Source of the DNA: a virus
Reading direction: 5' to 3' (one strand)
Virus record (IMG/VR): IMGVR_UViG_3300033141_001517
Coordinates: 1-37,917 of that record
DNA length: 37,917 bases
Of the stretch, positions 1 through 37,917 are shown in pieces. The notes under the pieces are model-generated. The model was not told the DNA's origin. It searched no databases and saw nothing but the letters and a program-made list of their open reading frames with translations. Position 1 is the first letter of the stretch; each line of letters opens with the position of its first letter. The position numbers and the translations under genes were made by a program.

Positions 1-114
1 AGTCGGAAGTTCCCGCGCTTGCCGTTACTGAGTCCGTGTAAAAATATGAGCCTGTTATACGCCTTTTTATAATCAGGGTTAAACCCTCAGTATTTAACAG
101 GTCTATTTCCGTAT
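1..114. repeat. Left copy of the 114-bp terminal direct repeat
   Basis: These bases are identical to the last 114 bases of the window. The sheath gene stays open and in phase when the two copies are merged, so the repeat marks a circular map or a terminally redundant molecule of 37,803 unique bp. It lies inside coding sequence, so it is more likely an assembly overlap than a biological terminal repeat. Confidence 0.95.
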
Positions 115-847
115 CAGTTACGGCACTTAATAGCCTACCATCAATTAAAGCCAAAGTTTGCAATTCTGTAACGCCTGAAACGTCGAATTTGTCAACCCAT
201 CCGATACGCTCATGTACTGCGGCGAAAGCCGTTGCGGCTAATTGCGCGCCAATTGCACCGATTGAGTACCCTTCGGATACAGATAAAGCCGCCCCAACGC
301 CCGCGCCATCTTGCGAAGCAATCAAAGAAACGTATTTTTCATCTAATAGCCTTAAATCGGTTAAAGCGGTTAAGTCTGCAACATCCGCGGCCAAATAAAC
401 AGAAACAGGATTGCCCTCAGTTTCTAAAGTGGTCGCAACTGTTCCAGCACCTGTTATAAAAGTAGTGGCGAAAGGGTCTTCTAAAAATACACCAATTTGG
501 CGTAATTCCCCGCCCGTGTTGTCTTGCATGGTTTTAATTTCCGTGCCGTCAAACGTTCCCGTAGCAATGTTGTAAAAGCCAGCATCAATAAAAGCACTAA
601 AATTAAATTTTGCCAAAACTCTGAAATATTCAGAAATTTGATAGTGCGCAACTGGAAACAAGGCAACTGTAATACCCAAGGTCTCGGCTTCGGCTAAAGA
701 ATAAATTCTTTTTATGTCGGCCGCTCCGTATCCTGCAGGTTTTGTTGCTGCTTGAAATATTAAACCTGTATAGTGGTCTTTTCCGGCTGCTTGCCGACCA
801 ATACCACCTCCAACAATATTTACAAATATGTCATTATTTAAAGGCAT
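1..847 (-). CDS. Tail sheath protein, N-terminal part (DUF2586-like; continues at 37,803)
   Basis: The gene starts at ATG 847 (MPLNNDIFVNIVGGG...) and is open to base 1. On a circular map it continues at 37,803 and stops at 37,451, giving 1,200 nt or 399 residues with no frame break. Length, Ala/Gly/Thr-rich content and position directly before the tube gene fit the DUF2586-type contractile sheath of Bacteroidota phages. Six to a ring, such proteins form the outer tail sleeve that shortens during injection. The family name is recalled from the look of the sequence and not from a search. The preceding 91-residue gene ends 18 bases upstream. Confidence 0.8.
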   Translation of the reverse strand, partial: MPLNNDIFVNIVGGGIGRQAAGKDHYTGLIFQAATKPAGYGAADIKRIYSLAEAETLGITVALFPVAHYQISEYFRVLAKFNFSAFIDAGFYNIATGTFDGTEIKTMQDNTGGELRQIGVFLEDPFATTFITGAGTVATTLETEGNPVSVYLAADVADLTALTDLRLLDEKYVSLIASQDGAGVGAALSVSEGYSIGAIGAQLAATAFAAVHERIGWVDKFDVSGVTELQTLALIDGRLLSAVTDTEIDLLNTEGLTLIIKRRITGSYFYTDSVTASAGTSD

Positions 848-865
848 AATTTATGATTTTTAGTA

Positions 866-1141
866 TTATTTACTTTTGCTTTCTTTTTCGGCTTTTGCTT
901 TCTCAGCATCTTTTTGCAAGTCCTTAACAATTACCGAACTGTCCACTTTTAAGCCCGCTGCTTTAATTTCAAACACTTCAACGTCTATAAGCTTATTCAC
1001 TTCTAAAAGGGATTGCTTATTGTAGGAAAAACGCCCGAATTCATCGCAATAAATTTTTGTAATCTTTGCGTTTCTGTCAAAATACAATTTTTTCGCTCTC
1101 GCTTTCAAAACGTTTTGACTTAATTTTTTTAATCCACTCAT
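866..1141 (-). CDS. Small charged protein between capsid and sheath genes
   Basis: The protein has 91 residues: a basic N-terminus, a compact middle with alternating hydrophobic residues (about 25-72) and a Lys/Glu-rich tail ending KAEKESKSK. I do not recognise the family. Its place after the major capsid gene and before the sheath is where small head-completion or capsid-associated proteins are often found, but nothing in the sequence proves that. A hairpin terminator lies just upstream, so it may be expressed at a lower level than the capsid gene. Confidence 0.75.
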   Translation of the reverse strand: MSGLKKLSQNVLKARAKKLYFDRNAKITKIYCDEFGRFSYNKQSLLEVNKLIDVEVFEIKAAGLKVDSSVIVKDLQKDAEKAKAEKESKSK

Positions 1142-1156
1142 TTTTTTAAATATTGT

Positions 1157-1181
1157 AAAAAGGGGGCTTTTTACGTCCCCC
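1157..1181 (-). terminator. Hairpin terminator after the major capsid gene
   Basis: On the - strand, five G (1181-1177), a 10-base loop and five C (1166-1162) are followed by a run of five T (1161-1157). It lies 9 bases past the capsid stop codon. It may cut most transcripts here so that the capsid message is overproduced compared with the sheath and tail genes, with read-through supplying the rest. Confidence 0.75.
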
Positions 1182-1189
1182 GATTAGAT

Positions 1190-2200
1190 TTATGTTGTTT
1201 GTGCTTCATAAACTGCAATAACTCCTTTAGAGTCTAAGCGTCTGAATGTTCCGCCCGCTCTTACACCCCATTGCGCAATGTCGCCCATATAAATAGGGTC
1301 GTTTTTGCGGGAAAAGAATTTAATTGCTCCTTCGTTTCTCTCTACGTACTTGTCATTAAAGAATAGCATTGCAGATAAACAATTTACGTTTAAGGCTCCG
1401 CCGTAAGCTAAAGGAACGGCTGCGCCTGTAAGGTCATATAAAATATTAGCACCCCAACGGTCGTTTTGTCTAGGGTCTAAAAACTTGATTTGTCCCCATT
1501 GACCAATAACGCCAGACTTCAACATCGTTACCATGCCTGTTTTTTCAAAATCGACAACGTTTTCAATACGTCTAATGTCGTCCCATTGTTCAGGAGTAAT
1601 TAAAGCGTACCATTGCCCGCGGGTAATATTTTGTTTTTTAATTGCTAATTGAACGGCCATAAGGTCGGTGTACTCGAACCGTTTTACTAATCCAACGTAA
1701 CCGCCTGCCACAACCGCCGAAGTTCTTTGTTGTTCGGTCACTACTGTACCTTTTGGGTTCGGTAGTCCAGTTGTTGCAATAATGTTTGCGGCCAAGGTCG
1801 GCGCCCATTGGGTCGCAATATAATTGGCTATGCCTGTGTTCATATTGTCGGCCTGCTCCTCTGCGATTTGCGCGGCCTTATTGTATGAAAGTTCAGCATC
1901 TTGTAAAGTTTCAAATACATACGGAGCCGGAGGCCTTATAATTGTATTCGAGTATGTTTTTTTGGTGTTAATTCTAACAACTGGAGTCAATGCCGTGGCG
2001 TTGTCTTCGTTATTAGCGTCATTGTAATAATCTGCATTTACCCCACCTAAAACCGGTTCTGAATTTCCTGTACTTTGCGGAATTTCAATACTCGCGGCGT
2101 TTGGTTGTCCTGCATTAATACTCTTTTTATAAAAAGCGTTATCCGGGAATAATTGCTTTTCGAGCATTCTTTGAAATATGGTGATTCTAACTTCTGCCAT
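1190..2200 (-). CDS. Major capsid protein
   Basis: The product is 336 residues, directly after the protease/scaffold gene (18-base gap) and followed by a terminator, as expected for the most abundant virion protein. It begins MAEVRITIFQRMLEKQLFPD and contains a long helix-rich stretch (about 95-150) followed by mixed strand segments such as YVGLVKRFEYTDLMAVQLAI, consistent with an HK97-fold capsid subunit of the kind seen in Bacteroidota phages. No clear delta domain precedes the fold, which agrees with the scaffold being supplied by the upstream gene. The assignment rests mainly on gene order and length; the fold itself is inferred. Confidence 0.8.
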   Translation of the reverse strand: MAEVRITIFQRMLEKQLFPDNAFYKKSINAGQPNAASIEIPQSTGNSEPVLGGVNADYYNDANNEDNATALTPVVRINTKKTYSNTIIRPPAPYVFETLQDAELSYNKAAQIAEEQADNMNTGIANYIATQWAPTLAANIIATTGLPNPKGTVVTEQQRTSAVVAGGYVGLVKRFEYTDLMAVQLAIKKQNITRGQWYALITPEQWDDIRRIENVVDFEKTGMVTMLKSGVIGQWGQIKFLDPRQNDRWGANILYDLTGAAVPLAYGGALNVNCLSAMLFFNDKYVERNEGAIKFFSRKNDPIYMGDIAQWGVRAGGTFRRLDSKGVIAVYEAQTT

Positions 2201-2218
2201 TTCGTTTGATTTTTAATA

Positions 2219-2755
2219 TTAGTTTAAAATTGAGACTTCCGCCGTCTTGTTAATTTCATTAAAAGCATTTTCAAGCTCTGTTTTTTCAGTAGCGCTTAAG
2301 GCGTCCAATTTAGCGGGGTCACTTAGCATTTCCTCAAATTTAGCGGCTTTTGCTTCAATTTCAGACTTTTTACCCGTTGGCTTTCCACCTGTTTTTAATT
2401 TTGCGTTAATGTCTCCGGGGGTTGCGCTTAGACTTTCAAGTAAATCTTTTGTGCCCTCAAAGTCTTTAATAGCGTTTTCAATCCATTTTTCGGCGCCGTC
2501 TTTTTGGATTTTACCGTCGGTAACCGCCGTATTAATCAAAGTTTCTGCATTTGCTTTTACAGTTACTTTTTTAATTTCGCCGTTTTCCTTTTTCATGGCT
2601 TCAACTTTTGCATCTGATAACTTTAATTTATCTTGCAATTCGTTTACCATTTCGTCTTTTACTGCGGAGTCTTCTTTTAACTCTCTTAAGGCGCTAAGTG
2701 CCGCGGCTTCGCTTGCCTCTGCATTAAGGCCTAAAAACTCGTTTAATAGTTTCAT
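2219..2755 (-). CDS. Possible nested scaffold protein (internal start)
   Basis: In-frame ATG at 2755 (residue 218 of the protease) would give a 178-residue protein beginning MKLLNEFLGLNAEASEAAAL. It is preceded by AAAAGGACAAGAAA, one of the few purine-rich, Shine-Dalgarno-like leaders in this genome. The region is predicted helical and charged, as scaffolds are. The arrangement matches phage lambda C/Nu3, where the scaffold is made from an internal start inside the protease gene. This is an inference from sequence layout. Confidence 0.5.
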   Translation of the reverse strand: MKLLNEFLGLNAEASEAAALSALRELKEDSAVKDEMVNELQDKLKLSDAKVEAMKKENGEIKKVTVKANAETLINTAVTDGKIQKDGAEKWIENAIKDFEGTKDLLESLSATPGDINAKLKTGGKPTGKKSEIEAKAAKFEEMLSDPAKLDALSATEKTELENAFNEINKTAEVSILN

Positions 2756-3406
2756 TTTCTTGTCCTTTTTGTTAATATTAATATTTGAATTATACAGAGC
2801 GGCACACGCCACTAGCTTTTTATCCGTGCTTAGTTCTTGATTTATTTGTTTTCCTGTTAGTTCAACCTCGTCAACTATCCCAAACTCTTTGGCCTCTTCG
2901 GCTGTAAATGTGGTCTCTTTGCCCATCGATTCTTTTACCTTGTCAATGTTTTGGCCTGAGCCCTCGGATATAATTAAGGCTAAAGATTCGCCAACTTTTT
3001 GAACTAATGAGTTTTCAGCGTCTGAGATGTTTTTATTTTCACCCGCAAAACGGGCGTCGTGTATCATTGTGGTTGCGTAATTAACCGCTGTTCGGTTTCC
3101 TTTTTTCCCGCTTGCAAGCAAAACGCCTGCCATTGAGTAGGCGATGCCCACGTTTTTCAATTTAATATTTACCCCTTTTGCTTGTAAGTATTCAACCGTT
3201 GCAATTATGGAGTACCCTTGAAAAACGTTTCCGCCGGGGGAATTAATTAGTATTGTGAGGTCGTTAATTTGTTGAGTCTCAGCAATAAAACGCAATTCGT
3301 TTGCGAAAGTGTCGCCGTTTACGTCGCTGCCAATTGCCCCGAATAAAAAAAAGGTTGCTTTTTTATTCTGTTTATTTTGAACAATTTTAGAGTATAACAA
3401 ATTCAT
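2219..3406 (-). CDS. ClpP-like prohead protease fused to a scaffold domain
   Basis: The protein has 395 residues. Residues 1-190 resemble the ClpP/SppA-like prohead protease: TILINSPGGNVFQG near 51-64, the nucleophile Ser91 in AYSMAG, and His116 in MIHDARF, 25 residues later as in ClpP. The third triad position, usually Asp, aligns with Glu164/Thr165 in GKETTF. Residues 218-395 are an acidic, Lys/Glu-rich coiled-coil region typical of scaffolds. An in-frame ATG at 2755 with AAAGGA upstream could start the scaffold alone. The protease would cut the scaffold, and perhaps capsid proteins, inside the prohead. A promoter of the second class lies just upstream. Confidence 0.9.
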   Translation of the reverse strand: MNLLYSKIVQNKQNKKATFFLFGAIGSDVNGDTFANELRFIAETQQINDLTILINSPGGNVFQGYSIIATVEYLQAKGVNIKLKNVGIAYSMAGVLLASGKKGNRTAVNYATTMIHDARFAGENKNISDAENSLVQKVGESLALIISEGSGQNIDKVKESMGKETTFTAEEAKEFGIVDEVELTGKQINQELSTDKKLVACAALYNSNININKKDKKMKLLNEFLGLNAEASEAAALSALRELKEDSAVKDEMVNELQDKLKLSDAKVEAMKKENGEIKKVTVKANAETLINTAVTDGKIQKDGAEKWIENAIKDFEGTKDLLESLSATPGDINAKLKTGGKPTGKKSEIEAKAAKFEEMLSDPAKLDALSATEKTELENAFNEINKTAEVSILN

Positions 3407-3428
3407 ATAGATGTGATTTATACAAAAG

Positions 3429-3460
3429 CAAAATTAATAAAGAAAACTTATATAAACAAA
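3429..3460 (-). promoter_or_regulatory. Promoter (second class) for protease-capsid genes
   Basis: On the - strand, TTTG (3460-3457), a 20-base gap and TAATTTTG (3436-3429) match the Bacteroidota consensus. Twenty-two bases separate the -7 box from the ATG at 3406. That leader matches the leader of the 10,463 gene at 17 of 22 positions, including TATAAAT and ATCTAT just before the ATG. Confidence 0.65.
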
Positions 3461-3462
3461 TA

Positions 3463-3606
3463 TTATTCAACTTTTATATTTATTGGGGTTTCTGCCAATT
3501 TCTTTAAGCTCTTTTTTAACCTCTTTATTTTCTTTTTAATCCGTTTTATTTTCTTAATTGCTTTTTTAGCGTCAACATTTACCGTAAAAGTTTTAGGCAT
3601 TTCCAT
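3463..3606 (-). CDS. Small, very basic 47-residue protein
   Basis: The reading frame begins MEMPKTFTVNVDAKKAIKKI and is rich in Lys, with a short amphipathic helix of the type KKIKRIKKKIKRLKKSLKKL in the middle. It starts 1 base after the stop of the upstream gene (3608) and ends just before the promoter for the protease gene, so it belongs to the same operon as its upstream neighbours. I do not recognise it. Its charge suggests nucleic-acid or acidic-partner binding, which is a guess. Confidence 0.6.
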   Translation of the reverse strand: MEMPKTFTVNVDAKKAIKKIKRIKKKIKRLKKSLKKLAETPINIKVE

Positions 3607-3607
3607 A

Positions 3608-4195
3608 TTATGTCTTTTTATTTAACTCTGTGATTATTTCGATTTGAACCGGGGCACTCGGGTTTACTTCCGTGTCGCTTGCGTCCACTAAACTAGTTTC
3701 GCCGCAATTAGTAAGATTAACAGCAAAAACAATTTGCCAATCCATCAAAACCGAATTGTTAATGTCCATCGATTCCCGCACTTTTCTAATATCTTTTATC
3801 CCTGCCGCGCTTTTTTGGTGCAACCTTTTATAAATTAGTTCTGCGTTATCTAACATGTCCAGATAATCGGTTTCCCTGTTTTCAGCGCTGTGTTTTGGGC
3901 TTATTAAATGTAGAGTGAACTCTATTAAATCCTTTGTTGTTGCTAAATCGTTTGTTTCGCTCGTTTTTTGATATTGTGTATTAATGTCAGAATTGAAAAA
4001 ATCAAAAAACACAGCAAAAACGGGGTAATTGTCTTTTTGTTCAGGTTCTAAAAGTTCACTATTCCAGAAACTAAAATGTTTAATAAACTCCAAAGGTTCG
4101 AAAGTATGCTCACTTTCTAAAAGGTCTGTATAAGCCCCCCCTAAAAGCATGTTTTTAACCAATAAATATAATTCCGATTTTATCGAGCGTGCCAT
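3608..4195 (-). CDS. Probable tail terminator or neck protein
   Basis: The protein has 195 residues. Its layout is like small tail-terminator proteins: an N-terminal helix (MARSIKSELYLLVKNMLL), then FAVFFDF and a stretch about EFTLHLISPKHS, and a C-terminal strand (VLMDWQIVFAVNLTN). It lies directly after the Mu gpG-like gene, a common slot for tail terminators in Mu-like and Bacteroidota phages. Function is inferred from position and general pattern; no diagnostic motif is visible. It starts 1 base downstream of the gpG-like stop codon (gap 4196). Confidence 0.55.
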   Translation of the reverse strand: MARSIKSELYLLVKNMLLGGAYTDLLESEHTFEPLEFIKHFSFWNSELLEPEQKDNYPVFAVFFDFFNSDINTQYQKTSETNDLATTKDLIEFTLHLISPKHSAENRETDYLDMLDNAELIYKRLHQKSAAGIKDIRKVRESMDINNSVLMDWQIVFAVNLTNCGETSLVDASDTEVNPSAPVQIEIITELNKKT

Positions 4196-4196
4196 A

Positions 4197-4616
4197 TTAT
4201 TTTATATTTCGTAATTCTCTGTGAATTAATCTTTGTATTTTCATTTCTAAGACTTTCGAGTCCCCAATAAATTCCCGTTGCGGTTGTGGGCTCTCCCCTT
4301 CGTTGTGTGCTACCGCATAGGCTATGTTTCTCGTACCTACAACAATTCTATTAAAGTTAACCTCTCGGTTTTTAATGTCTGCTCTTAGGTCTCCGCTTTT
4401 AACCAAAATTGCACGGCTTCGGCTGTTACTGTCTGCCCGTTTTCGGGCTCTCCAACCGCTGCGGCTTGCGTCTGTTTGCCCGCCGCCTTTCCTAAAACCC
4501 TCTATAAAATGGTTTTTTGCTTCATTCGCGATAATTAAGGGCATTGTTTTTTTAAAGCTCCTAAATTTAGAGCTGAATTTTTTAAAACCGAAACTACCAA
4601 TTTTTTTTACGCTCAT
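4197..4616 (-). CDS. Virion morphogenesis protein, Mu gpG-like
   Basis: The protein has 139 residues. The features typical of the phage virion morphogenesis family (Mu gpG, P2 gpS, tail completion) are present: a basic N-terminal half, TDASRSGWRARKRADSNSRS around 63-82, then LVKSGDLRADIK and the C-terminal VVGTRNIAYAVAHNEG. In relatives this protein is needed to finish or attach tails. It overlaps the upstream gene by four bases (ATGA), showing translational coupling. Confidence 0.8.
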   Translation of the reverse strand: MSVKKIGSFGFKKFSSKFRSFKKTMPLIIANEAKNHFIEGFRKGGGQTDASRSGWRARKRADSNSRSRAILVKSGDLRADIKNREVNFNRIVVGTRNIAYAVAHNEGESPQPQREFIGDSKVLEMKIQRLIHRELRNIK

Positions 4617-5146
4617 TGAAATAAAAAGTCTTTAACATCAAAAGGCTCGTCACTTACGGCCTGAATTCTTATATTTACTTCGTTTCTGCTACCCACTACC
4701 GGGGTAACTGAAAAACGTCTAATTACAATATTCGTTATATCCCAGACTTCGTTTAAAAATCTGCTTATTACTGGTATTGATTCGGGGCTTTCCCATATTC
4801 GGCGCCAATTCTCCAATTGGTCGGCTGGAAACACATTAAAAAGTTCGGTTACTTTACCCTCAATACTGATATTATAATCCAATTGATTTACGTACTCCCG
4901 AACTGCTCCTTTTCGACCGGATACGGGGGTGTCAATTATGTTCTTTTCGCCTGTTACTGTTATCACAAAAGAGTCCAGAGACAGCCCCGCATAAGGCACA
5001 TTAATACTATCCACATTAAAATAACTGCCCGGTGCAAAAAAAACATTATCATAAACAGGTGTGCCGAGCTGAGAAATACCAATTGGTACACTATTTGCTA
5101 AGTCCCCGATACTTGGAATAATTCCCGGTAAATCAATTACAGCCAT
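4613..5146 (-). CDS. DUF6046-like phage protein
   Basis: The protein has 177 residues. It resembles a family common in Bacteroidota phages (DUF6046, as recalled): a Gly/Pro-rich N-terminus, the segment FVITVTGEKNIIDTPVSGRK around 61-80, then VREYVNQLDYNISIEGKV and an ending of beta strands (VNIRIQAVSDEPFD). The mix of strand segments suggests a structural role in the tail or baseplate, perhaps like gp53 or LysM-type adaptors. Its exact role is unknown. It lies between the Mu F-like head gene and the gpG-like gene. Confidence 0.6.
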   Translation of the reverse strand: MAVIDLPGIIPSIGDLANSVPIGISQLGTPVYDNVFFAPGSYFNVDSINVPYAGLSLDSFVITVTGEKNIIDTPVSGRKGAVREYVNQLDYNISIEGKVTELFNVFPADQLENWRRIWESPESIPVISRFLNEVWDITNIVIRRFSVTPVVGSRNEVNIRIQAVSDEPFDVKDFLFQ

Positions 5147-5147
5147 A

Positions 5148-6131
5148 TTATTTAATTTTTCGCATTGTCTTTTTTACTTCTTTGTCGCTCGGCGTTGTAA
5201 ACTCAAAATTATTATTTTGCGCCCTTTTAAATTCGCTAGGAATTTTATAATAAGGGTGTCCCGTTTTTGGGAATATTACCCCGCTTTTACCCGCATTATT
5301 GGCAAATGTTTTTGAATGATTTTTTAAGGTTTTAACCTGGTTTTTTTTATCTGCTTTAAGGTTATAGCCTGATAAGTGTTTTTTTAAATTCGTTTCTTTT
5401 CCACTTCTCAATTGAACTACAATACATCTGCAACCCCAGTCATTTATGGGCATTCGCGTGTCCCAAAAAGAACTATTAACGGGTTTTATTATTCCGTCGT
5501 AGGCTGCATGCGTATGCCTTACCCTTTCGTCCCCGACTGTTACGTATTTCAACATCGGAAAGACCTCTTTTTGGTCTTGTGTGTTTTGCCACTGCTCGGC
5601 GCTTTGCGCTACCCTAAAAGCGGCGTTTTGTTCTGTTTTTAGCCAATTTATATTATAATCTAAATTAATACGCGTCGCAATATCTTTGAACTCCTTAAAC
5701 GGCCGTTTTAGCCCCTCGGTATCAAACACCTGTTTACTTAAGTCTTGTGTTTGATGAAACGTTTTAACCCCCGAAAAACTCTCTAAATTCTTTTTATACG
5801 CTAAAGTCGATTTATAAAAACCTGTTCCAATCTCAAACTCGGAAGGCAGGCCAATACCAAAACCGACGCCACCCATTAAGTTTAAATAATGAAAGCTATA
5901 TAAATCGTTTGGTAAAAACAAAGGGTTGATTGCCCCGGAATAGATGCCTTTTATTAATTTTTCGTCGTCGTATTTTGTCGGGTCTAATTCCGGGTCTTTT
6001 ATATTATATAAATACCATTTACGAAAAGCCAACGCCACCGAATTTTTAACAGATATTATCTTTGTTAATTGCTTAACATATCTATTTACAAAACTCTGTT
6101 TTGATTCGTTTATGTTTGGCGTTATAAGCAT
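5148..6131 (-). CDS. Mu F-like head morphogenesis protein
   Basis: The protein has 327 residues. The C-terminal half carries the signature of the Mu gpF/SPP1 gp7 family: YVTVGDERVRHTHAAYDGII at about 196-215, then SFWDTRMPINDWGCRCIVVQ at 221-240, with the WxCRC end. In relatives this minor head protein binds the portal and takes part in prohead assembly and DNA ejection. Its ATG overlaps the previous stop codon at base 6131. It is separated from the portal by three baseplate/fibre genes, which is unusual. Confidence 0.9.
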   Translation of the reverse strand: MLITPNINESKQSFVNRYVKQLTKIISVKNSVALAFRKWYLYNIKDPELDPTKYDDEKLIKGIYSGAINPLFLPNDLYSFHYLNLMGGVGFGIGLPSEFEIGTGFYKSTLAYKKNLESFSGVKTFHQTQDLSKQVFDTEGLKRPFKEFKDIATRINLDYNINWLKTEQNAAFRVAQSAEQWQNTQDQKEVFPMLKYVTVGDERVRHTHAAYDGIIKPVNSSFWDTRMPINDWGCRCIVVQLRSGKETNLKKHLSGYNLKADKKNQVKTLKNHSKTFANNAGKSGVIFPKTGHPYYKIPSEFKRAQNNNFEFTTPSDKEVKKTMRKIK

Positions 6132-6883
6132 TAGTTAAATTTAATTGTATGGTTTAAATATATTTCATCAGGTGTTGCTGCGGTTGCTGTCGCCCACGTT
6201 ATTGTGCCGTTTGTCGCAACATTAACCAAGAAATCGAATACCGTAGAAGTCCCATATCCTTTTTGTGGGATACTTAATCTATTAAGATTTGCAGGCCAAA
6301 AACCTGTAGGCAAGGTTAATATTGTAGAGCTTGGGGTGGCATCATTAGCACTGCATCGGCCTATAATAACCATAGTGTATTTGTCAACCATTCGGACATA
6401 AACATCTATTAATGTCCAATCAGTACCCGCAATAGTTACAGGTGTCCAGTCGTCCCCGTTTACAATATCAGTAAATCTTTTACCATTTTTTACGCTTAAA
6501 TCTGCACCAATAGCAGCAACCGAAACCGCAACACCTCTGTTTTTTTCCCATGTTTGGCGTGGCGTCGAATCTAAATAAGTTTTGTCGCCGCCCGCTTCAA
6601 AAGCCGTTTGCTTTTCATACTTATAAAAGCCGTTGCCCTCGGTGTCCGGCACATTTATTTGGGCATCGACTTTTATTAATTCACCGTCAAGAAAAATATA
6701 CCCTTCGGTAATGTCGATATTTGACCCATTCGGCGTTGTAACGCATCCCGAAACTATGAAATTCTCAGAACTTAGCCCTTTTGTGAGTCCGTGCAAAGCC
6801 AATCTATTAGCCGCCTGAATTCTTAAAAAGTCGTTTTCATTCATGTTAGGCTCGCCGCCTGCAAAAGTTAATTTGTTATTCAT
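6131..6883 (-). CDS. Short tail fibre or baseplate fibre protein
   Basis: The protein has 250 residues. The N-terminus (MNNKLTFAGGEPNMNENDF) and following segments such as PNGSNIDITEGYIFLDGELI look like the N-terminal part of Bacteroidota phage fibres that plug into the baseplate. The C-terminal half is Thr/Ala/Gly-rich with beta-strand segments, as in receptor-facing fibre ends. It follows baseplate J and tail protein I, the normal P2/Mu order J-I-fibre. Host receptor binding is likely but not shown. Confidence 0.65.
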   Translation of the reverse strand: MNNKLTFAGGEPNMNENDFLRIQAANRLALHGLTKGLSSENFIVSGCVTTPNGSNIDITEGYIFLDGELIKVDAQINVPDTEGNGFYKYEKQTAFEAGGDKTYLDSTPRQTWEKNRGVAVSVAAIGADLSVKNGKRFTDIVNGDDWTPVTIAGTDWTLIDVYVRMVDKYTMVIIGRCSANDATPSSTILTLPTGFWPANLNRLSIPQKGYGTSTVFDFLVNVATNGTITWATATAATPDEIYLNHTIKFN

Positions 6884-6886
6884 ATC

Positions 6887-7411
6887 TTAAAATGTTAAAA
6901 TAGTATAAGTTTTTCCCGCAATTACGTAATTATCAAGTAACCCCCTTAACAAGGTTTCATCAAAGACAACCAAAACAGGTATATGTATTGTAAAATTAAA
7001 AGTTTGCCCTATTATTTCACTTTGTAAAAACCAGTTTTTCTGTGTTGGGTCGCTTTCCCCTTGCAAATACCAAACCTTGTTATTTGGGTCTGTTTCGCCT
7101 TCTAAAAACCATGACTCAGGCGCTCCGGCGTCGTTCTCAGTAATATAAATACGCCTTAATAAGTTATCATAAACATTATTTAAATAGTTCTCTAAACTCA
7201 AATGTTGCCCGGTCACATCTAAAAAGTCTTTTAGGGCCACACATAAATCAAATAGAGAACTTTGTGTATTTTCCAAACTTTCCGCCAACACCTCTAAATA
7301 TGCTATCCATTTTGTCCGCTCCGCTCCTGTTTCGGGAACTACTTTCCAGAAATAAGGAACTAGCTTTAAATAAATGTCTTCTACATCAATGTTATATTTT
7401 GAGCAATTCAT
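6887..7411 (-). CDS. Tail protein I-like baseplate component
   Basis: The protein has 174 residues. Its helical N-terminus and the segment YDNLLRRIYITENDAG (about 81-96) fit the gpI position, right after gpJ, where it would link baseplate wedge and fibre. A tandem repeat with a 13-residue period covers residues 100-132: WFLEGETDPNNK, WYLQGESDPTQK, WFLQSE. The repeat is spaced like a beta hairpin or small blade and may expand or shrink between strains. The start codon overlaps the stop of the upstream J-like gene by one base. Confidence 0.6.
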   Translation of the reverse strand: MNCSKYNIDVEDIYLKLVPYFWKVVPETGAERTKWIAYLEVLAESLENTQSSLFDLCVALKDFLDVTGQHLSLENYLNNVYDNLLRRIYITENDAGAPESWFLEGETDPNNKVWYLQGESDPTQKNWFLQSEIIGQTFNFTIHIPVLVVFDETLLRGLLDNYVIAGKTYTILTF

Positions 7412-8253
7412 TATACCGAATATGTTAAGGTGTTTCGTAATATATTTGCGTCTTCAACAATGTAGCCCGCCGCGGCCGTATAGCTTTGGTCTGTTAATGC
7501 TGTTACGTCTACATAACTCACAGCGTCAAAGGCTTTAGCCTCTACCAAATTGACTACCACGTTTTGAACGCCTGTCGCTGCTTGTATTGCGTCGACCATG
7601 CCCATAATAGTATATTTGCCGTTAAAGTCCAAATTACGCCAATATGTTTTTATTGCCTCTTCAACTGGGTAAACACCCGGATTAGCCACGCTTTGCCCGT
7701 CCGCTGCTATTATTTGCCCGTCGACCTCAATTAATGCAGTCACTTGCATTTGGTCGCCGTCCTGGCTTATTACTTGTACCGCCGTTCCGGCGAAACGTTT
7801 TTCAATCCAGTATTGCGTTAATCCGCTTAATTCCGAAGGGTCTAACTTTTCCGGATTATCTGAAACGTCCAACTTTGCGGCCTTGATTAATACAAACCCA
7901 CTCTGTTCGGTTGCGCTTGATACTTTTATTATCTGCTTAAGCTCATCAATTACCGAGTATGAAGGAATACCATTTATTATTTCTAAAATGTCTCCAAACT
8001 GATACAAAAGCGTTTCCGCAGCATACCATTTTAAAGTGCCTGTGGGTATTTCCGTTTTTCGCACTTCTAAATCCGCCTCGAGCTCTGCGAATAGGTTTTC
8101 AAGTATTACAACCTCGGTAGCAAATAGGCCTAAAATATTGTACCAAATACTAGCATTCGAGGGATTTGTAAGGTCGTTTAGTTCGGCTTTGCTTTGTTTA
8201 TCCAAAACCATTTCGTCGATAACATCTTGTATTGTCCTTGGTGTAAAAGCCAT
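7411..8253 (-). CDS. Baseplate J-like wedge protein
   Basis: The protein has 280 residues and shows the layout of phage baseplate protein J: an N-terminal helical part with TFxxEVVILENLFAELE-like text, a middle region GFVLIKAAKL, and the conserved C-terminal block GVYPVEEAIKTYWRNLDFNG followed by YTIMGMVDAIQAATGVQNVV. In contractile phages J forms the outer wedge that triggers sheath contraction. It follows the portal gene by one base. Confidence 0.75.
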   Translation of the reverse strand: MAFTPRTIQDVIDEMVLDKQSKAELNDLTNPSNASIWYNILGLFATEVVILENLFAELEADLEVRKTEIPTGTLKWYAAETLLYQFGDILEIINGIPSYSVIDELKQIIKVSSATEQSGFVLIKAAKLDVSDNPEKLDPSELSGLTQYWIEKRFAGTAVQVISQDGDQMQVTALIEVDGQIIAADGQSVANPGVYPVEEAIKTYWRNLDFNGKYTIMGMVDAIQAATGVQNVVVNLVEAKAFDAVSYVDVTALTDQSYTAAAGYIVEDANILRNTLTYSV

Positions 8254-8254
8254 T

Positions 8255-9508
8255 TTATTTTGCTTGGTTGTATAACGCTTTAATTTTTTCTTTTAAGTCT
8301 TCTTTTTTCTCGGGGTCGGCGAAAGTTTCCATTTGCTCCTTATTTTCAAGTGTTAAGCCTATTTTCTCTATAATTTCGTCGACGTCAAAATCAAAATGGG
8401 GTGCTAATTTTGCAATTATTTCCGCCCAGTCCGAAACAGTCAACTCTTGCGAAAGTTCCCATTTAAAAACGTCGTTTTCGCCTATTTTAATGCCTAAAGC
8501 GGACATTTTTGGTATTAGCTTCTCATTGATTAAAAAACCCAAATAAACCCTTCTTGCTTGTATGAATATTTCTTTTTGTCGTTCGTGTACTTCGCCCTGC
8601 GAGCGGCTCGAACCGTCTTCAAAAACCATTGTTTGGCCTAAAAATGCCTTTGACATATTTTTATTTGCCATGTTCTCAAAGTCCTCGTAAGATTTATACC
8701 CCTGCCCCCCGTTGGTTAACGCTTCTATTTCGTCGTCCATTCCTACCACCACAGCGCCCGAATGCTTACGTTTTTGCAACCATTCTATTAAGTTGTTGCG
8801 ATGGTTTTTGTTTGCAAAATTGGTTTTTACAGTATAATATGGGGTTGTAAATAACTCGTTAAATACCGCCCAGAATTGCTTTACTTCACGCTTTAGAATG
8901 AATGATTTTGCAACCACATTGAAGCGGCCTAAGTGCTTTCTGCTTTTGACAAAAATTGTCCAATTATTAAGCGGGCTTTCTGTATAATCAAAATCCTTAG
9001 TATCTTGGTATTTGTCAACTGAGACAAAACCCCCGTCGGGTCTCACATTATACCTATCGACCAAAGAAACGCCCGAAAAAATACCGTCTTTAATCCCTGT
9101 AAACTGGATTAGTGAAAACCCCCAGTAATCGGCTTGCAAAACGTATTCCATGAAATCGTAAAACCAAAGTTTTTTAAATAAGTTGGTTTTGTCTTCGTCT
9201 ACTTCGTTTTGTTCGTTGAATACATTAAAAGGTGTTTGCGATACGTCAAAAAATATCGAATCTGTTAAAGCGGTTATATGCTCGTCAAAATCAATATTAT
9301 TATAAAGATTTAAAAGATTATGATATTTATGTGATTCGCCTATATATTCGCCCTCAGCGTCGGTTACTGCTACCGCCCAATCTTGCAAAGACTCTCTAAT
9401 CCTGTCAATAGAGTATTTTACTATGTCCTCGTTAATCTCTTTCTCTGCTTTATCAGATTTGAGATTGATTAAAGGTGTTTCTTTTTTAAATGGGTTCCTT
9501 AATTTCAT
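8255..9508 (-). CDS. Portal protein, DUF935 (Mu gp29-like)
   Basis: The protein has 417 residues. It shows portal features of the DUF935 group: an N-terminal region with INEDIVKYSIDRI, SIFFDVSQTPFNVFN in the wing, QADYWGFSLIQFTGI near 127-141, and the late segment KAFLGQTMVFEDGSSRSQGE at 295-314. Twelve copies would form the ring at the capsid vertex through which TerL pumps DNA. The C-terminus is acidic and basic by turns (EKKEDLKEKIKALYNQAK). The start overlaps the previous gene by four bases. Confidence 0.88.
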   Translation of the reverse strand: MKLRNPFKKETPLINLKSDKAEKEINEDIVKYSIDRIRESLQDWAVAVTDAEGEYIGESHKYHNLLNLYNNIDFDEHITALTDSIFFDVSQTPFNVFNEQNEVDEDKTNLFKKLWFYDFMEYVLQADYWGFSLIQFTGIKDGIFSGVSLVDRYNVRPDGGFVSVDKYQDTKDFDYTESPLNNWTIFVKSRKHLGRFNVVAKSFILKREVKQFWAVFNELFTTPYYTVKTNFANKNHRNNLIEWLQKRKHSGAVVVGMDDEIEALTNGGQGYKSYEDFENMANKNMSKAFLGQTMVFEDGSSRSQGEVHERQKEIFIQARRVYLGFLINEKLIPKMSALGIKIGENDVFKWELSQELTVSDWAEIIAKLAPHFDFDVDEIIEKIGLTLENKEQMETFADPEKKEDLKEKIKALYNQAK

Positions 9509-9741
9509 ATCGAAATGTCATTATAGTAAACTTTTTCAACCGCTTTCAAATCGCCGCCTTTACTTTTTAATTTGTTTTCTAGTTCCTTTAAGTCTGCAAA
9601 TGTTTTTGTTTGCATCGGCTCATTTGGGGCGGTTATGTAGAATATTTTCTTAATCGGGTTAAACATTGTTACTATGTTATTTTCCTGCAAAAGCGCTAGC
9701 GCTCTCGGGAACTCTTCTAGTATGTCTTTTAAATGCCCCAT
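9505..9741 (-). CDS. Small conserved-position protein before the portal
   Basis: The protein has 78 residues with an N-terminal helix (MGHLKDILEEFPRALALLQE), a strand region (KKIFYITAP) and a Lys-rich helix. I do not recognise it. It lies between the gp36-like connector and the portal with a two-base gap and a four-base overlap, so it is co-translated with head genes. A role in connector assembly is possible but only from context. Confidence 0.7.
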   Translation of the reverse strand: MGHLKDILEEFPRALALLQENNIVTMFNPIKKIFYITAPNEPMQTKTFADLKELENKLKSKGGDLKAVEKVYYNDISI

Positions 9742-9743
9742 TA

Positions 9744-10463
9744 CTAAAATGTAAAATTTCGCTCTTTTGATTCCGTTGCACTTTCAACAATCACAATATT
9801 ACCTGTCTGGTCTTCCTGATTCTCCGTAATAAGTGGTAAATTCGGCTGTACAGAGCCTTTATTTATTTGTTTTAAATATCCAATAGCTCCGCCGTTTTGG
9901 CTTGCGCTATTGCCGTCGTACCTTTCTTTTCTAAATACTGGAATATCAACATTATTCAATCGGGTTAAAATATGGTAGATAATTATATCTGCAGTTAATT
10001 CAACCATTTTTAAATTTCTTGGGTCGCCTGAACTGAAAAAATCCGTATCAATTGGTAAATTTCCCGTGCTGTCTGCGATGCACTCGTATTTACTTTCGTT
10101 TGCAGCCACAAAGTCCCATTTTGCAGGGTCGAAGGGCTCGGCGATGGCTATATCTGTGTTTGCCGTGTAAATGTTTTTTTCAAAAGAAACAAAGTCATTT
10201 TCTGAATATGTCTGAGTCGCGTCGTAGGCGTCTTCAATCCAATAAACTCGGTCACCGATTACGAAAACCGTTGCGGCATCAAAAGGCTTTAGCACTTTGA
10301 ATATTAAAGCCTCGTCGTACCTTGCCCGTAAATAGCTGCTTATCTCTTCAATAGTGCTTATTAATTGAGTTTGCCATATTTCGTCAGCCTCGTTTATAAG
10401 CTTATTAAAAGCGTCCTGCGGGTAAGTTCGGTAAAAATCGGACTTTAGTATAAAATAATCCAT
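9744..10463 (-). CDS. Mu gp36-like (DUF1320) connector with inserted carbohydrate-binding-like region
   Basis: The protein has 239 residues, longer than typical gp36 proteins (about 140). The ends fit DUF1320: N-terminal helices to about residue 58 and a C-terminal VELTADIIIYHILTRLNN, then a segment like YDGNSASQNGGAIGYLKQIN ahead of KGSVQPNLP. Between about 61 and 130 there is extra sequence with the pattern of CBM5/12-type modules, GDRVYW and YSENDFVSFEKNIYTANTD ending FDPAKW. Gp36 proteins help connect head and tail. The inserted part could be exposed on the virion and bind surface sugar. The insert reading is by eye. Confidence 0.7.
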   Translation of the reverse strand: MDYFILKSDFYRTYPQDAFNKLINEADEIWQTQLISTIEEISSYLRARYDEALIFKVLKPFDAATVFVIGDRVYWIEDAYDATQTYSENDFVSFEKNIYTANTDIAIAEPFDPAKWDFVAANESKYECIADSTGNLPIDTDFFSSGDPRNLKMVELTADIIIYHILTRLNNVDIPVFRKERYDGNSASQNGGAIGYLKQINKGSVQPNLPLITENQEDQTGNIVIVESATESKERNFTF

Positions 10464-10485
10464 ATAGATAAAATTTATATAAAAA

Positions 10486-10517
10486 CAAAATTAATCAATT
10501 TTATCCTTAAAAACAAA
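10486..10517 (-). promoter_or_regulatory. Promoter (second class) for connector/portal genes
   Basis: On the - strand, TTTG (10,517-10,514), a 20-base gap and TAATTTTG (10,493-10,486), with the ATG 22 bases further on. Spacing and leader (TATAAAT, ATCTATATG) match the promoter at 3429-3460. Its -33 box overlaps the T-tract of the hairpin terminator of the gene before it. Confidence 0.65.
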
Positions 10518-10544
10518 AAAGGCTTAGAGTATTCTAAGCCTTTT
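10515..10544 (-). terminator. Hairpin terminator, probably bidirectional
   Basis: GGCTTAGA (10,521-10,528), loop GTAT, TCTAAGCC (10,533-10,540), flanked by A- and T-tracts that extend the stem to 12 bp. On the - strand it ends the two small genes at 10,558-10,914, and a T-rich tail follows. It stops transcription from the TerL side so that the connector/portal genes depend on their own promoter. Confidence 0.8.
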
Positions 10545-10557
10545 CAATTTATTATTA

Positions 10558-10734
10558 CTATACACAACTTAAAGAAACAAGCAGCTCTCTAATTTTAGCG
10601 TTTATTTCTTTGGCTGTATATTTCTGCCTTAATTCGCCTCTAAGTTGTTTATCAACATTTAATTGATAAACAACCGTAGGGGCTGACTTTTTACGCCCTG
10701 CCCCTTTTCTTTTGCCCCCGTGTTTGTTTTTCAT
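10558..10734 (-). CDS. Small basic protein, 58 residues, possible RHH-type regulator
   Basis: Reading frame MKNKHGGKRKGAGRKKSAPT then VVYQLNVDKQLRGELRQKYT and a C-terminal helix. The GGKRKGAGRKK N-terminus is common in small phage and plasmid proteins that bind DNA. The following strand-helix pattern could be a ribbon-helix-helix fold. Its ATG directly follows the stop of the upstream gene (10,735), so the pair is co-translated. It is followed by a strong terminator. A regulator of late genes is a reasonable guess, given its place just upstream of the second-class promoter. Confidence 0.7.
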   Translation of the reverse strand: MKNKHGGKRKGAGRKKSAPTVVYQLNVDKQLRGELRQKYTAKEINAKIRELLVSLSCV

Positions 10735-10914
10735 CTAATTAACTGTTACGCTATTTCCTTTTTTAATTTCAACACTGTGAGCGTGAAAACGCACACAAGC
10801 ATTAGAATAATCTACAGAACCTTTTTCTAATTTTCTTGAAAATTCTTCGCCCTCTTCGTTTGTTGTTGTTTTCATGAAAGAATAGTCAGTGTCTCTTTTA
10901 ATTATCGTTTTCAT
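10735..10914 (-). CDS. Small protein of unknown function, 59 residues
   Basis: Reading frame MKTIIKRDTDYSFMKTTTNE, ending VEIKKGNSVTVN. It has no recognisable motif and is a mix of charged residues and short strands. It has its own promoter-like -7 box at 10,957-10,964 and shares an operon with the 58-residue basic protein. Confidence 0.65.
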   Translation of the reverse strand: MKTIIKRDTDYSFMKTTTNEEGEEFSRKLEKGSVDYSNACVRFHAHSVEIKKGNSVTVN

Positions 10915-10956
10915 CTTTTTAAGTTTTACATCTCAGCTTTATTGCTTTTGATACAC

Positions 10957-10964
10957 CAAAGATA
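10957..10964 (-). promoter_or_regulatory. Promoter -7 box for the two small genes
   Basis: On the - strand TATCTTTG, the same box as in the early promoters of this genome, 42 bases before the ATG at 10,914. The -33 position, 19 bases upstream, reads GTAG and not TTTG, so the promoter may be weak or need an activator. Confidence 0.45.
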
Positions 10965-11051
10965 AATATAATATTTGAATAAACTACTATAAATATCAAA
11001 AAAGATTAAGTTATTTTTAATTATTTTGCTAATTGCTTAAAGCACAAGGCG

Positions 11052-12605
11052 TTAAAAGCCGCTTAACAAAGAATTATTTTGAGTATCGGGCAAACTGTTA
11101 TCGGAATAGTCGCTAAAACGGTTTAAAAACTGCTTGAATTCAGGTTCAAAGGTTTTGCAAATAAAATACCTTAGTGAATCGAGTATGTGCCCGTTTGGCT
11201 CATAACTTTGTTTTGTTTTCGGGTCGGTGATACGTCTTTTTAGTATCCCGCCGTCTTTGTCCTCTTTGGTTTCGATATAGTCATTAATTGACTCCTTACA
11301 AGTTTCGTTTATTTCTATTTCCATATTCTCAAAACCCCCGTCGAAAATGTGGTTTATAAAGTCGCCTGTACTTGCAACGGGTGGGGCTTTTCTGAAAAAC
11401 TTATCTATTATTGTGTAACCCTCTTTTTTTATGCTCTCCGTAAACAGGTCGTAGAACGATTTTTTATTGTCGTCTATATTGTTGCGTGCCTTGGTGGTCG
11501 GGTCGCCGTACAGGTATATTTTTTGATTGTAATTTTTTTCTTTTAGCCAGTCGGCAACATATTTACCCGACTTTCGAGCTGTATTAATCGGGTCTCTTGC
11601 GGGCAATTCATGTATTTGTCGAATAAAGTATTTTTGATTTACTTTTTTAATCTGCCATACTGAAACGGCAATGTAAGGCATTACGTTCGAGTCAATAGAG
11701 ATATGCAGAGTGTTCTCGAAGTCGTATGTTAAGGGTTTTACGTGGTTATCAACACTAAAACTTTTTAAGAATTCTCCCCCGCTGTGTATGTTCTTAGGGG
11801 TTTGCTGATATTGTGAATAAAAAACATAAGGAGTTATTTTCCTTAAATGGATTAAGGTTTCTGCACTTAATTTCATTTCCCAAAGTGCCTTGCCATCCTC
11901 TTTGAGAGCAGGCAAAACTAACAATTCCCATTTTTCCCGCTCTTTTTCAAGCAAAAACCCCGTTAAGTCGTTGGCATGTAATCTTTGCATCACTATAATA
12001 ATCGGGGTTTTTTCGCTGTTTAGCCTACTCCTTAAAGTATTGTCGAATCGTTCATTTACAAAATCCCTCGTAACCATAGAAAGCGCGCTTTCAGGCTTTA
12101 TAGGGTCATCTATTATTAAAGCGCCTGAAAAATACTCGCTGTCTATAGACCCCGCACCAAACCCCGTAATTTGCCCCCCTGTAGAGGTTGCGTAGACCCC
12201 GCCGCCTTGTTTTGTGTACCATTTACTTTTAGAATCGCTGTCTTTTTTTGTTTCAATGTCGAATAGGTCTTGGTAGGATTTTGATTTTATTAAATCCCTT
12301 ACACTTTCCGAGTTATCCAAAGCCAATTTTTCAGAATAAGAGGCGTGAATAAATTTTGATTTTGGGTTAAATGCCAAACCCAGGGCCATAAGCATTTTAA
12401 CTATCAATTCTGTTTTGCCAAAGCGGGGGGCTATGTTTATTATTAACCTAGTAGTTTTTAGGGTTAAAACGTCTTTTAATTTTTCGGCTATTATTCTGTG
12501 AGGCTCCGCCGGGTAAAATTCCCGGTTATATTCCATTTTAAAAAAATATTGGGTAAAAAGCAAAGGGTCAGATAAAAGTAATTTTCGCAATTCCGTTTTA
12601 TTCAT
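11052..12605 (-). CDS. terL: Terminase large subunit
   Basis: The protein has 517 residues with the TerL order: Walker A NIAPRFGKTELIVKM near 57-71, Walker B ALIIDDP at 162-168, coupling segment IIIVMQRLHANDLTGFLL, then a C-terminal nuclease part with HISIDSNVMPYIAVSVW, YLYGDPTTKARN and HILDSLRYFICKTFE. It is the ATP-driven motor that cuts concatemers and packages DNA through the portal. The ATG overlaps the TerS gene by eight bases. The 138 bases up to the next gene contain only a promoter-like box. Confidence 0.95.
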   Translation of the reverse strand: MNKTELRKLLLSDPLLFTQYFFKMEYNREFYPAEPHRIIAEKLKDVLTLKTTRLIINIAPRFGKTELIVKMLMALGLAFNPKSKFIHASYSEKLALDNSESVRDLIKSKSYQDLFDIETKKDSDSKSKWYTKQGGGVYATSTGGQITGFGAGSIDSEYFSGALIIDDPIKPESALSMVTRDFVNERFDNTLRSRLNSEKTPIIIVMQRLHANDLTGFLLEKEREKWELLVLPALKEDGKALWEMKLSAETLIHLRKITPYVFYSQYQQTPKNIHSGGEFLKSFSVDNHVKPLTYDFENTLHISIDSNVMPYIAVSVWQIKKVNQKYFIRQIHELPARDPINTARKSGKYVADWLKEKNYNQKIYLYGDPTTKARNNIDDNKKSFYDLFTESIKKEGYTIIDKFFRKAPPVASTGDFINHIFDGGFENMEIEINETCKESINDYIETKEDKDGGILKRRITDPKTKQSYEPNGHILDSLRYFICKTFEPEFKQFLNRFSDYSDNSLPDTQNNSLLSGF

Positions 12606-13035
12606 TCTTTAAACTTTTTATTATTTCGTCTCTGTCTTCATCGGTTAAGTCACTCTTTAGGGTTAAACTGTGTACCTTCTCGGCATCGTAGCCCATTGCC
12701 TTTTTAATTTCTTGTAAGGCTTTTATTTGGTTACTGGTGTCCGCAGCGTCAAGAGTAGCACCAAAGGCTATATCCGCAAGGCCTTTAAGCACTCTTAGTT
12801 TACTTATGCCCGCCTCCCCTTCTATATCGTTCTTAATGAAAGCGATATACTGCTTTATCTGAGGTTTTCTTAAGTTCTCGTAAGACATTTCACTTGCGGA
12901 GTTTTCAGAGTACCCGGCCACTATTGCAGCCCGAGTTCCGTTCCAATCAATGACATATTCGTGACAAAAAATACTTTGCTTTTTTGTCAGCTTTTCTTTC
13001 AGCTCCTCTAAAGTGTATATTACTTCTTTTTCCAT
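12598..13035 (-). CDS. terS: Terminase small subunit
   Basis: The protein has 145 residues. Its N-terminal helix-turn-helix region (LTKKQSIFCHEYVIDWNGTR, AAIVAGYS, NLRKPQIKQYI, residues about 16-65) is the typical Terminase_2 DNA-binding domain, followed by a helical oligomerisation part (LRVLKGLADIAFG) and a charged tail that would contact TerL. It recognises the packaging start site. The gene overlaps both neighbours, so TerS, TerL and the 52-residue protein are translationally coupled. Confidence 0.92.
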   Translation of the reverse strand: MEKEVIYTLEELKEKLTKKQSIFCHEYVIDWNGTRAAIVAGYSENSASEMSYENLRKPQIKQYIAFIKNDIEGEAGISKLRVLKGLADIAFGATLDAADTSNQIKALQEIKKAMGYDAEKVHSLTLKSDLTDEDRDEIIKSLKNE

Positions 13036-13178
13036 TTTGCGGCTATTTCTTTTCGTTTCTCAATTGGTAGAGCCAGAAAGTAAATAATTTCCCTTTTTAA
13101 TCTCTTCTTTAGTTTCCTAGGAGGGTTAAACCCTATTAGCCAGTTTCTAAAACCTCGGTCTTTTATGTAGTGTGCCAT
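13020..13178 (-). CDS. Small basic protein upstream of TerS, 52 residues
   Basis: The frame begins MAHYIKDRGFRNWLIGFNPP and continues with RKLKKRLKREIIYFLALPIE and a Lys-rich end. It starts 3 bases after the stop of the membrane-protein gene and overlaps the TerS start by 16 bases, so it fills the only gap in the operon. I do not recognise the function. Its short size makes it less certain than the neighbours. Confidence 0.6.
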   Translation of the reverse strand: MAHYIKDRGFRNWLIGFNPPRKLKKRLKREIIYFLALPIEKRKEIAAKWKKK

Positions 13179-13181
13179 TTT

Positions 13182-13616
13182 TTAACCTATTGAATAGTAA
13201 GACATTTCTAGTAAATCTTTGATTGTGATTTTTTTACCGCTTTTTTTGGCAACTATTTTATTATAGTGTTTAATAAAAGTGTTATTCACAACGGCCAGTT
13301 TACCGTCTGTTTTTTGAATCACTAAATATCTTTTCCCGGGACGTGTGCCCCTGTTAGTAGATTTATAATACTTCTTTTTGGCCTCTTTAATTGCCTGCCT
13401 GAAATTCCACCAATTTAAAAACTCGATTTCTTTTCTTTTAATAAATCCGTTAAAACTCACTGTTACAAAAACCAAAGGTATTGCAACCAACAAAAAAAAG
13501 AAACCGAAACCCAGATAAACCAAGAGACGCCCTAAAAAGAGCCCAACCAGAATATTAAGTACTATTATAACCTTGTTTTCCTTGAAAAATGTTAAAATCC
13601 TTTTTATCCGCTTCAT
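13182..13616 (-). CDS. Membrane protein with two predicted transmembrane segments
   Basis: With the start at 13,616 (MKRIKRILTFFKENKV) the protein has 144 residues. An upstream in-frame ATG at 13,643 is rejected because the -7 promoter box (13,641-13,648) covers it. Residues about 16-35 and 36-55 are hydrophobic (VIIVLNILVGLFLGRLLVYL, then FFFLLVAIPLVFVTVSF) and form a hairpin. The rest is a basic cytoplasmic domain (RQAIKEAKKKYYKS, GKRYLVIQKTDGKLAVV). No known family is recognised. A host-takeover or superinfection-exclusion protein is possible. It has its own early-type promoter. Confidence 0.75.
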   Translation of the reverse strand: MKRIKRILTFFKENKVIIVLNILVGLFLGRLLVYLGFGFFFLLVAIPLVFVTVSFNGFIKRKEIEFLNWWNFRQAIKEAKKKYYKSTNRGTRPGKRYLVIQKTDGKLAVVNNTFIKHYNKIVAKKSGKKITIKDLLEMSYYSIG

Positions 13617-13640
13617 ATTAAAAATTATTAATTTGTACTG

Positions 13641-13671
13641 CAAAGATAAGATATTTTTTCACACTTTCAAA
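13641..13671 (-). promoter_or_regulatory. Early-type promoter for membrane protein and terminase genes
   Basis: On the - strand TTTG (13,671-13,668), a 19-base gap and TATCTTTG (13,648-13,641), 24 bases before the ATG at 13,616. It matches the two divergent promoters at 16.5 kb in boxes and spacing and would drive the membrane protein, the 52-residue protein, TerS and TerL. Confidence 0.75.
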
Positions 13672-14146
13672 AGAAAAACTCTTTGTTTCTCTGTAAAACA
13701 CTAACCCCCAAGCCTTTAATTTTTGACAAACAGGCAGCCCCATACACCTAAACCCCCATAAACATTGAGGGGAACAAAGCCGAAAAACATTGTTTCTCTG
13801 TAACTCTCTGGCACACACCTAATTAATTTTTAACGTAAACAAAGAAAATAATCTTTGTTTATCTCTGTTTCACCTTTAAACTCTACAGGTATACGTATTT
13901 AACCGTTAGAAAAGCAACAAAAAAAGTAACAAAAAGTTCACATAGGCTTATAAGGGGTAATATACAGTAAATAATATTACACATATCTATAATATTCTAT
14001 ATATCTATAATCCATATAAGTGGTATTTAAGTAATATAACTTTATAGCCTTTTTATTGTAGTTATTGTTTACAATTACCAAAACCCCCACCCTCACTACT
14101 TATAAAATAAACAATAAATATTTCTTTGTTGCCGTCTTTGTTTACC
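13672..14146. other. AT-rich non-coding region with repeats, possible replication origin
   Basis: No convincing gene lies in these 475 bases. Visible structure: TTGTTTCTCTGTAA twice (13,683-13,696 and 13,790-13,803); a 10-bp inverted repeat TAAACAAAGA/TCTTTGTTTA (13,836-13,845 and 13,852-13,861); an inverted copy of GTAAACAAAGA (13,835-13,845) at 14,135-14,145; and a very AT-rich middle (13,970-14,040) with several ATATCTATA-like words. The repeats plus an easily melted AT-rich stretch resemble a phage origin or a protein-binding control region. No test of this is possible from sequence alone. Confidence 0.4.
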
Positions 14147-14185
14147 GAAAAAGGCTAACTCCCTAATAAATAGAGGGTTAGCCTT
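14147..14185 (-). terminator. Terminator of the leftward early operon
   Basis: AAGGCTAAC (14,151-14,159) pairs with GTTAGCCTT (14,177-14,185), with a further short CCT/AGG pairing inside. On the - strand the hairpin is followed by TTTTT. It lies 29 bases after the methyltransferase stop and would separate the early operon from the non-coding region. Confidence 0.75.
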
Positions 14186-14214
14186 AAATGATTTGTTTCT
14201 TTATCAATTTTCTA

Positions 14215-15195
14215 TTAAAAAATACTTAAAGTTTCCAAAATGTGGGCAATTACGTCAACCGTCCAACCGTTCCCTAGCATTTTATATCTTTGTGTATTAC
14301 TTACGTGGTTTGTGTAATTATCGGGCACGGTTTGCAGCCTCTCGCATTCTATGGGGGTTAGGTGTCTGTAATGTATATTTTCATCATTATAAACATCTAC
14401 GTATCTATTCGGAGGTAGCACCCTTAAAACGTTATCTTTTTGCACGGTGGTTAAGCACCCGGTTTTGTAATTGAGGTGTTTAACTTGCAAACATTGGGTA
14501 ACAGATACTTTTTTATTGTAGTCCTCTCTTACCCCCCTCTCGTTGATTCTCCTACCAACAATTGAAGCTGGAAACACTATCTGTCTTCTACTCTTATCAA
14601 AATAATTTTTCAAATTTCCTTTTTTCCAGTAGTTAGCATCAATACAAAACGCTTTTTCTTTTTCTGTTAAATCGTATTCTAAAACGTCTTTTAATAAAAT
14701 ACCTTTGTCCTCCGGCTGCTCTATATTAGGGATGTTTGTCCAGTATAAACGACGGCGGTTTTGCGCTGAAACTAAAGCGGAGTTTATCCCTATAGGTTCG
14801 ACGCCTAAATATTTAGTAATAACGTCCTGATATTCTTTTTTCATCTTTACATTTTCCAATAAAAAATACAAAGGATTAGTTTCCTTTAATAATCTGACAA
14901 ACTCGAAAAATAAGGCGCTCCGAGGGTCTTCAAAATTCAATTGCTTGCCCGCAAAGCTGAAACCCTGGCAGGGGCTGCCCCCCACTAATAAGTCTATCTT
15001 TTCGAGGTCTGCCCCTTTTATCTTGGTTATGTCCCCCAGTTGGATGGTGTCGGGGTAATTTGCGTCGTTTACAATATTTGCGTATTTATCTATTTCAGAT
15101 GAATATCTTTTATTTACTTCTACCCCCAAAAGGTCTAAGGCTATCCAAATAGACCCCAAACCGTTAAAAGTACTTAATACATTTATTCCTTTCAT
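14215..15195 (-). CDS. DNA cytosine-5 methyltransferase (orphan)
   Basis: The protein has 326 residues. All key C5-methyltransferase motifs are visible: FNGLGS (motif I, about 10-15), GGSPCQGFSFAGKQ (motif IV, catalytic Cys76), LLENV (motif VI, 112-116), QNRRRLYW (motif VIII, 145-152), and a C-terminal RHLTPIECERLQTVPDNY plus MLGNGWTVDV (motifs IX-X). It would methylate cytosine in phage DNA. No restriction enzyme is next to it, so protection from host restriction or marking of phage DNA is the likely purpose. The recognition sequence cannot be read from the gene. It is the last gene of the leftward early operon. Confidence 0.95.
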   Translation of the reverse strand: MKGINVLSTFNGLGSIWIALDLLGVEVNKRYSSEIDKYANIVNDANYPDTIQLGDITKIKGADLEKIDLLVGGSPCQGFSFAGKQLNFEDPRSALFFEFVRLLKETNPLYFLLENVKMKKEYQDVITKYLGVEPIGINSALVSAQNRRRLYWTNIPNIEQPEDKGILLKDVLEYDLTEKEKAFCIDANYWKKGNLKNYFDKSRRQIVFPASIVGRRINERGVREDYNKKVSVTQCLQVKHLNYKTGCLTTVQKDNVLRVLPPNRYVDVYNDENIHYRHLTPIECERLQTVPDNYTNHVSNTQRYKMLGNGWTVDVIAHILETLSIF

Positions 15196-15205
15196 ATTTC
15201 AAACT

Positions 15206-15424
15206 TTAAAACACCCTAAATTTATTTACTTCTATGTCGAAGCTTCTATACACTTTGATACCAAACATTTTAGGGTTGTCGGTTTCGACCCCCTCTACGA
15301 AAAAAGCGCTTTCCGTAATTAAATAGAGGGTGTTTTGGTTAATAATAATGCCCTCCGGCTCTTTCCCCCTATTCTCGTACTTAAATTTATGCACTGCGTT
15401 CTGTAAATCGTTTATTAAATTCAT
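15206..15424 (-). CDS. Small protein of unknown function, 72 residues
   Basis: The protein alternates short helices and strands (MNLINDLQNAVHKFKYENRG, IIINQNTLYLI, FGIKVYRSFDIEV). The strand part resembles the small phage proteins with an ITES/YRSFD pattern often found near nucleases, but I cannot name a family. It overlaps the exonuclease gene by four bases (ATGA) and precedes the methyltransferase by 10 bases. Confidence 0.7.
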   Translation of the reverse strand: MNLINDLQNAVHKFKYENRGKEPEGIIINQNTLYLITESAFFVEGVETDNPKMFGIKVYRSFDIEVNKFRVF

Positions 15425-15999
15425 ATCTCGAAGTCCTCTCCTGTTACAATTCTATAAATATCTCTTGTTAATTCCACATCATAAAAAGCGTCATGTAAGG
15501 ACTCTTCTTTTATTTCTATACCTAACTCCTTGGCGACCCTTTTAAGTTTAAAAGAGGGCATGTTTTCCCGCCGAGTTATCAAGTATTGCGCTGCTAAGCT
15601 CATCACATCAATTTCACTTTTCCAGAACCACGAGTCTATGAAACTGTCTCCGTTCTGTTCGAACCAAGCCCGCAAAAACACACTATCAAAATGGCTAATA
15701 TTAAACCCAATAAGAAAAGCTTTTTGTTTAGGGTTGTACTTATCAACATACTTTGTTAACACCCTTATGAGCTTTCTATAAGCCTTCGCCATTTCGGGGT
15801 AAGCTTTTAATTCGGCCTCGGTCTTTTTACAAATAGTCAAAGCGATAGGTTCGTACTCTGCTTTCGGGTGTGGCCGTGTCTTTATGTCGAACTTTTCGAC
15901 TACTTCGCCGTCGACTTCTATAAACCCGGCGATTTGATGAATAGAATGTTTTCTAACATTCACCCCCGTTGTCTCCAAACCTAAGAATATTTTTAACAT
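15421..15999 (-). CDS. DnaQ-like 3'-5' exonuclease with a changed first catalytic residue
   Basis: The protein has 192 residues with the DEDDh layout: ExoI text FLGLETTGVN (residues 5-14), ExoII FNISHFD with Asp105, and ExoIII HDAFYD with His169 and Asp174. Normally ExoI reads DxE. Here the first Asp is Gly7 (codon GGT at 15,981-15,979), while Glu9 and all other metal ligands remain. The enzyme may be inactive, or use another residue, and may act by binding. It starts directly after the preceding gene's stop and is part of the methyltransferase operon. Confidence 0.85.
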   Translation of the reverse strand: MLKIFLGLETTGVNVRKHSIHQIAGFIEVDGEVVEKFDIKTRPHPKAEYEPIALTICKKTEAELKAYPEMAKAYRKLIRVLTKYVDKYNPKQKAFLIGFNISHFDSVFLRAWFEQNGDSFIDSWFWKSEIDVMSLAAQYLITRRENMPSFKLKRVAKELGIEIKEESLHDAFYDVELTRDIYRIVTGEDFEI

Positions 16000-16446
16000 T
16001 TAAAACATTTTATAAGTTAATAAATTTGTGGTTTCTATATTTACGTATTTCGATACTGCTTTTATTATGAAGTCTTTTAAACCATCTAAGTAATCTTCAA
16101 ACCCCGAAAGTTCCCCAAATTTAGAACTAAAAGAAGTATTCTTTATTAAACTCTCGAAATCTAACCTTTCTATTATTCCTAAAATCTTATCACCTATACC
16201 CTCGAGGTTTTGAAAGTTGTACTTGAATTCTTCTTCGAGTTCCCCATTAGCACAATAGAGGTAGATATAATCGAAGACCCCTAGCATCTCGTCTCTTTCA
16301 TCTCTAAAAACCAAAGGCATTTTTTTAAAATCTACGTAATAGATTAGAGAGCCCATAATAGTTAACATCTCAAAGTTAACCCCTTGATATTTTGGTAGCC
16401 ACAAAGTGTGCCTTTCTAAAGTATCCAAATCCTTTTCTAAATCCAT
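16000..16446 (-). CDS. Unknown protein, first gene of the leftward early operon
   Basis: The protein has 148 residues, mildly acidic, with helix-rich text (LERHTLWLPKYQGVNFEMLT at 11-30, FDYIYLYCANGELEEEF, FIIKAVSKYVNIETTNLLTY). There is no membrane segment and no known motif. Being the first gene behind a strong early-type promoter makes a host-takeover role possible. Its ATG at 16,446 is about 17 bases from the expected transcript start. Confidence 0.75.
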   Translation of the reverse strand: MDLEKDLDTLERHTLWLPKYQGVNFEMLTIMGSLIYYVDFKKMPLVFRDERDEMLGVFDYIYLYCANGELEEEFKYNFQNLEGIGDKILGIIERLDFESLIKNTSFSSKFGELSGFEDYLDGLKDFIIKAVSKYVNIETTNLLTYKMF

Positions 16447-16469
16447 ATTATTAAAATATTAGTTCGAGG

Positions 16470-16500
16470 CAAAGATAAACATATTTTTCAAACTTACAAA
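16470..16500 (-). promoter_or_regulatory. Leftward early promoter
   Basis: On the - strand TTTG (16,500-16,497), a 19-base gap and TATCTTTG (16,477-16,470). Its -7 box lies inside the left copy of the 21-bp inverted repeat. It drives the unknown protein, exonuclease and methyltransferase operon. Confidence 0.85.
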
Positions 16501-16514
16501 TAAATATAATATTT

Positions 16515-16545
16515 TTTGCTTATTTGATAATAATTGTTATCTTTG
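16515..16545 (+). promoter_or_regulatory. Rightward early promoter
   Basis: TTTG (16,515-16,518), a 19-base gap and TATCTTTG (16,538-16,545) match the Bacteroidota -33/-7 consensus. The ATG of the first gene is at 16,566. The -7 box lies in the right copy of the 21-bp inverted repeat. Confidence 0.85.
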
Positions 16546-16565
16546 CCTCGAACTAATTAAACAAA

Positions 16566-16814
16566 ATGACTTTACTAACAGGAAAAGAAATACAAGCGCG
16601 CAAAGCAATAGGTTTACAAGTTGCGCAACAACTTAGAAACAGTTTTACCACTCAGGACGAAGCGGCGAAGTATGCCAAAGTAACCCCCGCCCAAATGTCC
16701 GCAGTGGTTAACGGGCGAAATAATTACACGATTGAAACGCTCACAAAAATAGTTATTGCAAATAGCTTAAATTTGAGTCTATCAAATGAAATATTTAACA
16801 ATTATAAGTTATGA
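16566..16814 (+). CDS. Small helix-turn-helix protein, likely regulator
   Basis: The protein has 82 residues. Residues about 29-65 (TQDEAAKYAKVTPAQMSAVV then NGRNNYTIETLTKIVIA) fit the XRE/Cro-type helix-turn-helix. It is the first gene of the rightward arm, 21 bases after the expected promoter region, and it sits next to the symmetric operator. It may control the two divergent promoters. Its stop overlaps the next start by four bases (ATGA). Confidence 0.8.
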   Translation: MTLLTGKEIQARKAIGLQVAQQLRNSFTTQDEAAKYAKVTPAQMSAVVNGRNNYTIETLTKIVIANSLNLSLSNEIFNNYKL

Positions 16815-17011
16815 AATCTAAAGAGGCAAGAGACGCGATAATATCCGTAATTGATAACCAATTACAAGGGGGGCTTAAACCAACTAAACAGGTTTACAAA
16901 TGGGGGAGGTCAAAGAAAGAGCTTTTCGATAGTCTTTCAGGAATGTTGCAAAAAGGTCTAAGCCTCAGTGAACAAAATTATTTAAACGAAAGAAAAGAAA
17001 AAAATTTGTAA
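16811..17011 (+). CDS. Small basic protein of unknown function, 66 residues
   Basis: It begins MKSKEARDAIISVIDNQLQG and continues GGLKPTKQVYKWGRSKKELF with an ending rich in Lys and Glu. It is helical and basic with no known motif. The four-base overlap with the HTH gene shows co-translation, so it may assist or antagonise that regulator. Confidence 0.7.
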   Translation: MKSKEARDAIISVIDNQLQGGLKPTKQVYKWGRSKKELFDSLSGMLQKGLSLSEQNYLNERKEKNL

Positions 17012-17016
17012 ATTGT

Positions 17017-17047
17017 TTTGGTAGTTTAATATTTTGTATTAGCTTTG
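17017..17047 (+). promoter_or_regulatory. Early-type promoter for the second HTH gene
   Basis: TTTG (17,017-17,020), a 19-base gap and TAGCTTTG (17,040-17,047). The transcript would start near 17,053, which favours the ATG at 17,064 over the one at 17,055. Confidence 0.75.
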
Positions 17048-17063
17048 CATCAAAATGGTAAAC

Positions 17064-17273
17064 ATGGAAAACACAGTTTTAAAAAACAGGATTAAAGAAA
17101 ACAGGTGGCGTTTAGACTTAACACAAGACGAACTGGCCCAAAAAGTAAATTTATCGAGGGTAACTTTAGGCAAATTTGAGCGCGGGGGAAACCCAGATTT
17201 ACAAAAAGCTTTTGAAATTGCCGAAGTTCTTGGGGTAACTTTAACAGAATTATTTTATATAGAAACCAAATAA
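17064..17273 (+). CDS. XRE-family helix-turn-helix regulator
   Basis: With ATG 17,064 the protein has 69 residues (MENTVLKNRIKENRWRLDLT...). An upstream ATG at 17,055 would be almost leaderless. The HTH motif is clear: LTQDELAQKVNLSRVTLGKF followed by ERGGNPDLQKAFEIAEVLGV and a C-terminal TLTELFYIETK, typical of small XRE/Cro-type regulators. It has its own promoter and probably represses or switches one of the arms. No lysogeny module is visible, so it need not be a CI-type repressor. Confidence 0.9.
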   Translation: MENTVLKNRIKENRWRLDLTQDELAQKVNLSRVTLGKFERGGNPDLQKAFEIAEVLGVTLTELFYIETK

Positions 17274-17284
17274 AATTTGAATAT

Positions 17285-17674
17285 ATGGAAAACAGTAAAT
17301 TTTTTATACCTGTAGATTTGGACAACCCAAAACAGGTTAACGCCGCAGCGGCTTTTTTTAACGCCCTAAACGGCACAAACACAGAGACAGCGCCAACACC
17401 GAAAAAAAGAATGGTAAAGGCGAAAGTTGAAACAGTAATCGCAAAAACGGAGGTTGTTGTAGAAACTGAAAAAACCGACCCTGCCGTAGCGACCGAGAAA
17501 GTCGACAAAACAGAAGGCGTAACAATTGAGGCAGTTCGTAAGCTTGTGAGTGAAAAAGCAAAGGAGCACAAAACAGCTATTAAAGCAGAGCTTACAAGAT
17601 TAGACGCTCCAAACGTTACCAAGTTAAAAGAAGAGCATTACGCCTCTTTTGTAGAATTCTTAAAAACACTTTAA
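17285..17674 (+). CDS. Lys/Glu/Ala-rich protein of unknown function
   Basis: The protein has 129 residues: a conserved-looking N-terminus (MENSKFFIPVDLDNPKQVNA), a low-complexity Lys/Thr/Glu/Val middle (about 35-80), and a C-terminal helical domain ending LKEEHYASFVEFLKTL. The C-terminal block resembles a small domain often attached to phage DNA-metabolism proteins. Its place before the DUF2800 nuclease suggests a role in replication or recombination. Confidence 0.7.
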   Translation: MENSKFFIPVDLDNPKQVNAAAAFFNALNGTNTETAPTPKKRMVKAKVETVIAKTEVVVETEKTDPAVATEKVDKTEGVTIEAVRKLVSEKAKEHKTAIKAELTRLDAPNVTKLKEEHYASFVEFLKTL

Positions 17675-17677
17675 ATT

Positions 17678-18847
17678 ATGGGAGCGGATAACCATAAGGA
17701 CAGGGCACATGCTCTGTTATCAGCTTCCGGGGCTTCCCGGTGGTTGAATTGCACACCTTCGGCAAGAATAGAGGAAGGGTTCAAAGAGTCTGGCTCTTCT
17801 ATTTTTGCGGAAGAGGGGACTTTGGCACACGAATTTGGCGACTTAGCTTTACAAAAAGCTATCGATAAAATTACTCAAAGGCAGTACAGGGATAAAGTTA
17901 ATAAGCATAAAAAACACAAGCTTTACTCTCCTGAGATGGACGGCGAAGTGGAAAAGTACACAAGCTTTGTATTAGAACAATATACAGAGGCCTTAAAAAG
18001 AACTCCCGACGCGGTTTTATTAGTAGAAGAGAAAGTATCCTTAGAGGCTTTTATTTCTGAGGGTTTTGGCACTTGTGACGCAATTATTATTGCCGACGGG
18101 ATTATGGATGTTATAGATTTGAAATATGGCAAAGGTCTAAAAGTTGACGCCGACGACAACTCTCAATTGAAACTTTATGGATTGGGTGCTTTAGACCTGT
18201 TTGAAATGATTTACGATATTGAGACAGTAAGGCTTAACATTGTACAACCAAGACTCGACCATATTAGCACTTGGGAAATTTCAGCAAAAGACTTGACCAA
18301 CTGGGGAGAAGCTATTGTAAAACCCAAAGCGGCGGAAGCTTTCGAGGGTAAAGGCGTTCAGAATGCAGGCGATTGGTGTAGATGGTGCAAAGCCAAACCA
18401 AGGTGCGCCACTATCGCAAGCCAAAGCCTAAAAGTTGCAAAGCATGAATTTAAAAGCCCGCACCTCTTAACAGATACCCAACTTTTAGAAGTTTACGGAA
18501 AGCAACCAATGGTTGCAGACTGGATTAAGTCGGTAGCCGAATACCTTTTAAGTGAGGCGATTAAGGGTAAAAAATGGCAAGGGCTTAAACTCGTAGAGGG
18601 TAAAAGCAACCGAAAGTGGAAGGACGAAGGCGAAGTAAAAGAAGTCTTAAGCGAATACGACGAAAGCAAGTATATTAATGCAAAGCTCAAAGGAATTGGC
18701 GATATTACTAAGTTAGTGGGAAAAGACAATTTCAACGAACTTTTGGGGGCTTTAGTGGTTAAACCACAAGGCAAACCAACACTGACAGACGAAGCGGACA
18801 AACGTCCCGCGTTCGGTATAGAACAGGCAAAAAACGATTTTAAATAA
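17678..18847 (+). CDS. DUF2800 protein, Cas4/RecB-like nuclease
   Basis: The protein has 389 residues. It starts with an ASRWLNCTPSARIEEG pattern containing Cys25, then GTLAHEFGD with His51, GFGTCDAII with Asp134, and MDVIDLKYG with Asp147 and Lys149, the PD-(D/E)XK nuclease core. A CRWCKAKPRC cluster gives Cys234, Cys237 and Cys243. Cys25 plus these three match the 4Fe-4S layout of Cas4/AddB-type nucleases. In phages DUF2800 sits with DUF2815 and a family A polymerase, as here. It would trim DNA ends for recombination or replication. Confidence 0.9.
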   Translation: MGADNHKDRAHALLSASGASRWLNCTPSARIEEGFKESGSSIFAEEGTLAHEFGDLALQKAIDKITQRQYRDKVNKHKKHKLYSPEMDGEVEKYTSFVLEQYTEALKRTPDAVLLVEEKVSLEAFISEGFGTCDAIIIADGIMDVIDLKYGKGLKVDADDNSQLKLYGLGALDLFEMIYDIETVRLNIVQPRLDHISTWEISAKDLTNWGEAIVKPKAAEAFEGKGVQNAGDWCRWCKAKPRCATIASQSLKVAKHEFKSPHLLTDTQLLEVYGKQPMVADWIKSVAEYLLSEAIKGKKWQGLKLVEGKSNRKWKDEGEVKEVLSEYDESKYINAKLKGIGDITKLVGKDNFNELLGALVVKPQGKPTLTDEADKRPAFGIEQAKNDFK

Positions 18848-18854
18848 TTTAAAG

Positions 18855-19088
18855 ATGGCAAAATCAAGAAAGCATTTAAAACGGAGGCGAATAAGCAAAT
18901 TAAAGTGTTTCAACATTGAAACCCCAAAAGGGGTAAGAATCTTTAAGGGGCTAGATTTACAGAACGCTATAAGGAAAGCGTATAACTCAGCTTGCAGAGA
19001 AGTTAAAAACTCAGTTGCATACAAGAGCAAAATTCTAACTTCCCCAGACTTTCCGAGTATATTAAGTTTTAAACATTCAATAATTTAA
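18855..19088 (+). CDS. Very basic protein of unknown function, 77 residues
   Basis: The N-terminus is strongly basic (MAKSRKHLKRRRISKLKCFN) and is followed by a strand-helix region (GVRIFKGLDLQNAIRKAYNS). It lies between the DUF2800 nuclease and the DUF2815 gene in the replication operon. A nucleic-acid-binding role is plausible from charge and place only. Confidence 0.65.
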   Translation: MAKSRKHLKRRRISKLKCFNIETPKGVRIFKGLDLQNAIRKAYNSACREVKNSVAYKSKILTSPDFPSILSFKHSII

Positions 19089-19098
19089 ATAAAAACAC

Positions 19099-19638
19099 AT
19101 GAGTACGACAAAAGTAGTAACAGGCCCAGGGATTAGATTTTCTTATGCCCACGTTTTCGAACCAAAAGCAATAAGCGAAGGAGCGGACAAAAAATATAGT
19201 GTAAGTCTTTTGATACCTAAAGAGGACAAAGAGACTATCAACAAGATTAAAAAAGCGATTGCCGCCGCTTTGGAAGAGGGCAAAGTAAAACTAGGAGGTA
19301 AAATACCGAAAGTTTACAAAAACCCGTTAAGGGACGGCGACGAAGAGCGACCAGACGACGACAATTACGTCGGCCATTATTTCGTTAATGCAAACAGCAA
19401 CACAAAGCCGGGATTAGTTGACAAAGACGTAAACGAGATTATTGACCAGTCAGAATTTTATAGCGGTTGTTTTGGTCGGGCAAGCGTGAACTTTTACGCT
19501 TTCAACACCAACGGAAATAAAGGAATAGCCTGTGGCCTTAACAACTTGCAAAAGTTGAAGGACGGGGACAATTTAGGAGGCGGGGGAGCATCCGCAGCCG
19601 AGGACTTCGGAACAGAGGAAGACTCTGATTTGATGTAG
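19099..19638 (+). CDS. DUF2815 protein, probable single-stranded DNA-binding protein
   Basis: The protein has 179 residues. The text GPGIRFSYAHVFEPKAISEG then KKYSVSLLIPKEDKETINKI fits DUF2815, and an acidic tail (AEDFGTEEDSDLM) is like the protein-interaction tail of SSB proteins. The family is consistently linked to DUF2800 and Pol I genes in phage replication cassettes. A Gly-rich linker (LGGGGAS) precedes the tail. A terminator hairpin follows the gene. Confidence 0.85.
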   Translation: MSTTKVVTGPGIRFSYAHVFEPKAISEGADKKYSVSLLIPKEDKETINKIKKAIAAALEEGKVKLGGKIPKVYKNPLRDGDEERPDDDNYVGHYFVNANSNTKPGLVDKDVNEIIDQSEFYSGCFGRASVNFYAFNTNGNKGIACGLNNLQKLKDGDNLGGGGASAAEDFGTEEDSDLM

Positions 19639-19656
19639 TGGTTTTATTTAGGTTTT

Positions 19657-19710
19657 CGGGGTAAGTTTTGCAAGGCTTACTCCGTTTTTATCTTTCTTTT
19701 TTTTTTTCAC
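19657..19710 (+). terminator. Hairpin and T-tract between ssDNA-binding and polymerase genes
   Basis: CGGGGTAAG (19,657-19,665) pairs with CTTACTCCG (19,676-19,684) with one G-T wobble, loop of 10 bases, followed by a T-rich tail to 19,710. It probably ends or weakens transcripts so that the DUF2815 protein is made in larger amounts than the polymerase. A weak promoter-like pair (TTTG at 19,667-19,670, TATCTTTC at 19,689-19,696, 18-base gap) overlaps it. Confidence 0.75.
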
Positions 19711-19729
19711 TATTAAACCCACTACATAC

Positions 19730-21721
19730 ATGGAAAAATTACATATTGATATTGAAACTTACAGTTCCGTAGATATAAGAAAAGCGGGAGCTTATAAATA
19801 TATCGAAAGTCCAGATTTTGAAATTTTAATGGTTGCCTACGCTTTTGACAACGACCCCGTCAGACTTATAGACTTAACCACAACCGACGGGCACATGATT
19901 TCGGTTATGTCCGCAGTCAAGCACCCGATTAGTTTAAACGACGCCCTTTTTAATTCAAGCATAGAAAAACACGCCCACAATGCAACTTTTGAGCGCAAAG
20001 CGTTTGAAAGAGTAGGCTATAAAATACCAATAAGCCAATGGTATTGCAGCATGGTAAAAAGTGCTTATTGTGGTTTACCCCTTGGTTTAGAACAAGTGTC
20101 GAAAGCTTTAAAATTAGAAGACAAAGGCAAACTTTCCACAGGAAAAGCCTTAATAAACTATTTTTCAAAACCTTGCAAGCCAACAAAAACGAACGGAGGG
20201 CGAACGCGAAACCTACCAGAACACGCCCCGGAGAAATGGGAAGAGTTCAAACGCTATTGCATGCAAGATGTGGAAGCTGAGCGCGAAATAGGTAAAAGGC
20301 TAGAGGCTTATATTATTCCGGACTTTGAAAGGCAAAATTATATTTTAGATCAGGAAATAAACGACCGAGGCATAAAAATAGATTTAAGTTTTGCAAAAAA
20401 CGCTTATGAAACCGACACCCGCCGCTCTGCTTATTTGCTTGGTGAACTTAAAAAATTAACAGGTTTAGAAAATCCGAACAGCCCCGCCCAACTTAAAAAG
20501 TGGTTAAGTGCTGCGATAGGAAAAGAAATTACAACACTCGCAAAAGACACCCTGCAACCCCTTATTGATGAGGTTGGGGACGGGGTTGCTTCGGACGCTT
20601 TAAGCCTTCGCCGCAAACTCGCCAAAACAAGCACCAAAAAATACACCTCAATGCTGCATTGCGCTTGCGACGACGGAAGGGCGCACGGTCTTTTCCAGTT
20701 TTACGGGGCGAATCGTACGGGACGTTGGGCGGGGCGTTTAATACAAATGCAAAATTTACCGCAAAACCATTTAAAAGATTTAGATTTTGACCGGGGACAA
20801 ATAGCAGTTGGAGACTATGAATTAATAACAATGTTGTATGAAGACATTTCGTCTTTATTATCACAATTAATTAGAACGGCTTTTGTAGCCAAAAAAGGGC
20901 ATACTTTCGCCGTTGCTGACTTTTCAGCTATTGAGGCGCGTGTAATTGCCTGGCTTGCGGGGGAAACTTGGAGAATGGATGTTTTCAACTCACATGGTAA
21001 AATATATGAAGCCTCCGCGGCCATGATGTTTAACGTTAAGGTTGAAGAGGTTACAAAGGGCTCAGAACTCAGACAAAAAGGAAAAATTGCCGAGCTCGCT
21101 TTGGGCTACCAAGGCAGCGTCGGAGCACTTACCCAAATGGGCGGCGAAAGTATGGGGCTTTCTGAAACAGAAATGAAAAACATTGTTAAGAAGTGGAGAG
21201 CAGCAAACCCGAACATTGTAAAATTTTGGCGTAGAATAGAAGACGCCGCAAAAGCAGCTTTGAAAATTGGAGAGTTTAATCTTGCCTTGGCAGACACCTT
21301 TTTGATTTTCAGATACGACCGTAAAGTTTTAACTATTGGGTTGCCTTCCAGGCGTAGTTTGTTTTATCAAAACCCGCAATTTACGACGAACAAATGGGGT
21401 CAAACCTCGATTAAATACCAAGGTATGAACCAAGAAACCAAACAGTGGGGTTGGGTAGATACCTACGGCGGAAAACTTGTCGAAAACATAGTACAGGCAA
21501 TTGCTCGAGATTTACTGGCTTTTTCTATGCAGCAATTGAACGCTAATAATTTCGACATTGTTATGCACGTACATGATGAGGCTATTTGCGAAATACCAGA
21601 AAAAGGGGCGTCTGACGACTTAGATTTAATGTGCCGATATATGGAAGTTCAACCCGACTGGGCCAAAAATTTACCTTTGGTGGCCGACGGGTATTTAACA
21701 CCTTATTATAAAAAAGATTAG
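19730..21721 (+). CDS. Family A DNA polymerase with 3'-5' exonuclease domain
   Basis: The protein has 663 residues. The exonuclease domain shows HIDIETYSS (residues 5-13), HAHNATFERKAF and YCMQDVEAEREI (ExoIII, Asp). The polymerase core has motif A ADFSAIEARVIAWLAGE (about 395-411), motif B RQKGKIAELALGYQG (about 447-461) and motif C MHVHDEAICEIP (about 609-620). There is no 5'-3' exonuclease domain, as in many phage Pol I enzymes. It would copy the phage genome. No promoter of high quality precedes it, so it depends on read-through of the terminator or the weak site upstream. Confidence 0.95.
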   Translation: MEKLHIDIETYSSVDIRKAGAYKYIESPDFEILMVAYAFDNDPVRLIDLTTTDGHMISVMSAVKHPISLNDALFNSSIEKHAHNATFERKAFERVGYKIPISQWYCSMVKSAYCGLPLGLEQVSKALKLEDKGKLSTGKALINYFSKPCKPTKTNGGRTRNLPEHAPEKWEEFKRYCMQDVEAEREIGKRLEAYIIPDFERQNYILDQEINDRGIKIDLSFAKNAYETDTRRSAYLLGELKKLTGLENPNSPAQLKKWLSAAIGKEITTLAKDTLQPLIDEVGDGVASDALSLRRKLAKTSTKKYTSMLHCACDDGRAHGLFQFYGANRTGRWAGRLIQMQNLPQNHLKDLDFDRGQIAVGDYELITMLYEDISSLLSQLIRTAFVAKKGHTFAVADFSAIEARVIAWLAGETWRMDVFNSHGKIYEASAAMMFNVKVEEVTKGSELRQKGKIAELALGYQGSVGALTQMGGESMGLSETEMKNIVKKWRAANPNIVKFWRRIEDAAKAALKIGEFNLALADTFLIFRYDRKVLTIGLPSRRSLFYQNPQFTTNKWGQTSIKYQGMNQETKQWGWVDTYGGKLVENIVQAIARDLLAFSMQQLNANNFDIVMHVHDEAICEIPEKGASDDLDLMCRYMEVQPDWAKNLPLVADGYLTPYYKKD

Positions 21722-21762
21722 TTTACCTTTATAGCCCAAAATTAAAAAAAACTCTCTTCTCT

Positions 21763-24108
21763 ATGAATTATAATGGTACAATTGATATTGCGACGGGCAT
21801 GAGCGCCCGTTCTAAAATATGGAAAAACTTAAAAATAACTTGGTCGGATTTAGTAGAAAGACTAAGTGAAACCAATAAGACAAACGAAACCTTTAAGGAG
21901 TTTGTAAACGCGAATAAAGACGAACAGGTAAAAATAAAAGACGTCGGCGGGTATGTCGGCGGGTATTTACGCGCCGGGAGGAGAAAGCCGGAAAACATTG
22001 TACACCGTCAATTATTGACTTTAGATATTGACTTTGCAACGCTTGATTTTTGGGACGTTCTTACACTTCAATTTGACTTTGCGGCCGTTATTCATTCGAC
22101 GCATAAGCATAGCGAAGAAGCCCCGCGGTACCGTTTAATTATTCCGGTTTCCAGAGAATTAAGCCGCGACGAATATATGGCAGTCGGTCGAAAAATAGCG
22201 GGCGACTTAAATATAGAACTCTTCGACAAAACAACTTTTGAGCCTAATCGCTTGATGTTTTGGCCGTCCACTCCTAAAGATATGAAATACTATTTTGAAA
22301 CCCAGGAGGGGCCTTGTTTGGACGCCGACGAGGTTTTAAATTCTTATGCGGATTGGAAAGATTCGAGTTTGTGGCCTACAGCAAGCAAAGAACTTAAGGA
22401 AATAAAAGACCGCAGCCAAAAGCAAGAAGACCCGGAAACAAAACGGGGGGTAATCGGGGCCTTTTGTAGAACTTACAACATAATAGACTCGATTAGCACT
22501 TTCCTAACAGAAGAGTACACCCCAACCGACAACGGTAGATATACATATTTAAAAGGTAGTACAGCGGCGGGGCTTATCACTTATGAAGACAAATTTTCAT
22601 ATTCGCACCACGGAACCGACCCGACAAGCGGTATGTTATGTAATTCTTTTGACTTGGTACGTGTCCACAAATTCGGGCACTTAGGCGAAAAAAGCCGCCG
22701 GTCTATGGAGGACTTTGCTTTAAAGGACCCGAAAGTAAAAGGCACAATTGCAGACGATAATATAAATTCAGCCCATTATGATTTTGCAGTCGAACCCGAA
22801 GAGACAGCCGAAGAGATAAACAACGACTGGGCCAAAGAATTAGAAGCCAATAAAAACGGCGAATATTTATCTACAGCCCCGAACATAAATTTAATATTTT
22901 CAAACGATAACGTTTTAAAAAGTTTATTCCGTGTTAATACTTTCGATAAAAAAAGATATGTGTTTTCGAATTTACCATGGCGAAAAGTGGCAAAGCCCGA
23001 ACCTGTTAAAAATGTAGACTTTTCAGGAGTGCGAAATTATATCGAGTGCATTTACGGAATTTCGAGCACTCTAAAAATTGACGACTCTTTAGCTTTGGAA
23101 TTTGAGCGAAATAGTTTCAACCCTGTTGTTGATTTTCTTAATGGTGTTAAATGGGACGGAACTAAACGAGTTGATAACTTGTTAATTGATTATTTTGGAG
23201 CAGATGACAATATTTATAGTAAAGAAGCTATTAGAAAAATGCTAGTCGGGGCAGTGGCTCGAATATTTCGCCCAGGAGTAAAATTTGATTTAGTGTTAAC
23301 ATTAGTAAGTCAAGAGGGCACAGGCAAAAGTACCTTTGTAAAAAAGCTCGGCAAAGACTGGTTTTCCGATACTTTTATGAGTGTACAAGGTAAAGAGGCA
23401 CTCGAACAAATACAAGGCGCCTGGCTTATTGAAATGGCAGAACTGGCAGGGCTTAGAAAGGCGGAGGTCGAATCGGTTAAGCACTTTATAACTAAACAAG
23501 AGGACACTTTTAGACCCGCTTACGGTCGGGTATCCGAGACTTATAAAAGACAATGTGTGTTTTTTGGCACGACTAATGATAGGACTTTTTTAAAAGACCC
23601 CATCGGAAACCGTCGTTTTATGCCAATTGATGTAAATACCGAATTAGTTACAAAAGATTTATTCTCCGAAGAGTTCGACAACGACATAGACCAAATTTGG
23701 GCGGAGGCTGTAACACTTTACAGAGCTGGAGAGCGTTTATTCTTAAGCAAAGAGGCGAATATAATTGCAAACAAAGAAAGGGGCTTACATACCGAAACGG
23801 ACGAACGCAAAGGAATAATAGAACTTTATTTAAATACAAAATTGCCCGAAGGATGGGGAAAATTAGATTTAGACTCGCGGCGTATGCTTTTGGAGACAGG
23901 CGACGAAGTGGAAAACGGGGAAACTAAGAAATTTGTTTGTGCTGCGGAGGTGTGGTGTGAATGCCTAGGAAAAGAGCGACAAGACATATCAAGATACAAC
24001 ACCCGTGAAATTAACGAGATACTAAAAGGTTTACAAGGGTGGCAACTTTCAAAGTCTACTAAGAATTTCGGATTTTATGGAAAACAGAAATATTATAAAA
24101 AACTTTAA
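21763..24108 (+). CDS. Primase-helicase, VirE family
   Basis: The protein has 781 residues. The N-terminal half looks like an archaeo-eukaryotic-type primase: LLTLDIDFATLDFWD near 82-96, STHKHSEEAPRYRLIIPVSR near 113-132 and FEPNRLMFWPS near 160-170. The C-terminal half is the virulence-associated E helicase: SQEGTGKSTF (Walker A, about 516-525), GAWLIEMAELAGL, and a segment VFFGTTND (Arg/Asn sensor region). It would open the fork and lay primers for the neighbouring polymerase. Confidence 0.92.
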   Translation: MNYNGTIDIATGMSARSKIWKNLKITWSDLVERLSETNKTNETFKEFVNANKDEQVKIKDVGGYVGGYLRAGRRKPENIVHRQLLTLDIDFATLDFWDVLTLQFDFAAVIHSTHKHSEEAPRYRLIIPVSRELSRDEYMAVGRKIAGDLNIELFDKTTFEPNRLMFWPSTPKDMKYYFETQEGPCLDADEVLNSYADWKDSSLWPTASKELKEIKDRSQKQEDPETKRGVIGAFCRTYNIIDSISTFLTEEYTPTDNGRYTYLKGSTAAGLITYEDKFSYSHHGTDPTSGMLCNSFDLVRVHKFGHLGEKSRRSMEDFALKDPKVKGTIADDNINSAHYDFAVEPEETAEEINNDWAKELEANKNGEYLSTAPNINLIFSNDNVLKSLFRVNTFDKKRYVFSNLPWRKVAKPEPVKNVDFSGVRNYIECIYGISSTLKIDDSLALEFERNSFNPVVDFLNGVKWDGTKRVDNLLIDYFGADDNIYSKEAIRKMLVGAVARIFRPGVKFDLVLTLVSQEGTGKSTFVKKLGKDWFSDTFMSVQGKEALEQIQGAWLIEMAELAGLRKAEVESVKHFITKQEDTFRPAYGRVSETYKRQCVFFGTTNDRTFLKDPIGNRRFMPIDVNTELVTKDLFSEEFDNDIDQIWAEAVTLYRAGERLFLSKEANIIANKERGLHTETDERKGIIELYLNTKLPEGWGKLDLDSRRMLLETGDEVENGETKKFVCAAEVWCECLGKERQDISRYNTREINEILKGLQGWQLSKSTKNFGFYGKQKYYKKL

Positions 24109-24113
24109 AAATT

Positions 24114-24287
24114 ATGGAAAACTTAACAGTTACAAGGGAATACGGAGAGGACGCCATTATAGACACCGACGACTTTTTAAAGGTCTTAGAGGAGAACAAA
24201 AAGAATATAAAAATAAGACTATTAAAAGCGAAGGAGCAAACAGACAAAGAGATTTATACTTATGAAATAACAGCTTATAAACCCTAA
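24114..24287 (+). CDS. Small acidic-basic protein of unknown function, 57 residues
   Basis: Frame MENLTVTREYGEDAIIDTDD then FLKVLEENKKNIKIRLLKAK and the end TYEITAYKP. It lies 5 bases after the primase-helicase stop and 6 bases before the HNH gene. Its helical middle could bind a partner. I do not recognise a family. Confidence 0.65.
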   Translation: MENLTVTREYGEDAIIDTDDFLKVLEENKKNIKIRLLKAKEQTDKEIYTYEITAYKP

Positions 24288-24293
24288 ACTTAA

Positions 24294-24689
24294 ATGACAA
24301 CTACAGAACGAAAAAGGTACAATAAAAAGTACTATCAAGTCAATAAGGACAAATTGCACGCCCAGAGGCGAAAAAGATATAAAAAAGACCCTTTAATAAG
24401 ATTAAAAGAGGTTTTAGCTGTAAAAGTTAGAGGGGGAATGCTTAGTGGTTATCCCGCTGAATCTTTACTCCGCAACATTATAGGCTTAGGGTGGTTAGAC
24501 TTTAGAAAGCACATTTCCGACCAATTTACAAAAGAGATGAGTTGGAGCAATCGGGGGAAATGGCATTTAGACCACATAATCCCGACCTCTTCCGCAACAA
24601 CGGAAAAAGAATTAATAGATTTATTCAATTATAAGAATTACAGGCCTCTGCTTGTAAAAGACAATCAAACGAAAGGTAATAGAATATGA
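24294..24689 (+). CDS. HNH endonuclease
   Basis: The protein has 131 residues. The catalytic module is clear: HLDHIIP (91-97), FNYKNYRPLL (111-120) and DNQTKGNR (123-130), the usual HNH order. The N-terminus (TERKRYNKKYYQVNKDKLHA) is basic, like the DNA-binding start of HNH proteins that occur as free-standing nucleases in phage replication cassettes. It is unrelated in position to the terminase genes, so a packaging role is less likely than homing or replication-linked cleavage. It ends with a four-base overlap on the next gene. Confidence 0.9.
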   Translation: MTTTERKRYNKKYYQVNKDKLHAQRRKRYKKDPLIRLKEVLAVKVRGGMLSGYPAESLLRNIIGLGWLDFRKHISDQFTKEMSWSNRGKWHLDHIIPTSSATTEKELIDLFNYKNYRPLLVKDNQTKGNRI

Positions 24690-24922
24690 GCAAATACAAC
24701 AAACCAATTTCAGATTTTGACAAATGCCCCCACTGTGGAAGCGACTACGGATACTCCCAAGATATGTATGTTTCGGGATGGGTTGAAGACAACAAGGATT
24801 TTAAGGGGCGTTATAACAACGCCGGAGAGCTGTTTGATAATTTAAATTATAGTAGAGAATCTAAATTTTACCGATGTACGCAATGCAAAGAGCGTATAGC
24901 GAGAGTAAAACCAGTAATATGA
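24686..24922 (+). CDS. Zinc-ribbon protein, 78 residues
   Basis: Two Cys pairs, CPHCG (14-18) and CTQCK (64-68), could bind one zinc ion. Between them are Tyr/Asn/Gly-rich segments (YGYSQDMYVSGWVEDNKDFK). Small zinc-ribbon proteins of this type occur next to phage nucleases, where they probably bind DNA or a partner. It overlaps both neighbours by four bases. Confidence 0.8.
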   Translation: MSKYNKPISDFDKCPHCGSDYGYSQDMYVSGWVEDNKDFKGRYNNAGELFDNLNYSRESKFYRCTQCKERIARVKPVI

Positions 24923-25227
24923 AAACAGAGGAGGAGAAAGCAATAGAAAAAAAATTAAACGCCGCTTTAAAGCTTCGAGGTGGGTGGGGTTTGAAGCTTT
25001 TAACCGATTTTATAAAAGGTTTACCCGACAGGCTTTGCCTTTTACCCGGCGGGGTAGTTTTCTTTGTTGAAGTAAAAACAACAAAAAAGAGATCTAGTAA
25101 AATGCAAATTTACATACATTCTAAGCTCAGAAATTTGGGTTTTAGCGTTTACGTTTTAGATAATTCGGGCAGAATAACGGAAATAATAGAAAATGAACGA
25201 AACAGATTTACACGCGTACCAAAATAG
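24919..25227 (+). CDS. VRR-NUC nuclease
   Basis: With ATG 24,919 (overlapping the previous TGA) the protein has 102 residues. It shows the VRR-NUC pattern: an N-terminal Glu-rich helix (MKTEEEKAIEKKL), LPDRLCLLPGG with Asp37, FFVEVKTTKK with Glu51 and Lys53, then the Gln63 helix MQIYIHSKLRNLGFSVYVL. Such minimal phage nucleases often sit immediately before an SNF2 helicase, as here, and may cut branched or Holliday-like DNA. Confidence 0.92.
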   Translation: MKTEEEKAIEKKLNAALKLRGGWGLKLLTDFIKGLPDRLCLLPGGVVFFVEVKTTKKRSSKMQIYIHSKLRNLGFSVYVLDNSGRITEIIENERNRFTRVPK

Positions 25228-26569
25228 GTCGGTCAACCACATAATAGAAAACCCACATTCGGGCTTATTTCTTGATATGGGTTTAGGTAAAACGGTTTCG
25301 ACTTTGACCGCTGTTAATATCCTAATGTATAAAGAACTTGAGATATTAAAAGCTTTAGTAGTCGCCCCCAAAAGGGTAGCGGAGAACGTTTGGACGTCGG
25401 AAGTTAAAAAATGGGAACACTTAAACCATTTAAAAATATCCGTAGTCGCCGGAACCGAAAAACAACGCCGCGCCGCTTTAGCCGAAAATGCAGACGTTTA
25501 CACAATTGGCCGCGACAATGTTTCGTGGTTGTGTGGTTTATATGGTGGGGGAATGCTGCCCTTTGATATGCTTATAATTGATGAAAGTAGCTCATTTAAA
25601 AACCATAAAAGCTTAAGATTTAAAGCCCTTAAAATTGTGCAACCTTCTTTTGATAGAGTGGTATTATTAACAGGAACGCCCGCTCCTAATGGTTTAGTCG
25701 ACTTGTGGCCGCAAATGTACTTATTAGACCGAGGCGAACGTCTTGGGAAAACAATAACATCTTACAGAGAGGAGTATTTTAAAAATGTAAGTCGTTCACA
25801 CCAATACCAAATATTGAAACCCCGAAACGACGACCAGATAAAAAGGATACATGGCAAAATATCAGACATTTGCATAAGCATGAAAGCAAAGGATTATTTA
25901 GACCTTCCTGGGCGAATTAATAACGATATTGAAATAAAATTCCCGGAAGACCTACAAGCTCAATACGACGAATTCGAAAGGGAACAAATAATGGAGCTGT
26001 TTGAGGACGAGCAAGAAATAACAGCCTTAAACGCCGCGGCGCTTTCTACAAAATTGCTACAGTTCGCAAACGGGGCAATTTACGACGAAGACAAAAATTA
26101 CCACGAAATACATAACTTAAAATTAGACGCCTGCAAAGAATTAATCGAAGACTCCGCGGGCAAACCTGTTTTAATTGCCTGGACTTTTAGACACGACATG
26201 TACAGGCTTAAAGAGCATTTAAAAGCCCACAAACCCCGAGAACTTAAGACAGGCAAAGACATAGACGACTGGAACGCCGGGAAAATTAAAGTTTTATTAA
26301 TGCACCCCGCAAGTGGCGGACATGGTTTAAATTTACAATCTGGGGGAAATATTATTATTTGGTTCGGTCAAACTTGGAGTTTAGAACTGTTCCAACAATT
26401 AAACGCCCGATTAGACAGGCAGGGGCAAAAGCTTATAACTGTGATAAACAGGCTAATAGGTGTAAAAACTATTGATGTTGAAGTAGTTAATTCACTGAGT
26501 CGAAAAGAAGGCACGCAAGAGGGGTTAATGCAAGCAATAAAAGCGAAAATAAAAAAATATGTAAAATAA
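25193..26569 (+). CDS. SNF2-family DNA helicase/translocase
   Basis: The protein has 458 residues. Motifs visible: Walker A DMGLGKT near 28-34, motif Ia ALVVAPKRVAENVW, DEAH-like LIIDESSSF near 128-136, motif III LLTGTPAPNG, and the C-terminal helicase part with LIAWTFRHDMYRL, LLMHPASGGHGLNLQSGGN and QQLNARLDRQGQ (motif VI). It overlaps the VRR-NUC gene by 35 bases. The pair probably works as a helicase-nuclease in replication or recombination of phage DNA. Confidence 0.95.
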   Translation: MNETDLHAYQNRSVNHIIENPHSGLFLDMGLGKTVSTLTAVNILMYKELEILKALVVAPKRVAENVWTSEVKKWEHLNHLKISVVAGTEKQRRAALAENADVYTIGRDNVSWLCGLYGGGMLPFDMLIIDESSSFKNHKSLRFKALKIVQPSFDRVVLLTGTPAPNGLVDLWPQMYLLDRGERLGKTITSYREEYFKNVSRSHQYQILKPRNDDQIKRIHGKISDICISMKAKDYLDLPGRINNDIEIKFPEDLQAQYDEFEREQIMELFEDEQEITALNAAALSTKLLQFANGAIYDEDKNYHEIHNLKLDACKELIEDSAGKPVLIAWTFRHDMYRLKEHLKAHKPRELKTGKDIDDWNAGKIKVLLMHPASGGHGLNLQSGGNIIIWFGQTWSLELFQQLNARLDRQGQKLITVINRLIGVKTIDVEVVNSLSRKEGTQEGLMQAIKAKIKKYVK

Positions 26570-26570
26570 A

Positions 26571-26601
26571 TTTGCTATTTAGAAAAAGATGTTTATCTTT
26601 G
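26571..26601 (+). promoter_or_regulatory. Early-type promoter for the last right-arm genes
   Basis: TTTG (26,571-26,574), a 19-base gap and TATCTTTG (26,594-26,601), starting two bases after the SNF2 stop. The transcript start near 26,608 shows that the next gene begins at ATG 26,634 and not at 26,589. Confidence 0.8.
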
Positions 26602-26633
26602 TTTCAACAAAACGAAATAAAAACTTAAAAAAT

Positions 26634-26891
26634 ATGAATTTAGGAAACACAAAAATAGGCACAGAAATAGGCTTTAACGTAATGTCTAACCCTTTTGGGG
26701 TTAAGAAACTTACTGAAAAACAAGCAACTGAATTAATAAAAAATGCGGGTTTTAAAATCAAACGTGAAAAACAATTTAGAAAAGTCGTATGCCTTAAGCC
26801 TCTAGGCGACAGCGACGAGGTTTATAATTTTATTGAAAACTTAATTGAACAAAAAATTTATATAGAAAACGGGGCAATCGGTATTAAATAG
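26634..26891 (+). CDS. Protein of unknown function, 85 residues
   Basis: The start at 26,634 (MNLGNTKIGTEIGFNVMSNP) is chosen because the promoter -7 box covers the upstream ATG at 26,589. The text shows a conserved-looking FGVKKLTEKQATELIKNAGF helix and strand-rich end (FIENLIEQKIYIENGAIGIK). No family is recognised. It is the first gene of a late-acting right-arm operon of small proteins. Confidence 0.7.
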   Translation: MNLGNTKIGTEIGFNVMSNPFGVKKLTEKQATELIKNAGFKIKREKQFRKVVCLKPLGDSDEVYNFIENLIEQKIYIENGAIGIK

Positions 26892-26937
26892 AACCTTTCT
26901 AAAAAAATTCGTTTCAACTTTATAAAACTACTAAATT

Positions 26938-27108
26938 ATGAAAAATTCAACAATCTTTTTAATGCTAATTTTTGCGGGCATATTCGCAGTACTTTACATT
27001 GCAGCCCACATGTTAACCCATACAGGACATTTGTATTTAAACCTCGCTTTTGTGGTCGGAGAGGGTGCAATAATAGGGTATTTAATAAGTAAACTGATAA
27101 ACCGTTAA
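26938..27108 (+). CDS. Small membrane protein, two predicted TM segments, 56 residues
   Basis: The frame MKNSTIFLMLIFAGIFAVLY continues IAAHML, then a short polar HTGHLYL turn and a second hydrophobic run LAFVVGEGAIIGYLISKLIN. The hairpin of two TM segments and small size fit a holin or membrane accessory. It is followed by a second membrane gene within four bases. Confidence 0.65.
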   Translation: MKNSTIFLMLIFAGIFAVLYIAAHMLTHTGHLYLNLAFVVGEGAIIGYLISKLINR

Positions 27109-27111
27109 GTT

Positions 27112-27303
27112 ATGAAAATAGACAAATTTACAGCTCTTTTATTAACGGTAATCCATTTGGGTATGGTTTTAAATATGAAAGGCACAAGCGATTTATACGC
27201 CGCCTTTACCGTTTTTGTTGCGATTGTGGCTTATTATTTCTTACTTAGGGTAATTTTCTACAGAATAAAAAAGGAGGCTTTAGAATGCGAAAAAGAATTA
27301 TAG
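27112..27303 (+). CDS. Small membrane protein, 63 residues
   Basis: Two hydrophobic stretches are visible, FTALLLTVIHLGMVLNM (6-22) and YAAFTVFVAIVAYYFLLRVI (29-48), with a basic-acidic C-terminus. It overlaps the next small membrane gene by 19 bases. Three membrane proteins in a row suggest a role in lysis, membrane takeover or anti-superinfection. Confidence 0.7.
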   Translation: MKIDKFTALLLTVIHLGMVLNMKGTSDLYAAFTVFVAIVAYYFLLRVIFYRIKKEALECEKEL

Positions 27304-27455
27304 ATTTTTCAACTCTGCTAATAATTTTAGTATTAGTAGAACGTTTAGGGCTAACAATACCGAAAGTTTACGTATTTTATTTTGGCATGTTTTGCGGCAT
27401 AGTTATCTGGGGGGTTATAGACTTATTAAAAAATTACATAGATTATTTAGAATAG
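27285..27455 (+). CDS. Small membrane protein, 56 residues
   Basis: Frame MRKRIIDFSTLLIILVLVER then LGLTIPKVYVFYFGMFCGIV and an end of DLLKNYIDYLE. It has two hydrophobic segments. AAGGAGG at 27,271-27,277 is one of the few Shine-Dalgarno-like sites in the genome and lies 8 bases before its ATG, inside the upstream gene. Confidence 0.65.
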   Translation: MRKRIIDFSTLLIILVLVERLGLTIPKVYVFYFGMFCGIVIWGVIDLLKNYIDYLE

Positions 27456-27476
27456 AAATCATTAAAACTTTTTATT

Positions 27477-27740
27477 ATGGAAAATGGAATTATAGGTGAT
27501 TGTTCAAAAGTAAAAACCAATAAAAGCTCAATGTATTGGTGCTCTGTGACCTTATCGAATGGCAAAAATAAAATTGTTATTGGTGAATTAATTGATAAAG
27601 TTAATAGAGTTTTCCGTTTGCGTTCAAATAGTGCGGCTGTGCTGATTGATAAAACATGGCAAAAATTAGAAAGTAAAAAGGGGTGGCACTATAAGGATAT
27701 GTTTGAGGAGGATATTACTTTTTTTGATTGGAATTACTAA
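27477..27740 (+). CDS. Protein of unknown function, 87 residues
   Basis: The frame MENGIIGDCSKVKTNKSSMY then WCSVTLSNGKNKIVIGELID shows short beta strands and a C-terminal acidic-aromatic end (KDMFEEDITFFDWNY). I do not recognise a family. It lies after the small membrane genes in the same operon. Confidence 0.7.
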   Translation: MENGIIGDCSKVKTNKSSMYWCSVTLSNGKNKIVIGELIDKVNRVFRLRSNSAAVLIDKTWQKLESKKGWHYKDMFEEDITFFDWNY

Positions 27741-27756
27741 CTTAAATCTTGATATT

Positions 27757-27972
27757 ATGAAACAAAAAGTCAATGTAAAAAACATCTTTGAGGACAAAAA
27801 CGCTGAACGTAGAACAGGCGTTAGAGATATTGGAACCAATATGGTTAAAACCAGTAATGGCATGGAAATACCGTTAAGCCATTACGAAAGTATTGACCCT
27901 AACGGAGTAGGTTTCTTTGAAACACGGGAAAAAGGTGAAATAATCCAAAAATCTGGCAAGTTTACAAACTAA
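27757..27972 (+). CDS. Small protein of unknown function, 71 residues
   Basis: The start at 27,757 (MKQKVNVKNIFEDKNAERRT) is preferred to an upstream in-frame ATG at 27,703 inside the previous gene, because the previous gene's stop lies at 27,738 and a short AT-rich leader precedes 27,757. The text includes VRDIGTNMVKTSNGMEIPLS and a Lys-rich end. It is the last gene of the rightward arm. Confidence 0.65.
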   Translation: MKQKVNVKNIFEDKNAERRTGVRDIGTNMVKTSNGMEIPLSHYESIDPNGVGFFETREKGEIIQKSGKFTN

Positions 27973-27985
27973 TTAGTGAAAGATT

Positions 27986-28010
27986 CCCCCGCTTTTAGTG
28001 GGGTTTTTTT
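27986..28010 (+). terminator. Terminator at the end of the rightward arm
   Basis: CCCCGC (27,987-27,992), loop TTTTA and GTGGGG (27,998-28,003) followed by seven T. It is a good + strand terminator. The stop codon of the convergent - strand gene (27,995-27,997) lies inside its loop, so the two arms meet here. Confidence 0.85.
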
Positions 28011-28102
28011 CTGTCATTTCTAGTTGATATGAGAATAAACAACCCTGTTAAAATTACAACTACAATTGTAAAAACCAAAAGCACTATCTCCACATTACCC
28101 AT
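27995..28102 (-). CDS. Tiny membrane protein, 35 residues
   Basis: Frame MGNVEIVLLVFTIVVVILTG followed by LFILISTRNDRKKPH: one clear transmembrane segment, with a short polar N-terminus and a basic C-terminal tail. It is the last gene of the late transcript, 11 bases after the previous gene. The size and layout resemble small holins or spanins, but nothing more specific can be said. Confidence 0.55.
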   Translation of the reverse strand: MGNVEIVLLVFTIVVVILTGLFILISTRNDRKKPH

Positions 28103-28113
28103 CTTGTTTTATT

Positions 28114-28692
28114 TTAGTTTATTTCTTTCCAATCTTGGTACAATTCAATACTCTCATGCAACACCCTTTTTACTGTATCCTCAAAAAGGTCAACATATTC
28201 ATTGCTGGTAAGTCCGTTTTTTATCAAAGCTCTTTTTAACAAATCAACTTCTTTTGCTATCCCTCCACTTTTGGCAAATTCTGTGATAAACTTGCCTTTT
28301 TTCTTTTCTGGAATAACTTGTAAAAACAAATTATCTATAATTGTTAAGAGGCCGCCTGCCTTTATGTTCAGGTAAAATTCAATACTTTTACTTTTACGAT
28401 ATTTTGAAAAATATGAGTTTATTGCGAAATCTTCAAACCTCTCGGAAACAGCCCCTAACATGTCTATATATTCCTGTTCAATCCCCCTAACATACTTCAA
28501 GCCTTCGACTGTTACGACTTCTAAACGTTCATGTATTTGTGCTTTCATTTTGTCTACCTCTACATGTTCCTCAAGTACGGTGTTTAGCTTATTTATCCCT
28601 ACTCCTGTACGAATCTTTGACCACAAAATTGCTATAATAATTACAGCATTTAGCAGCCAATCTGCTATGAAGATAATTTCTTTTAATTCCAT
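28114..28692 (-). CDS. Membrane-anchored protein, possible lysis factor
   Basis: The protein has 192 residues: an N-terminal transmembrane segment (IIFIADWLLNAVIIIAILW, about 5-24), followed by a long helical, charged, soluble domain. It has no lysozyme, amidase or peptidase motif. Together with the 35-residue membrane protein at the end of the late operon it takes the usual place of lysis genes, so a holin, spanin or other envelope-acting role is possible. It follows the fibre-associated genes with a 13-base gap. Confidence 0.6.
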   Translation of the reverse strand: MELKEIIFIADWLLNAVIIIAILWSKIRTGVGINKLNTVLEEHVEVDKMKAQIHERLEVVTVEGLKYVRGIEQEYIDMLGAVSERFEDFAINSYFSKYRKSKSIEFYLNIKAGGLLTIIDNLFLQVIPEKKKGKFITEFAKSGGIAKEVDLLKRALIKNGLTSNEYVDLFEDTVKRVLHESIELYQDWKEIN

Positions 28693-28705
28693 TTTATTTT
28701 TCTGT

Positions 28706-29530
28706 TTATGTTATTGTCCATCCTTTTGCTATTAAATTATTATAAGCCGCATCGCTTGCGCTTGTTCTTGCCGTATTTCCTGAAAGTATTATTAATGAAT
28801 TATTAACCCATCCAGTCGCATCCAAATTAATTAATTGATTATCATGTTCGGTTGCCGTAAAACCGTTTCCTATTAACTTAACAAGCTTGCCGTCGGAAGT
28901 CGCAAAAGATGAGAAATCAATGTTGGGCAGTAGATTATTGCCAGCACTAAACATCTTCATTTCGCCATTTGTCGCAGAAAACAGGACACTTTCTATTGTA
29001 TAATTGTCGTAAATACGTACAAATGCATCGATAAATAAATTTTGAAAATCAACAATAATAATTGCGCACTGATACATACGTATATCAGTTAATACCCCAT
29101 TACCACTACTCGCGAATACAATATTCGTAAGCAGGGGATTGCTAAAAGTATAAAAAAGACCAGATATGGGCGCATTTTGTAGGTCTAATTCTGTTAATAG
29201 ATTATCGGCCACCTGAAGGTTTATTAATAATCCTGTTTTTAAATTATCTATACTTGTAATTCTGTTAGAATTTGCAACCATTTCCGTAATATCTCCAGTA
29301 TCACCGGTAATTTCAATAGCATAATTTCCTGTACTTAAATAATTATGCAACTTTTCAACCCCACTAACAAAATTTTCACTTGCTGAACCATCTCCCCAAT
29401 CAACTGTAATCGTGCCTGTAAAAGTGAAATTAATCCCTACAGTTGTCAATACTGATTGGTCGGTGGTTATTGTGAAAATATCCCCAACCTCAACTTTCGG
29501 ACTCATTAAACCTAACGGAGCTGTAAACAT
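28706..29530 (-). CDS. Fibre-associated protein with leucine-rich-like repeats
   Basis: The protein has 274 residues. The segment TGTITVDWGDGSASENF (about 37-53) is a PKD-like DWGDGS motif. It is followed by irregular leucine-rich repeats, such as NRITSIDNLKTGLLINLQVA then DNLLTELDLQNAPISGL, and it ends AAYNNLIAKGWTIT, a text common in surface proteins of Flavobacteriia. It is probably a receptor-binding or fibre-tip protein, and may have been acquired from a host surface protein. Confidence 0.7.
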   Translation of the reverse strand: MFTAPLGLMSPKVEVGDIFTITTDQSVLTTVGINFTFTGTITVDWGDGSASENFVSGVEKLHNYLSTGNYAIEITGDTGDITEMVANSNRITSIDNLKTGLLINLQVADNLLTELDLQNAPISGLFYTFSNPLLTNIVFASSGNGVLTDIRMYQCAIIIVDFQNLFIDAFVRIYDNYTIESVLFSATNGEMKMFSAGNNLLPNIDFSSFATSDGKLVKLIGNGFTATEHDNQLINLDATGWVNNSLIILSGNTARTSASDAAYNNLIAKGWTIT

Positions 29531-29533
29531 ATC

Positions 29534-30049
29534 TTATATTTTAGTCCACCCTGTGGCTGTTAAAATTTCAGCATCTGCAATAGTTAAAACGCTAATTGTT
29601 GCCGGCTGTATTTGAAACAATGTTTTAATTTCAGAACCTTTTAAATAAGAATTTTCATTACTTGCAAAGGGATTTGTGAAAAACAATATTTCTGAATCGT
29701 CGTCCTTTTTCCAAATTTCAGCACCAACATTAAACCAGTCTTTGAATTGTTTTGCAACTTCAACCGCTGAACCGTTCAAAGTGTTCCAATTAGGCAATGT
29801 ATCGGGTACATTTGCATCTAATAAAGCCATAGGTGCTTTAATTGCCATTAGGTAGCCTTCAACTTCGCCACCTGCCACTAAGATACTATCTACTTCGCTT
29901 ATTCCCATTTTAAAAACGCCCTCGGCAATAGCCTCTGTATCGGTTGTTTTTTTAATGATTTCACTTTGAATTATTGCAGAATCATAATACAGATCTTTAA
30001 GACTTCCGCCTGTTCTGATTTCTGCTATTGGAATTGTTACTTTTGACAT
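29534..30049 (-). CDS. Fibre-associated protein of unknown family
   Basis: The protein has 171 residues, beginning MSKVTIPIAEIRTGGSLKDL. The C-terminal half (AEIWKKDDDSEILFFTNPF) and the end ADAEILTATGWTKI, which resembles the end of the next gene's product, suggest a virion surface role. It lies directly after the long fibre gene by two bases, so a fibre chaperone or an extra fibre subunit is possible. Confidence 0.55.
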   Translation of the reverse strand: MSKVTIPIAEIRTGGSLKDLYYDSAIIQSEIIKKTTDTEAIAEGVFKMGISEVDSILVAGGEVEGYLMAIKAPMALLDANVPDTLPNWNTLNGSAVEVAKQFKDWFNVGAEIWKKDDDSEILFFTNPFASNENSYLKGSEIKTLFQIQPATISVLTIADAEILTATGWTKI

Positions 30050-30051
30050 GT

Positions 30052-32655
30052 CTATGTTGTTTTAGTGTTAATTGTATAATATTTATTTCCTGAGCTATCA
30101 ACTAATAAAGTTAATATATTAATGTCATTATCCGCATTTATCAAGTCTGCTGAATTGTCCAACACATCGCCAAAGCTTGCACCTATTGTGATAGTCGGTG
30201 GTGTTACTGTATCAATTTCTAATATAAAAATATAAGTCCCCGGTAATTCATCTGAGATTGCTATGGTTGTGCTGGCAGTAACCAACATTTTTTGATTATT
30301 TCCATTATTGGCATCAAATGTTTTTGAAGCTGAAAAGACCTCTAAAGAATTACCACCGTGTGCTTGCCCTTCAAACCCCGTACTCGGAGACTCTAATAGC
30401 GGGAGTGTTCCGCTTTCGTCCAATACAGTTAAAATCCTGTTTGCTGTCAAGTTTGAAGCTTCGAAACGGAAATTAAAACCAGCTAAGGTGTTATATATGT
30501 TAAATAACAGGTCTTCAAAAGACGAGCCTAAAGGAACAGAGGTTGCACCCCCTGTTACATTTGCGACTATTCCCCTCATGTCAATTACTTGCGTACCAAG
30601 TAAAGAAAGTGCTAAATTCTCATAAGTTCCACTCAGTAGAGTTCGGTGTCTCATTGGTGACCTCGCAATTAAAAAAGCCGTGCCTCTAAATTCTACAGGT
30701 ACTGTTGTAACCGCGGTGTTATCCGAATCAGAAACAGCGCTCGCGTCGTCCCCATAACCCCCGTTTGGCAAATTAAGCATTAACTTACATTCGCCTGTTG
30801 TTTTGTTCTGCACGCCCCAAAAAAGCCAATTAAATCGCTCGCCTGCTAAAGTTGTGCCGTCGCTAGTCTGTAAAGCTTCGACGTCGTTTAAATCAAATAT
30901 CTTAAGATAAGGCGTTGTAGGGTGATTTACAATATAAATACCGTCCGCGAAAACATCCATTGCCGGAAAGCTCTGTAAATGTTTTTGCCACACTTCGCCC
31001 GCTGTTACTGCAAAATTAACCGTGTCGGGGTTTGGCGTTTCGTCGATTGTTACCGTTTGTAGAATTCCCGGCGGTTCCCATTCAGCAGGTAAAACTCTTA
31101 AACGCTCGTTTGTTCGCGCTATTGAGCTTCGCCCGTCGAACTCTTTAGCGTCCGTCCACCTCCTTATTTGCAAAGCTTTGTTAGTTAAAAAGCTTACAGA
31201 GTCTTGTATAAAACAATCACCTATATAAGCAAATTCCCCTGTAGGCCTTGATATAGAAGAGTTTAATATTACATGCCCGTTACCGGGTGTTTTTGTTGCG
31301 TATACCCAATTTTTTTGAGGAGCTATTGCTGAGCCTGAAACTAAGGGTATGCGGGCTTTACCATCAACTCCCGAACCGGTTAAACAATCCAAAAGGTACT
31401 CGCGCTCTTCAAAAATAAAAATAAGATTCCCCCCGCCTAAGCGTTCAACATCCGCATAAATTACGCCCGCGTCTTCAACTAATATTATTTCAGGCCTGTT
31501 ATATGTCACACCCGCTAATAGCTTACTGTTAGAGGCATAACGGGAGTGCTCGGGAACTCTCACATTATTTATAAAACCGAAAGCCCCAGGCTTTATAAAT
31601 TTTGCTTGTGTTGGGTCGCTTAAATCTGTTGCTCCCTGTACAAAGGCTAAAACCCCCATTAACGGCACGCCGTCAAGTTGTGGGATTACGTTATACTCTT
31701 CTTTTTCCCAACTATCTACGGCCTCTTTTAAAGAATCGTACAAAAATTGACCATAATGTACCACGGTTATTCCAGTTGAAGGGCTGTAGAAAATCCCGTG
31801 AGTTGTAACAAACCCGCTCGGGATAGCTTCAAGAGACCCACCACCCAAAGGGTTATAATTATCCGTGTCAATGTCTGAACTTTGCCCCACACCTGAGCCG
31901 CTCGCTGTGAAAAAGCCTATCGCTGTTTCTGCTCCTGATGTGACTACGTTGGGGTTCTTTTTATCCGTTCCGTAATTCCCGCCTTTTGAGAAAGAAACAC
32001 CCGCAGATTTATTTATTTTTAGATTCGCCCCGTTTGGAAAAAATATATTTCCTGATAAATTTATTGTTCCTATCGACTCCGCCAAGTCATCCAAGGTTAA
32101 AGGTTCGTCCGATAACCAATTGGTTAAGTTTGTCGCTTTTGATAGTGTCGCCAAATCAGGGTGCACTAAAACTCCGAGTTCTGCCAAATCTCTGTGCTCC
32201 GAAGGCGGTAAATGTGCTGAGTCCTGTATAAAGTCCCCTGCACTATTAACAGAAATAAAAGTAAGTAGTTGCGTGCCTAGATTTGTTACTGTTACACCTA
32301 CTTGTGCAATCCATTCAACCTCGGCGAAAGTCGGGTTTTCTGGGTCTGTATAAGCATCTATAATTACAGCTTTTCCAGCTGTAATATCAAATTTTGTATT
32401 ATCGGCGTTTATCGTTAATTCTCCGCCGTAAAGTATGCCCGTAGACTTGTTTAATTTTTCCTTATCTACGTTGTCAGATAAGCTGTTTATACTCGCAATA
32501 ACAGCGGTTATAGCGTCGTTAACAGGTTTTAGAAAATTAGCGATTTTCATTCTCCAACTAGCAAACAAACCTCCGCCCAACGGTGTTATTACGTGAATTT
32601 CACCGTCTGTTTGGGTCGTTATTTCCGTCCTTTGGCTTAACTTCTTATCTGCCAT
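30052..32655 (-). CDS. Long tail fibre protein
   Basis: The protein has 867 residues, the largest in the genome. The N-terminus (MADKKLSQRTEITTQTDGEI) is the part that plugs into the baseplate in Bacteroidota phage fibres. It is followed by beta-rich repeats such as SGNIFFPNGANLKINKSAGV and the middle region NEVADGIY-like text (SFPAMDVFADGIYIVNHPTT). The C-terminal part is Thr/Ala/Ser-rich and should contact the host receptor. Two small fibre-associated genes follow. Confidence 0.8.
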   Translation of the reverse strand: MADKKLSQRTEITTQTDGEIHVITPLGGGLFASWRMKIANFLKPVNDAITAVIASINSLSDNVDKEKLNKSTGILYGGELTINADNTKFDITAGKAVIIDAYTDPENPTFAEVEWIAQVGVTVTNLGTQLLTFISVNSAGDFIQDSAHLPPSEHRDLAELGVLVHPDLATLSKATNLTNWLSDEPLTLDDLAESIGTINLSGNIFFPNGANLKINKSAGVSFSKGGNYGTDKKNPNVVTSGAETAIGFFTASGSGVGQSSDIDTDNYNPLGGGSLEAIPSGFVTTHGIFYSPSTGITVVHYGQFLYDSLKEAVDSWEKEEYNVIPQLDGVPLMGVLAFVQGATDLSDPTQAKFIKPGAFGFINNVRVPEHSRYASNSKLLAGVTYNRPEIILVEDAGVIYADVERLGGGNLIFIFEEREYLLDCLTGSGVDGKARIPLVSGSAIAPQKNWVYATKTPGNGHVILNSSISRPTGEFAYIGDCFIQDSVSFLTNKALQIRRWTDAKEFDGRSSIARTNERLRVLPAEWEPPGILQTVTIDETPNPDTVNFAVTAGEVWQKHLQSFPAMDVFADGIYIVNHPTTPYLKIFDLNDVEALQTSDGTTLAGERFNWLFWGVQNKTTGECKLMLNLPNGGYGDDASAVSDSDNTAVTTVPVEFRGTAFLIARSPMRHRTLLSGTYENLALSLLGTQVIDMRGIVANVTGGATSVPLGSSFEDLLFNIYNTLAGFNFRFEASNLTANRILTVLDESGTLPLLESPSTGFEGQAHGGNSLEVFSASKTFDANNGNNQKMLVTASTTIAISDELPGTYIFILEIDTVTPPTITIGASFGDVLDNSADLINADNDINILTLLVDSSGNKYYTINTKTT

Positions 32656-32660
32656 AATGT

Positions 32661-32963
32661 TTAATTTTCAAATATAAAATTTTCCCCGTCTTCAAAAACA
32701 TAATTTTCTAAGTCTTCAAAAACAAAGTTTGTAATAACGTCGTTTTTAACCTCGCTCGATGGTATAAAATTATTAATTGTAAAAAAGTCTTTTATGTCCT
32801 CGTTTCCAAAATCGTTTTCAATGCTTAATTCTACGCCTTGTTTTACGTCCGCGGAATAATTCAAACCATTATCAGCTACAAGCTTTATAATTTCCTGAAT
32901 AGTTCCGTATTTCCATACGCAAAAATCAAAAATAGTTTGCCCGTATCTAATTTTATCAGTCAT
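32661..32963 (-). CDS. Tail X/LysM-like baseplate protein
   Basis: The protein has 100 residues. Its N-terminus (MTDKIRYGQTIFDFCVWKYG) and the helix TIQEIIKLVADNGLNYS resemble the LysM-like tail protein X family, which binds baseplate or peptidoglycan. The C-terminus has near-perfect repeats: FVFEDLEN, YVFEDGEN and FIFEN. In DNA this is a tandem repeat of about 24 bases, so repeat number could vary between strains. It sits between the gp25-like gene and the long fibre gene. Confidence 0.65.
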   Translation of the reverse strand: MTDKIRYGQTIFDFCVWKYGTIQEIIKLVADNGLNYSADVKQGVELSIENDFGNEDIKDFFTINNFIPSSEVKNDVITNFVFEDLENYVFEDGENFIFEN

Positions 32964-33302
32964 TTAAATAGTTTGACGTTTCGCAATTGTTATTCTGTCA
33001 GATAAAACATTTAAACTCGATTTATCCGTCTTATTATCAGCAACCCCGCTAATTTTCGTATTATCGTACCCATCTTTTTTTAATTCGCTTTTTATCTTAC
33101 TCACTAAAGGGCGCCAATCCACAAAACTCGCATTTTGTTGTCTGTAAATATCGACGCCTAGGCTCGGAGTTAATAAAAAGTTTCCCGGGCTTGATATTAG
33201 AATATGCTTAATATTTTGTTCGTTTGCCGAGAATATATTAAAGTCTCCGTTTAATATCTGTAAATCAGCTTCGATTATTATATCGTTTTCAGGAACTGGC
33301 AT
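32964..33302 (-). CDS. gp25-like baseplate wedge protein
   Basis: The protein has 112 residues. The layout is that of the gp25/gpW family: an acidic start, a strand region IKHILISSPGNFLLTPSLGV (residues 31-50), and a charged amphipathic helix (RPLVSKIKSELKKDGY). Such proteins connect sheath and baseplate wedges. It follows the spike gene by zero bases and precedes the LysM/X-like gene by zero bases. Confidence 0.65.
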   Translation of the reverse strand: MPVPENDIIIEADLQILNGDFNIFSANEQNIKHILISSPGNFLLTPSLGVDIYRQQNASFVDWRPLVSKIKSELKKDGYDNTKISGVADNKTDKSSLNVLSDRITIAKRQTI

Positions 33303-33806
33303 TTAATGTTTTATTTTAGTGTCTTCAAAATCGTTTTTATTAAACTGGCTTAGAGTTCCAGGAACGTAAGCCCCCCCAACCCCAACGATACCCGTTTGTA
33401 TTTTTACCAGTTCTGCTTGCATTTCAGTAACTAAACTATTTAGCTTAGTTGTCTGGTCAACTATGTTGATTAAGCCCCCTTTTACCCCCTCGTTAAACTG
33501 GGTTTGTGTTGCTTTTATATAAATGTTTTGCGCCTCTTCCACTTTAATACAATAAGGCTCCTCTTTATTTGCGTAAGAAACCAAAGCCAAAGTGTTTATT
33601 TTTGGAACGACCAAAAAAGAGTTATTTGTACTTTCAATTATTGCCATGCTTACCGTTTGAGTTGGGGAGCCGTCGTTTGGTTTGAACTCAAAAGAAAAAT
33701 CAATTAAATTGACAATTAATACTTTACCTAATTTTAGATAATAATTTTCTTTGTCTAAAATATTGCTTATAAAATTGTTTAATATGTCTTTTATCCCGCC
33801 TTGCAT
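33303..33806 (-). CDS. Baseplate spike protein, gpV-like
   Basis: The protein has 167 residues. The middle segment (SFLVVPKINTLALVSYANKE then EPYCIKVEEAQNIYIKATQT) fits the OB-fold plus start of a beta-helix seen in spikes of P2/Mu type. It is placed right after the hub gene (nine-base gap), as in P2 and Mu, so it would make the needle at the tail tip. The C-terminal end is short and lacks a clear metal-binding tip motif. Confidence 0.65.
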   Translation of the reverse strand: MQGGIKDILNNFISNILDKENYYLKLGKVLIVNLIDFSFEFKPNDGSPTQTVSMAIIESTNNSFLVVPKINTLALVSYANKEEPYCIKVEEAQNIYIKATQTQFNEGVKGGLINIVDQTTKLNSLVTEMQAELVKIQTGIVGVGGAYVPGTLSQFNKNDFEDTKIKH

Positions 33807-33815
33807 TTTACAAAT

Positions 33816-34841
33816 TTACAATAATTCTGCAACTTTTAAACCTAAAGTCGCTGTTTGTTTATATCCTGAAACTCCGAAAGTTTTTGCAACCTCGTTTATT
33901 TGGTAAATTCCATTTCTGTCTTTTAGCCTTGAATCTCTTATTGCTGCCAAATCACCGTGTTTAAAACTAGGTGCTCCGAAAGTTTGTATTGTCCCATCTA
34001 CTCCCGAATAAAATAGTTTTGGTAACCTCTGCTCTGTTAATTTCGTTAATTGTACCAAGTTTAAACCTGGTATTTTTAATTGGTTTAAAACACCTTTCGG
34101 TTTTACCTTTGTGCTTACTATTATTTTCCCACTTTCATCCGCGTAGTACGAATAAACCTCGATTTTTGTACCATCTTTTTGGGTGCTTAGTCCGTACGAA
34201 ATCGTTTGCATGTCGTTTGCATTCTGCACGGTTAAGTTATCGCTGCCTGCAGGTACGTTTTTTTGCACATCAAACAAAACGGTTTTTTCTGGAACGGTTA
34301 CGAGTTCGGAATTACAATACAAAACGCCGTTTTTCCAAAAACTTAAAATACCTAATTTTTGCCGTAATTCGTCCAACACATTTATTAAGGTTGCGTTTTT
34401 GTCAATTGTCCAGGTTCCTATATTTGCATTTTTAGCAACAAACATCCCTTTATAAATCCTTGCCAATAATAAAAGAAGAGTCGTGTTTTTAAGTTGCAAA
34501 GCCCCTAAAGACTCATTTTTATATAAAAAAGCGTCGTCCTCACAAGTCAAAACCATTGGGCTATCAGGGTTTATTTTTGTAATGTGGCCCTCAAACTCCG
34601 TATTTGGTGGCTCCAATTCATCAAAATACCCTAAATCTATTCTTATTAAATCCCCTATATTTATTAAATCGCTTATTTTCTTGTTTACTCTTCGCGTTCT
34701 TTGTGGTAGTTTTACTATTGCAGTATCTGTAAAAGTTTCCCGACTTGTTTTTATTTCCACATTCGTCAAAAAGGGAAAACCTAGTTTTGGCAATCCTGTA
34801 TTTTGGTCGTAAATAGTAATATTTTGCTCGAGTCTTAACAT
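33816..34841 (-). CDS. Baseplate hub protein, late control D-like
   Basis: The start at ATG 34,841 (MLRLEQNITIYDQNTGLPKL) is chosen because it lies one base after the tape measure stop; an upstream ATG at 34,898 would overlap that gene by 56 bases. The 341-residue protein shows the gpD/gp27-like hub layout: VEIKTSRETFTDTAIVKLPQ, NIGDLIRIDLGYFDE, FEGHITKINPDSP, then a long strand-rich centre and KHGDLAAIRDSRLKDRNGIY near the end. It forms the central hub at the tail tip. Confidence 0.8.
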   Translation of the reverse strand: MLRLEQNITIYDQNTGLPKLGFPFLTNVEIKTSRETFTDTAIVKLPQRTRRVNKKISDLINIGDLIRIDLGYFDELEPPNTEFEGHITKINPDSPMVLTCEDDAFLYKNESLGALQLKNTTLLLLLARIYKGMFVAKNANIGTWTIDKNATLINVLDELRQKLGILSFWKNGVLYCNSELVTVPEKTVLFDVQKNVPAGSDNLTVQNANDMQTISYGLSTQKDGTKIEVYSYYADESGKIIVSTKVKPKGVLNQLKIPGLNLVQLTKLTEQRLPKLFYSGVDGTIQTFGAPSFKHGDLAAIRDSRLKDRNGIYQINEVAKTFGVSGYKQTATLGLKVAELL

Positions 34842-34842
34842 T

Positions 34843-36471
34843 TTATCTAACAATTGTTTGAACGTCTGCAAGTGCCGAAGTAAGCGCCTGTAAAACAACG
34901 TCTTTTATTTCGTTTGTGCTTTCTTTTACGCTTTCGGCTTTTATTTCTAAAGTTTCAATTAATTTTTCAATATTTAAATTAAAAATCTTTGGCGCTGCTC
35001 CCGTTACCGTTGCGCTGCTACCTTTTACTTTTGAGCTCAGTTGGTCGCTTGCCGGTGAGGCACTTGTTAAACTACCCGCTAAATCTGAAACGCCCCCAAG
35101 TTTTGAAACTTCGCCCGTTTCTTTGTCAAAGCCGTGTTTAAAAACTTTTCCAACTTTACGACCAATATTCATCATGTCTTCGGCGTCTTTGCCTAAAACT
35201 AAACCCGCTGTTAGGTTAAAGGCTGCTTTTCCGCCCACTTGCGCCGCTCTTTTAAATTCACCCTCAAAGAGTAATTTTAAAGCCCTGCCAACGCCGGAAA
35301 TTCCTTTTAAAAATATTTTAAATCTATTTATTAAATTATCTAGTATTGATTGTCCTAAAGATTTTATCGAAACATCCATTTCTCCAAAAATAGGAGTTAG
35401 TTTCGTTTTCAAAAAAGTATAGCCCCATTTCATAACGTTCCACAATCCGTCAAGTACTCGCCTGAATGTTTCAGAACGTCGATAAGCGACAACGATAATT
35501 CCTATAAGCGCCGCAATTGCCAAAATTATTAAACTTATAGGATTCGACCACAACGTTAAATTTAATATTTTCTGAACAACCACCCACCCTTTAACGGCTA
35601 TTATTATTAAACCTACTGCGGCAACGAAGGGGATTAAAATAGTCAAAAAGTCTTGGAAAAATTCCTTGTTTTTATTTACGAACCTCCCCAATTTTTCTAA
35701 AATGTTCACTAAGGGGTGTATCATTTCTACAAGGGTTTGACCTAATGCAACTCCGAAATTTTCAGCTAAAGCGCCGACCCTTCGCATAGTGTTAGCAAAC
35801 CCTTTTGAAGTCCTCGCATAGTCTCCTATCGCGTTTTTTGATTGCTCTTGTGCTATTTTTAGGGTTGCAAAAGCTTTTTGCTGTCTTATGGTCATTCCCC
35901 TAAGTTTACCCATTGCGACCATTTGCTTTACTCTCGCCTTTACATCGCTGTCAAGTATAGAAATACCCAAAGACTTTACGCTTTCCCTTTCACCTAAAAG
36001 TGCTTTTGTGAGGGCTTGACTCGCTCCCGTTGCACCCCCTGCGAAATTGGTAAAACTCGCTAAATCAACAGCCAAGGTTTGCACCTCTTCCGATAAATTA
36101 AGAGCCATTTTGCCCGTAAACCCAAAACCCGTCAATAAGTCCCCTGTATCAGATAATAAAGTTTTTGAGGCTAAAGAACTCAGTCCGAAATTTTTTTCTA
36201 AATTTTTCGCTACAGTTTCCGACTCAGTAGATACGTTTTGAAAAACAGTAGCAAATTTGCTGTTTGTTTCTTCAAAATCACTACCTAATTTTATTAATTT
36301 TCTACTTAATCCAATAATTGCGAGTCCGGCAATAGCCACGCCTAGATTACCTAGTTCGCTATTCATTTTATTAACCGAGGCACTAACACCTTTTAGCCCC
36401 GCTTTCATTTTCTTAAGGCCTGGGCTAAACTGGTCGTTTAGTTTTACAATATATTCAACTATCGTACTCAT
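34843..36471 (-). CDS. Tape measure protein
   Basis: The protein has 542 residues, helical and Lys-rich, with hydrophobic segments at about 272-295 and 311-330 typical of tape measure proteins that insert in the cell membrane. The N-terminus (MSTIVEYIVKLNDQFSPGLK) matches the family pattern of phage tape measures in Mu-like phages. At roughly 1.5 angstrom per residue, it would set a tail of about 80 nm. It follows the tail chaperone with a two-base gap. Confidence 0.88.
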   Translation of the reverse strand: MSTIVEYIVKLNDQFSPGLKKMKAGLKGVSASVNKMNSELGNLGVAIAGLAIIGLSRKLIKLGSDFEETNSKFATVFQNVSTESETVAKNLEKNFGLSSLASKTLLSDTGDLLTGFGFTGKMALNLSEEVQTLAVDLASFTNFAGGATGASQALTKALLGERESVKSLGISILDSDVKARVKQMVAMGKLRGMTIRQQKAFATLKIAQEQSKNAIGDYARTSKGFANTMRRVGALAENFGVALGQTLVEMIHPLVNILEKLGRFVNKNKEFFQDFLTILIPFVAAVGLIIIAVKGWVVVQKILNLTLWSNPISLIILAIAALIGIIVVAYRRSETFRRVLDGLWNVMKWGYTFLKTKLTPIFGEMDVSIKSLGQSILDNLINRFKIFLKGISGVGRALKLLFEGEFKRAAQVGGKAAFNLTAGLVLGKDAEDMMNIGRKVGKVFKHGFDKETGEVSKLGGVSDLAGSLTSASPASDQLSSKVKGSSATVTGAAPKIFNLNIEKLIETLEIKAESVKESTNEIKDVVLQALTSALADVQTIVR

Positions 36472-36473
36472 AA

Positions 36474-36997
36474 TTAAGGCATTTGCAAATTTCCGTGTGT
36501 TGTGTTTCGTTTGCCCTCGAAATCAATTACATAAGTTAATTCATGTACATAATTGACAAACTCCGAATCTGTCATTTTACTATAATCTAAGTCAAAATAA
36601 AAGCGAAGCAACGCCCCGTATTTTTGGATTGTGTAAGCTTCGCTTTTTGCACTAAGAAGCGGATTCGAATTTAATTTTTTTTTATCTTAGCGATTTTCAT
36701 TTCTACCAAATTCAAAGCTGCCAAACCTGTTTCAATTAACAGCTCTTCGCTTTTTCTTATTTCGTCGTCGCCTGCTATCCAACATTCTCTTATTAATGTT
36801 GTTGCCGCGGCGTTAAAGTCCGCTTTACTGCCCCCCATTTCAACCATTAAGGGCATAATTTTACCCGTTTGGATTATTGAGGGTTGTTTAATTAGGCATT
36901 CTTTGCCGCAATCGGTCACCAAAGTATAAGTTTGAATGCCCATTTTTTTGTGTGTTTTGATTGCTTCATCAAAACGCCCTTTTTCCGCTTTTTCCAT
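36474..36997 (-). CDS. Tail assembly chaperone, long form (GT-like) by -1 frameshift
   Basis: The slippery heptamer A AAA AAA lies at 36,683-36,677 in a run of nine A, just before the stop of the short form. A -1 slip joins 107 codons of the first frame to 67 codons of the second, which is open to 36,474 and ends ...NTQHGNLQMP. The product would have 174 residues. The second frame has no good start codon of its own and ends two bases before the tape measure ATG, exactly as in the lambda G-GT and many contractile-tail phages. Confidence 0.75.
36671..36997 (-). CDS. Tail assembly chaperone, short form (G-like)
   Basis: The protein has 108 residues (MEKAEKGRFDEAIKTHKKMG...), between the tube and tape measure genes, where tail assembly chaperones always lie. 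It is helical and ends with a Lys-rich tail (EMKIAKIKKN). The mRNA ends with a run of nine A before the stop codon, which forms a slippery site for a longer product, see the frameshifted entry. Confidence 0.75.
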   Translation of the reverse strand: MEKAEKGRFDEAIKTHKKMGIQTYTLVTDCGKECLIKQPSIIQTGKIMPLMVEMGGSKADFNAAATTLIRECWIAGDDEIRKSEELLIETGLAALNLVEMKIAKIKKN

Positions 36998-37010
36998 TCT
37001 TAGTATTTTT

Positions 37011-37439
37011 TTATGATAATTTAACGCTTACAATATCCGAACAAATACCCGCGTAAGATTTACGGCTTTCCGTGTCATCAATCGCAATTTCTAAACCGTC
37101 CTCGGCAAACTCAAAAGCCAATAATGAAAATTGGTGTTTGTTTGTCCCGTTGTCTAGTAACAAAATTGCAGCACTCGGCGGCATATCATTTAAAGAGCCG
37201 CCCGGAATTAAAGATTTTAAACGTTCTGTATCTTTTAATTGTAAATCTAAAGATACCTCGTATTCTTTTTTTCCGCGGCCTCTTGAAACTGGTTTAGCTT
37301 GCGACCCGTAATTGTTCGTTTTTTCTTGCGTTTCTTTTGCCGTTACTGAGCTGCAAGAAAACAACTCAATGCCCATAATTGTAAGCTTCAAATCTGTGAA
37401 ACTGTAAGACTGGCCTAATATTAAAACAGTACCGTTCAT
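37011..37439 (-). CDS. Tail tube protein
   Basis: The protein has 142 residues, placed between the sheath and the chaperone. The text (MNGTVLILGQSYSFTDLKLT then GKKEYEVSLDLQLKDTERLK) fits the small beta-barrel tube subunits of contractile tails (XkdM/gp19 type), which stack in rings inside the sheath. The end (YAGICSDIVSVKLS) is strand-rich. The start is 11 bases after the sheath stop. Confidence 0.75.
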   Translation of the reverse strand: MNGTVLILGQSYSFTDLKLTIMGIELFSCSSVTAKETQEKTNNYGSQAKPVSRGRGKKEYEVSLDLQLKDTERLKSLIPGGSLNDMPPSAAILLLDNGTNKHQFSLLAFEFAEDGLEIAIDDTESRKSYAGICSDIVSVKLS

Positions 37440-37450
37440 TTTTTAAATTT

Positions 37451-37917
37451 TTATGATAATTGAGTTGCAAAACTTAAATCAACCTCAATAACTCCCGCTG
37501 CTCCAATTGGAACAATTCTCGCTGTTATAACGATTTTATTAGTCGTCAAAACGTCTTGGTCTGGGTTTATTGTTATTGAGTTTTGCGGAATTCGTCCCGT
37601 TGCCGGTTCTACGCTAATTTCCTGATTTACGGCCATTACATTTAAAGCCTCTCTAGCCGCCGAGTCAAAAACGCCAATTGTTTGCTCTGTGATTTTTCCC
37701 GTTGTAGGGTCAACAAAAATTGGGGCATTTTGTAAAGGTGCTAATTTTTCGAGAATTAAACGTTTTGCCTTGCTTATCGTTCGATTAAATCTTTGCTCTG
37801 TAAAGTCGGAAGTTCCCGCGCTTGCCGTTACTGAGTCCGTGTAAAAATATGAGCCTGTTATACGCCTTTTTATAATCAGGGTTAAACCCTCAGTATTTAA
37901 CAGGTCTATTTCCGTAT
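37451..37917 (-). CDS. Tail sheath protein, C-terminal part
   Basis: This is the 3' part of the sheath gene that starts at 847. It ends in ...EVDLSFATQLS with its stop at 37,451-37,453. The segment includes a typical conserved sheath C-terminal portion with NSITINPDQDVLTTNKI and IVPIGAAGVIEVDL, resembling the strand-exchange region by which neighbouring sheath subunits interlock. An in-frame ATG at 37,636 is internal and should not be taken as a separate small gene. The tube gene starts 11 bases downstream. Confidence 0.8.
   Translation of the reverse strand, partial: TEIDLLNTEGLTLIIKRRITGSYFYTDSVTASAGTSDFTEQRFNRTISKAKRLILEKLAPLQNAPIFVDPTTGKITEQTIGVFDSAAREALNVMAVNQEISVEPATGRIPQNSITINPDQDVLTTNKIVITARIVPIGAAGVIEVDLSFATQLS
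37804..37917. repeat. Right copy of the 114-bp terminal direct repeat
   Basis: This is an exact copy of bases 1-114 and codes for the same internal part of the tail sheath gene. One of the two copies should be removed when the genome is drawn as a circle. Confidence 0.95.

Follow-up and report, generated by a model that had tools for sequence, protein, structure and literature searches.

Two promoters that face away from each other in a phage genome carry the same 21 bases, from the -7 box into the early leader. This locus raises the question of whether the identity marks a binding site shared by a regulator, and if so, which part of the sequence is the site. We addressed this question by analysing the whole 37,917-nt stretch of the virus record IMGVR_UViG_3300033141_001517 (positions 1–37,917), hereafter termed the window.

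Genes on either side of the junction

Analysis of the window ends revealed a direct repeat of 114 bp (1–114 and 37804–37917), suggesting that the record probably represents an entire genome closed into a circle. The window is probably a terminally redundant 37.9-kb phage of Bacteroidota, from an uncharacterised lineage in which a profile search identified a single close relative, L014 (record G001, 36,926 bp), with a DUF2800 protein 76% identical to that of the window; we refer to it as the sister phage. The junction at the inverted repeat divides rightward replication genes from leftward exonuclease, methylase and structural genes. The rightward genes encode, in order, an 82-aa HTH protein, a 66-aa protein, a 69-aa HTH protein, a DUF2800 exonuclease, a ssDNA-binding protein, a polymerase and helicases, while the leftward genes encode a 148-aa protein, a DnaQ-like exonuclease, a C5-methylase, the terminase and the structural proteins. 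The genes nearest the junction that enter the argument are as follows:

14215..15195, minus strand: cytosine-5 DNA methylase, fourth leftward gene, in the leftward operon
15421..15999, minus strand: DnaQ-like exonuclease, second leftward gene
16000..16446, minus strand: 148-aa protein of unassigned function, first leftward gene
16566..16814, plus strand: 82-aa Cro/C1-type HTH protein, candidate repressor, adjoining the repeat; 59% identical in the sister phage
16811..17011, plus strand: 66-aa protein; 58% identical in the sister phage
17064..17273, plus strand: 69-aa HTH_3 protein, third rightward gene; 55% identical in the sister phage

The gene order at the junction is the same in the sister phage. 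Neither the terminase nor the cytosine-5 methylase of the window has a match there; with the terminase unmatched, the two phages appear to share a control and replication module and not the packaging genes. The 82-aa, 66-aa and 148-aa proteins, compared with viral contigs, genome contigs and annotated phages, matched the sister record or nothing, and a search with the regulator of the sister phage gave two weak matches (E 0.04–0.06). In four relatives of the replication module (L008–L011), the regulator is a different one and the repeat is absent. No integrase or other prophage maintenance gene was found among the proteins scanned, which represent part of the ORFs, and the 148-aa product gave no HTH match. 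The first leftward gene (16000–16446) is unrelated to its counterpart in the sister phage (L014 1480–1791), though both neighbours are conserved, and this position may be a swappable early-gene slot.

Twin promoters and the 21-bp inverted repeat

Bacteroidota primary-sigma promoters have the consensus TAnnTTTG, and in Flavobacterium the -7 box was mapped at -12 to -5 (PMC9723704). Both junction promoters fit this consensus exactly, each with TTTG-N19-TAnnTTTG ahead of a gene, and the box position in Flavobacterium predicts transcription starts near 16550 and 16465. Such sites number six in the window against 0.44 expected. What the junction promoters carry beyond the consensus is a leader repeat and a dyad, the latter treated in the next section. 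The promoters and the arms of the repeat are located as follows:

16470..16500, minus strand: leftward promoter, TTTG-N19-TATCTTTG, predicted start ~16465
16515..16545, plus strand: rightward promoter, TTTG-N19-TATCTTTG, predicted start ~16550
16458..16478, minus strand: left arm, the -7 box and leader of the leftward promoter, ATTAGTTCGAGGCAAAGATAA
16537..16557, plus strand: right arm, the -7 box and leader of the rightward promoter, TTATCTTTGCCTCGAACTAAT

The preliminary description had reported an identical 21-base promoter-plus-leader sequence in opposite orientation, 58 bases apart, and this was borne out, since the arms 16458–16478 and 16537–16557 are perfect reverse complements of 21 bp with 58 bp between them. 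The shared block begins 1 bp upstream of the -7 box, takes in all 8 bp of it and continues for 12 bp into the leader, extending from -13 to +8 relative to the predicted start. These are the only two copies in the window with up to three mismatches, none occurs in shuffled sequence, and 60 Markov shuffles of the window gave inverted-repeat arms of at most 17, compared with 21 observed. The two leaders are identical at 12/13 positions, while the next best of 81 divergent TTATCTTTG pairs, drawn from this window and 80 viral contigs, reaches 7/13; in the 79 other contigs, -33 boxes are missing from most of the pairs, which appear to be fortuitous. Inspection by eye found no convincing internal dyad in the 21-mer. 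A dimeric HTH repressor normally wants an internal dyad in its site.

A search of the viral contigs for a 16-bp part of the repeat returned three matches, all coincidental and inside other sequences, and Rfam returned none. The arms as ends of a mobile element were ruled out, with a single copy and no clear target duplications. The preliminary description had also placed both HTH genes directly next to the repeat, which holds for the gene at 16566; the gene at 17064 is the third rightward gene, lies about 500 bp away and has a promoter of its own.

A conserved 16-bp dyad as candidate operator

Comparison with the sister phage revealed that both promoters are kept there, but the agreement between its own leaders is only 4/13 positions, and that between these and the window leaders 3–6/13. 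Thus, as far as one relative tells, the leader half of the repeat is specific to the window phage, and the full 21-bp repeat, whose conservation among related phages the preliminary description had proposed as a check, is not conserved in this one. A 16-bp dyad, GATAAA-N4-TTTATC, is located at -24 to -9 in both promoters of the window and of the sister phage. Its 3' end is the TATC of the -7 box, and it overlaps the 21-bp repeat (-13 to +8) by only 5 bp. This comparison suggests that the 16-bp dyad, and not the identical leader, is the conserved candidate operator. The earlier idea of a shared binding site is therefore supported for the dyad, which stands in register in both promoters of both phages, rather than for the 21-bp repeat, whose leader part is not conserved in the sister phage. 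The candidate operators and the further promoters of the window are listed below:

16474..16489, minus strand: candidate left operator GAAAAATATGTTTATC, 15/16 identical to that of the sister phage
16526..16541, plus strand: candidate right operator GATAATAATTGTTATC
17017..17047, plus strand: promoter of the second HTH gene, with neither dyad nor repeat
26571..26601, plus strand: post-helicase promoter with the dyad GAAAAAGATGTTTATC at 26582–26597; the sister phage has a dyad at the corresponding place
13641..13671, minus strand: promoter ahead of the terminase genes, with a weak dyad at 13645–13660

In the sister phage, the dyads of the twin promoters are perfect (GATAAATTGATTTATC and GATAAATATGTTTATC). 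Its record contains exactly three perfect sites with 5-bp arms, all of them in promoters and all perfect over 6-bp arms, a form for which 0.009 sites are expected. The third site, just after the terminase gene in a structural module unrelated to that of the window, repeats the left operator at 16/16 positions between unrelated flanks, and a dyad with one mismatch at the end of the helicase gene occupies the same place as the 26571 promoter of the window. The four TATCTTTG promoters of the window carry 1, 1, 2 and 2 dyad mismatches, so that 4/4 have at most two, compared with 0/39 control sites (TTG-N18-20-TATCTTTG, from 2.1 Mb of other sequence). The hypergeometric probability of ~8e-6 serves as a guide only, because many controls may be chance matches and the sister phage had been seen before the motif was selected. 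Against the dyad as operator, the window sites are imperfect, sites with up to two mismatches over the whole window number no more than 12 against 6.9 expected, and the -7 box covers half of each dyad, part of which is therefore made by the promoter consensus itself. In both phages, a dyad overlapping the promoter lies beside the regulator gene and is conserved with it, a conservation drawn from one relative. The operator centres are 52 bp apart in the window and 41 bp apart in the sister phage; these distances are close to whole helical turns and would place the dimers on the same face of the DNA, a post hoc reading of two cases.

Structure prediction gives the 82-aa product of 16566 an XRE fold (mean pLDDT 78). 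The nearest folds are HipB and the C proteins C.BclI, C.AhdI and C.Esp1396I, with low sequence identity, and the fold match in itself shows no function. C proteins and HipB are small dimeric autoregulators with twin operators. Unlike those systems, the window has no visible HipA or restriction enzyme; a C gene lies beside a restriction enzyme and a methylase in restriction-modification loci, and here a methylase is present in the leftward operon with no restriction enzyme seen. The 82-aa protein, whose gene comes first after the promoter, would be the most likely one to bind the dyad, and the 69-aa HTH protein is a second candidate, conserved to the same extent. Both are small HTH proteins of the Cro/C1 type.

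We propose, with a probability of about 65%, that a Cro/C1-type dimer, most likely of the 82-aa product, binds the dyads at -24 to -9 and represses both early promoters. Both promoters, the dyad in register with them and the conservation of dyad and protein in the sister phage can be read from the DNA, and from these we infer the binding, the identity of the protein, the repression and its timing. In this scheme, the host primary sigma factor would drive two back-to-back early promoters with one palindromic operator each, and both operons would be on early after infection. As the HTH protein accumulates, its dimers would occupy both dyads and turn both operons off, which amounts to negative autoregulation. 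A dimer on the dyad would hide the -7 box and spacer and so repress the rightward operon that encodes it along with the leftward one. Repressor palindromes typically lie across the spacer and the -7 box. The weaker dyad copies could bring the post-helicase and terminase promoters under the same control.

On this reading the kind of system would be a known one, in which an autoregulatory HTH operator serves divergent early promoters of a phage. A precedent is PY54, whose lytic repressor Cro has a 16-bp palindromic operator (OR3; PMC4488713), and the window resembles PY54 in combining a small candidate repressor, a 16-bp palindromic candidate operator placed to control a promoter and divergent regulatory transcripts. 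PY54 infects enterobacteria, is temperate and has a single operator and a prophage repressor gene, whereas the window has two candidate operators, promoters of the Bacteroidota type and no visible prophage genes. In phi11, homologous operators lie between two divergently transcribed units (PMC3991615), as the candidate operators of the window do; the phi11 units are divergent repressor genes, whereas in the window the two HTH genes are both rightward and the leftward unit opens with unrelated genes. The lambda arrangement, divergent repressor and Cro-like genes with common operators, is likewise not found, both HTH genes being rightward. A limited search of open papers found no worked-out repressor-operator pair for any Bacteroidota phage. 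The outcome here is an exact 16-bp candidate operator with a small protein adjoining it, and a striking perfect repeat may point slightly off the conserved site.

Origin of the identical leaders

The readings of the leader given here, and the likelihoods attached to them, apply to nothing but the leader and are compatible with the dyad as operator. Template switching appears to fit the identical leader best, although we put it at somewhat under even odds. The identity would then be a mutational by-product in which one leader was copied over the other within an imperfect inverted repeat, extending a short core to 21 bp. Homogenisation of repeat arms by template switching is described in two reports (PMC8604942 and PMC3820800). 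The identical block is single and contiguous and sits beside an inverted core under constraint, folding of the single strand is much stronger than in shuffled sequences (z -9.3), and the leaders are identical in the window phage and not in its sister. Against this, no intermediate relative shows the event, and selection for a shared site would look alike in one genome. A rival reading makes the leader CCTCGAACTAAT (about -4 to +8) itself a second, lineage-specific site, for example one bound across the start by the 69-aa HTH protein, or one that sets equal rates of initiation and escape for both operons. The twelve in-register identical bases, unmatched among the 81 divergent pairs, and the lack of a third copy in the window with up to one mismatch speak for a second site. 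However, the sequence has no internal dyad, does not occur at the other window promoters and is missing from the sister phage even though both HTH proteins are kept there, and we consider this reading rather unlikely. A two-layer promoter is more improbable again: each promoter would combine the conserved dyad for one HTH protein with a fast-evolving leader across the start read by a second factor, the arms being kept identical by copying so that the operons always change together.

Two further readings take the repeat as a DNA structure or a recombination site. The change in the sign of the GC skew at 16–17 kb and the A+T-rich, strongly folding strand are as expected if the junction is mainly a replication origin with the repeat forming a hairpin or cruciform, but the skew tracks the direction of the genes and reverses once more at 28 kb, the identity that makes the hairpin is not conserved, and the surroundings showed no other repeat families of origin type; this makes an origin very improbable. 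Recombinase sites that invert the intervening segment, as in Bacteroidota invertible promoters, would agree with the size and layout of the locus and would need identical arms. No recombinase was found among the phage proteins scanned, however, and the repeat is not conserved in the sister phage. Moreover, inversion would merely swap the two -33 boxes and spacers, since either orientation keeps a complete promoter on each side, and we regard it as the least credible of these readings. Binding of an HTH dimer to the dyads remains our preferred account of the twin promoters.

Several observations accompany these results. A tandem repeat with a 58-bp unit, present in about 12 copies, adjoins the control region of the sister phage (L014 1–686, at the start of G001), and units similar to it occur elsewhere in the G001 record. 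The rightward promoter of the sister phage (L014 1862–1885) would start transcription at or beside an ATG, and its HTH message may be leaderless or may use a second ATG. In the window, leftward promoters of the form TTTG-N20-TAATTTTG stand ahead of structural genes at 3404–3460 and 10461–10517 (minus strand); they have in common the leader TATAAATNNNATCTATATG, which runs into the start codon, and perhaps represent a late-promoter class.
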